Source of the DNA: a virus
Direction: 5' to 3' (one strand)
Virus record (IMG/VR): IMGVR_UViG_3300021092_001988
Location: 1-60,393 of that record
DNA length: 60,393 nucleotides
The notes below the pieces were generated by a model. That model had not been told where the DNA came from and ran no database searches. It was given only the letters and a program-made list of their open reading frames with translations. Shown piece by piece: positions 1 to 60,393 of the stretch (position 1 is its first letter; every line of letters starts with the position of its first letter). The translations under genes were made by a program, and so were the position numbers.

Positions 1-322
1 AGTTTTTAACTACATCGTAAAGGTCTGTCAGGGATTTGATTTTAGTAACATCTAAAGCAACATTGTGTTTATAGACATATTCTAAGTACTCTTTTGCTCT
101 TGGTAAATCTTCGAGTTTTAACCCTTTTTTTCTATAAAGATTAATTAATAGTTTAGCGTACTTACCAATTCTCTTAATTCCCGACTCAGCGGATAATGAG
201 AGGGGGTCCGCCATTACGATTTGATTGAACTCATCTCTTGGCAGGTCTTTATAATATGAATTGTAAATTTCATCAGGGGTGGCCTCCAATATAATAGACT
301 CAATAAGATTTAAAATTTTCAC
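1..322 (-). CDS. Partial hypothetical phage protein (N-terminal ~107 residues)
   Basis: This is the beginning of a leftward gene whose 3' end lies outside the window. The frame opens with GTG at 320-322 and stays open to base 1. The first residues read (M)KILNLIESIILEATPDEI, helical and hydrophobic, then a charged helical region rich in Leu, Lys and Tyr. I do not recognise a family. The start contains I-L-E followed by A, which fits the T4-type prohead-protease cleavage rule also seen in tagged proteins nearby. The A-rich region upstream and the open frame support coding; the GTG start is inferred because no ATG fits. Confidence 0.6.
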   Translation of the reverse strand, partial: MKILNLIESIILEATPDEIYNSYYKDLPRDEFNQIVMADPLSLSAESGIKRIGKYAKLLINLYRKKGLKLEDLPRAKEYLEYVYKHNVALDVTKIKSLTDLYDVVKN

Positions 323-373
323 AATAATTGACTTACTATTATAAATACCCGAAACAATATCTTTTTTTCAGAC

Positions 374-381
374 TATTTATA
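374..381 (+). promoter_or_regulatory. TATTTATA promoter-like motif
   Basis: TATTTATA lies about 30 bases before the ATG at 412. The same octamer recurs just upstream of many genes in this window, so I treat it as a candidate phage promoter element. Confidence 0.4.
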
Positions 382-411
382 ATATGAAATAAACCTTAAT
401 ACACAAAAAAA

Positions 412-1005
412 ATGAGTTGTTACACAAAAGAACAAATTGAAGAGGTTGTCAAATCTAAAGGTTATGTTTGGTTTGAGGGTACAAAAGACTACGATGTTAA
501 TATCGTTGGAATCAGAAACTCAAGTACGGGTGATAAAGTTACAAACGTATTTGATGATTGTTTAACCGTTTCCTATAAAGAAGGTGGTGTGTGGAAATCT
601 CATTGTTGGCCCGCCACAACTGACCCTGGTAAAAAGGGTGTCATGGAGTATCATAATGCTGCGGGGGTGGCTAGATTGGTACCGGGTCAATATAGAGGGT
701 CTCACACAATCGGACTACACCAAGGTAAATATGAGGCGTTAAAACAACAAAAACCCGTAAAAGTATATCGTGATAAAGATAAGGACATGCAGTATGATGA
801 AAATGTGATTCAAGAGGGTGTTTTCGGTATCAACATTCACAAAGCGGGTGCAGATTCTACATATGTAGAAAATTGGTCAGAGGGTTGTCAAGTTTTTAAA
901 AAATCCGCAGATTTTGATAGTTTTATGAAAATAATGAATAAAGCGGCGTCGATACACGGTAAATCTTTTACATACACTCTTGTAGAATCAAAGGATATTA
1001 AATAG
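412..1005 (+). CDS. Putative YkuD-like (L,D-transpeptidase-fold) cell-wall protein
   Basis: A 197-residue soluble protein without a signal peptide. Around residues 140-165 it reads INIHKAGADS then WSEGCQVF: a His followed after about 16 residues by S-x-G-C. This resembles the YkuD L,D-transpeptidase signature (H...S/T-H-G-C), with Glu replacing the second His. YkuD enzymes use the Cys to act on peptidoglycan cross-links. The neighbours include a phage-tail lysozyme and a GH19 endolysin, which supports a cell-wall role. The function is inferred from a short motif only; it could be a catalytically altered relative. The next gene starts four bases downstream, so the two are probably co-transcribed. 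Confidence 0.5.
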   Translation: MSCYTKEQIEEVVKSKGYVWFEGTKDYDVNIVGIRNSSTGDKVTNVFDDCLTVSYKEGGVWKSHCWPATTDPGKKGVMEYHNAAGVARLVPGQYRGSHTIGLHQGKYEALKQQKPVKVYRDKDKDMQYDENVIQEGVFGINIHKAGADSTYVENWSEGCQVFKKSADFDSFMKIMNKAASIHGKSFTYTLVESKDIK

Positions 1006-1009
1006 TTTT

Positions 1010-1606
1010 ATGGAAAAACTTATAAAGAAAATATTAAAAGAATATGTTGAGAAATCATTAGAAGAACTAATGCCAACAGTTCATTATGAAAAAAATATTA
1101 ACGTAAGATTTAGGGGTCCATTAGAATATACTGTTAGAAAATTTTCAAGAACAAGAGGTAAATTGGAAATGAGAGACGTTGGGACGTATACATTATCAAA
1201 AAGAGAAAAATCAGAAGCGGAGTCAAATATAGATGAAGTGATGAAAGTTGATGTACCTGAAAATTTGGTTTTTGGTATTGAAGTTTACAGGTTTAATATT
1301 GATATTGACAGGATAAATTTTTTCTCCAAAGACGATAAGTATGAAACTTTAAGAGACACTCTCAGAGATGAAAATCCCGCATCAATATATTTGGTTGACC
1401 CACAAACAGAATCTGTTGGTGACATTTTATTTTTTGTCATAAAAGAAAATAAAGTTATTACAACGTTTTTGGAAAGGTCATTTAATTATGATTCTATTAA
1501 ACAAAAAAGAAATTTAGATTTTTTAATCAAAGCCGGCGACATTAAAAATTATTCGGTACCAAAAAAAGACAAACCATTTAATTTTAACGATTGGAGAAGG
1601 TCATAA
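1010..1606 (+). CDS. Hypothetical protein with amphipathic N-terminus
   Basis: A 198-residue protein following the YkuD-like gene by four bases. The N-terminus (MEKLIKKILKEYVEKSLEEL) is a strongly amphipathic helix. The rest is mixed alpha/beta, rich in Lys, Asp and Arg, with no transmembrane segment or familiar motif. The short helical start resembles the N-termini of other proteins in this phage that carry E-preceded cleavage-like sites (here L-K-E and L-E-E), though the following residues do not fit the T4 rule well. I do not recognise a family. Confidence 0.7.
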   Translation: MEKLIKKILKEYVEKSLEELMPTVHYEKNINVRFRGPLEYTVRKFSRTRGKLEMRDVGTYTLSKREKSEAESNIDEVMKVDVPENLVFGIEVYRFNIDIDRINFFSKDDKYETLRDTLRDENPASIYLVDPQTESVGDILFFVIKENKVITTFLERSFNYDSIKQKRNLDFLIKAGDIKNYSVPKKDKPFNFNDWRRS

Positions 1607-1610
1607 AAAA

Positions 1611-1634
1611 GGGGAAGAGTAGCGAACCTTCCCC
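1611..1634 (-). terminator. Rho-independent terminator for the leftward tagged-protein genes
   Basis: GGGGAAG pairs with CTTCCCC across a 10-base loop. Read leftward, the stem is followed by six T residues. It lies between the convergent ends of the genes ending at 1606 and 1691. Confidence 0.6.
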
Positions 1635-1690
1635 CTAAATCCGTGAACTAGTCCCGGTCCTAAGTGGGATTTCAACCCCAACTATCTTTA

Positions 1691-2308
1691 TTAGAATTCT
1701 AAAAATTTCTTTAAATCACCCATAACATCAAGTTTTTTTGGTTTAAATAACTTACCAAATATGTTTGGAAACTTTGATTTATGTTTAGAAATTATTTGAA
1801 CCGCAATACTACCTCTTTTCATACCTTCTTGAGATGAATTCGCCGGTCTCTCAAAATTTTTGGTAAAAACCGCAGCAGTGTCTTTAGTAGATAAATTCGG
1901 GTTAAATAACGCTTGTTTAGTTGCAGAGTAATAAGGTATTGTTTTTATCTCATGCATTAAGTAATCTACTTGGGTTGAAATATCGTCAGGACTTTTACCT
2001 TTCTTTTTTGCAAAATCAATCAGACCTCGTTTTCTCGATTCTCTCCATTGTGCAATCCCAACAGAAGACCCTCCGGGAATATTTTTGTCTCCAACCGCTT
2101 TTGGTTGGAATCTACTTTCCGCATATAAATTACCCATCACCGCAGCAATACTTTTTTCAGGTAATCCGTGTTGTTTTAATCTATTATATATCAACTCAGC
2201 ATTTGAATTCCAACTTGATGAACTGTATTTAACATCTTCATTAATTAAATTCTCTTTTTCTAATTTTATTAATGACTTTAATTGTGATTCTGTAATTAAT
2301 ATTTTCAT
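1691..2308 (-). CDS. Phage-tail-lysozyme domain protein with N-terminal ESQLK tag
   Basis: A 205-residue protein. Residues 1-15 are the recurrent tag MKILITESQLKSLI. From about residue 30 a phage tail lysozyme domain (Phage_lysozyme2 type) is recognisable: helices with AAVMGNLYAESRF, where the Glu is the likely catalytic acid, then SVGIAQW followed by R..L, as in this family of peptidoglycan muramidases. The tag contains I-T-E followed by S, which matches the T4 prohead-protease rule, so the enzyme may be packed in the virion and cut on maturation. It is the last gene of a leftward run that ends at a terminator. Confidence 0.8.
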   Translation of the reverse strand: MKILITESQLKSLIKLEKENLINEDVKYSSSSWNSNAELIYNRLKQHGLPEKSIAAVMGNLYAESRFQPKAVGDKNIPGGSSVGIAQWRESRKRGLIDFAKKKGKSPDDISTQVDYLMHEIKTIPYYSATKQALFNPNLSTKDTAAVFTKNFERPANSSQEGMKRGSIAVQIISKHKSKFPNIFGKLFKPKKLDVMGDLKKFLEF

Positions 2309-2309
2309 A

Positions 2310-2663
2310 TTAATTTTCTTTGATTAATAACTCACCTAAAACTTCAATTTTACCAACTAATTCTTGAAATGGTATTTGTTTAATACCCATACCATCTTTG
2401 GTTGATTCGTATAGTTTTTCTAACAATTTTTTATATTCTTTTTCCATCGCTTCTTTGGTTAGTTTACCTTCAGATGCTTTCTTGTAATATGGTAATTTAA
2501 CAACAAAGTGATGATAAGTCAATAAAGCAAGTCCACCTTTCTCTTTAGCATTTTCACTAATTTTTTTCGCACCACCCATTCGGGTTTCTGCAAATTTTTC
2601 AAATTCGGTTAATTCCGATTCGATAAGTCTTTTTAATTGAGATTCTGATAATAGTATTTTCAT
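2310..2663 (-). CDS. Tagged hypothetical protein (ESQLK family)
   Basis: A 117-residue protein that begins MKILLSESQLKRLIESELTE, the same tag as its neighbours. The rest is helical and charged (many Lys and Glu) with no membrane segment and no motif I recognise. Its stop is one base from the start of the tail-lysozyme gene and its start is two bases from the stop of the gene upstream, so these genes are tightly packed and probably co-expressed. The site L-S-E followed by S fits a head-protease cleavage site. Confidence 0.75.
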   Translation of the reverse strand: MKILLSESQLKRLIESELTEFEKFAETRMGGAKKISENAKEKGGLALLTYHHFVVKLPYYKKASEGKLTKEAMEKEYKKLLEKLYESTKDGMGIKQIPFQELVGKIEVLGELLIKEN

Positions 2664-2664
2664 G

Positions 2665-3393
2665 TTATCTACAGTTCCACAATACGGGGTCAGTTTCGAA
2701 GAGGTTTTTGAAATCTAAGAACACAAGTTCCGCAAGTTTCACCAAGAAACTCTTTTGGATATCTAAACCACAACTAACGCTTATTCTTCCAAGACCTTCA
2801 TAGATATGACACCTAAGAAGACGTAGGATTAACCATGCCCCAATTGCAATAAAAACACCCGTAGGTAATCCCAATAAGAAAATCTTAACAGATTCCCATG
2901 CTGCAAGTGCACCCGCTTGTTCGTTAACCTGTGTGGGTTGTGCTTGTGGTGCCGGTTGTTTATCTTGTCTTTTCTGTCTTCTCATTGCTTTGAGTTCCTG
3001 AATCATTTTCTTTAACTCATATTTTGTTGCATTTGGAAGAACGGGATTCAACATCTCGGCAACCTTTGATTTTGCTTCGGTTACTTCAGGTGTGTTTTGG
3101 TCTGCACCATTTACATCTTGAGCACTAACACCAAGACCTTTAATTTCATTAGCCAATGAGCTAACCAATTGCATTCCTTTTCGGGATTCGGGGCTAAAAC
3201 ATAAATCTTGTTGGTTAACCTCTTTAATATCTTTTACTTCTTTATCATATTTCTTAAATCTATCTGGATTTGACATTAAAGCGCTTTTTGGGAATATCCT
3301 TTTTTTACGAGTGTTTGCAAGGGTCCTTGACCTTTCTTCAATTTCACCGTCTATAATCTTCTTTAATTGAGATTCTGTTATGATGTACTTCAT
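2665..3393 (-). CDS. Tagged membrane-anchored hypothetical protein
   Basis: A 242-residue protein with tag MKYIITESQLKKIIDGEIEE. A charged, Pro/Gln-rich middle (around residues 140-160) is followed by one strong hydrophobic segment near residues 168-192 (FLLGLPTGVFIAIGAWLIL), probably a membrane helix, and a C-terminal tail with three Cys. The TATTTATA motif ends four bases before its ATG. The tag has I-T-E followed by S. The combination of tag and membrane segment would suit an ejected virion protein that inserts in the host envelope, but this is inference. Confidence 0.75.
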   Translation of the reverse strand: MKYIITESQLKKIIDGEIEERSRTLANTRKKRIFPKSALMSNPDRFKKYDKEVKDIKEVNQQDLCFSPESRKGMQLVSSLANEIKGLGVSAQDVNGADQNTPEVTEAKSKVAEMLNPVLPNATKYELKKMIQELKAMRRQKRQDKQPAPQAQPTQVNEQAGALAAWESVKIFLLGLPTGVFIAIGAWLILRLLRCHIYEGLGRISVSCGLDIQKSFLVKLAELVFLDFKNLFETDPVLWNCR

Positions 3394-3397
3394 ATCA

Positions 3398-3405
3398 TAT
3401 AAATA
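3398..3405 (-). promoter_or_regulatory. TATTTATA promoter-like motif
   Basis: On the minus strand TATTTATA ends four bases before the ATG of the 242-aa tagged gene (TATTTATA-TGAT-ATG). Such close spacing would imply an almost leaderless transcript if this is a -10-type element. Confidence 0.4.
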
Positions 3406-3431
3406 CTTTAGAATTTATTATAAAAGCATAA

Positions 3432-3455
3432 AAAACCCCTTGACGGGGTTTTTTG
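3432..3455 (-). terminator. Rho-independent terminator
   Basis: AACCCC and GGGGTT form a stem around a short loop, followed leftward by a T run. It sits just after the stop of the leftward gene at 3471-3899. Confidence 0.75.
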
Positions 3456-3470
3456 TTTTTAATCATAAAA

Positions 3471-3899
3471 TTATTTTAATTTTGAACTCAAACTTTCGAT
3501 AATGGGATTTCCCATGTATTTGTTGAATGTGTTTTTGAGTGATTTTTGTCCTTCGTTTAATGAATAATCATCTTCCATGGTCATACCTGTTTCCATGTCA
3601 ATTTCGGCGTCTGCGGGTACATCTGAATAATCATCTTCTTCTAATTCAACATTAATTTCTCTTGGTGGATTAGGTAATTGGTTGGGGTCATTTTTACCCA
3701 TATTGTAATCAACAAATTCACCATCCTCAACATCTAAATTAATTTTCGCTGGTGGATTAGGTAATTGATTAGGTCTATTCATACCCATATTATAATCGAC
3801 AGGTTCAATATCTTCGAGACTTTCTCGTAATTTTTGTTTAGTATTGTATTGAATAAGTCTTTTCAATTGTGACTCTCTAAATATAACTTTTTTTCCCAT
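3471..3899 (-). CDS. Tagged acidic protein with internal PNQLPNPP repeat
   Basis: A 142-residue acidic protein. It begins MGKKVIFRESQLKRLIQYN, a variant of the recurrent tag. Residues about 32-85 hold two copies of a repeat with VDYNMG...PNQLPNPP..IN followed by an acidic patch. The C-terminal third is also very acidic. There is no membrane segment or known domain. A minus-strand TATTTATA motif lies about 20 bases upstream and a terminator follows immediately, so it is probably a single-gene unit. A structural or scaffold-like role is possible, but I do not recognise it. Confidence 0.7.
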   Translation of the reverse strand: MGKKVIFRESQLKRLIQYNTKQKLRESLEDIEPVDYNMGMNRPNQLPNPPAKINLDVEDGEFVDYNMGKNDPNQLPNPPREINVELEEDDYSDVPADAEIDMETGMTMEDDYSLNEGQKSLKNTFNKYMGNPIIESLSSKLK

Positions 3900-3918
3900 T
3901 TTTCAGTTTGTTTACATA

Positions 3919-3926
3919 TATAAATA
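3919..3926 (-). promoter_or_regulatory. TATTTATA promoter-like motif
   Basis: Minus-strand TATTTATA about 20 bases upstream of the gene starting at 3899. Confidence 0.4.
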
Positions 3927-3940
3927 TCAAGTAATATTAA

Positions 3941-4198
3941 TTAATACCTACCACTGAGGTAAACATATAAAACTTCTGGTATTTTAGTGCATGTTTGTTT
4001 AATACCTCCTTGGTCATAACAATCAATGTATGGTAGTTTTTCTATTATGTCTCTAATTTCTTTAGGTACAACATAATAACCTTTTTGATTTTTAACTAAT
4101 AATCTTTTGACTAAAGTTTCTCTATGATAGAGTTTGTCAGGTTCGTAATATTCTTTTAGAATATTTTTGTATTGGGATTCCGATATTAATATTTTCAC
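3941..4198 (-). CDS. Small tagged hypothetical protein
   Basis: An 85-residue protein. I place the start at the GTG at 4196-4198 because it gives (M)KILISESQYKNILKEYYE, which matches the recurrent tag exactly. The frame also extends upstream to an ATG at 4258, but that extension is a hydrophobic stretch with no resemblance to the tag. The rest is a small mixed domain with three Cys. I do not recognise it. The tag offers I-S-E followed by S as a possible head-protease site. Confidence 0.65.
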   Translation of the reverse strand: MKILISESQYKNILKEYYEPDKLYHRETLVKRLLVKNQKGYYVVPKEIRDIIEKLPYIDCYDQGGIKQTCTKIPEVLYVYLSGRY

Positions 4199-4314
4199 AG
4201 TATTAAATTTTAATTTTACTAAACAATTTAACAATTGAATAGTGTGACATAAAAACAAAAAACAAAATTAGGTAAGTAACGTAATTGAGTTTTTTCATTT
4301 ACATATAAATATAT

Positions 4315-4503
4315 TTACTCGTCTTTTTTTTCGTTTACGGATTGTAAAAAGTATCGAACACCGTCATGGATAATAAATTGAAGAGGCATGACTGTTGTTA
4401 TGTTTAAGTTTGGGGTCCAAATTTCAGTAACACCAAAACCTTTGTTTTGTGGTTTCATAACCACTTTTTTGTTTGTAAATTTAACACTTCTTAATTCTGA
4501 CAT
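4315..4503 (-). CDS. Small hypothetical protein
   Basis: A 62-residue, beta-rich protein (MSELRSVKFTNKKVV...) with a charged C-terminus. It lacks the tag found on both neighbouring genes. No membrane segment or motif was recognised. The intergenic stretches on both sides are AT-rich. It is probably a genuine small phage gene. Confidence 0.55.
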   Translation of the reverse strand: MSELRSVKFTNKKVVMKPQNKGFGVTEIWTPNLNITTVMPLQFIIHDGVRYFLQSVNEKKDE

Positions 4504-4577
4504 ATTTTATATAAACCATTTATTTAGGTTTATTAAAATATAACTAAATATTGCTAAATTATGTATCAATAATTTTT

Positions 4578-5153
4578 TTATACTTGTTCTGGGTCATTAA
4601 CCATTTGGTCTTGAGCTAAAACATTTTTCATTGATTTAGTTAGAGAATTGTATACTTGTTCACCAAATCTATCCATTATTTCATTATCGTTTCTTAAGTC
4701 AATAAAATTACCTCTGGCCATAAAACCTAAAACATTTTCTAAATTAATACTTCTCCAAGCACCTTTAGCCGCCTCCATTTTAGCTTGTTCATCTTCAACA
4801 CCCATTCCTCTTAATTCTTTTAACTTTTTGATATAAGAGTTCATGTCAACAACTTTTTTAATGTTGTTATTCATCTCGACGTTCATTTGTTTTTCGCTTT
4901 TTTCTCTATCACTACCAACATATGAACTTAGAGATTTTTTAATTGACATATGACGAACAGTACCATCCTTTTTCACAAATGCGACACTAACAAGAATGTT
5001 ATTATCAATCGCATCTCTTAATTGTTGTAGGTCGTTACCTTGACTAAACCCTTCGTAATCTAATTTTTCCTCAACATCCATAGATGATTCGGTAATTACT
5101 CTATCTAATAAACGTTTTAGTTGTGATTCAGTTACTATAATTTTTTTGCTCAT
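4578..5153 (-). CDS. Tagged protein with SH3-like (DUF2693-type) beta-barrel
   Basis: A 191-residue protein with tag MSKKIIVTESQLKRLLDRVI. Residues about 40-80 (LRDAIDNNILVSVAFVKKDG, then VRHMSIKKSL) and about 130-150 (GAWRSINLENVLGFM) resemble the small SH3-like barrel of DUF2693-type phage proteins, in which a basic strand pair is followed by WRSF..e.l. A charged helical insert separates the two parts. V-T-E followed by S lies at the tag. Function is unknown. It heads a leftward unit with a TATTTATA motif 11 bases upstream. Confidence 0.65.
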   Translation of the reverse strand: MSKKIIVTESQLKRLLDRVITESSMDVEEKLDYEGFSQGNDLQQLRDAIDNNILVSVAFVKKDGTVRHMSIKKSLSSYVGSDREKSEKQMNVEMNNNIKKVVDMNSYIKKLKELRGMGVEDEQAKMEAAKGAWRSINLENVLGFMARGNFIDLRNDNEIMDRFGEQVYNSLTKSMKNVLAQDQMVNDPEQV

Positions 5154-5164
5154 ATTTTTTTATA

Positions 5165-5172
5165 TATAAATA
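5165..5172 (-). promoter_or_regulatory. TATTTATA promoter-like motif
   Basis: Minus-strand TATTTATA 11 bases upstream of the ATG at 5153. A second copy on the other strand at 5211 makes this a likely divergent promoter region. Confidence 0.4.
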
Positions 5173-5210
5173 CCGTGATACCGGTGTAAATTTAGTTCTA
5201 TGTTTTATAA

Positions 5211-5218
5211 TATTTATA
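5211..5218 (+). promoter_or_regulatory. TATTTATA promoter-like motif
   Basis: TATTTATA about 30 bases upstream of the endolysin ATG at 5249. Confidence 0.4.
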
Positions 5219-5248
5219 TGAAAAATAACTAAACTTAAAAAAAAAACT

Positions 5249-6076
5249 ATGTTACTCAAAAAAGGTTCTACAGGAGAAGATGTAAAAAAAATACAAGAAA
5301 AATTAGGGTTGTCCGCTGACGGTGTATTTGGTACAGGTACCGAATTGGCTGTAAAAGGTTGGCAATCAACCAACGGTCTAATTGCTGATGGTATTGTTGG
5401 AGATGGTACTTGGTCTAAAATGTTTGCAACACAAACAGTAATCACCGAACCGTCGCCAGCGCCTAACGTTGGTGGTTTAAAATTAGAAAAATTAAAAGGT
5501 CACATACCCGATGCGGTAATTGCTTTGATTCCTGACACCGCGCAAAAGTTTCAAATAAACACACCATTGAGATTGGCACATTTTTTAGCACAATGTGGTC
5601 ACGAATCAGGTGGGTTTAAGGCGACACAAGAAAATTTAAATTATTCGGCAAAAGGTCTAAGAGGTATTTTTGGAAAATATTTCCCGACTGACGCATTAGC
5701 AGAACAATATCAAAGAAAACCCGAAGCGATTGCATCTCGTGTTTATGGAGGTAGAATGGGTAATGGTGCTGAACCAACAAAAGAAGGGTATAAATTTCGT
5801 GGCAGAGGGTACATTCAATTAACCGGAAAGGATAACTATACAGCATTCGGTAAAGCAATTAATGAGGATGTTATTTCAAATCCTGATTTGGTTTCTTCAA
5901 AATATGCCTTATTATCTGCGGCTTGGTTTTTTAGTAAAAACGGATTACACAAAATGGCGGACGAAGGTGCTACCGACGCGGTGGTTACAAAAATTACAAA
6001 AAGAGTAAATGGTGGTACAATAGGGTTAGCTGACCGTATAAAACATTTTAAAGAATACTATTCTTTGTTATCATAA
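5249..6076 (+). CDS. Endolysin: peptidoglycan-binding domain plus GH19 lysozyme/chitinase
   Basis: A 275-residue protein. Residues 1-65 form a PG_binding_1 domain (KKGSTGEDVKKIQEKLGL, then DGVFG, then DGIVGDGTW). Residues about 85-270 are a glycoside hydrolase family 19 domain: LAHFLAQCGHESGGF holds the catalytic Glu, and FRGRGYIQLTGKDNY and LLSAAWFF are typical GH19 endolysin motifs. The enzyme cleaves the glycan backbone of the cell wall. There is no signal peptide, so export through a holin is expected. A strong bidirectional terminator follows. A TATTTATA motif upstream suggests late expression. Confidence 0.9.
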   Translation: MLLKKGSTGEDVKKIQEKLGLSADGVFGTGTELAVKGWQSTNGLIADGIVGDGTWSKMFATQTVITEPSPAPNVGGLKLEKLKGHIPDAVIALIPDTAQKFQINTPLRLAHFLAQCGHESGGFKATQENLNYSAKGLRGIFGKYFPTDALAEQYQRKPEAIASRVYGGRMGNGAEPTKEGYKFRGRGYIQLTGKDNYTAFGKAINEDVISNPDLVSSKYALLSAAWFFSKNGLHKMADEGATDAVVTKITKRVNGGTIGLADRIKHFKEYYSLLS

Positions 6077-6078
6077 AA

Positions 6079-6100
6079 AAAGGGGTTTAATAACCCCTTT
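6079..6100. terminator. Bidirectional Rho-independent terminator
   Basis: AAAGGGGTT pairs with AACCCCTTT, with T runs in both directions. It separates the convergent endolysin gene and the leftward 522-residue gene. Confidence 0.8.
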
Positions 6101-7655
6101 TTTCTTTTATATCTGTGTAATCACCCGGTTTGTCTGTTTCGGGTTCACTACCATCATCAGGAGACAATTCTTTCATTAATATCTTAAATTGTTTAGATGA
6201 CATAAAGTGTGCGTTGTATTCCGGATTTTCATCACCAACACTGTAAACTGAATAGAAAGAGTCGTCGTTTGCTTGAGTACTTGTACTGTAAACATCTACA
6301 ACATATGTGTTTCCTTCCGTATCCACATAAACATCGGTATCGATGTGTGCATATTTTGGTTCATAAACCTTACCATCTTTTTCTACCCATGAATTTGTCG
6401 ACACGTTATACAATCCTGATTTACCGTTAATTTTACTTTCGTATAGTCTGATTTTTTTATTATCACCACTAACTCTCGCAATTTTAAATTCGTTAGCCAT
6501 CAAGAAATCAACGATAGTCCCAACTCCGTCACCAATACCTTTTTCTCTTAAAGTTCTGTCCAATAAATTAAATTGATTACCAACTTTTTTAATTTCACTG
6601 AGGAAATCAAAGTTACCGTATCTTTCTTTAACGTTGTACTGATTTATTTCGGGGTACACAATATACAAATTACGTAGTTCGTCATCCATTGACCTCCATG
6701 ATTCCGGTTTTGCTAATGTTCCACCGTTTTGGATATAAGCTCTTTTATATCCCTTTTCCATTCTTTTAAATTCGTATTGTCCACCAACTCTTTCGTTTAT
6801 TTGACCAACAACATCTCTTAGAGATAATTCCTCTTGTGAAAATGGTTTGGTTGTTATTATATTTCTTTCGCCTCTAAGTTGTGGATATATTTCTTCTATC
6901 TCTTCCCATGTTTTAACAAGGTCACCACCATTCATCATGTTTGTAATTCTGAAACCGGTATTAACTCCTGTGTCTTTTTGGATTGTACTTATAAAATATG
7001 GGTCATTTTCACTTTTATTTTCATCAATAACAAAATAAAATGTTCTTTCTCCTCGGTAATTACCCCACATATTTGATTTACCCATATCAGGTCTCCAAGT
7101 TACACACCATGGAGAAATATCTCTGTCAGATTGTTCAGGTCTACCTAATGCTTTTTTGTACATTGTGTGATACCAGTATCCATATCGTATGGACATTTGT
7201 TGGTCTCTTATCGCATAAACCCTAAGACCATCTCTTTCGAATACTAAATTATCGTTACCAAACCATAATCTTCTTGACGCTTCTATTCTCTCTGGTGACG
7301 CTTTTGTATCACTACCGGCAAAAACATCTCTCTCAACTGCTCTTTCTTCAGGTCTAAATTCGTTTAATAAAAACGATAATTGAGAATAAGAATATTTTTC
7401 AATCTGTCTTAAATTATTTGGGTCAAATTTTGGATATCCGTGTTCACCGTCGTATCTACTTAAAAATGTAAATACTTGTGGTCGGTCAGGCCTTAAACCT
7501 TCTTTTATTTTAGCAAAGTCATAAAAAAGCCTTTCACCTTCTTCGTCTGTAATATTTGGTCTTTCTGTTTTCCAAATATCCATTAGGGTGTTGAAGAGCT
7601 TCTTGTTTTTTACCTCCTCTAATAATGTGTCAAACAGTATTTCTGTGAATCTCAT
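6087..7655 (-). CDS. Large conserved hypothetical phage protein
   Basis: A 522-residue protein with no membrane segment. The N-terminus (MRFTEILFDTLLEEVKNKKL) is an amphipathic helix like those of other proteins in this phage. The central part has SPWCVTWRPDMGKSNMWG followed by RTFYFVIDE, a Cys/Trp-rich beta-strand pattern that I recall from large phage proteins of unknown function. The C-terminal third is beta-rich and acidic, ending in a Pro/Asp-rich tail. The minus strand upstream reads GGTATTTATG, a variant of the recurrent promoter motif. I cannot assign a function; a virion or ejected protein is possible. Confidence 0.65.
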   Translation of the reverse strand: MRFTEILFDTLLEEVKNKKLFNTLMDIWKTERPNITDEEGERLFYDFAKIKEGLRPDRPQVFTFLSRYDGEHGYPKFDPNNLRQIEKYSYSQLSFLLNEFRPEERAVERDVFAGSDTKASPERIEASRRLWFGNDNLVFERDGLRVYAIRDQQMSIRYGYWYHTMYKKALGRPEQSDRDISPWCVTWRPDMGKSNMWGNYRGERTFYFVIDENKSENDPYFISTIQKDTGVNTGFRITNMMNGGDLVKTWEEIEEIYPQLRGERNIITTKPFSQEELSLRDVVGQINERVGGQYEFKRMEKGYKRAYIQNGGTLAKPESWRSMDDELRNLYIVYPEINQYNVKERYGNFDFLSEIKKVGNQFNLLDRTLREKGIGDGVGTIVDFLMANEFKIARVSGDNKKIRLYESKINGKSGLYNVSTNSWVEKDGKVYEPKYAHIDTDVYVDTEGNTYVVDVYSTSTQANDDSFYSVYSVGDENPEYNAHFMSSKQFKILMKELSPDDGSEPETDKPGDYTDIKEKRGY

Positions 7656-7709
7656 TGTTAAAAATAATTATATACACATAAATACCCAATAATTTAGGTT
7701 TGTACATAA

Positions 7710-8054
7710 TTATTCCACAACTTCACTTTCTGTTTTTACAAAACTACGCTTTAAATTCTCAACTTCCTCCAATAACGATTTACACATTTTTTCAATCATG
7801 AGAATTTTCATGAGATTATCCGCTTGCGGAAAGTTGTTCTCTTGTTGATAGTTGTTTAAGATAACCATTTTTAAAAGATTTTCATTTTCCAACTTGTAGG
7901 TGCGTTCTTTCTTCTTTTGAAAGTACTTTTTTGAATTTACTTTTGTACAGTCAATGCAATAGTTACTGTGGCCGTCATGAATCAGCTTGTTTTTGTAGAA
8001 ATTAGACAAAGGGAATACCCCTTTACATCCTGTGCACTTCTTGTGTTTTTCCAT
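7710..8054 (-). CDS. Small zinc-ribbon protein with coiled-coil tail
   Basis: A 114-residue protein. Residues 7-40 hold CTGCKGVFPLSNFYKNK and YCIDC: two CxxC pairs typical of small phage zinc ribbons (F/Y-rich, K..C..C....p...F). Residues 50-114 are mainly a charged helix with coiled-coil character. It may bind nucleic acid or protein, but there is no specific family call. The upstream region has TATCTTTG, the host-type -7 element, which suggests early transcription by host RNA polymerase. Confidence 0.6.
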   Translation of the reverse strand: MEKHKKCTGCKGVFPLSNFYKNKLIHDGHSNYCIDCTKVNSKKYFQKKKERTYKLENENLLKMVILNNYQQENNFPQADNLMKILMIEKMCKSLLEEVENLKRSFVKTESEVVE

Positions 8055-8073
8055 TGATGATTGTTAATTTATA

Positions 8074-8081
8074 CAAAGATA
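8074..8081 (-). promoter_or_regulatory. Bacteroidota-type -7 element (TATCTTTG)
   Basis: TATCTTTG (consensus TAnnTTTG) lies on the minus strand 19 bases before the ATG at 8054. A TTTG at the ideal 19-base spacing is not present, so this is a partial match. Confidence 0.4.
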
Positions 8082-8150
8082 GTACTTTTTTTGATATATT
8101 TTGTATATTTCAAATAAAATATGAAATATGTATAATTTAAATAAATTTAT

Positions 8151-8717
8151 ATGGATAGACTAATCTTAAAGGTGGGGTTTTACTCGATATATGAAAAGGT
8201 TATTAATAATCGTAAAATTTATACCGTTGATAACGGTAAAATTATCTATTCAAATAGATTTAAAAAGTATTTTCCTAATTCAAACAGGGATGTAAAGGAA
8301 TTTAGTGATTTGGATAACGCTAAAAAATATGTTCAAGGTGAAATCAAAAAACACGCGTTGAGTAAGAAGAAAAAAATAGAAAAGTTACCAAAATCACTAT
8401 ACTTGATTTTAATGAAAGAAGAGAAAACGCAAAAAATTTTTGTAAAAGTAGGTATTACATCAAAAAGATTTATTTTACGTAGATTTAGTAAGGGTTACGG
8501 ATATAAGGGGTATACTTTAGAAACGATTTTAAGAAGAATTGACACTAAAGACGCTGAAAAACTAGAAGAAACAATAAAAGAAAAACTAAATAAAAAAAGG
8601 GGTGTAAAAAAATTTAAACCCATTTTGGAAAATTTTTCCGGTTATTCAGAATGTTTTTCTTACGATTCCCTAAATGAAATTATAACTATATTTGATTCAC
8701 TAACAAAAAATTGTTAG
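8151..8717 (+). CDS. GIY-YIG / T5orf172-like nuclease-fold protein
   Basis: A 188-residue basic protein. The C-terminal half (from about residue 80) reads LYLILMKEE, then VKVGITSKRFILRRF, then a helix with EKLEETIKEKL. This pattern (Y strand, VKVGIT, Arg-rich helix, conserved Glu) matches T5orf172/MUG113-type GIY-YIG domains. Such domains occur in phage mobile nucleases and DNA-binding proteins. The classic GIY and YIG tripeptides are diverged, so activity is uncertain. The 3' end overlaps the convergent gene by four bases. Confidence 0.55.
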   Translation: MDRLILKVGFYSIYEKVINNRKIYTVDNGKIIYSNRFKKYFPNSNRDVKEFSDLDNAKKYVQGEIKKHALSKKKKIEKLPKSLYLILMKEEKTQKIFVKVGITSKRFILRRFSKGYGYKGYTLETILRRIDTKDAEKLEETIKEKLNKKRGVKKFKPILENFSGYSECFSYDSLNEIITIFDSLTKNC

Positions 8718-9061
8718 ATTGATTTTGGTTTTCTGCCTCTTTTTATTGGTGTATCTAATACAGACACCTCCGTTTTCTTTTTTAACTCTTTGTTTTTGCT
8801 TTCTAAAAACTCAACCTTTATTCTAAGTTCAGCAACTTCTCGAGTTAAATCTAATATTTTGGACCTTAGGTCGTCTTTTTCGGAAGACGACTTTTCTAAC
8901 AAAATTTCAAGTTTTGTTATGCGTTCTCTACACTCATCTTTCATGTAATCCTCTGATTTTTCTTTTCTCATAGCTCTTTTTTCGTAATATCTCCACGCGC
9001 TAGCGGAACCTAAAACCGTGATTATTGTAATTAGTACCGTGTAAAAAGAATCCATGTCCAT
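8714..9061 (-). CDS. Membrane-anchored coiled-coil protein (spanin- or holin-like)
   Basis: A 115-residue protein. Residues 5-25 (FYTVLITIITVLGSASAW) form one membrane helix. The remainder is a long heptad-like helix rich in Lys and Glu with a basic tail. The layout of one N-terminal helix plus coiled coil is seen in inner-membrane spanins (Rz-like) and in several small phage membrane proteins. No holin family motif is visible, so the lysis role is only a suggestion. Confidence 0.6.
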   Translation of the reverse strand: MDMDSFYTVLITIITVLGSASAWRYYEKRAMRKEKSEDYMKDECRERITKLEILLEKSSSEKDDLRSKILDLTREVAELRIKVEFLESKNKELKKKTEVSVLDTPIKRGRKPKSI

Positions 9062-9143
9062 TAGCTAATTTTTATTTAATAAATATACCAAAATTACATA
9101 TTGTTCACTTTTTTATTTAAGTTAATTTTAATATATTATTGAT

Positions 9144-9698
9144 GTGAGCGTAATTGTCAATTTCTTTGGGGGGCCAGGTATTGGTAAATCAACACAAAGC
9201 TCTGAATTGTTTACTTTGATGAAAAAAAATCACATGGATGTTGAATTAACATTCGAATACCCAAAAATTGTTGCTTGGGAAGAAAATTACTCAACAATAA
9301 AAGACCAATTTTTTGTTACAGCTAATCAACATAGAAATATCAGTAGGCTTTATGGTAAGGTAAAATATATCATTGTAGATTCACCAATAATATTAGGAAC
9401 GGTTTACAAAGATTTATATAATGATACACCCGAATATCCCGCAACCTTCTATGATAATTCATTTGATTACTTTATTTTCAAATTATTTAAAAAGTACAAC
9501 AATTTCAACGTTTTATTAAACAGGGATGACACCACATTTAATGAAAATGGTAGGTTTCAAAATTTAATTCAATCTAAAGAGATAGATGATGTAATAAAAC
9601 GTAGATTGATAGACCATTCAATTCCTTTTGTTGAGTTTTCGGTTGGAAAAAATACTGCTGGAGATATATTTAGTTATATATTAAAAAACCAACTATGA
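9144..9698 (+). CDS. P-loop nucleoside/nucleotide kinase-like ATPase
   Basis: A 184-residue protein starting at GTG; the nearby ATG at 9142 is out of frame. Residues 7-17 (FFGGPGIGKSTQ) form a Walker A loop, and YIIVDSPIILG (around residue 75) looks like a Walker B/DSP motif. The fold matches the AAA_28 / deoxynucleoside-kinase-like group common in phages. A role in nucleotide or metabolite phosphorylation is likely, substrate unknown. The stop overlaps the start of the secreted nuclease gene (ATGA), so the two are translationally coupled. Confidence 0.65.
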   Translation: MSVIVNFFGGPGIGKSTQSSELFTLMKKNHMDVELTFEYPKIVAWEENYSTIKDQFFVTANQHRNISRLYGKVKYIIVDSPIILGTVYKDLYNDTPEYPATFYDNSFDYFIFKLFKKYNNFNVLLNRDDTTFNENGRFQNLIQSKEIDDVIKRRLIDHSIPFVEFSVGKNTAGDIFSYILKNQL

Positions 9699-10297
9699 AA
9701 AAACTATCTATTCTTGTTGTTTTATCGTTTTTGTTGTTAATAACAACATCATTAACAACACAGAAAGATTTAATCCGTGTAAAAAATAACGTATTTGAAG
9801 TAAAGTACTCACAAATATTAGAGGAGCCAATATGGTTAATTTATAAATCAACAAATAGACGAACAAATGTTAATAGAGGGTCAATGGATTTTTATACGGA
9901 ACAAGGTGTACACACATCTGACGGTGGCGATTATAAAAACAATGTGTGGGATAAAGGTCATTTAGCACCTGCTGCCACTTTTTCCGACAATATGGAAAAT
10001 TTAAAACAAACTTTTAGTTATTTAAATTGTGCATTACAACACCAAGACTTAAATAGGGGTGAATGGAGGTTACTTGAGGAACAAGAAAGACTTTGGGACG
10101 ATAAAGAACCATTAACTATTAAAATAGACTTGATTTTTGACAAAAATTCTCAGAAATTAGAGACAGGTGCAACAGTCCCATCTTTTTTTGTTAAACATAT
10201 TCATTTTGATAAAAGTGAAAAATGGTCTTGTTTCAAGTTTGAGAACAAAAAACCAACAAAAAGGTGGACAGAACATCAAATAACCTGTAAACACTAA
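9695..10297 (+). CDS. Secreted DNA/RNA non-specific endonuclease (NUC1-like)
   Basis: A 200-residue protein. Residues 1-22 (MKKLSILVVLSFLLLITTSL) form a signal peptide. Around residue 87 it has WDKGHLAPAATF, matching the D-R-G-H active-site motif of the DNA/RNA non-specific endonuclease family with Lys for Arg. About 20 residues later SYLNCALQ and NRGEWRLLE supply the metal-binding Asn and Glu expected in this family. The mature enzyme would act outside the cytoplasm. It is coupled to the kinase gene upstream. An exported nuclease in a phage is unusual. Confidence 0.8.
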   Translation: MKKLSILVVLSFLLLITTSLTTQKDLIRVKNNVFEVKYSQILEEPIWLIYKSTNRRTNVNRGSMDFYTEQGVHTSDGGDYKNNVWDKGHLAPAATFSDNMENLKQTFSYLNCALQHQDLNRGEWRLLEEQERLWDDKEPLTIKIDLIFDKNSQKLETGATVPSFFVKHIHFDKSEKWSCFKFENKKPTKRWTEHQITCKH

Positions 10298-10298
10298 T

Positions 10299-10508
10299 AT
10301 GCTCTGTAAAGAATTATTTAATTTTCAAAATAAATTATATTTTATTGAACGAAGAATAAAAGAAACAAGGGTTAAACCTGAATTTATCGAGGACTTAAAA
10401 AAATATTGGGGGTGTGATAATGTTGTTCGTCAAATGAATAGACAAACAAATGAAAATTATCTATTATTTTTGAAGGAAATACCCGAAGCGGAAATCTTAC
10501 CTGATTAA
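10299..10508 (+). CDS. Small hypothetical protein
   Basis: A 69-residue charged, helical protein that follows the nuclease gene by one base. It overlaps the convergent HExxH gene by 12 bases. No motif is recognised. Tight packing with the two upstream genes suggests one transcription unit. Confidence 0.55.
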   Translation: MLCKELFNFQNKLYFIERRIKETRVKPEFIEDLKKYWGCDNVVRQMNRQTNENYLLFLKEIPEAEILPD

Positions 10509-10895
10509 TTTCTTTAATTCTTTTATACACTCTTTAGTGTATTTTATTTCATTTCTTTTCGCTTGTCTTTCACATGGATTTTGTGAATAGTAATAACATT
10601 TTTCATAAAGTCGATATAAATAACTTGATTGTAGGTAATGGGTATACTCATGAATTATTGTTGAGATTATATCATCTATGGTTTCGCAGTTAGAAATATA
10701 AATGACAATTTTGTTTTTATTAAAACAGTATTGTCCATAGTACCACATCTTGCCTTCGATTCGAGATTTATCATTAATTTCAAGAATTAACTTTTTTCTC
10801 TTTCTACTGTTAACCCCAAAATTCTCAACACACCACTCAAGAGCCATCTTGGTGTAAGAAATCTTCAACTCTTCGTCAATATTTCTTTTAGACAT
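10497..10895 (-). CDS. HExxH zinc metalloprotease-like protein
   Basis: A 132-residue protein. Residues about 88-97 read TIIHEYTHYLQ, an HExxH zinc site in a helix, and about 20 residues later NPCERQAKRNE may supply the third ligand (Glu) as in gluzincin- or SprT-like domains. It has a basic N-terminal half. Small stand-alone HExxH proteins are common in large phages, function unknown. It overlaps the next gene (ending 10888) by eight bases, so they form an operon. A second HExxH protein occurs at 29561. Confidence 0.65.
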   Translation of the reverse strand: MSKRNIDEELKISYTKMALEWCVENFGVNSRKRKKLILEINDKSRIEGKMWYYGQYCFNKNKIVIYISNCETIDDIISTIIHEYTHYLQSSYLYRLYEKCYYYSQNPCERQAKRNEIKYTKECIKELKKLIR

Positions 10896-11244
10896 CGTTT
10901 GGTTTGTTTGTCTTAATAGTTCTTTTTGTTCTTATATTTGTTTTAGTCATATCTAACAATTTATCCAAGTTAGATTCTATATTTTTTAAGACTTCAGCAA
11001 ATTCATAATTCTCCAAGTTTTCATTTCTATTTTTTAATGATTTTAATAAATTTGGTAAAATAGCCTCGTTTGTGTTTAATTTAACATTCATCGATTTGAT
11101 TACCATTTTGAGTATTAAAAATTGGGTGGTGATTTTTTTCTCCTTTGAGAATGTAAAATAACTTTCAACTGACACATTTAGAAGTACACTTTTACTTATT
11201 GAATCTAAAAATTTGATTACCGCCACCGATTGTTTTGCTTTCAT
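10888..11244 (-). CDS. Hypothetical helical protein
   Basis: A 118-residue basic, helical protein. I choose the ATG at 11242-11244 (MKAKQSVAVIKFL) over a TTG six codons upstream. It contains LNVSVESYFTFSKEKKIT and a Lys/Asn-rich C-terminus. No family is recognised. The TATTTATA motif at 11263-11270 lies upstream on the same strand. Confidence 0.6.
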   Translation of the reverse strand: MKAKQSVAVIKFLDSISKSVLLNVSVESYFTFSKEKKITTQFLILKMVIKSMNVKLNTNEAILPNLLKSLKNRNENLENYEFAEVLKNIESNLDKLLDMTKTNIRTKRTIKTNKPNDV

Positions 11245-11262
11245 TTTGACCTTTCGTTTCAA

Positions 11263-11270
11263 TATAAATA
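11263..11270 (-). promoter_or_regulatory. TATTTATA promoter-like motif
   Basis: Minus-strand TATTTATA 18 bases upstream of the ATG at 11244. Confidence 0.35.
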
Positions 11271-11382
11271 TTTTATTATTTTATTTTGAATTTAAAGGGC
11301 GTCATTACCTTAAATTTAATTATAATATTGATAATCAATATATTAAATACTTTTTATTTGATAAGTAGTTGATTTTAAAAAA

Positions 11383-11742
11383 TTATTTTGCCCACTTACC
11401 TCGACTTACTATTTGTGCGATTATACCATATACGGATAGGTCAGAATATGTGTCTTGAACACACTCACCTACAGTATCTTCTTTGCCCAATAATACTAAC
11501 TGTTTGAGCCTTTGTATTTTATCATTCATTCTAAACCACAAACCCGTTTGAGATAATTTTATTTCCTCAGGAGTTTCTAATCTAGTACCAACCGAAATAT
11601 TATCGGGTCCGTAGTTCATTTGTTTTTTACAAAACAGTTCGTACTGTTCTTTTAGGATTTTTTTAAATTCTGCGGTAGTTTCGGGATATCGTTCCTCACA
11701 CGCTTTAATTGATGAAGATGGTTCTATTTTTCCTGTTGTCAT
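11383..11742 (-). CDS. DUF1599 / nucleotide-modification-associated domain protein
   Basis: A 119-residue helical protein. The pattern KQMNYGPDNIS, then LWFRMNDKIQRLKQL, then VQDTYSDLSVYGIIA (K..YG, R..DK..RL..L, E...D...DL..Y) matches DUF1599, a MazG-like all-alpha fold called nucleotide modification associated domain 1. Such domains are found near phage nucleotide metabolism genes. The acidic residues in the helices could bind Mg. It lies close to the IMPDH/GMPR gene. It may process nucleotides, but the substrate is unknown. Confidence 0.7.
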   Translation of the reverse strand: MTTGKIEPSSSIKACEERYPETTAEFKKILKEQYELFCKKQMNYGPDNISVGTRLETPEEIKLSQTGLWFRMNDKIQRLKQLVLLGKEDTVGECVQDTYSDLSVYGIIAQIVSRGKWAK

Positions 11743-11795
11743 ATTACATTTAATTTATTATTTAAATAATAAACAAAAAAATCTGAAAAACCAAA

Positions 11796-11803
11796 TATTT
11801 ATA
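11796..11803 (+). promoter_or_regulatory. TATTTATA promoter-like motif
   Basis: TATTTATA 14 bases upstream of the ATG at 11818. Confidence 0.35.
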
Positions 11804-11817
11804 TAAAAATCCCAGAC

Positions 11818-12051
11818 ATGGAAAATACAGAATTTAATAAAGAAACCAAATTTCCCGAAACAACAAAATCTAAACAATTAGTTCAAATGTTATCATTTAG
11901 AGTTGTTCCCGCGTATTTTAGAGAGATAGAAAAAGTTGCAAATAAGAAAAAAATGAGTGTATCTAAATTGATTCGTACCTACATTAAAGAGGGTATGAAA
12001 AGTGACAATGCAATCAGTAGTGCGGAAGACAAAGAATTTAGAGTTGAATAA
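11818..12051 (+). CDS. Ribbon-helix-helix-like DNA-binding protein
   Basis: A 77-residue protein. Residues 25-60 read LSFRVVPAYFREIEKVANKK then MSVSKLIRTYIKEGM: a strand followed by two helices with S-V-S-K-L-I, as in CopG/RHH repressors. The N- and C-termini are charged and flexible. It probably acts as a small transcription regulator. The target is unknown. The stop abuts the convergent IMPDH/GMPR gene. Confidence 0.6.
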   Translation: MENTEFNKETKFPETTKSKQLVQMLSFRVVPAYFREIEKVANKKKMSVSKLIRTYIKEGMKSDNAISSAEDKEFRVE

Positions 12052-13116
12052 TTATTTATCAAATCTTTTAAATCCATTCATTGAAATGTGATTATATTTG
12101 ACTCCGCCGATGAAATGGTGGAGTTCTTTTTTTCCCGCATAACTCATCGCAGACTTTAGATATGATTCAAAATTATTTACCCAACCCTCAATTGTATATT
12201 CAACCACTTGAGTTCGAACCACACCTTCTGAAGTAGTTAGATTTTCTTTTCCCCAACTCGTTTGAACTTCTTTGGTTGACATACCCCTAAAAGTTTTATA
12301 TAAATTAATATCTGCGTCAAACATTTCTTTTGTTTCTTTTGAATATTGGTCAACTTTATCATAAACACTAATCGTTGAAGTTCCGGTTTTTTTACTTGTT
12401 TCACCAGCACTCTCTAAACACTTATTCAAAATTGAACCTAACATTACAATATCCGCACCTAAAGCAAGGGCTTTAATTACATCCGAGTATTTTTTGAATC
12501 CACCATCGGCTACTATTTTTGTGTTAGTACTCAACCATCTTTCGTTTTTAATTTTTCTACACTCAGATATTAATGATGCCATAGGGTAACCAACGCCTGT
12601 TTGAACAGTTGTCAAACAACCATTGCCATTACCAATACCAATTCTTACGTAATCAGCACCTACTTTGGAATATTCATAAAATGTTTCGGGATTTGCAACA
12701 TTACCAACCATTAATTTAATATTTGTTCCGTATTTTTTCTTTGCTTGTTCGGTCATTATCAACAAGTCTTTCATGTGCCCATTAGCCACATCAATTAGTA
12801 CTAACATTGGTTGTTCCTCGGAATATTCGGTCCTTGTTGACTCTAAAAATAATTTTTCAAAGTCAGACATACTGTAAGAAAGAAAAATACTACAATCCAC
12901 CCACGATGAATCAGGATTTTTAATTCTTGGCAATACGGGTAAAATACCTTGCTCTTTAAATAAATCAAAATTGGTTTGACTTACAACCGTATCCATTGGG
13001 GCTGTCATTAATGGTAATAATCCATTACTCAAACGACAATTAATCTCACTACGAGAGCGGACATCAGAAGTTATTGCTGGTTCAATTAGTATGTCGTCAA
13101 AATCAAACAATTGCAT
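12052..13116 (-). CDS. IMP dehydrogenase / GMP reductase family enzyme
   Basis: A 354-residue TIM-barrel enzyme without CBS domains, the size of GMP reductase. Visible motifs: FDFDDILIEPA at the N-terminus, PLMTAPMDTV, GADYVRIGIGNGNGCLTT (active-site Cys in the catalytic loop, IMPDH/GMPR-like), IVADGGFKKYSDVIKALALG and VMLGSILNK (phosphate-binding loops), and an ESAGET flap. It interconverts IMP with XMP or GMP; lack of CBS domains favours the reductase form. A phage-encoded copy would shift purine pools. The start MQLFDFDD fits the family N-terminus. Confidence 0.85.
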   Translation of the reverse strand: MQLFDFDDILIEPAITSDVRSRSEINCRLSNGLLPLMTAPMDTVVSQTNFDLFKEQGILPVLPRIKNPDSSWVDCSIFLSYSMSDFEKLFLESTRTEYSEEQPMLVLIDVANGHMKDLLIMTEQAKKKYGTNIKLMVGNVANPETFYEYSKVGADYVRIGIGNGNGCLTTVQTGVGYPMASLISECRKIKNERWLSTNTKIVADGGFKKYSDVIKALALGADIVMLGSILNKCLESAGETSKKTGTSTISVYDKVDQYSKETKEMFDADINLYKTFRGMSTKEVQTSWGKENLTTSEGVVRTQVVEYTIEGWVNNFESYLKSAMSYAGKKELHHFIGGVKYNHISMNGFKRFDK

Positions 13117-13187
13117 TTTTTCTCTTTTTAGTTATTTATCAAAAAGGTAAGTAAAATAATTTAATTTACCAAACACCTAAACCAAGA

Positions 13188-13195
13188 TATTTATA
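13188..13195 (+). promoter_or_regulatory. TATTTATA promoter-like motif
   Basis: TATTTATAGGATATG: the octamer ends four bases before the ATG at 13200. The same TATTTATA(A)GGATA context occurs before 30606 and 50107. Confidence 0.4.
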
Positions 13196-13199
13196 GGAT

Positions 13200-13532
13200 A
13201 TGGAATTAAACAAAATCAATGAAAATGACGTGTTGAATATACTTAGGAGCGTTTTGTATGAGGAAGTTTCTAAAGTTAACAGGAACGATTACAACAGGGT
13301 TCAGTTCAAAATCGATGAGTTGGAATTCCAACTTAGTGAAACCATTAAGGAGTTAAGAAAATTACAAGATTTAACACCAGATGGATTAAAAACTTTAACA
13401 AACGGTAGATTCAAGACGATATCAGATAATTTATCTAATGCACATTCTACGTTGAAAGTTTTAAAAAACAAAGTTAAAACCCATAAAAAATATTCTAATC
13501 AAAGTCAAGCTGAAGAAAAGAGAGTAAAATAA
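13200..13532 (+). CDS. Hypothetical coiled-coil protein
   Basis: A 110-residue protein that is almost wholly helical, with heptad-like Leu/Ile spacing (KIDELEFQLSETIKELRKL). It may form a coiled coil. The C-terminus is basic. No family is recognised. It is convergent with the next gene; the stops are adjacent. Confidence 0.6.
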   Translation: MELNKINENDVLNILRSVLYEEVSKVNRNDYNRVQFKIDELEFQLSETIKELRKLQDLTPDGLKTLTNGRFKTISDNLSNAHSTLKVLKNKVKTHKKYSNQSQAEEKRVK

Positions 13533-13904
13533 TTATTCCTCATTATCTAACCCACTTCCAATATTCTTAACTATTTCCCTTCCTTTATCGGTCAAAAAAA
13601 ACCTTTCTTCATTATTTTCATCTTCAATGGAGTCTATGATTCCTTTTTTTTGTAGTTCATATAAAAGACTACCGGTGACTATTTCTTTTAGAAATTCTTC
13701 CATGTCGTCTTGATTGAAGATATTTTCTAATGAGTCTTCATCTAAGTCGCCATTAATAAATTTTGTTGTGAGTTTATCACAGAAGAACTCCAACGCGTAA
13801 GATTCGTCTTCAATCTCATACTCATTAAAAAAATCAGATTCCCTAAGTAAGAGAACAATTTCACTCGCCTTTTCCATGACGATTGGTTGGTATATGTTTT
13901 TCAT
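13533..13904 (-). CDS. Acidic protein with winged-helix-like C-terminus
   Basis: A 123-residue acidic protein. Residues about 78-115 (LLYELQKKGIIDSIEDENNE then FFLTDKGREIV) resemble the end of a winged helix-turn-helix domain: helix, wing, and the common LTDKGRE motif. The N-terminal part is helical and negatively charged. It may be a small regulator, but the recognition helix is not clear. Confidence 0.5.
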   Translation of the reverse strand: MKNIYQPIVMEKASEIVLLLRESDFFNEYEIEDESYALEFFCDKLTTKFINGDLDEDSLENIFNQDDMEEFLKEIVTGSLLYELQKKGIIDSIEDENNEERFFLTDKGREIVKNIGSGLDNEE

Positions 13905-13939
13905 GTTTTAAGTGTCTTAGTAAAGTATAAGAAATAAAG

Positions 13940-14014
13940 ATGAAAAAACAAAGACCTCTTGACATTGATACAATAAATGGTTATTTTTTAAAAAAAAGTT
14001 TACGGTATGCCTGA
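13940..14014 (+). CDS. Possible 24-residue leader peptide before the glycosyltransferase block
   Basis: ATG at 13940 opens a short frame (MKKQRPLDIDTINGYFLKK...) that ends with TGA at 14012-14014, overlapping the first glycosyltransferase start by eight bases. It lies right at the head of the long sugar operon, so translational coupling or a leader role is possible. It could also be chance. Confidence 0.25.
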   Translation: MKKQRPLDIDTINGYFLKKSLRYA

Positions 14015-15263
14015 TAATAGAAAAATTTTTATACAGATAGCGGCCTACAGGGATAAAGAACTGTTACCAACACTCAAAGATTGTATAAAGAAAGCCAAAA
14101 ACCCTGATAAACTCGTATTTTCCATTGCCTGGCAACACTCAAAAGATGATGAGTGGGATAATTTAGATGAATGGAAATGTGACCCACGATTTAAAATAAT
14201 CGACATCAATCATACAAAAGCTAAAGGTCCGTGTTGGGCGAGACATATCTTACAACAACAATATGATGGTGAAGAGTACACTTTACAATTGGACTCACAT
14301 CACAGATTTACAAAAAATTGGGATGAAGAATTAATTATAGAATTAAAAAAATTACAGGAAAAGGGTCATAAAAAACCCATGTTAACGGGATACATACCCT
14401 CATACGAACCTGAGAACGACCCAAAAGGTCGTTTAGACGTACCATGGAAAATGAACTTTGATAGATTTAGTCCTGATGGTAATATACATTTTCTTCCGGC
14501 ATCAATTGATGATTTTAAAGAAAGAGACGAGCCTGTCAAAGCTAGATTTTATTCCGCTCACTTTTGTTTCACTCTTGGTCAATTTGCGTTAGAAGTACAA
14601 CATGACCCCGATTATTATTTTCATGGTGAGGAAATTTCGATATCTGTTAGAGCCTATACCCATGGATATGATTTATTCCATTTACATCGAGTTTTAATAT
14701 GGCACTATTACACTCGTAGGGGTTCCACTAAACAGTGGGATGACGACCCGATATGGCACAAAAGAAATGAGTACAGTCATTATAAAAATAGGAAACTATT
14801 TGGTATGGAGAATGACGGTAAAGAAATTGATTTTGGTGATTTTGGTTTTGGTCCAAATAGAACTCTTGAACAATACGAAAGATATTCGGGTATCTCTTTT
14901 AAAAAAAGAGCGACACAAAGATATACATTAGATTACAACCACCCACCAAATCCATATATTGAAGACCAAATCGAATATGATAATTCATTTACTTCACATT
15001 TTAAACATTGTATAGATATTGGTTACCATGATGTACCTCATGACGACTACACGTTTTGGGCGGTGTCTTTTAATGATGAAAATGGTAATGAAATTTACAG
15101 ACAAGACGCCTCACCTGAAGAAATTCGAATGATGAAAAGAGATGTGGACGGTTACTGTAAACTATGGAGAAGTTTTGAAACGGTAAGTAAACCCGCTAAA
15201 TGGTATGTTTGGCCACATTCAGAAAAACATGGTTGGGGTAATAGACTAGAGGGTGTAATTTAA
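14007..15263 (+). CDS. Glycosyltransferase, GlcNAc-transferase (PF11397-like) family, copy 1
   Basis: A 418-residue soluble protein. The N-terminal 140 residues form a GT-A domain: IFIQIAAYRDKELLPTLKDC, WQHSKDDEWDN, AKGPCWARHILQQQY and LQLDSHHRFTKNWD. The DSHHRF acidic motif (DxD-like) is characteristic of the Skp1-GlcNAc-transferase-like family. The C-terminal part has HGEEISISVRAYTHGYDLFH, also typical. It likely transfers a sugar from a nucleotide donor to a phage structure or host glycan. It is the first gene of a long rightward block and is followed by a close paralogue. Confidence 0.85.
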   Translation: MPDNRKIFIQIAAYRDKELLPTLKDCIKKAKNPDKLVFSIAWQHSKDDEWDNLDEWKCDPRFKIIDINHTKAKGPCWARHILQQQYDGEEYTLQLDSHHRFTKNWDEELIIELKKLQEKGHKKPMLTGYIPSYEPENDPKGRLDVPWKMNFDRFSPDGNIHFLPASIDDFKERDEPVKARFYSAHFCFTLGQFALEVQHDPDYYFHGEEISISVRAYTHGYDLFHLHRVLIWHYYTRRGSTKQWDDDPIWHKRNEYSHYKNRKLFGMENDGKEIDFGDFGFGPNRTLEQYERYSGISFKKRATQRYTLDYNHPPNPYIEDQIEYDNSFTSHFKHCIDIGYHDVPHDDYTFWAVSFNDENGNEIYRQDASPEEIRMMKRDVDGYCKLWRSFETVSKPAKWYVWPHSEKHGWGNRLEGVI

Positions 15264-15271
15264 TAAAATAT

Positions 15272-16540
15272 ATGGAAAAAATATTAGTTCATTTACCAGC
15301 ATATAGGGAACCTGAGTTATTACCTACAATAAAAAGTGCGTTAGAAAACGCCCAGTTTCCCGAAAGAATTCACTTTGGTATTTGTCGACAATTTAACCCC
15401 GAGGATGGTTTTGATAATGTTGATGAGTATAGAGATGACCCACGATTTAAAATAAAAGACATTCATTATACCGAAGCAAAAGGTTTAGCGTATGCACGTT
15501 CTGTCATTAATGAAGAATTGTTAACCGATGAAGATTTTGTTTGTCAATTAGACTCTCATCATAGATTTTCTGAGAATTGGGATTCTAAATTGATTGGTTG
15601 GTATCACGAATTAAAGGAGGATGGACATAATCCACTTATTTGTGGTTATTTACCTTACTATGACCCGTTTAATGACCCTGAAAAAAGAGTTCACGAACCT
15701 TGGTTCTCAAGAGCTGAATGTTTTTACCCACATGGTACAATATTCATAAGACCTGCCGGTGTTCGTGGTGGTTGGCAAGACTTGACAAAACCATATCCCG
15801 CCAGATTCTTAAGTGGTCATTTTTGTTTTGGTCCTAATAAATGGGCTAAAGAAGTTAGGCACGACCCAAATATCTTTTTTGCTGGTGAAGAAATCAATCT
15901 TTCGGTTCGGAGTTTTACACATGGATACGATTTGTTTCACCCACATCAAGTTGTTATATGGCACGCAACCATGAGAGAAGAACGCGCTGGTAAATTGGTA
16001 TGGGATGACCAACATAAACGGGGTGAAAGTATGTGGTGGAAAGGTAATGACGTTGCTCGTTCAAGAATTAGACAACTATTGTGCACTGAGGATAATGGTC
16101 ACGATTTAGGACCATATGGGTTGGGAACTGATAGGACTATTCGTGACTATGAAAAATATGCGGGTATTCATTTCAAGAAAAGAGCGTTTCAAAAGTGGAC
16201 AATTGACGATAAATTCCCACCTAATCCACAATTTGATACAGAGGAAGAGTGGGAGGAATCATTTATGAAATCATTTTACTATTTAGTTAATATTGATAGA
16301 AATGACCTACCTGAAAATGATTATGATTTTATATTGGTAGCGTATGATGATGAAAATGGGTTATCAATATTTAACAAGTACATTGATGGTCATAATTTAC
16401 AAAAATTTTTAAATGGTGATGGACCAATTCACTACGAAGAAATGTTTTTGATTGAAAAAGAACCAAAAAGAGTCGTTTATTGGGCTCACTCACCTGAAAG
16501 AGGATGGGTAGAAAGAAAAGAAATAAATTTAAATAATTAA
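15272..16540 (+). CDS. Glycosyltransferase, GlcNAc-transferase (PF11397-like) family, copy 2
   Basis: A 422-residue paralogue of the preceding gene, eight bases downstream. The same motifs appear in the same order: PAYREPELLPTIKSAL, AKGLAYARSVINEEL, CQLDSHHRFSENWD, and FAGEEINLSVRSFTHGYDLF. The duplicates share the same core but differ in the C-terminal third, which may give different acceptor specificity. No membrane segment is visible. Probably acts with its neighbours in building a phage-directed glycan. Confidence 0.85.
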   Translation: MEKILVHLPAYREPELLPTIKSALENAQFPERIHFGICRQFNPEDGFDNVDEYRDDPRFKIKDIHYTEAKGLAYARSVINEELLTDEDFVCQLDSHHRFSENWDSKLIGWYHELKEDGHNPLICGYLPYYDPFNDPEKRVHEPWFSRAECFYPHGTIFIRPAGVRGGWQDLTKPYPARFLSGHFCFGPNKWAKEVRHDPNIFFAGEEINLSVRSFTHGYDLFHPHQVVIWHATMREERAGKLVWDDQHKRGESMWWKGNDVARSRIRQLLCTEDNGHDLGPYGLGTDRTIRDYEKYAGIHFKKRAFQKWTIDDKFPPNPQFDTEEEWEESFMKSFYYLVNIDRNDLPENDYDFILVAYDDENGLSIFNKYIDGHNLQKFLNGDGPIHYEEMFLIEKEPKRVVYWAHSPERGWVERKEINLNN

Positions 16541-16544
16541 AAAA

Positions 16545-17288
16545 ATGAGCAAATTTACAGAAGTATTAAAAGCATGTAGTAATTTTAAAAAAACAACATA
16601 CTATTGGGACCACAATATTTTAACGCACGAGGAAAATAGTATTAGAAATTACCCCGCACCTTGGATTACAAAAACCGTAGAGTTATTGAAAATAATTGAA
16701 GGTAATGTTATCGTTGAAATTGGTTCAACAAGAAGAGAATTGACTCAGAGTTGTATTTCTTATCATAATAACTCAATGAAATTGGAAAGTAAAGACGCTC
16801 CCCCATGTTGTCAAGATGGTCATTCAACTTATTTTTGGGTTAGAGAAGGTTTTGAAGTACATACGGTTGATATCGACCAAATGTGTAAACAAGAAATTGA
16901 GAGTTCTTATGAACATCACATTAAAGAACCAATACCAAGTAATTTACATATGCACATTCCACATGATGGTATTGAGTTTTTGAAAAATTTCAATAAGAAA
17001 ATTGATTTATTATTTTTAGATGGTTGGGATGTGGGTACTGATAATTTTGCTGAGAAACATTTAGAGGCGTTTATGGCCGCGAAAGATAAATTGGCTGACA
17101 ATCATCTGATTTCAATTGATGACACCGATTTTGATACGGATTTAGGTGGAAAAGACAAATACCTTACACCATATCTATTAGAAAACGGATATATCAAAGT
17201 TCTATGGGGTAGACAAACTGTTTTTGTAAAAAATTCTGATTTAGAAAATAATAAAACGGGTCTTTTTTCTAAATTATTTGGTAATTAA
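16545..17288 (+). CDS. SAM-dependent methyltransferase (class I)
   Basis: A 247-residue protein. VIVEIGSTRRELTQS near residue 50 is the glycine-poor motif I region, EVHTVDIDQ is the strand-2 acidic motif, and IDLLFLDGWDVGTDNFAEKH followed by LISIDDTDFD resembles Methyltransf_24-type enzymes of polysaccharide clusters. It may methylate a sugar made or attached by neighbouring enzymes. It starts four bases after the glycosyltransferase stop, and its own stop overlaps the next ATG. Confidence 0.65.
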   Translation: MSKFTEVLKACSNFKKTTYYWDHNILTHEENSIRNYPAPWITKTVELLKIIEGNVIVEIGSTRRELTQSCISYHNNSMKLESKDAPPCCQDGHSTYFWVREGFEVHTVDIDQMCKQEIESSYEHHIKEPIPSNLHMHIPHDGIEFLKNFNKKIDLLFLDGWDVGTDNFAEKHLEAFMAAKDKLADNHLISIDDTDFDTDLGGKDKYLTPYLLENGYIKVLWGRQTVFVKNSDLENNKTGLFSKLFGN

Positions 17289-18322
17289 TGTCGTCAATCA
17301 AAAAAATAGAATTTTATTTAGATTTTCCTCAAGTTACGGGGGTTGACGGGTTTAGTGAATTCGACGCAGACGATATTAAAAATCCCGACATTACATACGA
17401 TGGTGTAGAATATATGCATCAAATATGTCCCATAGAAATTCTTAGAAGTTTAATTAAAAAATATCCAGAAATTGAATTCATACCAATTAATACAAGATTA
17501 ATAAACAAAGATTGTTGTTGCCCCGCATATGGTATTGCCACACCTGTCATAAAAAATCCAAAAACGGGAAAGTTTATGATAATATCGTATTGCGATAGGG
17601 GGTATTATATAACAAAGGGCGAATCGCCTTGGGGTTGGGATTTAGATAATTGTGTTGATGTGTTTCAACCTGTGGGCATTAATTTTGATGTCGTACATTA
17701 TAAACCAATGATACCATTTGATTGTACCGATGAAGAGGGGTATAAAAAAAATTGTTTGGAATATGTCTACACACCGTGTACCATGTCAACATATTTTAAA
17801 AGTGGTATGATTGAAATTGAAAAGTTATACAATAGGGTCGATAGGAAAATACCCGAAAAATTGTTTTTAAGAGGTGGTAATGCCCCGTTTAGGGAATACT
17901 TGAGACATTTTGATGATAGGTTTAACATTTTTTATCCCGATAGGTTAACGGGTGATGAATTTATGATAGAACTTTCACAATATTCTATCATTATGGACGT
18001 AAACTCAGTGGTAGAAATATCAGGTCGTTTAATTGACGGTATGGGTTTGGGTTGTGCGGTTATAAGACCTGAATTAGCTATTCAATATCATAATAAATTG
18101 ATTCCTAATTATCATTATGCTAAAGTTGATTGTGATGATTTGTCTGATTTTCCCAGATTAGCGAACGCTTATATTGAAAAATTTGAAGAATTAAAAAACA
18201 AACCGAAATTGGTAGAATTTATTGGTCAAAATGGTAGAAAATGGTATGAGGAAAATTCAAGATTAGATTCTTATTCAAAACTATTTGTTGATGAATTAAT
18301 AAACTTAGATAAACTTTTATAG
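17288..18322 (+). CDS. Putative GT-B-type glycosyltransferase
   Basis: A 344-residue protein without membrane segments. The C-terminal half has PEKLFLRGGNAPFREYLRHF, IIMDVNSVVEISGRLIDGMG and GCAVIRPEL, which look like the nucleotide-sugar binding half of GT-B enzymes (Glyco_trans_1-like: G...R..E.m..G..vi). The N-terminal half has a run of Cys (KDCCCPAYG). The family assignment is tentative. It overlaps the previous gene by one base and shares its last base with the GTG start of the next. Confidence 0.5.
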   Translation: MSSIKKIEFYLDFPQVTGVDGFSEFDADDIKNPDITYDGVEYMHQICPIEILRSLIKKYPEIEFIPINTRLINKDCCCPAYGIATPVIKNPKTGKFMIISYCDRGYYITKGESPWGWDLDNCVDVFQPVGINFDVVHYKPMIPFDCTDEEGYKKNCLEYVYTPCTMSTYFKSGMIEIEKLYNRVDRKIPEKLFLRGGNAPFREYLRHFDDRFNIFYPDRLTGDEFMIELSQYSIIMDVNSVVEISGRLIDGMGLGCAVIRPELAIQYHNKLIPNYHYAKVDCDDLSDFPRLANAYIEKFEELKNKPKLVEFIGQNGRKWYEENSRLDSYSKLFVDELINLDKLL

Positions 18323-18951
18323 TGAATTATAAAAAATATGAAAAAATATGGGTAATCGGTGATTCGCATTCAAACACTTTTCATATTGGTCACCCAAAAA
18401 TAGGGACACTAAACGTTGGACCAATAACCATGCATAGAGTTGGTAGAGATGGTTTAGAAGAAAACTTTGATAACTATTACATTCCGAGAGGTGAAGTTTC
18501 AAGAGAAGGTTTGTGGGTGTTGGCGTTTGGTGAAATAGATTGTCGATGTCATTTATGGAATCAGATTAATGTGAACGGTAGAAATGAAGATGAAGTAATA
18601 AACACATTAGTTTCAAACTATTTTGAATCAATTAAAAACGCAAATTATCATGAAATTGCAATAATGAGTGTCGTTCCCACAATAAGGTATCTCACAGGTA
18701 ATTATGACCATAGTCGATTCCAAGAACAATACCCTGTAATTGGATTAGACAGTGATAGATTACGTTACGTTCAAAAAATAAATGATTTATTAAAAGAAAA
18801 ATGTAAAGAAAATAACTACCCATACATTGATGTACATTCATTATACTGTGATAACGAAGGTTACATGGTAAAAGAATGGTCAGATGGTGAAGTACATATA
18901 ACTGATAGAGATAGACTATTTGATTTTTTTGAAAAAATGGGATTACTATAA
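18322..18951 (+). CDS. SGNH-hydrolase-like protein
   Basis: A 209-residue protein starting at GTG. The N-terminus reads IWVIGDSHSNTF, the GDS(H/x) block I of SGNH/GDSL esterases, with LAFGEIDCR as a block III-like strand, and a C-terminal D..H (SDGEVHITD). In sugar clusters such enzymes often add or remove acyl groups. The catalytic Ser in GDSH and His near the end are visible. It is placed between a glycosyltransferase and an FkbM methyltransferase. Confidence 0.6.
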   Translation: MNYKKYEKIWVIGDSHSNTFHIGHPKIGTLNVGPITMHRVGRDGLEENFDNYYIPRGEVSREGLWVLAFGEIDCRCHLWNQINVNGRNEDEVINTLVSNYFESIKNANYHEIAIMSVVPTIRYLTGNYDHSRFQEQYPVIGLDSDRLRYVQKINDLLKEKCKENNYPYIDVHSLYCDNEGYMVKEWSDGEVHITDRDRLFDFFEKMGLL

Positions 18952-18968
18952 TTAAAGATAAAGAAAAA

Positions 18969-19754
18969 ATGATTGAGCAATTAAAATTATACGACGTTAA
19001 GTCACCCAAAGTTAGATTGGGAAATGAATGGGATGGTGGTTATGTTGCTCCCCAAATAATATTAGATTCAAGTGCAGCATTATTCTCTTATGGAGTTGGT
19101 TCTGATATTTCATTTGAAATTGATTACGTAAGAAAAACTAATAAACCTTCATTCTCATATGACCACACAGTGGAAGGTGCGGGTATTCCTCATGATTTAC
19201 AACACCTAATGGTGTTTAAAAAAGAGGGTTTGTCTTACCAAAAAGAAACCGATTTAGATACATTCTTTGCTCACTATGAACAGAGTGGCATTAAAGAACA
19301 AGTTTTTTTAAAAATGGATATTGAGGGTGCAGAATTCCCCTTCTTTTTAAATTCTGATATAAAAAGATTATCAGAAATCGTAACGGGAATTGTTGTGGAG
19401 TTTCACCCAATTGACAACCCAAGATTACTACAAGAGTATTTTGACGTACTTAAAAAAATTAACGAATATTTTTATCATTGTCATATTCATTGTAACAATT
19501 ATGCGGGTTCATCTCCATACTCAGAATATGGACTTGATATTACTTTACCACACATATTGGAAATGACGTTCATAAATAAAACACTGGTCGCGAATAATAA
19601 GTCGACTCTAAGTAGATTTTTAGACACTTTTAAAAGTGGTAAAAAAGTTGATTTAGATATGAACAATTACCCAAATCCCGAATATGATAGAAAAAACGAT
19701 TTAAATAGACCCGAACATTCTTTAGATTTTATAAAATTAATAAACAAACTATAA
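18969..19754 (+). CDS. FkbM-family methyltransferase
   Basis: A 261-residue protein. VRLGNEWDGGYVAP near the start and VFLKMDIEGAEFPFF around residue 115 are the signature of FkbM/Methyltransf_21 enzymes, where DIEGAE is highly conserved. It uses SAM to O-methylate sugars or related molecules. No signal peptide is visible. The gene follows the SGNH-like gene by 17 bases and ends one base before the next glycosyltransferase ATG. Confidence 0.75.
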   Translation: MIEQLKLYDVKSPKVRLGNEWDGGYVAPQIILDSSAALFSYGVGSDISFEIDYVRKTNKPSFSYDHTVEGAGIPHDLQHLMVFKKEGLSYQKETDLDTFFAHYEQSGIKEQVFLKMDIEGAEFPFFLNSDIKRLSEIVTGIVVEFHPIDNPRLLQEYFDVLKKINEYFYHCHIHCNNYAGSSPYSEYGLDITLPHILEMTFINKTLVANNKSTLSRFLDTFKSGKKVDLDMNNYPNPEYDRKNDLNRPEHSLDFIKLINKL

Positions 19755-19755
19755 C

Positions 19756-20607
19756 ATGATTTACATTTCACTTACAACAGTACCTAAAAGAATAAATCTT
19801 TGGGATTCATTTAAAGAAAATCTGACCTCTCTTTTGAATCAGAAGACAGATAAAGATTACAAAGTATTGTTAAATATACCATACAAGTATAAAAATAATA
19901 ACGATGAAGAATACATCATCTCAAATGACTTAATTGATTTTGTAAATAAAAATTCTAAATTAATAATTAATCGCGTTGAGAAAGATTATGGTCCCGTGGT
20001 TAAAATTACAGGAGCGTTACTCTATATCACAAATCCCGACGACATAATGATTGTTTGTGATGATGACCATGTTTACCACGAAGACATGTTAGAATACCAT
20101 TTAAAAAAGATGTCTCAATACCCTGAAGCTATGATTTGTTTCAGGGGTGATAATTGTATTGAAAAAAGAGAGTGGTTAGACAGTGATGGTATTGTTAAAT
20201 ATACCTTAAGTCCTACACATTTTTATTTCCCAATAAAATACGATGGTCAAGTTATTCAACCCGGTCATTGGCATTCGGTATCTTATCTAAGAAATTACTT
20301 TAGTGATGATTTTATGGATGAATCATTTTTATCCATGGCAACAAATGATGATGTATTAACAGGTTATTATTTTAGATTAAGGGAAAGACCATATATTGTT
20401 GCAACTTGGGAAAATGAGACGGACTGGAGGTCTGTAAACAATAATGGAAGAGGTTCACATTCTTTCCCAATCGTAAGACAGATATTATTTCCTGATTCGG
20501 GATTTAATGAGTTTAGAGCTCAATGCGGTCACCATATGGGTTATATGCATGATAGAATTTTTGATGAATTTACCCAAAATAACAATAAAATTTACACTCA
20601 AAAATAA
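19756..20607 (+). CDS. GT-A-type glycosyltransferase, copy A
   Basis: A 283-residue protein starting MIYISLTTVPKRIN. A DDD motif (MIVCDDDHVYHEDML) near residue 100 is the metal/nucleotide-sugar binding acidic cluster. Later MATNDDVLTGYYF resembles the acceptor-side Asp motif of GT-A enzymes. It is a clear paralogue of the next gene (same LTT(V/I)P start, DDD, NDDV). Sugar and acceptor are unknown. Confidence 0.7.
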   Translation: MIYISLTTVPKRINLWDSFKENLTSLLNQKTDKDYKVLLNIPYKYKNNNDEEYIISNDLIDFVNKNSKLIINRVEKDYGPVVKITGALLYITNPDDIMIVCDDDHVYHEDMLEYHLKKMSQYPEAMICFRGDNCIEKREWLDSDGIVKYTLSPTHFYFPIKYDGQVIQPGHWHSVSYLRNYFSDDFMDESFLSMATNDDVLTGYYFRLRERPYIVATWENETDWRSVNNNGRGSHSFPIVRQILFPDSGFNEFRAQCGHHMGYMHDRIFDEFTQNNNKIYTQK

Positions 20608-20610
20608 ATT

Positions 20611-21456
20611 ATGTCAATTCTGAATACAATTAAAAATTTAATTATGAAACATAAGAGAAGAGTTATCGTAACATTAACAACAATCCCATCAAGACTTTCG
20701 GCGGAATATGATACAGGGATAAAAAGTAATATTAAATCATTAATAGAACAAGAATATAATGGTGAATATGAAATACATTTAAACGTACCGTCTGTAAGTA
20801 AATTAACCGGTGAACCTTACGTTATACCAGAATGGATGAAAGAGTTGTCACAACAACATCCTAAATTTAAAATTTTTGAAGGTTTAGATGATTTAGGTAC
20901 TATGACAAAGTTAGTTCCCACCTTAAAAAGAGTTACCGAAAGAGACGCTATTTTGATTGTATGTGATGATGATTTAGTTTATCACCCCAAGATGGTTGAA
21001 GAACAAGTTAAAAATCAAGAAACCTATACTGACACCGCTTGTGGATATGATGGAAGTAGATGTGAGAACCCGAGTGATTTTGATGATGTTAGAAACACTT
21101 TTGTTGTTTCCGTTTATAAAGACGTGTATGTAAAATTTTTACAACACTATAAAACAATTTCTTATCAAAGATATTTTTTCCAAGATGATTTATATAAGGA
21201 GTTTATGGACGTATCATGGAATGATGACGTATCATTTTCTGCATACATGGGTAAACATGGATTTAAGAAATTGGTTAGATTTTACAGTGACGAAGAACCA
21301 CTTATCACCATTGAACAATGGAGAGAAAAAGGTGGTGTCACCACATTTCCAGTAATCAGACATACAACACACGAAGGTATCGAGGGTTGTAACATACACA
21401 GGAATCAAAATATTGACGACAACCACATGAGATTTATTCAATTAGGTTGGATGTAA
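20611..21456 (+). CDS. GT-A-type glycosyltransferase, copy B
   Basis: A 281-residue paralogue of the preceding gene. VIVTLTTIPSRLS at residue 16, LIVCDDDLVYHPKMV near residue 115 and VSWNDDVSFSAYM near residue 205 align with copy A. Duplicated transferases in tandem, also seen at 14-16.5 kb, suggest stepwise assembly of a glycan with similar linkages. It follows copy A after three bases. Confidence 0.7.
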   Translation: MSILNTIKNLIMKHKRRVIVTLTTIPSRLSAEYDTGIKSNIKSLIEQEYNGEYEIHLNVPSVSKLTGEPYVIPEWMKELSQQHPKFKIFEGLDDLGTMTKLVPTLKRVTERDAILIVCDDDLVYHPKMVEEQVKNQETYTDTACGYDGSRCENPSDFDDVRNTFVVSVYKDVYVKFLQHYKTISYQRYFFQDDLYKEFMDVSWNDDVSFSAYMGKHGFKKLVRFYSDEEPLITIEQWREKGGVTTFPVIRHTTHEGIEGCNIHRNQNIDDNHMRFIQLGWM

Positions 21457-21465
21457 AAAAACATT

Positions 21466-22605
21466 ATGAAAAAAATATGGTACGCACCTAATAAGTTTGA
21501 GTCATATGGTGAGGAGGAAATACAAGCGGTTGTTAATTGTTTAAGAGATGGTTGGATTGCCGGATTTGGACCTAAAACGATTGAATTTGAAGAAAGAATT
21601 AGTCGTTTTTTTGGTAAAAAATTCGGTGTTTTTGTGAACAGCGGTTCGTCCGCCTGTTTATTATCATTAGCTTGTTTACAATTAAACAAGGGAACTAAGG
21701 TGATTACACCCTCTTGTACATTTTCAACAACTTTAGCACCTATAATTCAATTAGGTTTAATACCTGTATTTTGTGATGTTGGTATAAACTCTTATGTACC
21801 AACTGTAAGTGAAATAATTTCTTTGGTTGATAATGAAGTTAAAGTCATTATGCTACCAAATCTTATTGGTAACAAACCCAATTGGAAATTATTAAAAGAA
21901 TGTTTAATCGAAATTGGTAGAGGGGATATTATTTTAATTGAGGATTCTGCTGACACTATAACTCACACATTAGAATCGGACATCTCAACAACAAGTTTTT
22001 ACGCTAGTCATGTGATTACAGCTGGTGGTTCGGGGGGTATGGTTATGTTCAATGACACCAAATTAAGAGACGTATGCTTACAATACAGAGATTGGGGAAG
22101 GTTAGGAGATAATTCTGAAATAATGTCTGACAGATTTAACCATTCTGTTGACGGAATTCCTTACGACCACAAATTCTTGTATTCGGTGTTGGGTTATAAT
22201 TTTAAAAGTTCGGAAATGAATGCGGCATTTGGTTTAGTACAATTAGATAGATTTAAAAATTTTGAACAAATAAGACGAAATAATATAGAAAGATACATTA
22301 ATAATTTAAGAGGTGTTGGTGACATTATTTTACCCGATGATTCAATAAAACCCAATTGGTTGGCTATCCCACTACAAAGTGAGTACAGGTACGATTTACT
22401 TCATTTCTTAGAGGAAAATAATATACAAACAAGAGTAACTTTTGCTGGTAATGTTACAAGACATCCAGCGTATAGAAATTATTTAAAGTCATTTAAAAAC
22501 TCAGACATGATTATGAGAAATGGGTTTTTACTTGGTGCACACCATGGGATGAATATTGATGATGTTGATTACGTGACAGATAAAATTATAAAATTTTTTA
22601 ATTAA
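21466..22605 (+). CDS. DegT/DnrJ/StrS-family PLP enzyme with His at the Lys site (3-dehydratase-like)
   Basis: A 379-residue fold-type I PLP enzyme. SGSSACLLSLACLQL binds the PLP phosphate, TPSCTFSTTLAP and IEDSADTI are typical, and the Schiff-base region reads SFYASHVITAGGSGGMV. In sugar aminotransferases this site has Lys (F.P.K.....GEGG). Here His stands at that position, as in ColD and RfbH, the PLP-dependent 3-dehydratases that make 3,6-dideoxyhexose precursors. Length matches ColD. The dehydratase call is by this residue and needs alignment. Its stop overlaps the next ATG. Confidence 0.7.
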   Translation: MKKIWYAPNKFESYGEEEIQAVVNCLRDGWIAGFGPKTIEFEERISRFFGKKFGVFVNSGSSACLLSLACLQLNKGTKVITPSCTFSTTLAPIIQLGLIPVFCDVGINSYVPTVSEIISLVDNEVKVIMLPNLIGNKPNWKLLKECLIEIGRGDIILIEDSADTITHTLESDISTTSFYASHVITAGGSGGMVMFNDTKLRDVCLQYRDWGRLGDNSEIMSDRFNHSVDGIPYDHKFLYSVLGYNFKSSEMNAAFGLVQLDRFKNFEQIRRNNIERYINNLRGVGDIILPDDSIKPNWLAIPLQSEYRYDLLHFLEENNIQTRVTFAGNVTRHPAYRNYLKSFKNSDMIMRNGFLLGAHHGMNIDDVDYVTDKIIKFFN

Positions 22606-23552
22606 TGAAGGTAGTTTACATAACAGGTTGTTTAGGTTTTATTGGTTCTCATATTACAAGAGAATGTCTGAATTTAGGGTGGTATGTTATGGGTGTTGAT
22701 AAAATGACATATGCATCAAATAAAGAATTATTAAAAGAATTTAATGAATATAAAAATTTCACATTTGTTAAAAGTGATATTAATGATTTAAAATTTTTAT
22801 ATGATTGTGACTATGTGATTAATACCGCAGCAGAAACCCACGTTGGTAATTCAATATCAAATAGTAATGAATTTGTCTCAAGTAATATTAATGGTGTCCA
22901 TAATTTATTGGAATTAATTAGAACATATCGTTTAGAAACGTCAAAGACACCTGTTTTATTACATTTTAGTACCGATGAGGTATATGGTGATATACTTAAT
23001 GGTGAACACAATGAAGATGATATCTTAAAACCAAGTAATCCTTATTCTGCAACCAAATCAGCCGCAGACCAATTAATAGTTGCGTGGGGTAGGACGTATA
23101 ACTTACCATATGTAATTATTCGACCAACAAACAATTATGGTGTTGGTCAATACGTTGAAAAACTTATACCAAAAACTTGCAAATATCTAATATTAGGTAG
23201 AAAAATACCTTTACATAACAATGGTTTCCCAATTAGAAATTGGTTACACGCTGAAGATACTGCAAGGGCCGTAATAACAATAATAAATTCAAATAGAGTA
23301 AATGAGATTTTTAATATCTCATCAAATTACGAACAGACAAATTACGAAACCGTGAGTAAAATAGTGAAAATTTACCATGGTAAAGACGACCCAAATGATT
23401 TTATTGATTTAACATATTCCAGACCCGGTATGGATATGAGATATTCATTAAACGATTCTAAAATGAGGTCATTAGGTTGGACACCATTGAAAAATTTTGA
23501 TGATGAAATAATAAAAATAGTAGAATATTATAAAAATAAATTTATATGGTAG
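22605..23552 (+). CDS. dTDP-glucose 4,6-dehydratase-like SDR (RmlB type)
   Basis: A 315-residue extended SDR. GCLGFIGSHI is the NAD-binding glycine motif, NTAAETHVGNSI matches the RmlB AAESHVDRSI block, STDEVYGD and NPYSATKSAADQL hold the catalytic residues (T-D-E, Y...K), and RPTNNYGVGQY is typical. It removes water from a nucleotide-activated hexose to give a 4-keto-6-deoxy sugar, the usual substrate for the PLP enzyme encoded just upstream. The two genes overlap by one base. Confidence 0.85.
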   Translation: MKVVYITGCLGFIGSHITRECLNLGWYVMGVDKMTYASNKELLKEFNEYKNFTFVKSDINDLKFLYDCDYVINTAAETHVGNSISNSNEFVSSNINGVHNLLELIRTYRLETSKTPVLLHFSTDEVYGDILNGEHNEDDILKPSNPYSATKSAADQLIVAWGRTYNLPYVIIRPTNNYGVGQYVEKLIPKTCKYLILGRKIPLHNNGFPIRNWLHAEDTARAVITIINSNRVNEIFNISSNYEQTNYETVSKIVKIYHGKDDPNDFIDLTYSRPGMDMRYSLNDSKMRSLGWTPLKNFDDEIIKIVEYYKNKFIW

Positions 23553-24169
23553 AGCTAAAGAAACGAATAGTTGAAATCGCCTATAAACATAAATTAGGTC
23601 ATCTTGGTAGTTATTTCTCAGCACTAGAAATAATTGATAGTATCTATCAAAAAATGAATAAAGATGATATATTCATCTTATCATCAGGCCATGCCGCATT
23701 AGCATTATACGTTTGCTTGGAAAAATATAGAGGACAAGATGCTGAAGCATTATTTTTAAAACATGGTGGACACCCACATTGGGATGAAGAAGCGGGTATA
23801 TGTTGCTCAACAGGTAGTTTGGGTTTAGGTATTACTATTGCCCTAGGAAGAGCAATTGCTAATCTAAATAGAAAAGTATATGTGTTATTAAGTGATGGTG
23901 AGTGTGCTGAAGGTAGTGTTTGGGAATCTCTTAAAACCATAGTTGAACAAAACATTACAAACATTGAGGTACATGTTAACGTAAATGGATATGCAGCTTA
24001 TAGAGAAGTAGACGTTGAATATTTGACAAATAGATTAAAATCATTTCTATCTAATATTAATATCCATTACACTACAGTAGAACATTTTTCATTTCTTAAA
24101 GGATTAAATGCTCACTACCATATAATGAAAGAAAATGATTACCAAACAGCATTAGAACAATTATTATGA
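23546..24169 (+). CDS. Transketolase-like subunit 1 (TPP-binding half)
   Basis: A 207-residue protein equal to the N-terminal domain of transketolase. Motifs: HKLGHLGSYFSALEIID, ILSSGHAALALY, TGSLGLGITIALG, and LSDGECAEGSVWE, the GDGE-type TPP/metal motif with Ser for the first Gly; a downstream VNVNGY supplies the Asn. It ends where a split transketolase would end. The next gene carries the second half. Together they would move a two-carbon unit, possibly onto a sugar. It overlaps the neighbouring genes at both ends. Confidence 0.75.
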   Translation: MVELKKRIVEIAYKHKLGHLGSYFSALEIIDSIYQKMNKDDIFILSSGHAALALYVCLEKYRGQDAEALFLKHGGHPHWDEEAGICCSTGSLGLGITIALGRAIANLNRKVYVLLSDGECAEGSVWESLKTIVEQNITNIEVHVNVNGYAAYREVDVEYLTNRLKSFLSNINIHYTTVEHFSFLKGLNAHYHIMKENDYQTALEQLL

Positions 24170-24642
24170 GACGAGAATTTGCTAAATTATTGCTTAATGA
24201 AATGAAATCTAATCCTGATATTTATCTTATTACAGGTGATTTAGGTTATGGTTTATGGGATGACATTATGAATATATTTCCTGATAGATTTTTTAATGTG
24301 GGGTCATCTGAAATGGCTATGATGGGCATAGCTATTGGACTAGCGATGGAAAATAAAATACCATTTGTATATTCAATTACACCGTTTGCTATTTATAGAC
24401 CATTTGAAATGATTAGAAATTACGTTAATCATGAAAATATTCCTGTAAAGATATTAGGTGGTGGTAGAAATGAAGATTATGGTTATTTAGGATTCTCACA
24501 TTGGGCTAGTGAAGATTTAGCTGCTCTAAGCATATTTGAAAATCTTAAATTATTTAAACCACATACTCAGGATGAATTAGAAAATGATTTTAATTTTGCT
24601 GTTAATAATAATTCTCCTGTTTATATTAATTTAAAAAAATGA
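24166..24642 (+). CDS. Transketolase-like subunit 2 (pyrimidine-binding half), truncated
   Basis: A 158-residue protein like the middle (PYR) domain of transketolase/DXP synthase. ITGDLGYGLWDD and FFNVGSSEMAMMGIAIGLA include the catalytic Glu (SSE) that activates TPP. FVYSITPFAIYRPFEMIRN and GGGRNEDYG follow. The third (C-terminal) domain found in full transketolases is absent. This two-gene, domain-three-less layout is known from sugar-biosynthesis clusters. It overlaps subunit 1 by four bases and the next SDR by four. Confidence 0.75.
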   Translation: MRREFAKLLLNEMKSNPDIYLITGDLGYGLWDDIMNIFPDRFFNVGSSEMAMMGIAIGLAMENKIPFVYSITPFAIYRPFEMIRNYVNHENIPVKILGGGRNEDYGYLGFSHWASEDLAALSIFENLKLFKPHTQDELENDFNFAVNNNSPVYINLKK

Positions 24643-25415
24643 GAATACTAATTACAGGAGCAAATGGATACATAGGTAAATCATTGTTTGAAAGTTTAAA
24701 AAATCAATTTAATGTTGTTGGGATATCGAGAAAAGATTTTGATTTAACCGACTCTTTTGAAACTTTGAAATTTTTTTCAGACAAATATTTCGATGTTGTT
24801 TTACATTGCGCAGTAATTGGAGGAAGTAGACTAAAAAAAGATGATTTTCAAATAATGGATGAGAATTTGAAGATGTATTTTAATCTTTTAGGTTGTAAAA
24901 ATCGGTTTGATAGATTTATTAATTTGGGTTCGGGTGCAGAAATTTTCAATAGTGAGTCACCATATGGTTTAAGTAAAAAAGTTATCCATAATTCCATTTT
25001 AGAAAAAGATAATTTTTTTAATATAAGATTGTTTGCAGTTTTTGATGAAAACGAGATTGACACAAGATTTATAAAGTCGAATATAGTAAGATACATCAAG
25101 GAGGAACCATTTGTTTTATATGAAAATAAAGAAATGGATTTTTTTTATATGGAAGACTTTACAAGGTTGGTAAAATATTTTATCTTTAGTGATAAAGATA
25201 TTCTACCAAAAATTCATGAATGTACTTACAATAAAACCTTTAAAACTATAGAAATTCTACAGATGATAAATAATTTAGGTGAGTTCAAATCACCAACCCT
25301 TAACGACTCTATAATAGGTAAAAAATATTGCGGAAATTTTATTGATTTAGGAATTGAGTATGTTGGATTAGAACAAGGAATAAAAAACACGTATAACAGA
25401 TTACGAAACAAATGA
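24639..25415 (+). CDS. NAD(P)-dependent SDR, GDP-fucose-synthase/RmlD-like
   Basis: A 258-residue SDR. MRILITGANGYIGKSL is the nucleotide-binding motif, DFDLTD follows, INLGSGAEIF and SPYGLSKKVI carry the Ser and YxxxK active site. The size and LHCAVIGG block suggest a fucose-synthase or 4-reductase-like enzyme that completes a deoxysugar. Start at ATG within the ATGA overlap with the upstream gene. The precise substrate is unknown. Confidence 0.7.
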   Translation: MRILITGANGYIGKSLFESLKNQFNVVGISRKDFDLTDSFETLKFFSDKYFDVVLHCAVIGGSRLKKDDFQIMDENLKMYFNLLGCKNRFDRFINLGSGAEIFNSESPYGLSKKVIHNSILEKDNFFNIRLFAVFDENEIDTRFIKSNIVRYIKEEPFVLYENKEMDFFYMEDFTRLVKYFIFSDKDILPKIHECTYNKTFKTIEILQMINNLGEFKSPTLNDSIIGKKYCGNFIDLGIEYVGLEQGIKNTYNRLRNK

Positions 25416-25434
25416 AATAAATAAAGAGTTGGTG

Positions 25435-27138
25435 ATGAATCAAGAGATTAATAAAAATTTAACTATTGTTACTGGTTTATGGAATATTGGTAGACCGGGG
25501 AGGGATTTTACACATTATATTGAACACTTCAAAATGTTCTTAGATATTCCACAAAATTTATTCATTTATATACCAGCGGAATATGAATATTTGGTTTGGG
25601 AAAAACGAAGTAGAGAGAATACATATGTACGAATAACCGAATTGGAAGATATAAAAAGATTATACGACCCTTTTTGGAATAAAACTCAAGAAATAAGGAC
25701 ATGTCCTGATTGGTTAAATCAAGCTGGTTGGTTATCGGGTTCACCACAAGCAGTTTTGGAATACTATAACCCAATAGTTCAATCTAAAATGTTTATGTTA
25801 AATGACGCGTCAATTTGGAATCCATTTGACACTGAGTATTTCTTTTGGTTAGATGCGGGAATTACAAATACTGTGCCTCACACACATATAACTGAAAATA
25901 ACATCTTAAATAAATTACCTGAATATGGTAATCCATTTTTATTTTTAAGTTATCCATATCAAGCCGAAAATGAAATTCATGGTTTCACTTTTACTGAAAT
26001 GAATAAGATTGCACGAACGAAGGTAGAATATGTTTGTCGAGGTGGTTTGTTCGGTGGACACAAACAACAAATACACGAAGCAAATGCAACATATTATTCA
26101 ATCTTGACTAACACATTGAATACGGGTTACATGGGAACAGAGGAAAGTGTCTTTACTTTGATGTCATACAATGAACCTCACTTGTACAAAAGATTTGAAT
26201 TAGATGGTAATGGTTTGATTGTGAAATTTACCCAAGCGATTATTGATAAAAAAGTAGATATCGTTGCACCTAAAATAACCCAATCCCAAAAATTTATTAA
26301 GTACACAGATAGGGATGTTGAAAAGGTTAAAACAAATTTATACGTCTTAACATTTAATTTCGCTGAGCAGGTTTTACACACCATTACATCAATGGAAAAA
26401 ACGCCCGATTGGTTAAATAGACCGCATTTAGTTTTACTCGATAATTCAACAACCCAAGAATCTCGAGATAAAAATAGGGAAATCGCTGAAAGTTTTAAAT
26501 TTGAATATGTTAGTTTAGGGGGTAACACCGGTATTTGTGGAGGTAGACAAGCGGCGTCAGAACATTTTCATAATTCTGATGCTGATTTTATGTTCTTTTT
26601 TGAAGACGATATGACCGTTAATCCTCCTGAAATTGAAGGTCAATTTTGTAGAAACGGATTTAGAAAATACATCCCCAATCTTTACAATTTGGTTCACAGA
26701 ATAATGTTAAAAGAACAATTTGATTTTCTTAAATTGTCATTTACTGAAGTATATTTTGATAACGACAAACAATGTTCTTGGTACAATGTGCCACAAACAA
26801 TTAGAACAAGAGATTGGCCCAACTATGATAAATTACCTGTGACAGGTTTAGACCCAAATGTACCATTAACTAATTTTAAGAATATTAAAAGTATGGATGG
26901 ATTATCTTATATCGACGGTGAAATTTATTATGCAAATTGGCCAATGATTGTTAGTAAAGAAGGTAATTATAAAATGTTCATAGAAACAAAATGGGCACAT
27001 CCATTTGAACAAACGTGGATGTCATATATGTATCAATTAACAAAAGAAAATAAACTAAGACCTGCGGTATTATTAGCGTCACCGATTTGGCATGATAGAA
27101 TTAAACACTATCAACCCGACGAAAGAAGAGAAAATTAA
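25435..27138 (+). CDS. Two-domain glycosyltransferase (WlaTC/HtrL-like plus GT-A)
   Basis: A 567-residue protein; I start at ATG 25435 rather than the TTG/GTG codons just before. Residues 1-270 (VTGLWNIGRPGRDFTHYIEH, FFWLDAGITNTVP, GGLFGGHKQQI) resemble the WlaTC/HtrL family of capsular/LPS enzymes. Residues about 300-560 form a second GT-A domain: YVLTFNFAEQVLHTI, LLDNSTT, GNTGICGGRQAASEHF and FFFEDDMTV (an EDD acidic motif). Such fusions often add two sugars in turn. It sits between the deoxysugar genes and the UDP-sugar dehydrogenase. Confidence 0.75.
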   Translation: MNQEINKNLTIVTGLWNIGRPGRDFTHYIEHFKMFLDIPQNLFIYIPAEYEYLVWEKRSRENTYVRITELEDIKRLYDPFWNKTQEIRTCPDWLNQAGWLSGSPQAVLEYYNPIVQSKMFMLNDASIWNPFDTEYFFWLDAGITNTVPHTHITENNILNKLPEYGNPFLFLSYPYQAENEIHGFTFTEMNKIARTKVEYVCRGGLFGGHKQQIHEANATYYSILTNTLNTGYMGTEESVFTLMSYNEPHLYKRFELDGNGLIVKFTQAIIDKKVDIVAPKITQSQKFIKYTDRDVEKVKTNLYVLTFNFAEQVLHTITSMEKTPDWLNRPHLVLLDNSTTQESRDKNREIAESFKFEYVSLGGNTGICGGRQAASEHFHNSDADFMFFFEDDMTVNPPEIEGQFCRNGFRKYIPNLYNLVHRIMLKEQFDFLKLSFTEVYFDNDKQCSWYNVPQTIRTRDWPNYDKLPVTGLDPNVPLTNFKNIKSMDGLSYIDGEIYYANWPMIVSKEGNYKMFIETKWAHPFEQTWMSYMYQLTKENKLRPAVLLASPIWHDRIKHYQPDERREN

Positions 27139-27143
27139 ATTTT

Positions 27144-27941
27144 ATGAAAATTGGAGTCATTGGTATTGGTGTTGTGGGTCAAGCAATTAAAGATGGGTTT
27201 GAATATATTGGACACGAAGTATCTATTTACGATATAAAAATGCCTGAGACAAAAATAGAGGATGTTTTAGGTTGTGAAATCGTATACTTAACGGTTAGTA
27301 CGATAATTGGTTTAAATGAAGAATGTGATTTATCCGCGGTAAGCAGTGTGGTGAGTCAATTAGATGAATTAAACTATAACGGTTTAATTGCAATAAAAAG
27401 CACGGTAGAACCTGGAACAACTAATAAATTAAAATTAGTTTATCCAAATTGTAGATTTGTTTTTGTACCGGAATTTTTAAAAGAAAGATGCGCATATAAT
27501 GATTTTGTATTTAATAATAACATACTTGTAGTTGGGACTGAAAATGATATCGATTATAACTTAATTGTTGAAAGTCATGGTAATTTACCTATTCATAGGG
27601 TAAAAATGAAAATTGTTGAAGCTGAATTAATGAAGTATTTTTCAAACACTTATAAAGCAACAAAAATTACATTTGCGAATTCATTCCACAAAGTTTGTCA
27701 ACATTTTGGAGCTAATTATGGCGCGATTAAAGATGCGTTTTTATTTCACGGAGTGGGTGAAAGTCATTATTTGAACGTAAATGAAGAGTTTGGTGGATAC
27801 GCGGGCCCTTGTTTACCTAAGGACACCAAAGCTATGAAAGTTCTTTGTAAAAAATATAATATCGATGTTGACATTTTCAAATTTATTGATGAGGAAAATG
27901 ATAAATTTATAAAAAAGGTCCCAAAAGGGATGAGAAAATAA
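27144..27941 (+). CDS. UDP-glucose/GDP-mannose 6-dehydrogenase family protein, short form
   Basis: A 265-residue protein. MKIGVIGIGVVGQAI is the NAD-binding motif; IAIKSTVEPGTT, FVPEFLKER and EAELMKYFSNTYKATKITF are classic, and GGYAGPCLPKDTKAM holds the catalytic Cys of the FGGxCxPKD type. The usual C-terminal UDP-binding domain is missing, so it ends soon after the central dimer helix. Full-length enzymes have about 390-450 residues. It may still oxidise a hexose to uronate, perhaps with altered donor binding. It abuts the next SDR gene. Confidence 0.75.
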   Translation: MKIGVIGIGVVGQAIKDGFEYIGHEVSIYDIKMPETKIEDVLGCEIVYLTVSTIIGLNEECDLSAVSSVVSQLDELNYNGLIAIKSTVEPGTTNKLKLVYPNCRFVFVPEFLKERCAYNDFVFNNNILVVGTENDIDYNLIVESHGNLPIHRVKMKIVEAELMKYFSNTYKATKITFANSFHKVCQHFGANYGAIKDAFLFHGVGESHYLNVNEEFGGYAGPCLPKDTKAMKVLCKKYNIDVDIFKFIDEENDKFIKKVPKGMRK

Positions 27942-28874
27942 GTGAGAATTTTAGTCACAGGAGCCGCTGGATTTTTAGGTTCACATTTATGTGATTCTCT
28001 TTTAAGTAATGGACATCAAGTTATTGGTGTTGATAATTTTTTCAGAGGTAAAAAATCAAATTTACCGATTCATGATAATTTTAGGTTTTACGAAATTGAT
28101 TTAAGGAATTTAAGTCAAACAAAGATTATGATGAATACCGAGTATCCTGAAATTGTTGTACACTATGCAGCAATCAACGGAACAAAGTATTTTTATGACA
28201 TACCGTACAAAGTTTGTAATGATAATATTCTTTTAACACAAAACATTTTAGAATCCTGTGGAAAGTCAGTTAGAAAAGTTGTTTATGCGTCGTCTTCTGA
28301 AGTATATGGTCCCGAACCTAAAGTCCCAACAAAAGAAACTGAATATATAATTTTAGATTCATTATCCGATAGAGATTCTTATGCGTCATCAAAAGCAATA
28401 GGTGAGTATTTGGTTAGATTATGGGCTAGGGAAAATCAAAAAAATTATCTAATCGTTAGACCATTCAATACCTATGGACCAAGAATGGCAACAAACGGTT
28501 ACGGACAAGTTATACCTGAATTTATAGAAAGAATTAAATCGAGCGAACAATTTTACTTGTTTGGTGATGGTAAACAAACTCGTTCTTTTTGTTATGTTAC
28601 AAACCATACCGACATAATGAATCAATTGATTGAAAATGTTAATGATAAAATTTTAAATATTGGTTTTGACGAAGAGGTGACAATAAATGAATTATCAAAA
28701 GTAATTCACGAAATCATGGGTATTGAGTTCAACGTTATCTATAAAGAAGGTTGGAAGAACGATACTAAATGGAGAAAACCTGATTTAGATGAATTAAAAA
28801 ATTGTACAAATTATAATAATTTTATACAATTAAAAGATGGTATTAAAAAAATGTTAGATTATCCGAATATTTAA
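27942..28874 (+). CDS. NAD-dependent epimerase/decarboxylase SDR (UDP-xylose-synthase- or GalE-like)
   Basis: A 310-residue SDR starting at GTG. MRILVTGAAGFLGSHLCDSL binds NAD; GVDNFFRGKKSNL, YASSSEVYGPEP, DSYASSKAIGEYL and RPFNTYGPRM are the typical blocks, with RSFCYVTN near the C-terminus as in UDP-glucuronate decarboxylases. Coming right after a UDP-sugar dehydrogenase, conversion of UDP-glucuronate to UDP-xylose is a reasonable guess. It closes the sugar block. Confidence 0.75.
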   Translation: MRILVTGAAGFLGSHLCDSLLSNGHQVIGVDNFFRGKKSNLPIHDNFRFYEIDLRNLSQTKIMMNTEYPEIVVHYAAINGTKYFYDIPYKVCNDNILLTQNILESCGKSVRKVVYASSSEVYGPEPKVPTKETEYIILDSLSDRDSYASSKAIGEYLVRLWARENQKNYLIVRPFNTYGPRMATNGYGQVIPEFIERIKSSEQFYLFGDGKQTRSFCYVTNHTDIMNQLIENVNDKILNIGFDEEVTINELSKVIHEIMGIEFNVIYKEGWKNDTKWRKPDLDELKNCTNYNNFIQLKDGIKKMLDYPNI

Positions 28875-28930
28875 TATAAACCCCGACTAATAGTCATAAG
28901 TATTTTAATACACCTATATGGACCCCGATA

Positions 28931-29161
28931 GTGATACACAAACTGAAACACAAGGAGACAAGATTGACCCTTTATCGAGATACATCTCTAATGTTAGCGA
29001 TGTTCTTTCTCCCATTTGGGTACGACGCTTCATTCAAGTTGTTGATGGAGGTCACTGGCTCGTATTGGGTTGCAGATATAATTTTTTACTTTATTTCAGG
29101 ATGTTTTTGGTTATCGTATATATTTTTTACTCGAACATTATCTTCTAAAAAGGATAATTGA
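28931..29161 (+). CDS. Small two-helix membrane protein
   Basis: A 76-residue protein read from GTG at 28931. An ATG at 28918 opens a different frame, but only this frame gives a coherent product: LMLAMFFLPFGYDASFKLLM and WVADIIFYFISGCFWLSYIF form two membrane helices, preceded by a basic amphipathic start with YRDTS. Small proteins of this layout are common in T4-like phages. Function is unknown. It overlaps the convergent gene by 17 bases. Confidence 0.6.
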   Translation: MIHKLKHKETRLTLYRDTSLMLAMFFLPFGYDASFKLLMEVTGSYWVADIIFYFISGCFWLSYIFFTRTLSSKKDN

Positions 29162-29480
29162 CATCTTTCAGTTTTGATTCTAATAATCTAAAACATTCAT
29201 AAAAACCCTCTACTTCAATCAATTCTCTATTTGATTGAGAGTCTTGACAAGGAAAAAATATCTTGCCATCATTTAATGACAAACTATAAACCCAATTATT
29301 CCTTGTCATCATTTCTACAGTAAGATAGATACCGTTTTTATCAAAAAATTTGTACAATTTCTTAATGTCGTAATATCGAAGAACCGATAAGCATGGTAAA
29401 CCAACGTTAGGAAACATCATTTTAGAAAAGATGTTTAACGCTCTCGGATATAAATATTTAATGGTATACCAATCCATCAT
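29145..29480 (-). CDS. Hypothetical protein
   Basis: A 111-residue protein with several Tyr, Phe and Cys residues (MMDWYTIKYLYPRALNIF at the start). The composition suggests a compact alpha/beta fold. No signal peptide or known motif. Convergent with the small membrane protein gene. I do not recognise it. Confidence 0.55.
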   Translation of the reverse strand: MMDWYTIKYLYPRALNIFSKMMFPNVGLPCLSVLRYYDIKKLYKFFDKNGIYLTVEMMTRNNWVYSLSLNDGKIFFPCQDSQSNRELIEVEGFYECFRLLESKLKDVNYPF

Positions 29481-29549
29481 ATCAGTAATTATTTGAAATA
29501 AGATATTAATTCAATTTTTTTTTTCAATGATAAATTACCATACCAACAA

Positions 29550-29557
29550 TATTTATT
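29550..29557 (+). promoter_or_regulatory. TATTTATT promoter-like motif
   Basis: TATTTATT ends three bases before the ATG at 29561, a close variant of the recurrent TATTTATA element at similar short spacing. Confidence 0.3.
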
Positions 29558-29560
29558 AAT

Positions 29561-29929
29561 ATGGATTTTTTAAGTGACAAAAAAAAAGATAAAATTAGTG
29601 AGTTTGTTAAGTTTGTTAAAATCGAACTAAACTTAGAGAAGTGCCCTGTTGTTATTTTACAAAATGGTAGAGGTGAACTAAAAACCACAGCGAGTTACAA
29701 TTATTTAAAGGACCCAAAAATAATTCGAGTTAATGTTAAAAATAGAGCTTTGGTTGACGTGTTAAGAAGTATCGCTCACGAAATGATTCACCATAAACAA
29801 TATGAACAAGGTAGACTAAAAGTACAACCACCTGACATAGGGGGTGAAATTGAAGATGAAGCCAATTCTAAAGCTGGACAATACATAAAGATGTTTTCCA
29901 AGAAAGATAATACAATATATGATGAGTAA
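29561..29929 (+). CDS. HExxH metalloprotease-like protein
   Basis: A 122-residue protein. LRSIAHEMIHHKQYEQGR around residue 70 contains HEMIH, a zinc-binding HExxH helix. About 25 residues later EIEDEANSKAGQYI supplies an acidic helix that may give a third ligand (Glu), as in small gluzincin-type domains. Short proteins of this type appear in many large phages; substrates are unknown. It is unrelated in sequence to the HExxH protein at 10497 outside the motif. Confidence 0.65.
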   Translation: MDFLSDKKKDKISEFVKFVKIELNLEKCPVVILQNGRGELKTTASYNYLKDPKIIRVNVKNRALVDVLRSIAHEMIHHKQYEQGRLKVQPPDIGGEIEDEANSKAGQYIKMFSKKDNTIYDE

Positions 29930-29930
29930 A

Positions 29931-30521
29931 TTATCTTAAAAAGGTTAAAATTACTTTCACAGTAACCGCCCTTTCTCTTGTCCCATCTGAAAGATATAAA
30001 TCCGTAATTATTTCAGGGCTCATTAAAATTAATTCATTTGGTGGTGCAACCCCAACATTATTCGTTTTAAAAGTGTAATCGGTTTTTAAACCAAGAGTAT
30101 GGTCTAAAATTGACATCCTTGTGTAGTTTGTGTACAAACCATTTGATGGGTAAGTAACCCAAAATGGTTCATGAGAGGGTTTTTGACCTCCTGGTTGAAA
30201 CGACCAATCACAATACAAATTATATCCATCAAACTCCCACATCGTTTTATTCTTAATAAACCTACGTGACAACGCGGTGTTTTTATAATTTTGTGACATT
30301 AAAGTCCCTCCACTAATAAAACTTTGTTGATTAAACGAATTGATACAAATGGTGTCGTTTTTTATAAGCTCAACTTGACTTTGGGAACTTATTACAACAA
30401 CATCATAATCAACAAAAGTCCATTTACCACCACCCATGTACAAAATTGGTTCACTTACTTCTTCATATTTCTGACAACTTGTAAGTAATAGTAAAATAAA
30501 AACATAAAATAAATTTTTCAT
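29931..30521 (-). CDS. Predicted lipoprotein, Bacteroidota type
   Basis: A 196-residue protein with a lipoprotein signal (MKNLFYVFILLLLTSCQKYE): a short basic start, hydrophobic core and L-L-T-S-C lipobox at residue 16. After the Cys come Q-K-Y-E-E, similar to the acidic/Lys export signal that sends lipoproteins to the cell surface in Bacteroidota. The rest is beta-rich with several Trp/Tyr. A phage lipoprotein could block receptors or superinfection (as T5 Llp does), but this is inference. It is convergent with the HExxH gene. Confidence 0.7.
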   Translation of the reverse strand: MKNLFYVFILLLLTSCQKYEEVSEPILYMGGGKWTFVDYDVVVISSQSQVELIKNDTICINSFNQQSFISGGTLMSQNYKNTALSRRFIKNKTMWEFDGYNLYCDWSFQPGGQKPSHEPFWVTYPSNGLYTNYTRMSILDHTLGLKTDYTFKTNNVGVAPPNELILMSPEIITDLYLSDGTRERAVTVKVILTFLR

Positions 30522-30592
30522 GATATTTAAAATTTCAGCTAAAATAGGTATATTTTTATACTATACAATAAATTTTTAAAGATTTTTTTTAC

Positions 30593-30600
30593 TATTTATA
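30593..30600 (+). promoter_or_regulatory. TATTTATA promoter-like motif
   Basis: TATTTATAAGGATATG: the octamer ends five bases before the ATG at 30606. It heads the block of tagged and membrane proteins. Confidence 0.45.
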
Positions 30601-30605
30601 AGGAT

Positions 30606-30860
30606 ATGAAGATTATAATCTCAGAAAAACAATATAAAAAAATTGTAGATAGTGCTCAATTAGATGAGCAAGGTAATGACCCATCCGCGGCACAACCGTC
30701 CAGTGGTGTTGGTAGTTCAGGTAGCAAACAAGGTTATCCTGAGGTTGGAAAATGGGAAAGCGGTGTAACTAGAGGGCCTGGCAATCAAATTGGTGTGACC
30801 AAATGGTCGGACGTGGTTGGTTCAGTTTTAAAAAGAGGTCATGGAAATCCACTCAAATAA
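30606..30860 (+). CDS. Small tagged low-complexity protein
   Basis: An 84-residue protein. The N-terminus MKIIISEKQYKKIVDSAQL is the recurrent tag with K for S after the Glu. The rest is rich in Gly, Ser, Pro and Gln, so it is probably unstructured. No known domain. It leads a rightward block of membrane-spanning proteins, and a TATTTATA motif lies directly before it. A head-packaged peptide is one possibility. Confidence 0.6.
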   Translation: MKIIISEKQYKKIVDSAQLDEQGNDPSAAQPSSGVGSSGSKQGYPEVGKWESGVTRGPGNQIGVTKWSDVVGSVLKRGHGNPLK

Positions 30861-30901
30861 ATGATATTTATATGATATTTATTATATAGAAACACAAAAA
30901 A

Positions 30902-32203
30902 ATGGATTTTACTGTTAGTAAAGATAGAAGATATGTACAACTAGAAACTATGGTTGTAGATTTAGAAACGGGAATAAAATTTGATTTAAATCACGCCCAC
31001 CCATCCGTTGTTTGTGAAATGTTCAAAAATCAGTTTACACACAGTTACAAATATAAATTAATGGAATCTACTGATTTGTTTTCAAAGATGAAACAATTAA
31101 TATACCCACTAATCACACACGATAGAGGTATTGTTTCGGAATATGAAATAAGATTTGGTATGCATCTCATTTATGAATCAACCGAAGAATTTAGTCTGAC
31201 TACATATAGAACAATTGAGGAATCTTGGGATTTTGTCAAAACAAAAATGTTAGAAGTATTCCCTGTCACACCTTCAGAATTGTTGGAAGGATGGTTGGAT
31301 GATACGTGGGGAAAAGTCAAACAAGGGGCTTCATATGTTTGGGATAAAGTCAAACAAGCTGGTTCTTGGATTTTAAATAAAGGACTTCCTTGGTTTTTTG
31401 AAAAACTCGAAGCATTTTTATTGAATCCCGTAACCATTGGTATTGAAGTTGCATTAATGGCAATAGGTGTGGGTAAAATCGCGGGAGCAATCTTATGGGG
31501 CGCTCTTGGAATATGGAAAATATATCAACTGTTCACAGGTAAAATTGAAAATAGCATATGGTCTTATCTTGATATTGGTGTTTGTCTTCTTGGTTTACTT
31601 TTAACAGGTGGCGCTGCAAAGGCCTTAGGTGGTGCAATAAAAGCAACAGGTAGAAGTATTGCTAAATTAGCAAAATTACCTGGTATCAAACAATTATTAC
31701 AACTTTTAGGAAAGGGTGTTAGTTTCATTAGTAATATGATTTTAAAACCAATTGAATGGTTGGCAAAAACTTTGGGTGGTTCTAAGGTAACAGAAATGAT
31801 AAACATCGCTAAGAATAAAATTGGTGAGGTTGTTAAAAAACTACAAAATGCCTTTAGTAAAGCTGCAGAGGGGCCAGGTCTTGGTAAAACAATAGTTCAA
31901 GGTGTTAAAACTGATGTTGTTAATCCATTAAAAACCGCACTAAAAACTAAAACCGCAGCGGAATTAGAGAGGGCAGCATTTAAAGGTGCTAAAACAGGTA
32001 CCGCATTTGCTCTTGGTATGAAAGGTGTGGAGAAATATGCGGAAAGTAAGGCTAAAGAAGATGAAAATAAATTAAAACAAGAGAAAGCAAAAGCTGACCA
32101 AGCAATTGCCCAATACGCAAGTAATGACGAAACCTTAAAACAGGCGGCACAAACCGATATGCAGGCTTTAATCAATAAATTTAAACAAATGGATAATCAA
32201 TAA
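30902..32203 (+). CDS. Large protein with central membrane-spanning region
   Basis: A 433-residue protein. Residues 1-135 are soluble. From about 140 to 160 an amphipathic helix pair (WGKVKQGASYVWDKVKQAGS) precedes a hydrophobic stretch at about 165-245 (IGIEVALMAIGVGKIAGAIL, YLDIGVCLLGLLLTGGAA), then Ala/Lys-rich helices to the end. This looks like a pore- or channel-type ejected protein rather than a transporter. KLMES at about residue 50 fits the head-protease rule (L-M-E followed by S). No family is recognised. Confidence 0.65.
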   Translation: MDFTVSKDRRYVQLETMVVDLETGIKFDLNHAHPSVVCEMFKNQFTHSYKYKLMESTDLFSKMKQLIYPLITHDRGIVSEYEIRFGMHLIYESTEEFSLTTYRTIEESWDFVKTKMLEVFPVTPSELLEGWLDDTWGKVKQGASYVWDKVKQAGSWILNKGLPWFFEKLEAFLLNPVTIGIEVALMAIGVGKIAGAILWGALGIWKIYQLFTGKIENSIWSYLDIGVCLLGLLLTGGAAKALGGAIKATGRSIAKLAKLPGIKQLLQLLGKGVSFISNMILKPIEWLAKTLGGSKVTEMINIAKNKIGEVVKKLQNAFSKAAEGPGLGKTIVQGVKTDVVNPLKTALKTKTAAELERAAFKGAKTGTAFALGMKGVEKYAESKAKEDENKLKQEKAKADQAIAQYASNDETLKQAAQTDMQALINKFKQMDNQ

Positions 32204-32218
32204 ATTAAAAATAAAAAA

Positions 32219-34312
32219 ATGGAAAACAAAGACGCAATCCTAATAAGAAAGTATCTGACTCTAATGGAGTCAATTGATAATAAAGTTAAATCAAAAACAG
32301 AAGAACCTCTTAATGAACAGTTAAGAATGTTCCAAGATTTGGTAAAAACCTTAGCAAGAACAGTTGAAGTGGAAAAAGCGTTATGGCAAACACTTAAAAC
32401 TGAAATTCCAGCAATTGGAAATAAATTTAAAAGTGCCGCAGAATTTAAAGCAGCCGCTGAGGCTGGTAAAATTACCTCTGTTGAGTCTGCAGAAATTGTA
32501 AAATATGCAATCAAGAATGTTCCTGAAGTTGCAATTAAAATGAAAGGACTTTTAAGAACTCAACCTGAATTTAAGGAAATTGCAAAACAAGTATTTCCAA
32601 AAGGAACACAAATGGCTGCAGATGCGTCTAAACTAAAGTTAGCACAAGAAACAATGGCTAAATTTGGTATTGAGGGTAAAGAAGCTGAGGCTATGTTGAA
32701 AAAAGCAGCACAAGATGCGGGTGGTTCTACTAAAGTTACCGCGAAAGCTGTAGACAAGGCAGTCGCAAAAAGGGCTGGTGATACCACCAAAAAAGCCACA
32801 GGAGCGGGTAAAGATGCTGCTAAGACGGCTGAGGAAGCTTCTAAAATCTCAAAAGGTAAAGAAGTTATGATTGCTGGTGGTGGTAAAAAATACCACGAGT
32901 GGTTGAAAAAAATGTGGGAAAAATTCGGTAAGAAAAAAACTGTTATCGAAGATGGTATTAAAAAAGTTACCGTTACTAAAAAATTATTACAATGGGCATT
33001 ATTGGCCGGTGGTGCATACTTCATTTACTCTTTATTAACCGATTCAGACGGAAGTGACGTTGTTGTTGTTGATGAGGAGGGTAAAAAAGTTGACCCAAAT
33101 TTAATCGATGGAATGGCAGAATGTTTAAGAAACCTTATTGATAATGGTTCTGCACAAATTGAAGAATCATCTGACGGTTCCCCAATAGTTTATGTTAAAA
33201 ACACAGGTAACTCAGAATACGATAGTTTAGGTGGGTTAAATTTCTACATGAATGGTAGAGTTATTAGTGATGATGCATCTAAAAGAGGTAATTGGAAATG
33301 TAAACAAGGTAAAATTCAAACAATTCCTGAATCATTTGTAATTAATGAACAATCCGAAACCGAAATGACAAACGACGTTGAGACAATGATTGATTTGTTA
33401 GACTTTCCGGTTTCGGGTGGTGACTTGGTACAGGCAAGAACATTATTGGCAAAATATGCAAAAAGTCCAAAAGGAAAAGATTTCTTACAATTATATAAAG
33501 ACTCAGGATTAGGAAGTGGTTCGTTAAAAAAATCATTAGATTACATCGCAACATTCCAAGCAAGTTCAGTTTTATCTAAAAATAAAATGTATGAACTTAT
33601 TAAACAAATCGAATCTGGTAAAACAGGTGGTGGTGAAAATCAAGGAGGTAATCAAACCGCAGATTTATCTGGTATTGAAATTACATGGGATGGTGAAAAG
33701 AAAAAAGAAGAAGGTGGAGGCGGTGACGGTGATAAACCAATACCAGTGCCTCAACCAATAAAATATTATCAATGTGATGCGTTCCCATTCAGATTTGGTT
33801 GTAAGAATGAAAAAATTAGAGAAGTACAAAGATGTTTAGGGATGGAATCGAAATACCAAACGGGTAATTTTGGGCCATTAACTTTATCTCAAATGAGAAA
33901 TAAATTTGGTATGGATGTTATTGATGAAATCACATATAATGGAATTATCAGTAAATGTAAAAAAGTATCACAAACAGGTACCACGGTTAATACAGGAACT
34001 ACAATTGCTAGTACTGGAACAACCGTAACACCACCTGTACAGGGTGGTGGAACTGTTTCACCAAAACCAACATCAGGTGGAGACACAACTGTTAAACCTG
34101 AAGCCTCTTTAAATAGAAGAACTTGTAAAAATTTGTTTGACACAATTAACGATAGAGACCAATCCGCGGGTAAAGCAACTGCTACGGATAAAGAAAAACA
34201 ACAACTTAAATTCTGTATGCAACAGTACAACTTTGGTGTTGGAAGTGGTGTAACTAGAATGAAGAGAAGATATGGACTAACATCTTCAGGTGGAGACAGA
34301 GGAATAAGATAA
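32219..34312 (+). CDS. Large helical protein with membrane segment and PG-binding-like domain
   Basis: A 697-residue protein. The N-terminal 230 residues are Ala/Lys-rich helices; LTLMESID near residue 15 contains L-M-E followed by S. One membrane helix (LLQWALLAGGAYFIYSLL) lies near residue 255. Around residues 510-570, FRFGCKNEKIREVQRCLGM then GNFGPLTLSQMRNKFG resembles a peptidoglycan-binding repeat. Gly/Thr-rich linkers follow. The layout (helical N-terminus, membrane helix, wall-binding domain) suggests a virion protein acting on the cell envelope during infection. Confidence 0.65.
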   Translation: MENKDAILIRKYLTLMESIDNKVKSKTEEPLNEQLRMFQDLVKTLARTVEVEKALWQTLKTEIPAIGNKFKSAAEFKAAAEAGKITSVESAEIVKYAIKNVPEVAIKMKGLLRTQPEFKEIAKQVFPKGTQMAADASKLKLAQETMAKFGIEGKEAEAMLKKAAQDAGGSTKVTAKAVDKAVAKRAGDTTKKATGAGKDAAKTAEEASKISKGKEVMIAGGGKKYHEWLKKMWEKFGKKKTVIEDGIKKVTVTKKLLQWALLAGGAYFIYSLLTDSDGSDVVVVDEEGKKVDPNLIDGMAECLRNLIDNGSAQIEESSDGSPIVYVKNTGNSEYDSLGGLNFYMNGRVISDDASKRGNWKCKQGKIQTIPESFVINEQSETEMTNDVETMIDLLDFPVSGGDLVQARTLLAKYAKSPKGKDFLQLYKDSGLGSGSLKKSLDYIATFQASSVLSKNKMYELIKQIESGKTGGGENQGGNQTADLSGIEITWDGEKKKEEGGGGDGDKPIPVPQPIKYYQCDAFPFRFGCKNEKIREVQRCLGMESKYQTGNFGPLTLSQMRNKFGMDVIDEITYNGIISKCKKVSQTGTTVNTGTTIASTGTTVTPPVQGGGTVSPKPTSGGDTTVKPEASLNRRTCKNLFDTINDRDQSAGKATATDKEKQQLKFCMQQYNFGVGSGVTRMKRRYGLTSSGGDRGIR

Positions 34313-34323
34313 AAATATAGACA

Positions 34324-34926
34324 ATGGAATTAAGGAAATACATTAAAGAAACTCTACTCGAAGAAAGAGAAAGAAAGTTGTACGAATCTTATGATGAATT
34401 AAATGACATCAGAGATAAGGAGTATTTTCTTGAAAGATACTTTGTTATAACCTCTGGTCTTTTAAATGAAGGATATTCCTTTGAAGAAGTTGAGTCTGTA
34501 CTTAATGAAGTTGAAAATCCATTATCGGGTCTTGACTTAACTGGTGATGATTTATTAAGTGCGGGTGGTTCGCAATTGAAAGAGTACGCAATCAATCTAT
34601 TATTAACATTTATTTTTGGTGGTAAGAATCAAGGAATGATTACAACCATCTCAGTGGTTTTTGCTGATTATGATGTTAGAGACATACTTAAACCTTTTAA
34701 AGATGAACCGAATTGTATGTCTCATATGCCAAAAATGGTTGATGGGGTATTAGAAGCTTTATCAAGATATGTGGCAGGTTCTGCTGTTGGTGTAGATAGG
34801 AATAATTACGGATTAAATTTAGGAGGTTTATCTTCAGGTTTTGCTGGAAATATATTTGGTGAAGTAATAAAAGATTCTAATATAGGTGAAACCATATCAG
34901 ACAAAATATGTAAATTTATTCACTAA
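34324..34926 (+). CDS. Hypothetical protein of the tagged/membrane block
   Basis: A 200-residue protein. Residues 1-25 (MELRKYIKETLLEERERKLY, then ESYDE) are an acidic/basic amphipathic helix with K-L-Y-E followed by S. A moderately hydrophobic segment (YAINLLLTFIFGG) lies near residue 90 and Gly/Leu-rich turns near 165. Three Cys are scattered. It starts 11 bases after the preceding gene and overlaps the next by one base. No family is recognised. Confidence 0.6.
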   Translation: MELRKYIKETLLEERERKLYESYDELNDIRDKEYFLERYFVITSGLLNEGYSFEEVESVLNEVENPLSGLDLTGDDLLSAGGSQLKEYAINLLLTFIFGGKNQGMITTISVVFADYDVRDILKPFKDEPNCMSHMPKMVDGVLEALSRYVAGSAVGVDRNNYGLNLGGLSSGFAGNIFGEVIKDSNIGETISDKICKFIH

Positions 34927-35888
34927 TGGAATTCACTAAAAAACAAATAATAGAAAATAAAAAAGTATTAAAAGAAGATACATTAGAAAATATTCTAATG
35001 GTAGCGGGATTTGTACCTGTAATTGGTGAAATCGCTGACATTATATTGATTATTAGATATATCTATAAAAAAGAATATCTATACGCAGCATTGATGTTAG
35101 TCGCGCTTATACCTACAGTGGGTGACTTTATAGTTAAACCATTTATTCGAGTATTAAAGAGCGCAGGTATTGCTGGTAAAACAGCTCTTAGGAGTAGTGA
35201 TGATTTAGCTAAATACTTGATGCAAAATCCAAGTGCGAAAGAACAATTCTTAAAGATGTCAAAACACTTTGACGATGCTGGTGTAAAACAAACAATAAAT
35301 TCAGTATCAAATATAAACAAGGGTTGGGGTCAAAAAATGACTGATGGTCTTAGTTCTCTAAAAACCACAGCATCTAAATTAAGACCTGTACAAATGACTC
35401 AAAGAATTGGTAAAGAGATTGCAACACAACCTTCGGCTGGTTATCTTAAAATGATGTCAGGTAGAGGACCTGTGGCAACAGGTATGAAAGCATTCTTTAG
35501 AGAAGAAAAATTAGCTCAGTATATTGCGAAAAAAGGTATGGAACCTAGCAATTGGTTGAGTAAATGGTGGAATATAACAAGAGCAGGAAGACAATCAAGA
35601 AAAGACATGTTTAGGTCAATTGTCATATCAAGTCAAGTTGCAAAAATGTTTGGCTTACCCAATTTAAGTATGAACCAACTCGATAGAGCGATGCTTGATG
35701 ATAGATTTAAAAATGCTTTAGCTAATGACCCAACAGTTAGTCAATACATTGCACAAAACACGACTCCCGATGATTTAAGTCAAATTGAAGGTGATTCAAA
35801 CACAAATCAAGGAGGGGAATCTGTGAACCCCTTAGCTGGAATTTTAGGTATAGGTTTATTAAAAACTTTAGCAAAAAAATACGTCTAA
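34926..35888 (+). CDS. Membrane protein with pre-toxin TG-like hydrophobic region
   Basis: A 320-residue protein. Residues about 25-75 (NILMVAGFVPVIGEIADIIL, then YLYAALMLVALIPTVGDFIV) form two hydrophobic helices with the repeated pattern P..G(E/D). This resembles the PT-TG (pre-toxin) segment found in polymorphic toxins. The remaining 240 residues are basic and helical with no recognised toxin domain. It is the last gene in the tagged/membrane block. The function could be ejection or pore formation. Confidence 0.55.
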   Translation: MEFTKKQIIENKKVLKEDTLENILMVAGFVPVIGEIADIILIIRYIYKKEYLYAALMLVALIPTVGDFIVKPFIRVLKSAGIAGKTALRSSDDLAKYLMQNPSAKEQFLKMSKHFDDAGVKQTINSVSNINKGWGQKMTDGLSSLKTTASKLRPVQMTQRIGKEIATQPSAGYLKMMSGRGPVATGMKAFFREEKLAQYIAKKGMEPSNWLSKWWNITRAGRQSRKDMFRSIVISSQVAKMFGLPNLSMNQLDRAMLDDRFKNALANDPTVSQYIAQNTTPDDLSQIEGDSNTNQGGESVNPLAGILGIGLLKTLAKKYV

Positions 35889-35903
35889 ATTAAGATTACA
35901 AGA

Positions 35904-35911
35904 TATTTATA
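35904..35911 (+). promoter_or_regulatory. TATTTATA motif before the candidate ncRNA
   Basis: TATTTATA lies 16 bases after the end of the coding block and is followed by about 150 bases of structured non-coding sequence ending in a terminator. Confidence 0.35.
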
Positions 35912-35917
35912 ATTAGA

Positions 35918-36092
35918 ATCAAATGGTTTGGTCGCCATGAGATGATAATTAGACTAAAAACGAAAGGAGGTATTCCACATCTCGGCAAAGGGGTCTGAAT
36001 TGACCTCTTTGTTCGTTATATACCTCTCAAAGACAATATCGAGGACAAAGTGTCCTTAAAACAAAAAACCCACCAATTGGTGGGTTTATTAT
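35918..36092 (+). ncRNA. Candidate non-coding RNA between a TATTTATA motif and a terminator
   Basis: No frame of useful length is open here. Hairpins visible by eye include AAAGGGGTC with GACCTCTTT around 35988-36011 and AGGACA with TGTCCT around 36040-36056. The run ends with the terminator at 36067-36087. A stretch starting at 35951 (AGACTAAAAACGAAAGGA, and TCGGCAAAG further on) recurs at 46731-46760. The class is unknown. Confidence 0.4.
36067..36087 (+). terminator. Rho-independent terminator
   Basis: AACCCACCAATTGGTGGGTT is a near-perfect inverted repeat followed by T-rich sequence on the plus strand. Confidence 0.7.
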
Positions 36093-36131
36093 TTAATTAG
36101 TAACACCTCCATACTTTTCCCATTATCTCCA

Positions 36132-36139
36132 TATTTATA
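36132..36139 (+). promoter_or_regulatory. TATTTATA promoter-like motif
   Basis: TATTTATA 13 bases upstream of the ATG of the HNH gene at 36153. Confidence 0.35.
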
Positions 36140-36152
36140 ATAAAGTAATAAA

Positions 36153-36674
36153 ATGGGAAAATGTATTTGTTCAAGCTGTGGGATTGAATTTGAAAAATCA
36201 AATTCTGAATTAAATCGTAATAAAAAATTAAATAGACCTAATTTTTGTTCAAGAAATTGTGTTGGTATTAACAATACTAAAAATTTATTAAACGTTAAAA
36301 ATCGATACGATATACAAAGACACTCAAATAATAGAGGTGGGGAATATTCAAAATTCAAATATCATTTTAGAAATATTAAAAAAAGAAATCAAATTATTGA
36401 TTTAACTATTGAAGATTTGTCTAATCAATGGGTTTTACAAAATGGAATTTGTCCATTCAGTGGTATAAAATTAGAGTTGTCATCATATACCAAAATAAAA
36501 AAGAATCCAATATATTCTGCGTCTTTAGATAGGATAGATAATAAATTAGGTTATGTTAAAGGAAATGTTAGATGGGTTTCAAGGGCAATTAATTGGATGA
36601 AAAATGAAATGGATGATGCGTATATTCATGAATTAATTAGTATTTTAATTAAAAATAAAAGGGAACCCTTTTGA
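36153..36674 (+). CDS. HNH homing-endonuclease-like protein
   Basis: A 173-residue basic protein. The N-terminus has a zinc-binding CxxC pair (CICSSCGIEF) and a CSRNC pair. The C-terminal half has GICPFSGIKL, then ASLDRIDNKLGYVKGNVRWV, a signature of HNH/His-Me finger phage endonucleases (SLDRID....Y..GNV.WV). It is free-standing and ends only 15 bases from the 3' end of the intron-split tmRNA on the opposite strand. Such enzymes can promote spread of a nearby intron by cutting intron-less alleles; this link is inferred from position. Confidence 0.8.
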   Translation: MGKCICSSCGIEFEKSNSELNRNKKLNRPNFCSRNCVGINNTKNLLNVKNRYDIQRHSNNRGGEYSKFKYHFRNIKKRNQIIDLTIEDLSNQWVLQNGICPFSGIKLELSSYTKIKKNPIYSASLDRIDNKLGYVKGNVRWVSRAINWMKNEMDDAYIHELISILIKNKREPF

Positions 36675-36684
36675 GGTTCCCTTT
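36658..36684. terminator. Convergent terminator between HNH gene and tmRNA
   Basis: AAAGGGAACC pairs with GGTTCCCTTT. Read leftward it is followed by TTTTATTTTT, so it would end the tmRNA transcript; it also contains the stop of the HNH gene. Confidence 0.7.
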
Positions 36685-36707
36685 AATGTGGAGGTGGCGG
36701 GTTTCGA

Positions 36708-36900
36708 CAATTATTGGACTATATCATCATCTCAACGAGATGTCGGACGCTAATGTGGTATTACGATAGAAGCGTCTATCACCCACTAGTCTCTGCACCT
36801 TCCTGTTCCTATCAGGCTTGGCTCAGGATTATCTAAAAGACTTCCCCTGAGTTCATCCGATTTTCGACATATCTCACGATATGAAGGGGCTCGATTAAAA
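36708..36900 (-). mobile_element. Group I intron (IA-like) in the tmRNA T-loop
   Basis: On the minus strand the exon ends GCGGGT and the intron has an internal guide GAGCCCC, giving P1 as GGGU with GCCC and the required U-G pair at the splice site. Core elements occur in order: P (CTCAGGGG), Q (AATCCTGAGCCAAGCC), R (GTGCAGAGACTA) and S (GATATAGTCC). P3 pairs TCGGA with TCCGA; P7 pairs GACTA with TAGTC. Extra hairpins between R and P3' (GTGG/CCAC, GATAG/CTATC) look like P7.1/P7.2 of subgroup IA. The final base is G. It has no internal ORF. Confidence 0.85.
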
Positions 36901-37108
36901 ACCCGCGTCTTGCTCGCAATACAATAAATGGACTACACGTTTAGGACAGTATTTTCTAATACTCCGAAATTCACAATTCCCTTATTTTAAAGTGGTTCGG
37001 TTTACTGAGAACTAATCTTCCACTTTGTTTCTTTTAGGATAGAAACCACACCCTACAAGGACTTCTGTTCCAAGGTTATCTGTCCGTCGACCCGTTAGTT
37101 ACAACCAA

Positions 37109-37171
37109 TTAGGCTGCAACTTTAGAAGTCGCAAGAAGACCTGCTACTTCCATTTGGTTATAAACGTTGCC
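37109..37171 (-). other. tmRNA tag reading frame
   Basis: Within the tmRNA the frame from GGC at 37171 reads GNVYNQMEVA... and ends ...LATSKVAA followed by TAA at 37109-37111. The Ala-Ala end is what ClpXP-type proteases recognise on tagged proteins. The exact resume codon is a guess; the tag is longer than the usual 8-15 residues. Confidence 0.6.
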
Positions 37172-37282
37172 GTTTAAAATTTACCACCGTGGATTAAAGT
37201 CGTAGATGACATCCGACTACGTGCCCATTTACCATATCAACGCCAATCAATTCCATACACCCCCATAAGTCAAAGAACAAGA

Positions 37283-37290
37283 CAAAGATA
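37283..37290 (-). promoter_or_regulatory. Bacteroidota-type -7 element upstream of the tmRNA
   Basis: TATCTTTG on the minus strand lies 19 bases upstream of the mature tmRNA 5' end. No clear TTTG was found 19 bases further upstream. A short leader would be removed by RNase P. Confidence 0.4.
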
Positions 37291-37291
37291 G

Positions 37292-38011
37292 TTAATTTTC
37301 TTCGTCTATATAATTTATTGTAAATATACCATCATTTTCGATTAAATCAAAAACTAATGGTTTATTTATTGGTCGATACCTTTCTGTACAAGTTGATGCG
37401 TTAGCAAATACTGTATCGCCAATCATTGCAACACCATATGCACCATGTATGTGACCAAAAACATGTAAAAGTGGTTTTAAAACTTCAACACGCTCTCTTA
37501 AAAGTTCACATCCGACCTGTAAATTATTGGGTGTAAAATCTCTAATTCCATGTGGTGGACCATGTGTTATTAAGATATCGGTATTATTTGGGATTGAGTC
37601 CCATTTTTCTTTTAACACCTCACCGTTTCTTGGTAAATTAAATGCCCAATCAAAAAATTCAGGTTGCCATGGAGAACCATAAATTTTTATTGGTCTTGAG
37701 AATTCTGAACTAATAATTTCCAACTCACCATCTTCCAAATAAGTAACATTATTTTCTGTGAGAATTGATGGGTCTATGTAAAGATTTAACCATGTTGGTT
37801 TTCTTTGAAACGCAAAATCGTGGTTACCTGCAATGAAAATTTTATGGGTAAATCCTTGTATATTTTGAAACCAATTAATAAAATCACGAACATCATTTTG
37901 TCGTCCGACATTTGTGCAATCTCCTGAGTGTATCAAAATATCTCCCTGTGGTATGTTATACAACATACCATTGTGTAAAGAGTGGGTGTCAGAAATACAT
38001 ACTATTCTCAT
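37292..38011 (-). CDS. Calcineurin-like metallophosphoesterase
   Basis: A 239-residue protein with the full set of metal-binding motifs: ISDTHSLH at the start, ILIHSGDCTN (GD), FIAGNHDFAF (GNHD), ILITHGPPHG (TH), and LHVFGHIHGAYG (GHxH). These place it in the class of small metallophosphoesterases related to YfcE and Rv0805. The substrate may be a nucleotide, cyclic nucleotide or RNA end. It ends just before the tmRNA promoter region. Confidence 0.85.
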   Translation of the reverse strand: MRIVCISDTHSLHNGMLYNIPQGDILIHSGDCTNVGRQNDVRDFINWFQNIQGFTHKIFIAGNHDFAFQRKPTWLNLYIDPSILTENNVTYLEDGELEIISSEFSRPIKIYGSPWQPEFFDWAFNLPRNGEVLKEKWDSIPNNTDILITHGPPHGIRDFTPNNLQVGCELLRERVEVLKPLLHVFGHIHGAYGVAMIGDTVFANASTCTERYRPINKPLVFDLIENDGIFTINYIDEEN

Positions 38012-38047
38012 ATTTGTAAATATATCAAAAAATATGTTTAAAAAAGA

Positions 38048-38071
38048 AGGGGTTAGTCACCCAACCCCTTT
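38048..38071 (-). terminator. Rho-independent terminator
   Basis: AAGGGGTT pairs with AACCCCTT; read leftward it is followed by CTTTTTT-like sequence. A second small hairpin (CTTGGTTT/AAACCAAG) at about 38106-38124 precedes it, directly after the stop of the gene at 38128. Confidence 0.6.
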
Positions 38072-38127
38072 TTAGGACGACCGGTTTCTCGGTTCGACTC
38101 CACCACTTGGTTTAAAAAACCAAGAAA

Positions 38128-38574
38128 TTACTTTTCGTTAAGTAACTCCGTGATTGCTTCCAATTCCATTTGTACTCTTATCTCGGGTGAAATTAATGAA
38201 TTCAAACGAGATTCAATTTCAGAAAGTTCTTTACGTTTTTCTTGAATTAAAATTTGATTTACTCTTGTTTGAAAATCATCTTTCCATTCATCGACAGTAA
38301 ATCCTAACCATGTGAATTTGTAGTTTACGCCAAGTTCTTTGGCTGCGGTTTCGGATTTATCTTTTCTTTCCATCAGAAATGCGTACATCTCTACGATTTT
38401 ACGTACATCTGTGATAGTTGGAATTGATGTCCTGTCATGTGCGGAATTCGCTGAATAACCAAAGTTACCGCTGGTTTTCCAACAAGGTCTTTCAGCTTTT
38501 TCAATTGCTAATTTTTTACTTTGAACTAAATCGAATAGTTCTTTTACTTTCTGGTCAGTTGTTTTTGTTGCCAT
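38128..38574 (-). CDS. Hypothetical protein
   Basis: A 148-residue protein. I start at the ATG at 38572-38574 (MATKTTDQKVKELFDLV); an upstream in-frame ATG would add a poorly supported Asn/Lys-rich extension. The start is helical, the middle has RPCWKTSGNFGYSANSAHDR, and the C-terminal half is a long charged helix with many Glu and Lys. No family is recognised. A long stretch without genes lies upstream. Confidence 0.6.
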   Translation of the reverse strand: MATKTTDQKVKELFDLVQSKKLAIEKAERPCWKTSGNFGYSANSAHDRTSIPTITDVRKIVEMYAFLMERKDKSETAAKELGVNYKFTWLGFTVDEWKDDFQTRVNQILIQEKRKELSEIESRLNSLISPEIRVQMELEAITELLNEK

Positions 38575-38631
38575 AATTGTTGTTTTTATGTTATTTATTT
38601 TGTTGTTTTTAAAAAATGGAAACTGTGTCAA

Positions 38632-39062
38632 TAATTGTTTTGATTATCGGTCAAAGTAGAAATAACTGAACACATATCCATGTGTGTTTTAAAAGTGGAA
38701 AGACTACAACTAATTTTTGATTTTTTGCTTAAAATTTAGAAGTAAGTTGATAGATAGCCACTCAATATGATTGACGGAAAAAGTACGGGTAATGTAACAT
38801 ATAATTGTTATAGAAGGGGGGACATTAGTCCCCTAGCAGAAGTAACCCAATACATAGCCGTCTAAGAAGTTATGTGGAAATTGTGTGTCTGGTTTTCGTA
38901 TCTGATAGTTGTTTGTTAGAAGTAAGACGTTTGCATTGATACTTTTGTCACCGCTAAGGACCAAAACAGAACCACTCCGTGGTTTGATGTGATGGTCAGT
39001 TGACTATCCTCTCAATGGCTCACATAGCCACATATAATATTTCAAAGAACTAATGGGTGAGT
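38632..39062. other. 431-base region without a gene; repeated AGAAGTAA motif
   Basis: No open frame of note. AGAAGTAA occurs at 38738, 38838 and 38918; the first two are followed at similar spacing by ATAGCC. A hairpin GGGGAC/GTCCCC lies at about 38817-38832. The right end holds an inverted repeat around TGGGTG/CACCCA at 39053-39070. It may be a regulatory or structured RNA region. Confidence 0.4.
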
Positions 39063-41135
39063 TTAGACACCCATCAATTTACCTGTCTCTTCATAAGAGT
39101 AACAGAAGTCCTCGTACTTGAAATGTGTATCCACATTCTCGTCAAGGGTAACTTGTTTTCCTCGACCTTCTACGTGTAGAAGAATAAGGTCATAAACACT
39201 TACTTTTGGTAATTCAGCGTATTGTTGAATTACTTTAAAGGTGTTATTGAAGTCGCTCCTCGCGGTTACAAAACCACTTGAATCAATGTCCAACATGATG
39301 TACTCTTTGGTTTCTAAGTCAATAATTGCAATCAAAGTGTTTGACGACTCAGATTCTAATGATTGACAATTTGAAATTGTCTCAGGTAACCATGTCGTGT
39401 TTGATTCAGGATGTTCTCTCTCCATGATACCAAAGGATGTTTCAAGTGAACTTAAACTACCGCCATTGAAGTTTCTTACGTCAATAACCGCGTACTTGAA
39501 TCCACGATTTAATCCATCTTGAATATCGATGTCGATGTACTCCGCACAAGGACCCTGTCTATGTCTCACGTCCCCCGAGTGAACAGAGTTACCAACTCTC
39601 AAGTTACTGAAAGATAGTACTTCTGACACTTTTTCACCAACAAACGTAACACTTAAATCCAAGTCTTCAGAACCACGTTTATCCATCCAATGAATAAATG
39701 GTCTGATAACTTTTGCATCGGGGTTATCGAGCGGAACTCGTTGACCTCTGATGGTAGGTTTAGTTGAGAAGTTCATACTTCTCATGTTGGTTGGTAAAGG
39801 AATCTTTTTTAATTCCTCATCAATCCAACAGTTACCTAAAGAATCCATTACCGAAAACTTATCTCTAAGAGTTTCGAATAATTTAGAGTGGATGGTTTCC
39901 ACAATCTCTTTAGGGATTGCTTGTAGTGATGGTAATTCGGTACGTTTTCTCGCTCCTTTAATCATAACTGACCTATTTGTTTTAGGTTCAGTACGACCTT
40001 CAAAGTGAGTGTAAACCTCAAACAATACTTTGTTTGATGTACCTTTTACCGCTTCTCCGAATAATTTCATAATTGTTTCAATATCTTGTGGATATGTACG
40101 AACCAACCAATCTAATCGACGAGAGAATTCACCGGGTCTTTGAGACAATACTCTCAAACCATTCTCCAAACTTTTTTTGAATCCCTCATCTACAAGGGAG
40201 AACCAAGATTTTACTTTCTCGTTTCTAATCTTGTTGAACGCATCAAAAGATTTAGGGAATTGGTTTTTATACTCACCCGGGTGTAAGATTTCACCTAAAC
40301 GAACCCATCGTTGGTCTCTTAAAACCATTTCTCTTGGGTCACAGTTTGTGTTCTCAAGTAAATTCAAGATGTACTTCCTCTCTTTACGAGTGAATTTCTT
40401 GAATTTAAACTTTTCTCTTTCGGGATTTACTCCTTTATCGGTAGACCATCTGTTTAGTCTAATTTCCTTTTCAGGAACTTTAGGTAAACTAATGTCTCCA
40501 CCTGAAAGATGAACGGCTATTCTTAACACGTCGGTTGAAGTCTTTACTGGAAGTCCCTCGATTCCCATTCCCGCAAGTGTACACAAATTCTCTTTGAAAG
40601 GAATTGTGTCAGGGAAAATCAATGTTTCACCACTTGATACAAACCACTTAACAATCTCAAGGTCTTGGGGGGTTAATGATGTGTTGATTGACACTAAGTC
40701 AGTGAAAATTTTTGAGAATCTATCAGAGGTACCATACTTAATCAAGTTGTATTTAATTTTTTCAAACTTGATTTCTTTTTCGTAAGTGTGGGTTGATGGT
40801 TCCCATTGACCATTACTCCAATAATGCAAGATTGCGTTCATGTATAATTCGAAGTCGGACATAACCATCACTTCTTGTGGGAAATTCTTATATAGGGGTT
40901 GGTAATTACGATTACCACCCATTACATTTTTCAAATGATTCAATACTTCATGATTGAAGTTTTGAATAAACGATAATTCTGATTTGGACAACGCGAAGAA
41001 AGCATCTTCGTCTAACATGTAACCCCATTGCATTAAGTGGGATTGAACGGTTGCTACCGCGATTCTATTATCTTGACCGTCGTTTGGTGAACAGACCAAA
41101 CCTTTTTGAAACGCAACTAAATTCCTTGTTGTCAT
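39063..41135 (-). CDS. Large protein with C-terminal TerD-like domain
   Basis: A 690-residue protein. The N-terminal two thirds are helical and contain W-x-R-L-G-E-I-L-H-P followed by Y....P....F..IR, a pattern I recall from large bacterial proteins linked to tellurite-resistance (Ter) stress systems. The C-terminal 200 residues (RGSEDLDLSVTFVGEKV, HSGDVRHRQGPCAEYIDIDI, FKYAVIDVRNFNG) match TerD, with acidic residues that bind calcium in that family. It has the best host-type promoter in the window, so is probably made early. The role in the phage is unknown. Confidence 0.6.
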   Translation of the reverse strand: MTTRNLVAFQKGLVCSPNDGQDNRIAVATVQSHLMQWGYMLDEDAFFALSKSELSFIQNFNHEVLNHLKNVMGGNRNYQPLYKNFPQEVMVMSDFELYMNAILHYWSNGQWEPSTHTYEKEIKFEKIKYNLIKYGTSDRFSKIFTDLVSINTSLTPQDLEIVKWFVSSGETLIFPDTIPFKENLCTLAGMGIEGLPVKTSTDVLRIAVHLSGGDISLPKVPEKEIRLNRWSTDKGVNPEREKFKFKKFTRKERKYILNLLENTNCDPREMVLRDQRWVRLGEILHPGEYKNQFPKSFDAFNKIRNEKVKSWFSLVDEGFKKSLENGLRVLSQRPGEFSRRLDWLVRTYPQDIETIMKLFGEAVKGTSNKVLFEVYTHFEGRTEPKTNRSVMIKGARKRTELPSLQAIPKEIVETIHSKLFETLRDKFSVMDSLGNCWIDEELKKIPLPTNMRSMNFSTKPTIRGQRVPLDNPDAKVIRPFIHWMDKRGSEDLDLSVTFVGEKVSEVLSFSNLRVGNSVHSGDVRHRQGPCAEYIDIDIQDGLNRGFKYAVIDVRNFNGGSLSSLETSFGIMEREHPESNTTWLPETISNCQSLESESSNTLIAIIDLETKEYIMLDIDSSGFVTARSDFNNTFKVIQQYAELPKVSVYDLILLHVEGRGKQVTLDENVDTHFKYEDFCYSYEETGKLMGV

Positions 41136-41171
41136 AATGTCGTATTAATGTTGTAATTTATTGTAATGGTA

Positions 41172-41202
41172 CAAAGATATATAAACTTTTTGTAAAAACA
41201 AA
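41172..41202 (-). promoter_or_regulatory. Bacteroidota-type promoter: TTTG-N19-TATCTTTG
   Basis: On the minus strand TTTG (41199-41202) is separated by exactly 19 bases from TATCTTTG (41172-41179). This is the full -33/-7 consensus for the Bacteroidota primary sigma factor, 37 bases upstream of the 690-residue gene. Confidence 0.8.
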
Positions 41203-41232
41203 GTTTTTTTTAAAAAAAATTAAAAAAAATTT

Positions 41233-41694
41233 TTAAATCCTCACCAAATGATTCGCGCTGTAGGTCATCATAGCCCCCGCGTGTTTGTATCTCACTTTAT
41301 ACCCCATACCCTCAACCAAACCAACGGCTTGTCTTAAAACCTTATTTGATTTGTATTTTGGGTCAGGATTAAGGTCAATATCAATCCAAGTGACTTTTGG
41401 TAAACCATTGTTTCTCAAGTGTTCAGCAACTTCAACCGCCTTCCACACTTCAGTCATTAGTCTACTTGACGTATCTTTTTCAAATGGTATTGTGTCTTTA
41501 GTACACAATACGTGAGCACCCTTACCTTTTGTGTAAAGAGCAATAACCACCCCGTAAACTGTTTTAGAATTACTAAATGATTGTGAATCCGAACCAATCA
41601 ATATTTCAATATCGTTTTTATCCACCAAATAATCTTTGATGTAACCTATAACGTCGGTTATGAGTGTTCCGTGCAATGTTCTAAATTTTTTCAT
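41233..41694 (-). CDS. YkuK-family RNase-H-like protein (DUF458)
   Basis: A 153-residue protein. EILIGSDSQSF (the first Asp of an RNase-H-like fold), VVIALYTKGKG, RLMTEVWKAVEVAEHL and WIDIDLNPDPKYKSN are the typical blocks of the YkuK family, and MMTYSANHLV closes it. Members have an RNase H-like active site, but their substrate is not known. Part of its 5' end is duplicated as a short remnant at 41821-41863. Confidence 0.75.
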   Translation of the reverse strand: MKKFRTLHGTLITDVIGYIKDYLVDKNDIEILIGSDSQSFSNSKTVYGVVIALYTKGKGAHVLCTKDTIPFEKDTSSRLMTEVWKAVEVAEHLRNNGLPKVTWIDIDLNPDPKYKSNKVLRQAVGLVEGMGYKVRYKHAGAMMTYSANHLVRI

Positions 41695-41727
41695 ACCATT
41701 TTATAATATATAAGTACTCCGCGGAAG

Positions 41728-41768
41728 GTGAGGGGCTCGAACCCTTGCGACTGTAACACCTTGTTATG
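41728..41768 (-). pseudogene. tRNA 3'-half remnant
   Basis: On the minus strand the stretch reads like a tRNA from the variable loop on: CAGTCGC, then AAGGG TTCGAGC CCCTC (T-arm), then ACCTTCCG. No matching 5' half with an acceptor GGAAGGT is found within 200 bases. It is probably a relic of a tRNA gene. Confidence 0.4.
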
Positions 41769-41819
41769 TGTAGTAATTTTGTGGGGTTGATGTGGGTTGG
41801 TGAAAATTATTACACATAA
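41764..41819. repeat. Long stem-loop (17-bp arms)
   Basis: TTATGTGTAGTAATTTT at 41764-41780 pairs with AAAATTATTACACATAA at 41803-41819 with a single G-U/A-C difference and a 22-base loop. It lies between the tRNA 3' remnant and the YkuK gene fragment. Confidence 0.6.
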
Positions 41820-41863
41820 CTACCAAGTAGTCTTTAATATAACCGATAATGTCGGTTATACGA
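41818..41863 (-). pseudogene. Remnant of a second YkuK-family gene
   Basis: On the minus strand this encodes ITDIIGYIKDYLV, identical to ITDVIGYIKDYLV of the intact gene at 41638-41662 except for one residue. Many third-codon positions differ (for example ACC GAC ATT ATC against ACC GAC GTT ATA), so the copy diverged while it was still under coding selection. The frame then runs into unrelated sequence and a stop. Confidence 0.55.
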
Positions 41864-41874
41864 TATTCGCTTAA

Positions 41875-41940
41875 AAGGTAGACCCGGGCCCAACAAGCCG
41901 TTTTCGTACGCAACGGAAGGGCCCTTTTTAAGGTCTACTT
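41875..41940. other. Three-tier hairpin element
   Basis: Three nested stems are visible: AAGGTAGACC with GGTCTACTT (one bulge), GGGCCC with GGGCCC, and CCGTT with AACGG around a 9-base loop. No coding frame. It lies between the YkuK remnant and tRNA-Gly. It may be a stable RNA or processing element of the tRNA transcript. Confidence 0.5.
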
Positions 41941-41943
41941 GGA

Positions 41944-42014
41944 GCGGGAAATGGGATTTGAACCCACGGCCCTCGCCTTGGCAAGGCGATGCTCTACCAC
42001 TGAGCTACTCCCGC
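41944..42014 (-). tRNA. tRNA-Gly (anticodon GCC)
   Basis: GCGGGAG acceptor, D-arm AGCTCAGTGGTAGAGC, anticodon arm CGCCTTGCCAAGGCG with loop CTTGCCA, and T-arm GTGGGTTCAAATCCCAT. The acceptor closes with TTCCCGC. All stems pair. No CCA is encoded, so it is added after transcription. Confidence 0.9.
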
Positions 42015-42019
42015 TTGGA

Positions 42020-42074
42020 GTGGTCTTCCCATAACGATTTCCTTAATAGGTTTTGGAGTTAAGGGTACGACCAC
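42020..42074. other. Inter-tRNA hairpin
   Basis: GTGGTC (42020-42025) pairs with GACCAC (42069-42074), and inside it CCTTAA pairs with TTAAGG. It follows tRNA-Gly directly. Similar closed stems occur in the other tRNA spacers. Confidence 0.4.
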
Positions 42075-42083
42075 ATGTTGATA

Positions 42084-42536
42084 TTATTTTTGATTTTTTT
42101 GTTGCCACTCATAGGACACCGTATCTTCGGTAATTGGACCACCTTTTGCCCATGTTTTACATGTTCTTGCGGAGTGACATTTAAAGTGATGCATCCAACA
42201 GTACCCTAATCTACCACTATCATCAGAAACCGAACCTGGCATACACTCATCCATTCTTGGTGATATATCAAATGCTACACAATTACCACATAGTGATTTT
42301 TTAGCAGCTTCAACAGTGGTGTTCCAATCAGATGCAACCATTTCCCAATAATCACCGGGTTCGTCAATATTAAGTGGACCATATTTTATATAATCCGCTT
42401 TTATTGACTTGTCTCTATTATTGGTATTTAACTCTAAATCTTGAGTTGCTTTAGGACATTCCATTTCCGCTTCGGATAGGAGTCTTTTGTTTAATCTTTC
42501 GATAAGTTGTTTTTTCTTTTTTAATTCAATTCCCAT
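42084..42536 (-). CDS. Cys-rich conserved phage protein
   Basis: A 150-residue protein. The C-terminal 75 residues have CGNCVAFD, MDECMPG, GYCWMHHFKCHSARTCKTW: seven or so Cys/His in a pattern I recall from T4-like cyanophage proteins of unknown function, possibly a metal or Fe-S site. The N-terminus is a basic helix followed by LLSEAEMECP, where L-S-E followed by A fits the head-protease rule. It lies between tRNA genes on the same strand. Confidence 0.65.
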   Translation of the reverse strand: MGIELKKKKQLIERLNKRLLSEAEMECPKATQDLELNTNNRDKSIKADYIKYGPLNIDEPGDYWEMVASDWNTTVEAAKKSLCGNCVAFDISPRMDECMPGSVSDDSGRLGYCWMHHFKCHSARTCKTWAKGGPITEDTVSYEWQQKNQK

Positions 42537-42562
42537 GATTTTTTTATTATATAAATATCTCG

Positions 42563-42636
42563 TGGTCCCTCACGGGCTTGAACCGTGGACCTACCGATTA
42601 TGAGTCGGGTGCTCTGACCAACTGAGCTAAGGGACC
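42563..42636 (-). tRNA. tRNA with CAU anticodon (Ile2 or elongator Met)
   Basis: GGTCCCT acceptor, D-arm AGCTCAGTTGGTCAGAGC, anticodon arm CCGACTCATAATCGG, T-arm CACGGTTCAAGCCCGTG, all paired. The body (CCCTTAGCTCAG, GACTCATAATCG, GGTTCAAG) is close to bacterial tRNA-Ile2, whose CAU is changed by lysidine to read AUA. Elongator Met cannot be excluded. In an AT-rich phage an AUA-reading tRNA makes sense. Confidence 0.85.
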
Positions 42637-42637
42637 G

Positions 42638-42685
42638 TATCGTCGAAATAACCGATAAAATGAATTATCGTTTAAATCGGCGATA
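42638..42685. other. Inter-tRNA hairpin
   Basis: ATCGTCG pairs with CGGCGAT (one mismatch) as an outer stem, and CGATAA pairs with TTATCG inside. It starts two bases from the 5' end of the CAU tRNA. Confidence 0.4.
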
Positions 42686-42762
42686 TTAGTTTTTTACTTT
42701 GAATTTCATCTGTGTGATAACAGCATTTGCCACCTTTTTATGTCCCGAGGGATTCATATGAC

Positions 42763-42966
42763 ATGTCCAATTACCACAATCTGTACGAACAAAAGTTCAA
42801 TCGTTCATATGTCATTTTTGATTTTCACCATTTAAATCCTTCTGAAAAAGATGTTGATTGGTCAAAACTCAGATTGAAGTCTGATGAATCAATCAAAAAT
42901 GAACTTAATAAATGTGTTCTTTTATGTTCAAATTGTCATAGAAAGAGACATCATTTAAATTCGTAG
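42763..42966 (+). CDS. Truncated HNH endonuclease
   Basis: A 67-residue protein from ATG at 42763; the frame also extends back to a TTG near 42727. FDFHHLNPSEKD, then a helix, then CVLLCSNCHRKRHHL are the second half of an HNH domain (HH...N.....C..CH...H). The usual first CxxC and upstream DNA-binding part are absent, so it looks truncated or minimal. It lies on the plus strand inside a minus-strand tRNA array, a typical location for homing nucleases. Confidence 0.5.
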   Translation: MSNYHNLYEQKFNRSYVIFDFHHLNPSEKDVDWSKLRLKSDESIKNELNKCVLLCSNCHRKRHHLNS

Positions 42967-43035
42967 GCCCACCAAGATTCGAACTTGGAATATCTCATTA
43001 GAAGTGAGAGGGTATATCCCTTTACCTATGGGCCC
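42964..43035 (-). tRNA. tRNA-Arg (anticodon UCU)
   Basis: GGGCCCA pairs with TGGGCCT in the acceptor stem, the anticodon arm reads TCACTTCTAATGA (loop CTTCTAA), and the T-arm is CCAAGTTCGAATCTTGG. The D-arm is short but present. It would read AGA/AGG codons, which are frequent in this genome. Confidence 0.85.
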
Positions 43036-43036
43036 A

Positions 43037-43097
43037 TTAAAATGGAAATTTCCTTCTACGATAACCGTAGTTGTAGATTTGAGGAGTTTTCCATTTT
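43037..43097. other. Inter-tRNA hairpin
   Basis: AAAATGGAAA pairs with TTTCCATTTT across the whole spacer, with TCCT/AGGA and CTAC/GTAG stems nested within. It fills the gap between tRNA-Arg and tRNA-Leu. Confidence 0.45.
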
Positions 43098-43099
43098 TG

Positions 43100-43185
43100 T
43101 ACCGCTGGCCGGAATCGAACCGGCACGGACATTACTGTCCAAGAAATTTTAAGTCTCTCTTGTCTACCTGTTTCAACACAGCGGC
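43100..43185 (-). tRNA. tRNA-Leu (anticodon UAA)
   Basis: An 86-base class II tRNA. GCCGCTG pairs with CAGCGGT, the anticodon arm has loop CTTAAAA, the long variable arm is GGACAGTAATGTCC, and the T-arm is GCCGGTTCGATTCCGGC. It reads the common UUA/UUG codons. Confidence 0.9.
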
Positions 43186-43270
43186 ATCAATTTCACCAAC
43201 ATGTCAAAGAACAAATTCAGTTCAATCTGAACTATTGTACAATTATACAAAAAAAAGACTTAAAATAAAA

Positions 43271-43301
43271 AACCCGAACTTCAAAAATAAAAGTTCGGGT
43301 T
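43271..43301 (-). terminator. Rho-independent terminator
   Basis: AACCCGAACTT pairs with AAGTTCGGGTT (11 bp); read leftward it is followed by TTTTTTATTTT. It lies 31 bases beyond the stop of the 33-residue small gene. Confidence 0.8.
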
Positions 43302-43331
43302 CAATTAGTTAGAGTTTACTCTCAGTATAAC

Positions 43332-43433
43332 TTACAACTTAAAATCCGAACTTGGGTTACTTAAATACAAACCTCTCCCATTACCACTTAGCGGGTTGTT
43401 TGACGTTTGTTGTATGTGTACCAAGTTCATCAT
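43332..43433 (-). CDS. 33-residue small protein
   Basis: ATG ATG at 43433 opens a frame reading MMNLVHIQQT..., then NPLSGNGRGLYLSNP and ending DFKL before TAA at 43332. A host-type -7 element lies just upstream and a strong terminator downstream, so it is a complete small transcription unit. The Gly/Asn/Ser-rich sequence has no familiar motif. Coding is supported by the tight promoter/terminator bracket only. Confidence 0.5.
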   Translation of the reverse strand: MMNLVHIQQTSNNPLSGNGRGLYLSNPSSDFKL

Positions 43434-43450
43434 TGTTTAATAAGTATATA

Positions 43451-43458
43451 CAAATATA
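43451..43458 (-). promoter_or_regulatory. Bacteroidota-type -7 element (TATATTTG)
   Basis: TATATTTG on the minus strand, 17 bases before the ATG at 43433. The -33 region is T-rich but lacks a clear TTTG at 19 bases. Confidence 0.4.
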
Positions 43459-43470
43459 CAAAAAGTTTTT

Positions 43471-43713
43471 TTAAAATAAATCATCACACCATATTGGTGT
43501 CTTCTCTCCCATGTATGAACCTGACACGTTAAAATCAAAATATTCAACCGCTTCAGTCATGTCCATACCTTGGTCCATGAGAATCTTTAAACACTTTTCA
43601 ACCGAGTAAATCAATCTCATAGAGTTTTCATCAATTCCTAATACCGCGGAATCAAATCCATCCGCTATTAAAATTTCCTCATCTGCATATTGTTCTAAAA
43701 TTTTTTCTAACAT
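43471..43713 (-). CDS. Small conserved phage protein
   Basis: An 80-residue acidic protein. The core VLGIDENSMRLIYSVEKCL then DMTEAVEYFDFNVSGSYMG then TPIWCDD matches a short protein widespread in large phages (pattern G.d..S.R..Ys....i..l.....m....A.ey..fN..g.y.G..TPi). Its function is unknown. It shows good conservation of aromatic and Gly positions by memory. Confidence 0.65.
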   Translation of the reverse strand: MLEKILEQYADEEILIADGFDSAVLGIDENSMRLIYSVEKCLKILMDQGMDMTEAVEYFDFNVSGSYMGEKTPIWCDDLF

Positions 43714-43768
43714 ATTGTCTTTTTTAGTTGTATCCCTATAGGAAATCGAACCACTCTTTCATCTGTGT

Positions 43769-43854
43769 CGGAGAGAGTAAAATTTGAACCTACGATACTT
43801 TGTAGTACACCTAATTTCAAGTCAGATGTAATCGACCAACTTCGCTTCTTATTC
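43769..43854 (-). tRNA. tRNA-Ser-like (anticodon UGA), degenerate acceptor stem
   Basis: Anticodon arm TCTGA CTTGAAA TTAGG, a class II variable arm, T-arm GTAGG TTCAAAT TTTAC, and a G discriminator as in tRNA-Ser. The 3' acceptor strand TCTCTCC, however, has no matching 5' strand; GAATAAG at the expected place pairs poorly. It may be a decayed tRNA or one completed by recombination elsewhere. Another tRNA-like D-arm fragment lies next to it at about 43741-43765. Confidence 0.45.
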
Positions 43855-43944
43855 ATCTGTTAACTTTTATTATAAATTATAACAAGTAAATTTCATATTT
43901 CAAAATGTTTAAAAAAATATATATAACAATCTTTATTGCCGAGG

Positions 43945-43952
43945 TATTTATA
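43945..43952 (+). promoter_or_regulatory. TATTTATA promoter-like motif
   Basis: GAGGTATTTATAGTA, 37 bases upstream of the ATG at 43990. Confidence 0.4.
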
Positions 43953-43989
43953 GTAAACCAAATAAATAAAACTAAACTAAATTACAACT

Positions 43990-44244
43990 ATGAACTTTAA
44001 AAAATGGATTATTGACCTATTCAAAGATGAAAGAGGGTCAACTTCAATCAAACCGGTAATTGCTCTATTAGGCGCATTATTCCTTTGTGGTACCATGGCT
44101 GTAAATTCTTTTTCTCATGGTGACATTAAACCATCTGAAGAATTAGTAAACGCAGTTATGGTTATTACTGCAATTGGAATGGGTGCAGATACTGTAGACA
44201 AGTTCTCACATAAAAAGAAATCAGACGACTCAGTATCTGAGTAA
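43990..44244 (+). CDS. Small two-helix membrane protein (holin-like)
   Basis: An 84-residue protein. Two hydrophobic segments are visible (VIALLGALFLCGTMAVNSF and ELVNAVMVITAIGMGADTV), flanked by a charged N-terminal DLFKDERG and a basic/acidic C-terminus. This layout and the Ala/Gly-rich helices resemble small phage holins or membrane proteins that carry a similar FKDE-G...K..IALLG start. It is a single rightward gene preceded by a TATTTATA motif, as expected for a late lysis function. A holin is a guess. Confidence 0.55.
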   Translation: MNFKKWIIDLFKDERGSTSIKPVIALLGALFLCGTMAVNSFSHGDIKPSEELVNAVMVITAIGMGADTVDKFSHKKKSDDSVSE

Positions 44245-44298
44245 GTGATTACGGAGTGATATAACCCGTTTAGGTGATATCAATCAATCATCATCTTA

Positions 44299-44643
44299 TT
44301 ATTGAATCTGAAGTATTTTATTGTACGTATCGGTTATTTCAGCACAAGTTTCATAATCTTCGTTACCTTCAAAGAATGGTAGAATATCCCTTACTAAAAC
44401 AATTGATTCTTTTCTTTTAAATTTTAACTCAGTTTCCCATTGTAAACCATTTATCTTAGCGCCTAACACTAAAATTACATTGTTTTTATCTTTTCTTTTA
44501 AGACTTTTAAAGAGGTTGACTAACGTCAGATAAATTAGTTCTTTGTTAACATTGTAAAAATCACCAAAGCTATTATAGTCCTGTTGGAGTATTAACTTTT
44601 TGATTACGGTATCGTTTGGTTTTTTAGGTAGTTTTGGTGGCAT
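44299..44643 (-). CDS. Hypothetical protein
   Basis: A 114-residue basic protein beginning MPPKLPKKPNDTVIKKLIL. It has a helical core (ELIYLTLVNLFKSL), a strand pair (NNVILVLGAKINGLQWE) and an acidic C-terminus. No family is recognised. It follows the receiver-like gene in the RNA-repair cassette and may belong to that leftward unit. Confidence 0.55.
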   Translation of the reverse strand: MPPKLPKKPNDTVIKKLILQQDYNSFGDFYNVNKELIYLTLVNLFKSLKRKDKNNVILVLGAKINGLQWETELKFKRKESIVLVRDILPFFEGNEDYETCAEITDTYNKILQIQ

Positions 44644-44726
44644 GTCGATTTAATTTTTGGTTCATCACAAATTTGACCAAAAAAATCGACCTATACAAAT
44701 AAATGAATAAATTGTTTAAAAAAAGT

Positions 44727-45077
44727 TTAAACCGTATGGTCCCACTGAACTCTCACACAGTTTTGGGGTAATCTGTGGATATGTCTATAATTATTGATGT
44801 ACCCCATCATATTAGCACTCCCAACCGCGTTGGCTGAATGTACAACCACATCAACAACAGGTTTTCCATCCAACCACTGATTAACTAACCATTTGGTACA
44901 GTCCATACCTGTTTTCTCGGTGATATTGTCGTAGTTGATTTCGTAGTTTTTAACTACACCGTGTAACCATTCTTTCATTGCGCTATCACCCAAGTCGTGG
45001 TCTAAAGAAATCAACTCAACATTATCTAAACCAATCTCGGTTATCTTTTGAACCAATTCATCATAGGAACGAACCAC
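44727..45077 (-). CDS. Cyclic-phosphate-processing receiver-like (cREC) protein, 5' end cut off by an in-frame stop
   Basis: A 116-residue frame from GTG. ELISLDHDLGD, TGMDCTKWLVNQW, VDVVVHSANAVGSANM resemble the cREC receiver-like domain found in RNA-repair operons. The normal N-terminus with the LDDVR acidic pair lies upstream in the same frame (45090-45137) but is separated by TAA at 45087-45089. Without that part the metal site would be lost. Either the gene is broken or the stop is read through. It lies directly downstream of the RNA ligase. Confidence 0.6.
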   Translation of the reverse strand: MVRSYDELVQKITEIGLDNVELISLDHDLGDSAMKEWLHGVVKNYEINYDNITEKTGMDCTKWLVNQWLDGKPVVDVVVHSANAVGSANMMGYINNYRHIHRLPQNCVRVQWDHTV

Positions 45078-45086
45078 TACCCAATT

Positions 45087-45137
45087 TTATTTATCAACGG
45101 GGGTTCTTACATCATCTAAGTAAATTTTATATTTCAT
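45087..45137 (-). pseudogene. N-terminal piece of the cREC-like gene, ending at an in-frame TAA
   Basis: ATG at 45137 gives MKYKIYLDDVRTPVDK and then TAA. The next codon restarts with NWVVVRSYDELV in the same frame, exactly as an intact receiver domain would continue (LDD-R-P..., W..VR....). The start overlaps the end of the RNA ligase gene by 11 bases. Confidence 0.55.
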
Positions 45138-46173
45138 CTTTTTTAAATGGTTTTGTATATGGTGGGTATAATATTTTCCATATTATACTTTTATATTCTT
45201 TACCGTCCAACATATTAAATAATATTGATGGGTGGTTATATCTTTTTGCTAATTCAGCAAACTCGCGTCGGTTACATTCTTTTTGATGTGCCTCAAAATA
45301 AGTGTTTCGTATTTTATTGAATATCCATTGATATTCCTTCTCAATATTTTCATAACGAACCACAAAATCTTTAACAGTTTCTTTCACCCAACTGTTAAAC
45401 TCATCAGGTACTTTTTCAAGTAACTCATCAAATGATTTATCTTCTTTAAGGTATTCCCAAATATCTCTACTTGACACATTGGTTAAAATTTTATGTAATC
45501 GAACATACTCCTCAAATTTAATTTTCATTCTAAAATTTGATGGGTAAAATCTTACAACAAAACCTTCACTGTTTGATGTATTAAGTTTCTTATATGTGTC
45601 AAATGTTTCTTTATTGAAAGTTACCATTGTGCTTCCAACAACGTCTTCTTCCAAAATACCTGATGAATTAAAAATTGCACATGCGGTGTACCAGTTCAAT
45701 TCACCTTCAGGGGTTGTTACAGAAAGGAATGTGATTTTTTCACAATTATAATTTACAACAATTCTATTCTCAGGATAAATAATTTCACATAGGTATGTAA
45801 CCTCTTTTACAAAATTATTTAAATTGTATTTTGATTTTAAAATTTCAAAACCACGGATAGACTGTTCAGAAGTAAATGAACCTCTTGTTGACATAATCCA
45901 TTCCCCATCGTAAAAGAATAGAATACCAAGAGAACCATCCATTTTATCTTGAATGTGAACATATTCACTGTCCCATGGAATTAAGTCCTTATCAATAACT
46001 TCCTCATAGTTAAAGAACTTACCAAACGGTTCTGCAATTACATCGCCTTTTGAATTGGTAACGAGTCCACGACATTGCATAGTAATATCATCCCACAAAG
46101 ATTCGTATTGTACTCTTGGGGTATAATTCCATATGCACAAATCTTTTGTGGGGTGAGTTTGTTTTATTAACAA
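45127..46173 (-). CDS. RNA ligase, T4 Rnl1-like
   Basis: About 348 residues. CRGLVTNS and EPFGKFFNY lead to the nucleotidyl-transferase motif I HIQDKMDGSLG (KxDGS, Lys takes AMP), then STRGSF (motif III region), LCEIIYPENRIVVNY (motif IIIa) and SEGFVVRF (motif IV) and KIKFEEYVRLHK (motif V, K.K...Y). It joins RNA 3'-OH and 5'-phosphate ends. No ATG fits the start; TTG at 46173 is used here, and the frame is open 15 codons further up. It follows the kinase gene closely. Confidence 0.85.
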   Translation of the reverse strand: MLIKQTHPTKDLCIWNYTPRVQYESLWDDITMQCRGLVTNSKGDVIAEPFGKFFNYEEVIDKDLIPWDSEYVHIQDKMDGSLGILFFYDGEWIMSTRGSFTSEQSIRGFEILKSKYNLNNFVKEVTYLCEIIYPENRIVVNYNCEKITFLSVTTPEGELNWYTACAIFNSSGILEEDVVGSTMVTFNKETFDTYKKLNTSNSEGFVVRFYPSNFRMKIKFEEYVRLHKILTNVSSRDIWEYLKEDKSFDELLEKVPDEFNSWVKETVKDFVVRYENIEKEYQWIFNKIRNTYFEAHQKECNRREFAELAKRYNHPSILFNMLDGKEYKSIIWKILYPPYTKPFKKDEI

Positions 46174-46205
46174 ACCATCCTCATGGTATTTTTGTAACCT
46201 AACTA

Positions 46206-46619
46206 TCAGAGTTTTACTTCAAAACGATTTTTCATAATCTCTAATTTGTCAGAGGGTACTCCGTGGACATTTTCACCACCGTGTCTGTTTTCAACAACAA
46301 TAGTGTGAATTCGATATCCGTATCTTTTCGCCATTTCAAAATATGGTTCCATTTCCCATTCTTGGGTAAACGTATTTGACACAACAACTCTTACGACGCT
46401 ATTCATCATCAAATTTGCACACCTTTGTTGGCAGTCGTTATGAGCTTCCCTTAATTTTATTGGGTCAAAATTGTAGTTACCTTCCTTGTCTGTAAAGAAA
46501 TCATCCGCCGACAATGGTTTCATTGGATTATTTGGGGTATAAAGAATGACCTCACCTAAAGTGGATTTACCCGAGCCGGGTAAACCCCTAACTAATATCA
46601 AATCTTTTGTATATTCCAT
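46206..46619 (-). CDS. Polynucleotide-kinase-like P-loop kinase
   Basis: A 137-residue protein with LILVRGLPGSGKSTLGEVIL (Walker A), then SADDFFTD, LREAHNDCQQRC, VVSNTFTQEWEMEPYFEMA and a C-terminal HGGENVHGVP. This is the 5'-kinase half of phage Pnk-type enzymes (AAA_33), which phosphorylate 5'-OH RNA ends before ligation. The phosphatase half of T4 Pnk is missing. With the ligase next to it this forms an RNA-repair pair. A host-type promoter lies upstream. Confidence 0.8.
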   Translation of the reverse strand: MEYTKDLILVRGLPGSGKSTLGEVILYTPNNPMKPLSADDFFTDKEGNYNFDPIKLREAHNDCQQRCANLMMNSVVRVVVSNTFTQEWEMEPYFEMAKRYGYRIHTIVVENRHGGENVHGVPSDKLEIMKNRFEVKL

Positions 46620-46637
46620 GGTAAAATAGATTTATCG

Positions 46638-46669
46638 CAAATATAAATAATAATTTTTAGAATACCAAA
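46638..46669 (-). promoter_or_regulatory. Bacteroidota-type promoter of the RNA-repair genes
   Basis: TTTG (46666-46669) and TATATTTG (46638-46645) on the minus strand, separated by 20 bases, lie 19 bases upstream of the kinase ATG. This suggests early expression of the cassette by host polymerase. Confidence 0.55.
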
Positions 46670-46676
46670 AAAATAA

Positions 46677-46703
46677 AAACCCCCAACAGAGAGTCGGGGG
46701 TTT
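46677..46703 (-). terminator. Rho-independent terminator
   Basis: AAACCCCC pairs with GGGGGTTT; read leftward it is followed by TTTTTATTTTTTT. It lies downstream of the ClpC-like gene and of the small RNA candidate. Confidence 0.75.
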
Positions 46704-46755
46704 GTGGTCATTTTGTGGTTTCAACACCACAGACTATAAAACGAAAGGAAATCGG
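46677..46755 (-). ncRNA. Candidate small RNA before the terminator
   Basis: A TATCTTTG -7-like element at 46756-46763 (minus strand) faces the terminator at 46677. The 75-base stretch between has a GTGGTGTTGAAACCAC hairpin and no frame. Part of it matches 35951-35990. The -33 element is not evident. Confidence 0.3.
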
Positions 46756-46810
46756 CAAAGATATCCTGTGTGAATATAAATATATATGTTTTTTTAAAAA
46801 GTATGAATAT

Positions 46811-48829
46811 TTACACCCTTTTTTTAAAAATTTTTATTTCACCGTCTTTAAATTTTAAATTAATGGAATCATTCTCCTTAATTTCGCCTTTTAAGATTGA
46901 ATCACTTAAATAATCTTCACACATATTTTGGATGATTCTTTTAACTGGTCTTGCACCAAAATCTTCTTGAATATTAAGTTCCGATATTCTCTCCACAATT
47001 GTCTTATCAAAAGAAACTTTATAATTTTTTTCTTTTAATCTAACAGACAACTTATTTAATTCAATTTCAATAATCTTTTTAATTACATCTTTATCTAACG
47101 AATTAAAACTGATTATGTCGTCTACTCGATTCAAAAACTCAGGGTTAAAGTGTTGTTTTAATGATTTTTGAACGATTGATTTTTTAACCTCAAAGTTTTG
47201 TGATTCTGAAGATGATGAACTAAAACCAACACCCTTACCAAATTCAGATACTTTTTTTGCACCAATATTGGATGTCATGATTACTATAGTGTTTGTAAAG
47301 TTTACTTTTCTTCCAAACGAATCGGTTAAATGTCCTTCATCCAAAATTTGAAGTAAGATATTGAAAACGTCTTTGTGTGCTTTTTCAACCTCATCGAACA
47401 ATACCACAGAAAATGGATTATTTTTAATCTTCTCAGTAAGTTGGCCTCCTTCATCATAACCAACATAACCTGGAGGTGAACCAATTAATTTTGCCACGTT
47501 GTGTTTTTCCATGTATTCACTCATATCAACACGAATTACTTTTTCGGAGTCTCCGAAAAGTAGTTCAGCAATCGATTTTGCGAGATATGTTTTACCAACA
47601 CCAGTTGAACCTAAAAATATAAAAGAACCTATTGGTTTATTTGTATCTTTAATACCAACCCTATTTCTTCTAATTGATTTGGAAATTATTGAAATAGCCT
47701 CGTCTTGACCAATTACTTTAGATTTTAATTTTTCTTCTAAGTTCAAAAGATTTGCGGTCTCTGTATCATCAATCTTAGAGAGAGGTACACCTGTAATTTG
47801 TGAAATCATTTCATATACATCTGCAACCGTTACGGGTGTTTTATTGTCTTTTTGTTTGTCTAACCACTTCTTTTTTTCATCATTTAATTTACTCAGTAAT
47901 TTTCTTTCTTCATCTCTTAATTTAGCCGCTTGTTCATAGTTTTGACTTTTTACAACTTCTATCTTCCTATTTTTTAAATCATCAGATTCCTTTTTTAGTT
48001 TTTCAATAATCTCAGGAATTTTGGTATTTATTTTTTTTTCTGAACCCAATTCATCCATCACGTCAATTGCTTTATCGGGAAACTGACGGTCTGTGATAAA
48101 TCTTGATGACAAATTCACGATAGTTTCAAAAACCTCCGGTTCATAAAATACTTTGTGAAAATTTTGATATGAATCTTTTAAATTTTTTAAAATTTGAACT
48201 GTTTCTTCCTTACTTGGTTCTTTCAAAATTATTTTTTGAAATCTTCTAACTAATGCACCATCTTTCTCGATGTGTTTTTTAAATTCATCAAATGTTGTCG
48301 CCCCAATACATTGAATTTCTCCTCGAGCTAATGCGGGTTTCATAATATTAGCGGCGTCCATTGACCCGCTAGCGTTGCCAGCACCAACCATTGTGTGTAT
48401 TTCATCAATAAACACAATTACATTAGGTTCATTCTGTATTTCGTTTAGAACTGCTTTAATACGTTCTTCAAACTGACCTCTGTATTTTGTACCAGCCACC
48501 AAAGATGTTAAATCTAATGATACAACTCGTTTGTCTAAAAGATTTGATGGACAATCTCCTTTTACAATCATCTGAGCGAGTTTCTCAACTAAAGCCGATT
48601 TACCCACACCCGCGTCACCAATTATCACTACGTTGTTTTTCTTTTTTCTAGATAATATCTGTGCAATTCTTTTAACCTCACCATCTCTCCCAATTATTGG
48701 GTCAATTTTACCCTCTTCTACCATTTTGTTTAAATCCCTTGAAAAGTTATCAAGGATAGGGGTGGTTGAACCCTTTCTTGTTTTCTTTGGGTTGGTTGTG
48801 TTTCCTTCTTCGAAAAAATCTACTGACAT
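46811..48829 (-). CDS. ClpC/ClpA-like AAA+ unfoldase
   Basis: A 672-residue two-ring AAA+ protein. D1: VVIIGDAGVGKSALVEKL and FIDEIHTMVGAG; D2: FIFLGSTGVGKTYLAKSI and VVLFDEVEKAH. A UVR-like coiled segment (SQNYEQAAKLRDEERKL) lies between, as in ClpC. The N-terminal adaptor domain is missing. In D2, TSNIGAKKVSEFGKGVGF places VGF exactly where ClpC has its ClpP-docking VGF, so it may work with host ClpP. It lies near the RNA-repair cassette and may act in proteolysis of host or tagged proteins. Confidence 0.85.
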   Translation of the reverse strand: MSVDFFEEGNTTNPKKTRKGSTTPILDNFSRDLNKMVEEGKIDPIIGRDGEVKRIAQILSRKKKNNVVIIGDAGVGKSALVEKLAQMIVKGDCPSNLLDKRVVSLDLTSLVAGTKYRGQFEERIKAVLNEIQNEPNVIVFIDEIHTMVGAGNASGSMDAANIMKPALARGEIQCIGATTFDEFKKHIEKDGALVRRFQKIILKEPSKEETVQILKNLKDSYQNFHKVFYEPEVFETIVNLSSRFITDRQFPDKAIDVMDELGSEKKINTKIPEIIEKLKKESDDLKNRKIEVVKSQNYEQAAKLRDEERKLLSKLNDEKKKWLDKQKDNKTPVTVADVYEMISQITGVPLSKIDDTETANLLNLEEKLKSKVIGQDEAISIISKSIRRNRVGIKDTNKPIGSFIFLGSTGVGKTYLAKSIAELLFGDSEKVIRVDMSEYMEKHNVAKLIGSPPGYVGYDEGGQLTEKIKNNPFSVVLFDEVEKAHKDVFNILLQILDEGHLTDSFGRKVNFTNTIVIMTSNIGAKKVSEFGKGVGFSSSSSESQNFEVKKSIVQKSLKQHFNPEFLNRVDDIISFNSLDKDVIKKIIEIELNKLSVRLKEKNYKVSFDKTIVERISELNIQEDFGARPVKRIIQNMCEDYLSDSILKGEIKENDSINLKFKDGEIKIFKKRV

Positions 48830-48939
48830 ACGAAATAATTTTCTTTAAGTATACAAAAAGAATCCCGTAAAAACAAATGTTGACTCCGAGAAGTTGTTTT
48901 TAGGAATACCTGTTTCCACAAACATAAATAAAAAATGAC

Positions 48940-48954
48940 ACCCCTACAAGGGGT
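48940..48954 (+). terminator. Short terminator-like hairpin
   Basis: ACCCCT pairs with AGGGGT, followed by TTTTTT on the plus strand. It sits in a divergent region with no rightward gene just before it. Confidence 0.5.
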
Positions 48955-48965
48955 TTTTTATTTGA

Positions 48966-48973
48966 TATTTATT
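48966..48973 (+). promoter_or_regulatory. TATTTATT promoter-like motif
   Basis: TATTTATT about 28 bases upstream of the ATG at 49002, at the head of the long rightward structural block. Confidence 0.3.
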
Positions 48974-49001
48974 ATGTATACTAATATCTAAAAAAAAAAT
49001 T

Positions 49002-49247
49002 ATGTCAATTATTTTAGAAAAAACAGAAGGTAACATTACAGAGGTTGTGGTTTCATCATCAAATCTGAATCGAGCGATTTATAATTCATCTGAAAACCAT
49101 TTATCGATTGAATTTAATAATGGTTCTATTTATGAATATGAAAATGTGCCACTAGAGATTTTTGAAAATTTTAAAAAATCAGAATCTCAAGGTAAATTTT
49201 TTAATTCGAATATATCGAGAACGTATAAATATAAAAAAATCAAATGA
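49002..49247 (+). CDS. KTSC-domain protein
   Basis: An 81-residue protein. SNLNRAIYNSSENHLSIEF, then GSIYEYENVPLEIFENFKKS and FFNSNISRTYKYKKI match the KTSC domain (Y....L...F..G..Y.Y..VP......l..a.S.G..fn..i...y), a small domain known from lysyl-tRNA synthetase fusions and phage proteins. Its role is unknown. It is coupled to the next gene by an ATGA overlap. Confidence 0.75.
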   Translation: MSIILEKTEGNITEVVVSSSNLNRAIYNSSENHLSIEFNNGSIYEYENVPLEIFENFKKSESQGKFFNSNISRTYKYKKIK

Positions 49248-50032
49248 GTGTAATTGACGAAATAATTGAAGACATGGAAAAGAACAAAGAGATTGTAAAA
49301 TCTTTTGTTCCAAAGGATTCATTGCCTAACGATATCTTTGATATTAATAATGGTAAATCTGTTTTAAATTCAGAAGTTCGAAAAAAAATGTTAGAAATAA
49401 CAGAAGAATTTATCGACTTTGTTGGGGTTAATTTTTTCATCTATGATATTATTTTTATTGGTTCATTAGCAAACTATAATTGGTCTGAATATTCAGACGT
49501 TGATATCCACATATTAATTGATTATGACGAATTTGATGAATCAGAGTCTAAAGATTTAGTTGTTTATCACCAAATCGTACAAGAATTTTTTGATGTAAAA
49601 CGAAGATTGTGGAACGAGACCACCGATATTAAAATTAAAGGATATGAAGTGGAGATGTATGTTCAAGACGTGGATGACAAGTATTTTGCAACAGGTGTTT
49701 ACTCGGTTTTGAATAATGATTGGGTTATTGAACCTAAAAAATTTGAATCAGCTTTTGAAATCGATGAGAAGAAAATTTTAGAAAAATCCGAGGAATACGC
49801 AAAAGAAGTAGAACGTTTAGAAGATTTAAACAATAAAGGTCGAGATGTTTCAAAAGAAATAAAAACCCTAAAAGACAAGCTAAAAAAATTCAGACAATCA
49901 GGATTAGAAAAAGGAGGTGAATATTCCTATGAAAATTTAACCTTCAAATTATTAAGAAGAAATGGATTTATCGAAAAACTTTTTAATATCAAAAGTTCAA
50001 TACGAAATAAAAAATTGTCCTTACCGCAATAG
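49244..50032 (+). CDS. Nucleotidyltransferase-fold protein
   Basis: A 262-residue protein. IFIGSLANYNWSEYSDVDIH around residue 75 is the nucleotidyltransferase signature (GS....W....SD.D...), followed by hydrophobic strand IL and EVEMYVQDVDD with the third acidic residue. The C-terminal part is a charged coiled coil and a basic tail. The family includes antitoxin-like and tRNA-modifying enzymes. In T4-like phages of this type it precedes the head genes; the role there is unknown. Confidence 0.7.
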   Translation: MSVIDEIIEDMEKNKEIVKSFVPKDSLPNDIFDINNGKSVLNSEVRKKMLEITEEFIDFVGVNFFIYDIIFIGSLANYNWSEYSDVDIHILIDYDEFDESESKDLVVYHQIVQEFFDVKRRLWNETTDIKIKGYEVEMYVQDVDDKYFATGVYSVLNNDWVIEPKKFESAFEIDEKKILEKSEEYAKEVERLEDLNNKGRDVSKEIKTLKDKLKKFRQSGLEKGGEYSYENLTFKLLRRNGFIEKLFNIKSSIRNKKLSLPQ

Positions 50033-50061
50033 AAACAGTAAATTTTTTATCTATATGCATG

Positions 50062-50069
50062 TATTTATA
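50062..50069 (+). promoter_or_regulatory. TATTTATA promoter-like motif
   Basis: GTATTTATAGGATA, 37 bases upstream of the ATG at 50107. Confidence 0.4.
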
Positions 50070-50106
50070 GGATACAAGAATAATATAATTATCAACATTT
50101 AAAGCA

Positions 50107-51168
50107 ATGGCAGATTTAAAACCATTAGGAAGCGAAAAACTTAACGGAGACGACAAACTAAGACGTATCCTCGAGTTGACCTATTACGGTAATGATAAAA
50201 AATCATCTACCCCTAACCAATCACCAGTATCTAAAACTGAATATCTTTCTGAATCCGTAAGTGGTTTCAGATTTGGTATTGTAAGAGAAAAAGATGGATA
50301 CTACGTTAAAAAAGGTTTAAACGAAAATTCATTAGACTACATCGGTGGTCTATTCATGAAAAATAAAAATAAATTTAATTCATATGCGGAAGCACTAAAA
50401 AGATTAGAGTTATTATCTGGACGTGAATTAAATGAAGCAACTAAGTACGTTTTAAAACAAAAACCAACTTCAGAACCCGCTAACGAAGCTCCTGTTTCAT
50501 CACCAGAAATGGGTGAGGTTCCGCCAGCTCCCGTAGCTCCTGAGGGTGACGTACCACCATCACCTGAAATGGGTGGTGATGTCCCAATGGCTCCCGAAAG
50601 TGATGTCCCAATGGCTCCCGAAAGTAATACTCCAATGGCACCTGAAGGGGACGAAATGGGTGATGATTTACCATCTGATGAATCAGGTAAACCATCTGAC
50701 TATATGACTGAAATCCAAAAATTTGCAGGAAAATTAGGACAAGAACTAAGAGACCAAAAAGATAAAATGGAAAGTGACGATATCAAATATGTCCTTAACA
50801 TGGTTATTTCGGCAGTAGATTTAGATAAGTTGGAGGATGATGATATCGAAGAGATTGGTAAAAAATTCGATAGGGATATTGAGGATGATGTAGAGTTATC
50901 TGACGAACCATCTGATGATATGTCTGACGTTCCTGCTGATGACGATACTACACCAGCTGAACCAACTGCTGACGCTGATTTAGGTGAAATGCACGCAATG
51001 GACAAATTGGAAAGTTTTATAAACACACCAATGTCAACGGAAGAAGAAATTGATTTATCAAAATACGCTGATTTAGGTGGTGATGATGTTAAGGAAATCG
51101 ATTTGGACGAAATCAAAAAAGAAATTAACAAAACAATATCTAATACTTTAGGTAAATACTTTAAGTAA
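50107..51168 (+). CDS. Acidic Pro-rich structural-type protein
   Basis: A 353-residue protein. Residues 1-125 are folded; a flexible, Pro/Glu-rich stretch follows (VPMAPESDVPMAPES, APEGDEM), then two acidic helical parts separated by an Asp/Glu linker. EYLSESVSG near residue 47 fits the head-protease rule (L-S-E followed by S). No homology is recognised. It leads a tight block (50107-53813) ahead of the terminase and probably belongs to the head or neck. Confidence 0.6.
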   Translation: MADLKPLGSEKLNGDDKLRRILELTYYGNDKKSSTPNQSPVSKTEYLSESVSGFRFGIVREKDGYYVKKGLNENSLDYIGGLFMKNKNKFNSYAEALKRLELLSGRELNEATKYVLKQKPTSEPANEAPVSSPEMGEVPPAPVAPEGDVPPSPEMGGDVPMAPESDVPMAPESNTPMAPEGDEMGDDLPSDESGKPSDYMTEIQKFAGKLGQELRDQKDKMESDDIKYVLNMVISAVDLDKLEDDDIEEIGKKFDRDIEDDVELSDEPSDDMSDVPADDDTTPAEPTADADLGEMHAMDKLESFINTPMSTEEEIDLSKYADLGGDDVKEIDLDEIKKEINKTISNTLGKYFK

Positions 51169-51169
51169 A

Positions 51170-51571
51170 ATGCGACTTATATATGTCAACGAAATTGGAA
51201 CCGATTATAAGGGTCAAAAACAGTATGAATTCATTTTTAGTGAATCAACTGAGATAGACATGGACGAATGGTTTGACATACCCGCATCATCAACATCCAC
51301 ACCAAAATCACCAAACATTGAATATATAGACCAAGTTGGTCTACTGAAAGACACCGAAATAGTTTTTGAATTAATACAAAATTCAGACTATTTCGGTGTT
51401 ATTGATGCTGTAGATGGTATAATTGCTATGGCGTGGGAAAAATCTAATTTTGATTTAGAAGAAGATAGGTTATTTTTCCGTTTTGGTGAGTCATATGAAA
51501 ATGTTTCAAAAAAATTAAAAGAAAGGAATATCTCCCTTGAAAAAAAATCAATAAAATTCAAAGAATCATGA
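51170..51571 (+). CDS. Hypothetical protein of the head block
   Basis: A 133-residue protein. It begins MRLIYVNEIGTDYKGQKQYE, a beta-rich start also common in T4-like phage proteins of unknown function, followed by an acidic, Ser/Thr-Pro linker and helices. It starts one base after the previous stop and overlaps the next gene by four. No motif is recognised. Confidence 0.6.
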   Translation: MRLIYVNEIGTDYKGQKQYEFIFSESTEIDMDEWFDIPASSTSTPKSPNIEYIDQVGLLKDTEIVFELIQNSDYFGVIDAVDGIIAMAWEKSNFDLEEDRLFFRFGESYENVSKKLKERNISLEKKSIKFKES

Positions 51572-52374
51572 ATAGAAGATTAGTCATTGAAGAATTAATA
51601 ATGGAAGGGTTTTCAGAGAGAACTCTTTCTCGTTTAAGTGATAACGAACTTATAACTTTATCTAAAACAGTTCTTAAAGAAGCTGTTATGATTAAAGCGA
51701 ATAATTTAAAAGATATCGAAGCAGCTAAAGCCGATGGTAAAACCATTGAAACTTACGAATCTAAAGTATGTCCTAAATGTAAGGACAAAAAACATGGGGG
51801 TGTAAATGAAAAATGGGAGGGTGATACCAAGGTTAAAAAAACCGGTGAACACGCTGGTAAGTCAGTTGTAGAACTAAAAAAAGAACTTAATTCTTTAAAA
51901 GAAAAAAGTAAGAAATATCAAGACGAAGGTAAAAAAGTACCTAAAAAAATTATAGACCAAGAAGCCGAAATAAAATTTGCTATTAGAGCAAAACAAGGTT
52001 GGAAGAAAAAAATGAACGAAAGTGTTTCAGAAGTTGAAGAATGGGTGTTAGATTTGACTGAATCAAAATACAGTAATTTTACATCTAAAAATGACATCAT
52101 GAATATTATTAGTGAAAAAATGGAAGCGACGTTTCAACCAATGCCGGCAACAAGAGCGAAAAAAGGTCACAATGGTGTACCTGAGTTTATGACTTATGAT
52201 GCAATCATGGCTGCAGCCCAACCAGCACCTGTTGAAACACCAACAGAAACACCAACCAAACCAAAAACACCAACAAGACCACAAGAAGACGAACCGTTTG
52301 ACCCGTTTGAACCACAACCAGGTCCTGATACTAAACCAAAGGCGTTAGCCGAAAAGAAAAAAATTAAAAAATGA
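51568..52374 (+). CDS. Hypothetical protein with zinc-like Cys pair and Pro-rich tail
   Basis: A 268-residue protein. The start MNRRLVIEELIMEGFSERTL has I-M-E followed by G, a fit to the head-protease rule. CPKCKDKKHGG near residue 68 looks like part of a metal site. The middle is Lys/Glu-rich helical and the C-terminus is Pro/Thr-rich (TPTKPKTPTRPQED). ATGA overlaps join it to both neighbours. Confidence 0.6.
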   Translation: MNRRLVIEELIMEGFSERTLSRLSDNELITLSKTVLKEAVMIKANNLKDIEAAKADGKTIETYESKVCPKCKDKKHGGVNEKWEGDTKVKKTGEHAGKSVVELKKELNSLKEKSKKYQDEGKKVPKKIIDQEAEIKFAIRAKQGWKKKMNESVSEVEEWVLDLTESKYSNFTSKNDIMNIISEKMEATFQPMPATRAKKGHNGVPEFMTYDAIMAAAQPAPVETPTETPTKPKTPTRPQEDEPFDPFEPQPGPDTKPKALAEKKKIKK

Positions 52375-53813
52375 AATTCAAGAAAAAAGATTTAGTATCT
52401 TTACTGGAAGATATAAACGAAATGCCAATGGATTTTGATTCGGAAGATAGACCGAACATAGACATACAGAGAACTCTTTCTACGGGTGATACTCCACTTA
52501 AAAAAGTCCCTCTACCCAAAACGGGTGATGAACCAAATAAAAATTTCCAAGAATTATTAGCATCTGAAAGATACAGACAAGTTGTTGCAAGATTGAGGGA
52601 ACTTACTGGTTCAAACGTTAGATTAACAGATGATGAGAGTGGGATAATGCCGTTGGTACAAATGATGATGACTGCACATAATGAAATTGTACAAGCAGAA
52701 GAAAATCATAGACCGGAATTGATTGCGTTAGGTATTAGGTTGGCTGTTGATGAAATTCCTGTTTTAAGTAGAAAGGAAAAATCAACTTTAAGTGAGGGTG
52801 ATAATGGTGGAATTGAATTCGATAATGGAATTTATAAAGTTTTTTATAGATTACCAGATGGTAGTAAAAAGTACAAAATACAATATGATGCAAAACTTGT
52901 CGGTCAAGGTCAAGTAAATCCTGAGGGTTTCAATCGAGAAATGCAACAACAACAAAATATTGACCCTGTTGATGTTGAAAAAGACTTAGCCACTGATTTG
53001 GAAAAAATGGATTTTGAAAGAGCTAAAAGAAGAATGATTAACGCAATGATACAAGGTGTCTCTAAAAAGGGTCACTACATGTATTCGTATGTTGCGGACA
53101 AACTTGCTGAAATTACAGGTTCTAACAATTTGGTTGCTAACTACGGTATTTTAATGTCAATAAATGATACATTATACTGGCAATTAAGTGATAACCAAAT
53201 GAAAGGTATGATGGGAGGTGCTGGTATGGGTGGAAAAGAACAAGTAAAACGTAGTACAACACCACCAACAGTTTATGTAGAAGCGGTAAATTTCCCAATT
53301 TTAGTGCACGAATTAATTAAAGGTACATATGAGTTATTTGGTATACAAGGAAGACCAAAAGATGATGAAGGTAAAGAAGACCCAAGATTCGCTGAAATTG
53401 AACAATCAGAAGATACGTTAGAAAAAGAGGTATGGGATTTAAGATTAGGACCAGCAATTTATGATAGAATCAGACAACAATTCCCTGATGAAATTTTTAA
53501 TGAAGAAGAATCATATTATCTTCAAAATTACCTAGTTACCAGTATCTTTAGATTACCGGCGAAAGAATTTTTAGTATTCACAAAAGAAGTTGTTTCAGGT
53601 TCTGGTGAAGGTAAAAGATTGATGGGGGTACTACTTCAAGGTATCGGTCAAATGTTAAGAGATAAAAATTACAATGACGCAATTAATAGATTTAACCAAG
53701 AATTGGAACGAATCACAGATAAAACAGATGATGATGATTTGGGAAACTTCTTGGGTGGTCTTGGTATACGATTAACAGATGACGATGATGACCCACAAGG
53801 TCCCATAGTATAA
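52371..53813 (+). CDS. Large hypothetical structural-block protein
   Basis: A 480-residue protein. The N-terminus has MKFKKKDLVSLLEDINEMP (L-L-E followed by D). The middle (DLEKMDFERAKRRMINAMIQ, then YVADKLAEITGSNNLVANYG and TVYVEAVNFPILVHELIKG) is helical; the C-terminus is very acidic. The gene lies just before the terminase and ends at a strong terminator. Its place suggests a head or DNA-packaging accessory function, but I do not recognise the family. Confidence 0.6.
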   Translation: MKFKKKDLVSLLEDINEMPMDFDSEDRPNIDIQRTLSTGDTPLKKVPLPKTGDEPNKNFQELLASERYRQVVARLRELTGSNVRLTDDESGIMPLVQMMMTAHNEIVQAEENHRPELIALGIRLAVDEIPVLSRKEKSTLSEGDNGGIEFDNGIYKVFYRLPDGSKKYKIQYDAKLVGQGQVNPEGFNREMQQQQNIDPVDVEKDLATDLEKMDFERAKRRMINAMIQGVSKKGHYMYSYVADKLAEITGSNNLVANYGILMSINDTLYWQLSDNQMKGMMGGAGMGGKEQVKRSTTPPTVYVEAVNFPILVHELIKGTYELFGIQGRPKDDEGKEDPRFAEIEQSEDTLEKEVWDLRLGPAIYDRIRQQFPDEIFNEEESYYLQNYLVTSIFRLPAKEFLVFTKEVVSGSGEGKRLMGVLLQGIGQMLRDKNYNDAINRFNQELERITDKTDDDDLGNFLGGLGIRLTDDDDDPQGPIV

Positions 53814-53820
53814 AAGTTCG

Positions 53821-53846
53821 AAGGGTGGTTTTTAACCACCCTTTTT
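53821..53846 (+). terminator. Rho-independent terminator
   Basis: AAGGGTGGTT pairs with AACCACCCTT and is followed by a T run, between the 480-residue gene and the terminase. Confidence 0.8.
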
Positions 53847-53848
53847 CA

Positions 53849-53856
53849 TATTTATA
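53849..53856 (+). promoter_or_regulatory. TATTTATA promoter-like motif
   Basis: TATTTATA ends three bases before the terminase ATG. Confidence 0.45.
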
Positions 53857-53859
53857 TAT

Positions 53860-55635
53860 ATGAGTAATCAAAAAATAGAACAATTAAAAGAGTATGCCCG
53901 TATTTTAAAAGATACACCATATGCTTTGAGAACATACCTACAGACTTACGATAATACTCAAAAAAGATTTGTTCCATTAAAACTTTTTCCTGACCAAATT
54001 CAATTATTAAAAGATTACGAGGATTACAATGAAAATATCACAAGAAAGTATAGACAAGCGGGTGTGACCACGGTTACTGCCGCTTGGATTTCTAAAAAAT
54101 TACAATTAGCAAAACCCGAGAACCCTGAAAGAGTTCTTATTATCGCAAACAAAAAAGACACCGCGGTTGAAATGGCTAACAAGATTAGACATTTTTTAGA
54201 CCAGTGGCCTGATTGGATTAATGTAGGATTTTCACCCGATAAAAACTCAGAAAGTAGATTTAGGTTAAACAATGGTTGCGAAGTGAAAGCAGTTGCAACT
54301 TCTGCGGATGCTTTACGTGGTTATACACCTACAATTCTTATATTTGACGAAGCTGCGTATATTGAGGCGGGTGAAGACTTTTGGGCAGCGTCTATGGCGT
54401 CATTATCTACGGGTGGTAAGATTATTCTTATTTCTACCCCAAACGGTTTTGACCCGATTTATTATGGTGTTTATGACCAAGCAATTAGAGCTGTAAATGA
54501 TTTTCACATTACCGACCTTAGATGGTTCAAAGACCCTCGTTACACAAAAGATTTGAGATGGGTTAAATGTAATGATATTGTTCATTACATGTTGAATAGA
54601 GAACAATATAACGATGATGATATTGTAATGACTGATTTTGATATTGAAAATTACAAACAATACGAAGAAGAAGGTTTTAAACCTTTATCTTCTTGGTTTG
54701 AATCAATGTGTAAAAAATTCAAGTTTGATAGAAGAAAAATATCCCAAGAATTAGAATGTGATTTTCTTGGTTCAGGGGACGGTGTAATTCCAACTGAAGT
54801 ACAAGATAATATTGTTAAAAACATGCTGAGGGACCCAAAAGAAAAGTATATGCATGGTACTTTTTGGCAATGGAAAGAACCCGTACAGGGTCATAAATAT
54901 ATTATGGGTGTAGACGTTTCAAGAGGTGATAGTGAGGACTTTTCTGCAATTAGTATCATAGATTTTGATGAAAGAGAACAAGTGGCGGAATATGTTGGTA
55001 AAATACCACCTGATGATTTGGCTTCGGTCGCATATAAATGGGGGATACTTTATGAAGCTTTTATTGTGGTTGATATTACCGGTGGTATGGGTGTTGCAAC
55101 ATCAAGAAAACTACAAGAGTTAAATTATAAAAATCTTTATATAGATGGAATTAATACCAAAAATATTTGGGAGTACAACTCTAAAGCGTTGGAAAAAATT
55201 CCAGGTATTAACTTTAACAATAAAAGGACACAAATTGTTGCTGCTTTTGAAGAACAATTAAGAAAAGGGTTTCAAGTTAGGTCTGCGAGATTAATGAATG
55301 AATTAAACACATTTGTTTATATAAATGGTAGACCTGACCACATGAAAGGGGCTCACGATGATGCGATTATGAGTATGTCAATGGCATTATATGTTGGTGA
55401 TATTTCATTTGCACAACTAACTAAAAACGAGAATGCTAATAAAGCGATGTTAGAATCTTGGACATTGTCCGAAAGAACATATGAACCAAATAAATCATTT
55501 TATTCATACGGAACAGCGTTTGACCAAATAGGTTCAATGTCAGTGGATAATGACCCCAATATTCCAAGACATAATAACAACGCAACAAAAGAACAATACT
55601 CTCGGTACTCTTGGTTGTTTAATAAAAAAAGATAA
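53860..55635 (+). CDS. Terminase large subunit (T4 gp17-like)
   Basis: A 591-residue DNA-packaging motor. The ATPase domain has YRQAGVTTVTAAW near residue 65 (the Walker A region, where T4 has a Lys after Gly but this has Val) and ILIFDEAAYIE (Walker B with catalytic Glu), then LISTPNG (motif III). The nuclease domain has IMGVDVSRGDSEDF near residue 350 and HDDAIMSMSMAL near the end, with acidic metal ligands. It cuts and pumps DNA through the portal. It is preceded by a TATTTATA motif and followed by the portal gene. Confidence 0.9.
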   Translation: MSNQKIEQLKEYARILKDTPYALRTYLQTYDNTQKRFVPLKLFPDQIQLLKDYEDYNENITRKYRQAGVTTVTAAWISKKLQLAKPENPERVLIIANKKDTAVEMANKIRHFLDQWPDWINVGFSPDKNSESRFRLNNGCEVKAVATSADALRGYTPTILIFDEAAYIEAGEDFWAASMASLSTGGKIILISTPNGFDPIYYGVYDQAIRAVNDFHITDLRWFKDPRYTKDLRWVKCNDIVHYMLNREQYNDDDIVMTDFDIENYKQYEEEGFKPLSSWFESMCKKFKFDRRKISQELECDFLGSGDGVIPTEVQDNIVKNMLRDPKEKYMHGTFWQWKEPVQGHKYIMGVDVSRGDSEDFSAISIIDFDEREQVAEYVGKIPPDDLASVAYKWGILYEAFIVVDITGGMGVATSRKLQELNYKNLYIDGINTKNIWEYNSKALEKIPGINFNNKRTQIVAAFEEQLRKGFQVRSARLMNELNTFVYINGRPDHMKGAHDDAIMSMSMALYVGDISFAQLTKNENANKAMLESWTLSERTYEPNKSFYSYGTAFDQIGSMSVDNDPNIPRHNNNATKEQYSRYSWLFNKKR

Positions 55636-55676
55636 TCCTTTATTATAATAATAAAATTAATTATATTCTCTTAAAC

Positions 55677-55684
55677 TATTTATA
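55677..55684 (+). promoter_or_regulatory. TATTTATA promoter-like motif
   Basis: TATTTATA ends three bases before the portal ATG at 55688. Confidence 0.45.
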
Positions 55685-55687
55685 TAC

Positions 55688-57502
55688 ATGGCGGAAAGTA
55701 ATTTAACGGTATTTCAGAGATTAACAAAAATGTTTGGGTTCCCTGGTAGGGTAACTCCTGAGGAGGCTCCGTCTTTCAATTTTGATAAAGAACAAATACT
55801 AAAAACAAATAGTAGGGAGGAGTATGAAAAATCGATGCTACAAGCTCAGCAGAGTCAATACATTGCAGACAAGTGGACAAAACTTGACCAATCTCTTTAT
55901 AATCAATCGGTATATTACGAACCAAATAGGTTGTCAGCATATTACGATTATGAATCGATGGAATTTACTCCTGAAATTTCTGCCGCTTTAGATATATACG
56001 CCGAAGAATCAACAACATTATCTGAAAAAGGTGAAATATTAACTATTTTTTCAGAATCATCAAGAGTCAAAATTATTCTTGATGATTTGTTTATGAATAG
56101 GTTAGATTTGAACACTAACTTACAAATGTGGACAAGGGGTACTTGTAAGTACGGCGATAACTTTGTTTACCTTAAAATAGACCCTGAAAGAGGTATTATT
56201 GGGTGTCAACAATTACCTAATATTGAAATTGAAAGACATGAAGGTAAAGAAAGCAAAACACCAAATCAACAAAACTCAATGCAACTTCCAACAAGAGAGT
56301 TAAGATTTCAATGGAAAAATAAAGATTTAGAATTTCAAGCTTGGGAAATAGCCCATTTTAGATTATTGGGTGATGATAGAAAACTTCCTTATGGTACCTC
56401 TATGTTGGATAAAATTAGAAGAATTTGGAAACAATTACTTTTAGCAGAGGATGCTATGTTGATTTATAGAACAACAAGAGCACCTGAAAGAAGGGTTTTT
56501 AAAATATTTGTTGGTAACATGGATGACAAAGACATCGAGGCTTATGTACAACGTGTGGCTAATAAATTTAAAAGAGACCAAGTGGTTGATTCAAGAAACG
56601 GTCAAGTTGATATGAGATATAATCAAATGGCGGTTGACCAAGATTATTTCATCCCTGTTCGTGACCCAGCTCAAACAAATCCTATTGAAACATTAGCAGG
56701 GGCACAAAACTTAGGTGAAATTGCCGACATTGAATATATCCAAAAGAAAATGTTGGCGGCACTTCGTATTCCAAAAGCTTTCTTAGGTTTTGAAGAAGTT
56801 GTTGGTGACGGTAAAACTCTCGCGTTGATGGATATTCGTTTTGCAAGAACAATCAACAGAATTCAAAAATCGGTAATTCAAGAATTAAATAAAATAGCAT
56901 TAATTCATCTTTACTTATTGGGTTTGGAAGATGAATTAGATAATTTCACATTATCATTAACAAACCCGTCAGCACAATCTGATTTGTTGAGAATTGAACA
57001 ATGGAAAGAAAAAATTGTATTGTATAAAGATGCAACATCTGACCAATCTCAAATTGGAATCCTACCTGTTTCACATACTTGGGCTAAGAAAAATATTCTT
57101 GGTATGAGTGACAGTGAAGTGATTCTTGATTTACAACAACAAAGAATTGAAAGAGCAATTGGTTTCGAATTAACTAACACACAAAACGTTATCAAACGAA
57201 GTGGTGTATTTGATGATGTTGATTCAAAATATGGGGTTCCCGAAGAGGAAAGACAAGAAGGTGGAGATGCGGCTGGCGGCGATGCTGGCGGTATGAATAT
57301 GGGTACGGGCGGAGGTACCCCACCACCACCGCCACCAGCGGGGGGTGGAGACGCTCCTTTGAGTGAGAACGAAACAAAAAAACACAATATATTGAGTATG
57401 TTGAACGAAAATGACAAATTAGAAGATTTGTTTGATATGAATAAAGCTCAAGATAATATTTATGAAATAGAAAATAAACTTAAAAACTTCTTAAACGAAT
57501 AA
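55688..57502 (+). CDS. Portal protein (T4 gp20-like)
   Basis: A 604-residue protein, a little longer than T4 gp20. NRLSAYYDYESMEFTPEISA, ALDIYAEESTT, WEIAHFRLLGDDRKLPYGTS and DKIRRIWKQLLLAEDAMLIY, then RAPERRVFKIFVG and GVTP-like clip segments are the recognised blocks of T4-type portals. It forms the dodecamer at the head vertex. The C-terminus has a Gly/Pro-rich linker (GGGTPPPPPPAGGG) followed by a helix. It sits directly after the terminase, as in T4-like phages. Confidence 0.9.
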   Translation: MAESNLTVFQRLTKMFGFPGRVTPEEAPSFNFDKEQILKTNSREEYEKSMLQAQQSQYIADKWTKLDQSLYNQSVYYEPNRLSAYYDYESMEFTPEISAALDIYAEESTTLSEKGEILTIFSESSRVKIILDDLFMNRLDLNTNLQMWTRGTCKYGDNFVYLKIDPERGIIGCQQLPNIEIERHEGKESKTPNQQNSMQLPTRELRFQWKNKDLEFQAWEIAHFRLLGDDRKLPYGTSMLDKIRRIWKQLLLAEDAMLIYRTTRAPERRVFKIFVGNMDDKDIEAYVQRVANKFKRDQVVDSRNGQVDMRYNQMAVDQDYFIPVRDPAQTNPIETLAGAQNLGEIADIEYIQKKMLAALRIPKAFLGFEEVVGDGKTLALMDIRFARTINRIQKSVIQELNKIALIHLYLLGLEDELDNFTLSLTNPSAQSDLLRIEQWKEKIVLYKDATSDQSQIGILPVSHTWAKKNILGMSDSEVILDLQQQRIERAIGFELTNTQNVIKRSGVFDDVDSKYGVPEEERQEGGDAAGGDAGGMNMGTGGGTPPPPPPAGGGDAPLSENETKKHNILSMLNENDKLEDLFDMNKAQDNIYEIENKLKNFLNE

Positions 57503-57507
57503 CAAAA

Positions 57508-58248
57508 ATGACAAACTTTGGTAAATTAAAAATAAAACTATTAACAAAACTTACCGAATCTTACGCCTCTAATAATAAAGGTGAAATTAAAGATTTAGTA
57601 AATAAACTAAAATCAAATAAATCTTTATCTGAAATGTATATGTTTTATGAAAATATTGAAAACTTGAACATTTCATCAAAAGATAAAGCCAAATTATATG
57701 TGGAATCTATTGAACCTATTTTAGTAGAAAAAACTAAATCTTTGAAAAAAGAAATAAAAGAGTTTGATAAATCAATCAAAGGCGTTGTAGCGGAATCAAA
57801 TTTACTTTATAACGATTTGGATATTCTTTCGGAGGAAACCAATATGCACAATATCGCATCTAAGATTGACGCTAGAGAAAACTTAATATTTCATTTGATT
57901 CAAGAAAAGAAAAAAGAAATTTTTGAAAAACCTTCAGTTCAAATAGAAAATCATTCTTTATTGAATGCGGTGTTGGTAAATAATTTTAATATTAAGTATA
58001 GTGATTTTTTGAATGAGGAACAAAAAGAAACTTTCAATAAGATTGTATCAATGACTGATGAGGAATTGATTAATGAAATGAACTCTGTAAAAAAAGAACT
58101 TAATAACAAATTAGATTCACTATTAAAAGAATCTACCGAAGATTCTGTAGTTAGTAAACTTACTAATGTAAAATTAGAAGTTGAAAAATCGGAAATTTCA
58201 AAATTCAATTACTATAAACTAATTGAATTAAAAAATGGTTTAATTTGA
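57508..58248 (+). CDS. Coiled-coil prohead core-type protein
   Basis: A 246-residue, highly charged and mostly helical protein. KLTESYASNN near residue 14 has L-T-E followed by S (a good head-protease site). Its position between portal and prohead protease is where T4 has the core proteins 67 and 68. No sequence match is claimed. The stop overlaps the convergent bS21 gene. Confidence 0.6.
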   Translation: MTNFGKLKIKLLTKLTESYASNNKGEIKDLVNKLKSNKSLSEMYMFYENIENLNISSKDKAKLYVESIEPILVEKTKSLKKEIKEFDKSIKGVVAESNLLYNDLDILSEETNMHNIASKIDARENLIFHLIQEKKKEIFEKPSVQIENHSLLNAVLVNNFNIKYSDFLNEEQKETFNKIVSMTDEELINEMNSVKKELNNKLDSLLKESTEDSVVSKLTNVKLEVEKSEISKFNYYKLIELKNGLI

Positions 58249-58440
58249 TTTTTCTTTATCGGTAAACAATTGCTGCTTATAAATCGCCTTTAATTTTTTA
58301 TCTCTTTTTTCAACCGATGGTTTAACATATTCTTGTTTTTTTCTAAGTTTTTCGATTTGTTTAGTTTTTTGAACCTTGTATTTGTATTTTTTTAATGCTG
58401 ATTCAAGGTTTTTTTCTTTGTTGACGTTTACGATTATCAT
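58240..58440 (-). CDS. rpsU: Ribosomal protein bS21 homologue
   Basis: A 66-residue basic protein. MIIVNVNKEKNLESALKKYK, then LRKKQEYVKPSVEKRDKKLK and AIYKQQL match bS21 of Bacteroidota (pattern M.I..V....E..LKkyKrk....i..l...q.yvKPS..kR..k..A.Y.q.l). In this host group bS21 helps hide the anti-Shine-Dalgarno end of 16S rRNA. A phage copy could enter host ribosomes and change initiation. It lies on the opposite strand inside the head block. Confidence 0.8.
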   Translation of the reverse strand: MIIVNVNKEKNLESALKKYKYKVQKTKQIEKLRKKQEYVKPSVEKRDKKLKAIYKQQLFTDKEKSN

Positions 58441-58537
58441 AATCTTTTTTTGAAATATAAATAAAAAGTTTTGATTTATTAAGTTTATTTTGTATATTTT
58501 AAATACACCATAAAGTACATAAGTATGATATTATTAA

Positions 58538-58966
58538 ATGAAAAAAGGAAAGTTTATTTCAATTGGTGTTCACAATAATGTAAAAATTGGATACGGAACG
58601 GTTGATTGTAAAAACTTAAAAACAATCTACGTACAATTAAATTCATGGACTCAACCAACAATAAACGACCACGATTTTGAAAAATTAATTTCAAAAACAA
58701 GAAGACAAATAAAAGAAAAAGTTTATTGTTTAAATTCTGATTTATTTAAAAGAGAATCAATTGTTGATTTGGATATTAAAACTAGTGCCATAAAAACAAA
58801 TAAAAGGTCTTTCATGGACCTTGAAATTACATTGTATGTCGATAAATTTTTTGATGTGCGTTCTAAAGAAGTTGAAAATATTATTACCAACTTATCAGAA
58901 ACTATAATAGACACCGTTTTGACGAACGAAACTTTATTTAATTTCTTTGAAAAAAAAATTAATTAA
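58538..58966 (+). CDS. Hypothetical protein of the head block
   Basis: A 142-residue protein with a beta-rich start (GKFISIGVHNNVKIGYGTVD) and helical second half. Short basic patches and no membrane segment. It lies between bS21 and the prohead protease. No family is recognised. Confidence 0.55.
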   Translation: MKKGKFISIGVHNNVKIGYGTVDCKNLKTIYVQLNSWTQPTINDHDFEKLISKTRRQIKEKVYCLNSDLFKRESIVDLDIKTSAIKTNKRSFMDLEITLYVDKFFDVRSKEVENIITNLSETIIDTVLTNETLFNFFEKKIN

Positions 58967-58976
58967 GTATCTGAGG

Positions 58977-58984
58977 TATTTATT
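58977..58984 (+). promoter_or_regulatory. TATTTATT promoter-like motif
   Basis: GAGGTATTTATTATA, 12 bases upstream of the protease ATG; the same GAGGTATTTAT context occurs at 43941. Confidence 0.35.
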
Positions 58985-58996
58985 ATAAAAAGTTGG

Positions 58997-59680
58997 ATGA
59001 AAATACTCGGCCCAAATGAAACCGGTAAAGGTATACTAATAGAATACGACGCTGGTTATATATCACCAAAAGAAAATCAGAAAATTATTTCTGAAATGAA
59101 AGATGTGGACTATTCTGATGATGTGGTCCTTTACGCTGTTTTACAAAAATATGATACACCAAATAAAAATGGTAGAATCTACCCTGAAGACATTCTTAAG
59201 AGAGAAAATGAAAAATATCAATCTATTATAAATAAAGGTGGTGCATTAAACGAACTAAATCACCCAACATCTTCACTAATAGATTTAGACAGAGTTTCAC
59301 ATTCGATTTTAGAAACATGGTGGGATGGTAAAATCCTTATGGGTAAAATAAAATTATTTACTTCTCCCGCTTGGAAAAAAATGGGAATAGTTAGTACTAA
59401 AGGTGACCAAGCTGCCATGTTATTAATGAATGGTGCAACACTTGGTATATCATCAAGAGGTGTTGGTTCTTTAAAAAATATTAAAGGTCAAAACATTGTT
59501 CAAGAAGATTTTGAATTAGTGTGTTTTGATTTAGTGTCATCCCCAAGTACACCAGGTGCATATGTATTCTCAGACTTAAAAGACAGGGACCAATATCAAG
59601 AATCAATTCAAGAAAATCCATCAGACTCAAATAGAATGAAAAATTTGATGTCAAAGTTGGATAGTTATTTAGGTAAATAA
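58997..59680 (+). CDS. Prohead core protease (T4 gp21-like)
   Basis: A 227-residue serine protease. YDTPNKNGRIYPEDIL near residue 55 and GGALNELNHPTSS near residue 85 contain the catalytic His; MNGATLGISSRGVGS near residue 150 holds the Ser. LVSSPSTPGAYVF follows. This is the set for T4 gp21-like (S78/U9) proteases, which cut head proteins after (I/L)-x-E. The presence of this enzyme makes the many L/I-x-E sites in the window relevant. It precedes the scaffold gene. Confidence 0.9.
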   Translation: MKILGPNETGKGILIEYDAGYISPKENQKIISEMKDVDYSDDVVLYAVLQKYDTPNKNGRIYPEDILKRENEKYQSIINKGGALNELNHPTSSLIDLDRVSHSILETWWDGKILMGKIKLFTSPAWKKMGIVSTKGDQAAMLLMNGATLGISSRGVGSLKNIKGQNIVQEDFELVCFDLVSSPSTPGAYVFSDLKDRDQYQESIQENPSDSNRMKNLMSKLDSYLGK

Positions 59681-59733
59681 TAATTTATTATAGGTTATCA
59701 AACTATAATCGGTATTTTTTTACATTATCAGCA

Positions 59734-59741
59734 TATTTATA
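59734..59741 (+). promoter_or_regulatory. TATTTATA promoter-like motif
   Basis: CATATTTATAGGTA, 19 bases upstream of the ATG at 59761. Confidence 0.4.
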
Positions 59742-59760
59742 GGTAAATATATTTAATAAT

Positions 59761-60393
59761 ATGAGCGAAAAATCCATTCTAGAACAAGCATTGCTTCAAG
59801 TACAGACCCTTGAGGAGGCGGTAAGGGCAAACGCAAAAGGTATACTTGCTTCAACTATGAAACAAGAAATCGGCGATTTGTTGAAAGAATCCATGGAAGA
59901 TGAGGAAAAAGTTGTTAAAGAACAACCTAATCCTGAAGAAGACCCCGCAGACGATGTATCAGCAGGTGCTGACGATAACACTGGGGACGATAAATCAGAC
60001 GAAGATGATGACAACTCATCTGATGAACTATCTAAAGACATCGACTCAAAAGATTCATCTGATGACGACTTTGGCGACATGGATAACATGAACGACTTTG
60101 GAGACATGGATGATGACGATGTGGTTGATATGACTGGTGCTGACGAAGACGAAATTTTAAAAGTTTTTAAAGCAATGAGTCCTGAAGATGGAGTAATCGT
60201 TAAGAAAGATGATGACCACATCGAATTGTCTGATGGTGATGACGAGTATATCATTAAGTTAGGTGCAGACATGGAAATGGATGATGAAGACATGGAAATG
60301 GATGATGAAGACATGGAAATGGATGATGAAGACATGGAAATGGATGATGAAGACATGGAAATGGATGATGAAGACATGGAAATGGATGATGAA
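59761..60393 (+). CDS. Prohead core/scaffold protein (T4 gp22-position), partial
   Basis: At least 211 residues, open to the window edge. The N-terminal 50 residues are helical (SILEQALLQVQTLEEAVRAN); the rest is very acidic with long Asp/Glu runs. LLKESMED near residue 42 has L-K-E followed by S. It follows the prohead protease, the place of the T4 scaffold gp22, and would be cut up during maturation. The last 126 bases are six perfect repeats encoding DMEMDDE. Confidence 0.7.
   Translation, partial: MSEKSILEQALLQVQTLEEAVRANAKGILASTMKQEIGDLLKESMEDEEKVVKEQPNPEEDPADDVSAGADDNTGDDKSDEDDDNSSDELSKDIDSKDSSDDDFGDMDNMNDFGDMDDDDVVDMTGADEDEILKVFKAMSPEDGVIVKKDDDHIELSDGDDEYIIKLGADMEMDDEDMEMDDEDMEMDDEDMEMDDEDMEMDDEDMEMDDE
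60268..60393 (+). repeat. 21-bp tandem repeat, six perfect copies, reaching the window edge
   Basis: The unit begins GACATGGAAATGG and ends ATGATGAA; it encodes DMEMDDE. Copies are identical to the base. The array continues beyond the window, so copy number is not known. Confidence 0.9.

Follow-up and report, generated by a model that had tools for sequence, protein, structure and literature searches.

A phage tmRNA gene split in its T-loop by a group I intron, beside a putative homing endonuclease

Can a phage tmRNA gene broken in its T-loop by an intron still yield a working ribosome-rescue RNA, and how did the intron come to be there? The question is raised by the minus strand of the window (the whole stretch of DNA analysed, 60,393 bases of an IMG/VR virus record), where positions 37264-36688 hold a tmRNA with matching acceptor ends, a D-region, a tag frame and a T-arm, interrupted by 193 nt. 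This split locus is real and, judging by its sequence, very probably functional. As an explanation of the whole, we consider it probable that the tmRNA is split by a mobile intron that homes with the help of an endonuclease directed at the T-arm.

The 5' exon (36901..37264, minus strand) holds the 5' strand of the acceptor, the D-region, the tag frame, the pseudoknot region, the 5' strand of the T-stem and nucleotide 1 of the T-loop, as placed by ARAGORN on the spliced sequence and by RF00023. The 3' exon (36688..36707, minus strand) supplies the remaining T-loop and the 3' strands of the T-stem and acceptor, as placed by ARAGORN and by the same joined T-arm in three relatives (L182, L183 and L184). 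Read from the sequence, the acceptor stem is GGGGGUG/CACCUCC and includes G3.U70, which we take to be a tmRNA (ssrA) feature. At its 3' end the gene reads CACCTCCAC and then AT, and thus lacks the full CCA. The tag reading frame, GNVYNQMEVAGLLATSKVAA-stop, lies at 37109..37171 (minus strand; 94-156 of the spliced tmRNA according to ARAGORN). The closest relatives of the 5' exon are 83-91% identical across about 200-240 nt, and the intronless relatives L182 and L189 encode tags that differ from that of the window by one residue. Just 3' of the tmRNA, a hairpin resembling an intrinsic terminator (36658..36684, minus strand; 11 pairs and a T-rich tail, a consensus match only) overlaps the 3' end of the endonuclease gene considered below.

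ARAGORN called no tmRNA in the whole window or in the unspliced stretch, but after removal of 36708-36900 it called a tmRNA of 384 nt with the tag GNVYNQMEVAGLLATSKVAA. A preliminary description of this DNA had proposed model matches as a check, and the outcome was mixed: the group I intron model RF00028 matched well above threshold (36910-36698, minus strand; 68.8 bits, with gathering at 50 and E 2.2e-15 over the whole window), whereas RF00023 gave 35.4 bits against a gathering score of 47, a score that applies to the unspliced form. Five intronless relatives (L182, L184, L186, L190 and L211) all exceeded gathering, with 80-111 bits. Since ARAGORN and RF00023 at gathering both miss the tmRNA of the window, such split genes are probably undercounted.

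The intron itself (36708..36900, minus strand, 193 nt) has P2-P8, with P3, P4 and P7 all present, as well as P7.1/P7.2 and a terminal G, its pairs having been counted in 15 relatives. In P1, the intron's GCCC binds GGGU in the 5' exon and leaves a U.G at the cut, and in P10 the intron UCGA, just 5' of the guide, pairs with UCGA of the 3' exon. The insertion point, after nucleotide 1 of the T-loop, corresponds to "position 2" in the numbering of PMC11915505, one of the four subsites published there. The preliminary description had seen here a phage tmRNA split in its T-loop by a group I intron, with an acceptor stem, D-region, tag frame, U-G at the 5' site, P3, P4, P7 and terminal G, and every one of these elements could be read in the sequence. 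Its further claim, that splicing would restore GCGGGT-TCGAAA-CCCGC, agrees with L182, L183 and L184, which have no intron and carry GACGCGGGTTCGAAACCCGCCACCTCCAC, the exact predicted joined T-arm, as DNA. The phage would transcribe a tmRNA precursor with a small group I ribozyme intron interrupting its T-loop; pairing of the exon GGGU with the guide would set the 5' cut, the intron would leave with its terminal G, and GCGGGT would be joined to TCGAAA, rebuilding the T-arm that the tRNA-like tmRNA needs.

Scans of a virus collection gave 19 distinct intron-bearing T-arm stretches, 15 of them at position 2 and three at position 3; the remaining one (L276) was left out of the counts, its first half being of the position-2 type and its second half, near the contig end, of the position-3 type, probably a chimeric assembly. 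Three more (L275, L279 and L280), truncated by contig ends, were also left out. As far as the contigs show, the 33 stretches of one scan lie in tmRNA genes. Position-3 introns have GGGTT with a GGACCC guide and a 3' exon that begins with CGA. All 15 position-2 sequences keep the U.G at the 5' splice site and the terminal G. The P10 guide follows the exon in part at nucleotide 6 of the T-loop, with G in the guide where the exon has C (3/3) and A where it has T (4/4), while the pair is absent in the eight sequences with A or G there. Across the 15 sequences, 97.7% of 699 cells of the intron helices are paired and 16 of 47 pairs have two-sided changes; none of 500 shuffles was as high on paired share, two-sided counts or covariation score, and the number of pair types was ordinary (219/500 as high). 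P3 and P7 are invariant and, having no variation in them, speak neither for nor against.

In the T-stem of 13 distinct joined arms all 65 cells are paired and two pairs covary (11 two-sided cells), with 0/500 shuffles as high for paired share, two-sided cells or covariation; the number of covarying pairs (338/500) and of pair types (387/500) was no higher than in shuffles. Because some 200 nt of the gene separate the two T-stem strands, this is evidence of selection on the spliced product. Splicing of the intron from the tmRNA precursor of the window is thus very probable, given that the joined T-arm exists in intronless relatives and that the T-stem covaries across the intron.

Convergent with the tmRNA is a free-standing HNH/endonuclease VII-like gene (36153..36674, plus strand; 173 aa), 14 nt from 36689 and 13 nt from 36688. 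It is matched by PHROG profiles for endonuclease (phrog_3322, 6.5e-22), endonuclease VII (phrog_1035, 7.8e-13) and HNH; it had no Pfam match and no convincing solved relative by sequence, and its AlphaFold model is poor (pLDDT 52.5). By eye, the alignment has the motifs CxxC, CSRxC and SASLDRID...GYxxGN. The last stands in place of the central DHDH motif, which in the DHHRN family of F-CphI lies between zinc-binding cysteines and precedes R and N, and we therefore rejected membership in that family. The intron contains no endonuclease gene and a free-standing one adjoins it, which is the layout of a collaborative homing pair, and we propose that the gene encodes a homing endonuclease.

A homologue of this endonuclease lies convergently behind the tmRNA, at 12-28 nt, in 12 of 19 intron-bearing rows of our comparison against 4 of 21 intronless ones (L182, with a flank of only 46 nt, was left out), giving a Fisher p of 0.009 with relatedness ignored. 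A tree-aware test using pairs on starred branches was not significant (5 independent pairs, of which 2.8 changed in the same direction, 0.5 in the opposite one and 1.7 showed no difference; median p 0.5), five pairs being too few to reach significance. Seven of the 19 intron rows have no HNH gene. In L134 a LAGLIDADG gene (13434-13838) takes its place behind the tmRNA, and GIY-YIG-type genes are found there in L190 (5231-5869) and L192 (3543-4193), so that the 3' flank of the tmRNA looks like an endonuclease hot spot. Homologues of 42-51% identity lie inside the tmRNA intron itself in L468 and L473 (position 3) and in L476 (position 2), antisense and, by our reading, after P9. Another homologue, in L474 (near 100-408), is close to a further tmRNA-like sequence whose T-arm reads GAGGG-AGTCGGAG-CCCTC by eye.

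The four intronless rows with the endonuclease have unusual T-arms, which suggested a test of the endonuclease against T-arm sequence. Among the best 80 loci of a profile search, 32 were classed at 44% identity or more: 14 have an intron, 16 a rewritten T-arm and two the canonical GGGTTCGA (L265 and L464, whose introns were already known, are not among the reclassed loci). The 16 rewritten-arm contigs comprise 13 distinct arms, each with five pairs. In L465 and L466 a 44%-identical endonuclease stands beside an uninterrupted GGGTTCGA, one arm being shared by both. Among intronless contigs without the endonuclease, 20/25 have canonical arms; the other five (L195, L196, L201, L202 and L204), together with L560, are non-canonical without an HNH gene.

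Since these two sets differ in breadth, we drew a further sample by scanning for a motif 5' of the T-arm, blind to both features, and used all 72 stretches found, leaving out six with less than 400 nt of flank and no endonuclease match. The script left 17 unresolved, of which 16 were not tmRNA-like by eye and one (L560) had a rewritten arm; it also misread L527 and L537, which are canonical. The endonuclease was beside none of 32 canonical uninterrupted GGGTTCRA arms, against 7/8 rewritten arms and 9/10 introns (16/18 in total, with four of the ten intron contigs belonging to the window's own phage). Counting distinct arms or introns, the figures are 0/12 canonical (L527 would make 13) against 11/13 intron-bearing or rewritten. 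The p values, 3e-11 by contigs and 2e-5 by distinct arms or introns, overstate the evidence because the contigs are related.

Rfam matched 8 of eleven rewritten-arm loci to RF00023 above gathering; the exceptions, L442, L443 and L461 (T-loops GGCAGTA, GGCAGAG and GGCGGTA), were not above gathering and have tmRNA bodies and acceptor ends that look intact by eye. ARAGORN, run on 32 of the 78 endonuclease-search loci, called 1/15 rewritten-arm tmRNAs and missed some canonical ones too (e.g., L465 and L466). Loss of TTCRANN in favour of GGCAGTA, GGCAGAG, GGCGGTA or GGCGGAA was seen in L442 (3510-3990), L443, L461, L526 and L538 (minus strand), all with fully paired stems.

The exclusion between endonuclease and canonical arm, as it appears by comparison of these contigs, makes a clear and cheap prediction of the cleavage target. 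The HNH-type enzyme would most likely cut the uninterrupted T-arm GGGTTCGA in the tmRNA genes of other phages, and repair would copy the intron and endonuclease into the cut genes; a genome holding the endonuclease would then need protection, either by an intron or by a rewritten T-arm. The alternative that fares best keeps the tmRNA and intron as described and has the endonuclease cut elsewhere, for example in the flank behind the tmRNA, its link with the T-arm reflecting the shared ancestry of a few lineages. The several kinds of endonuclease hosted by that flank (GIY-YIG and LAGLIDADG), the non-significant tree-aware test of HNH gene and intron, and the presence of non-canonical arms in L199 (HNH) as well as in its sister row L201 (no HNH) would fit such a case. 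We regard it as unlikely, given the 13 distinct, five-paired rewritten arms in 16 endonuclease contigs, the 0/32 canonical arms of the blind sample and the homologues located within the intron in three relatives.

A 41-row tree of tmRNA exons shows at least seven changes in intron presence, and it disagrees with the tree of the introns, although the deep branches of the latter are weak. The tmRNA of L286, split at position 2, has as its sister that of L278, split at position 3; the tmRNA of L264 groups with L125 and L283 and its intron with L178 and L188, while the tmRNA of L070 groups with L178 and the L286 group and its intron with those of L081 and L125. The tmRNAs of L188 and L190 resemble each other closely, the former having the intron and the HNH endonuclease and the latter neither. 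This pattern bears on the idea, put forward in the preliminary description, that rescue is tied to the state of splicing during infection, the intron acting as a regulatory switch whose slowed or triggered splicing would time the appearance of the tmRNA. All that speaks for the idea is that the T-arm forms after intron removal. With close relatives intronless at the same locus and at least seven changes on the tmRNA tree, it found no support and is in our view quite improbable; the comparative pattern points instead to a mobile intron homing with the neighbouring endonuclease.

The longest database matches to the intron of the window are 72-77% identical over 114-149 nt, among them a stretch downstream of psbA in S-SRM01 (76% over 148 nt). 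In each of seven phage records the best match to our intron model R1 scored 93-137 bits, and by this model the introns of S-SRM01, Vibrio phages R16F and VnaP, and Klebsiella phage Muenster, near psbA, terminase and tRNA genes, are of the same broad type; they differ from that of the window in their host genes and splice sites. The phage RNA gene has apparently been invaded repeatedly, at two sites, by a phage intron type found near psbA, terminase and tRNA genes. The Muenster intron (L056, MT708547.1, about 1380-1700; RF00028 104 bits) is 231 nt long, ends in G and, by eye, splits a CAT-anticodon tRNA in the anticodon loop; it is unannotated in the record, and ARAGORN made no call on the joined tRNA exons.

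We also considered descent from the lineage of bacterial tmRNA introns at the same site. A genome-collection scan for position-2 introns, read by script and eye, gave one intron-split tmRNA among the 119 matches listed, in a Chloroflexota (Thermoflexales) sequence (L383, about 6506-7544) with an intron of about 660 nt. It did not match R1 and the candidate was rejected, on thin grounds, this being a single example whose intron may differ too much for the model to match. A Bacteroidia tmRNA (L418, 1501-2068) has, by our reading, a position-3 intron of the same broad type (95.5 bits), which the tree puts on a long branch and does not group as sister with the position-3 introns of phages, the deep branches being weak. 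Matches to the intron type occur in 13 of 395 Bacteroidia genomes, the others lying beside a tRNA-like sequence as far as we looked.

A working phage tmRNA would be charged, tag nascent proteins and rescue ribosomes, and trans-translation has a second part, SmpB. It is encoded in 8 of 34 records searched (2/12 plus 6/22, one of the latter being partial at the end of its contig), which gives some of these phages both parts, and in the three cases worked out it lies about 6 kb from the tmRNA. A homologue is present in 62 phage records, including the Prevotella Lak phages. The tmRNA might instead be dead or a decoy, its intron no longer splicing; full CCA is not encoded, and the three records of the window's phage, possibly fragments, yielded no SmpB. 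We think this very doubtful in view of the compensatory changes that keep the T-stem paired across the intron (13 distinct arms), the retention of tag, acceptor and ribozyme helices, and the SmpB genes of relatives. SmpB genes on tmRNA-bearing phage contigs were located in L410 (1492-1932) and in L411-L417. The window has a ClpA/ClpC-like double AAA+ ATPase gene (46811-48829; PF07724, PF17871 and ClpB_D2-small), a possible partner in degrading tagged proteins. GOLLD RNA (RF02032) is encoded a few kb from the phage tmRNA in L186 (2846-3251, 321.5 bits) and L211 (1633-2041, 314.4 bits), and Rfam found none over the gathering score in the window.

That a virus contig acquired a bacterial tmRNA by misassembly is hardly credible, even though neither the window nor its nearest relatives are named isolates (all are IMG/VR contigs), since 801 bp of the stretch are identical in virus-collection contigs of 45,948, 53,597 and 133,999 bases and 700 bp in one of 170,860 bases, the window carries T4-like terminase and portal genes, the metallophosphoesterase gene upstream (37292..38011, minus strand; PF00149, 1.6e-14; phrog_1649) adjoins the tmRNA in many contigs, and the 5' exon had a single match, of 29 nt, among 395 Bacteroidia genomes. 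That gene was the neighbour used to find relatives (best 80 of 284). The nearest terminase and portal proteins are those of Microcystis and Flavobacterium phages (28-44% identity), and the 5' exon had no match at E 1 among 50,697 phage records.

Intron-form tmRNA genes are known in bacteria (Williams 2002, cited in PMC1995217), as the preliminary description had noted, and the available part of a recent survey (Nawrocki, Petrov and Williams 2025, PMC11915505) gives 883 sequences, all split in the T-loop, 36 of them with an endonuclease gene. These resemble the gene of the window in having a T-loop group I intron, a U.G at the 5' site, a terminal G and a T-arm rebuilt by splicing. The survey, in that part, places position 2 in Anaerolineae and one Myxococcota and position 3 in Bacteroidia, whereas here position-2 and position-3 introns of one type occur in phage genomes; it counts 79 phage tmRNAs and names no phage intron form. 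Phage-encoded tmRNA and SmpB have been described (PMC9004378 and PMC7162821), and like the window these are phage genomes with their own trans-translation RNA, some relatives of the window having SmpB as well. The word "intron" is absent from the main texts of both papers as available, and PMC7162821 assigned tmRNAs by ARAGORN, which misses the split gene of the window. According to a 2014 review, every phage intron seen until then was in a protein-coding gene (PMC3984707, in the part available).

Collaborative homing was defined by F-CphI and the psbA intron of cyanophage S-PM2, where, according to the available text of PMC6083498, a group I intron likewise stands beside a free-standing endonuclease whose cutting is blocked by the intron. 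The window would differ in that its target is an RNA gene, in an endonuclease with SASLDRID...GYxxGN and not DHDH (by eye), and in the second escape route, rewriting of the T-arm, that is seen in the phage tmRNA family. The literature on tmRNA introns, phage tmRNAs and homing endonucleases, searched mostly outside subscription journals, gave no description of an intron-split phage tmRNA or of a tmRNA-directed phage endonuclease. As far as searched, this is the first phage family in which a split RNA gene of a known kind is linked with a trans-acting endonuclease and with rewriting of the T-arm.

For the phages, we lean somewhat towards the view that a selfish intron-endonuclease pair drives the evolution of their ribosome-rescue RNA: the conserved GGGTTCGA would be targeted, and survivors would either accept an intron, in one or the other of two adjacent positions, or carry a rewritten T-arm in which compensatory changes keep the pairs, some losing TTCRA. 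The rewritten T-arms are natural variants with which to ask which T-loop contacts a tmRNA needs, and, should this view be true, the tmRNAs with GGCAGTA, GGCAGAG and GGCGGTA would serve as natural experiments on how little of the T-loop suffices for trans-translation.
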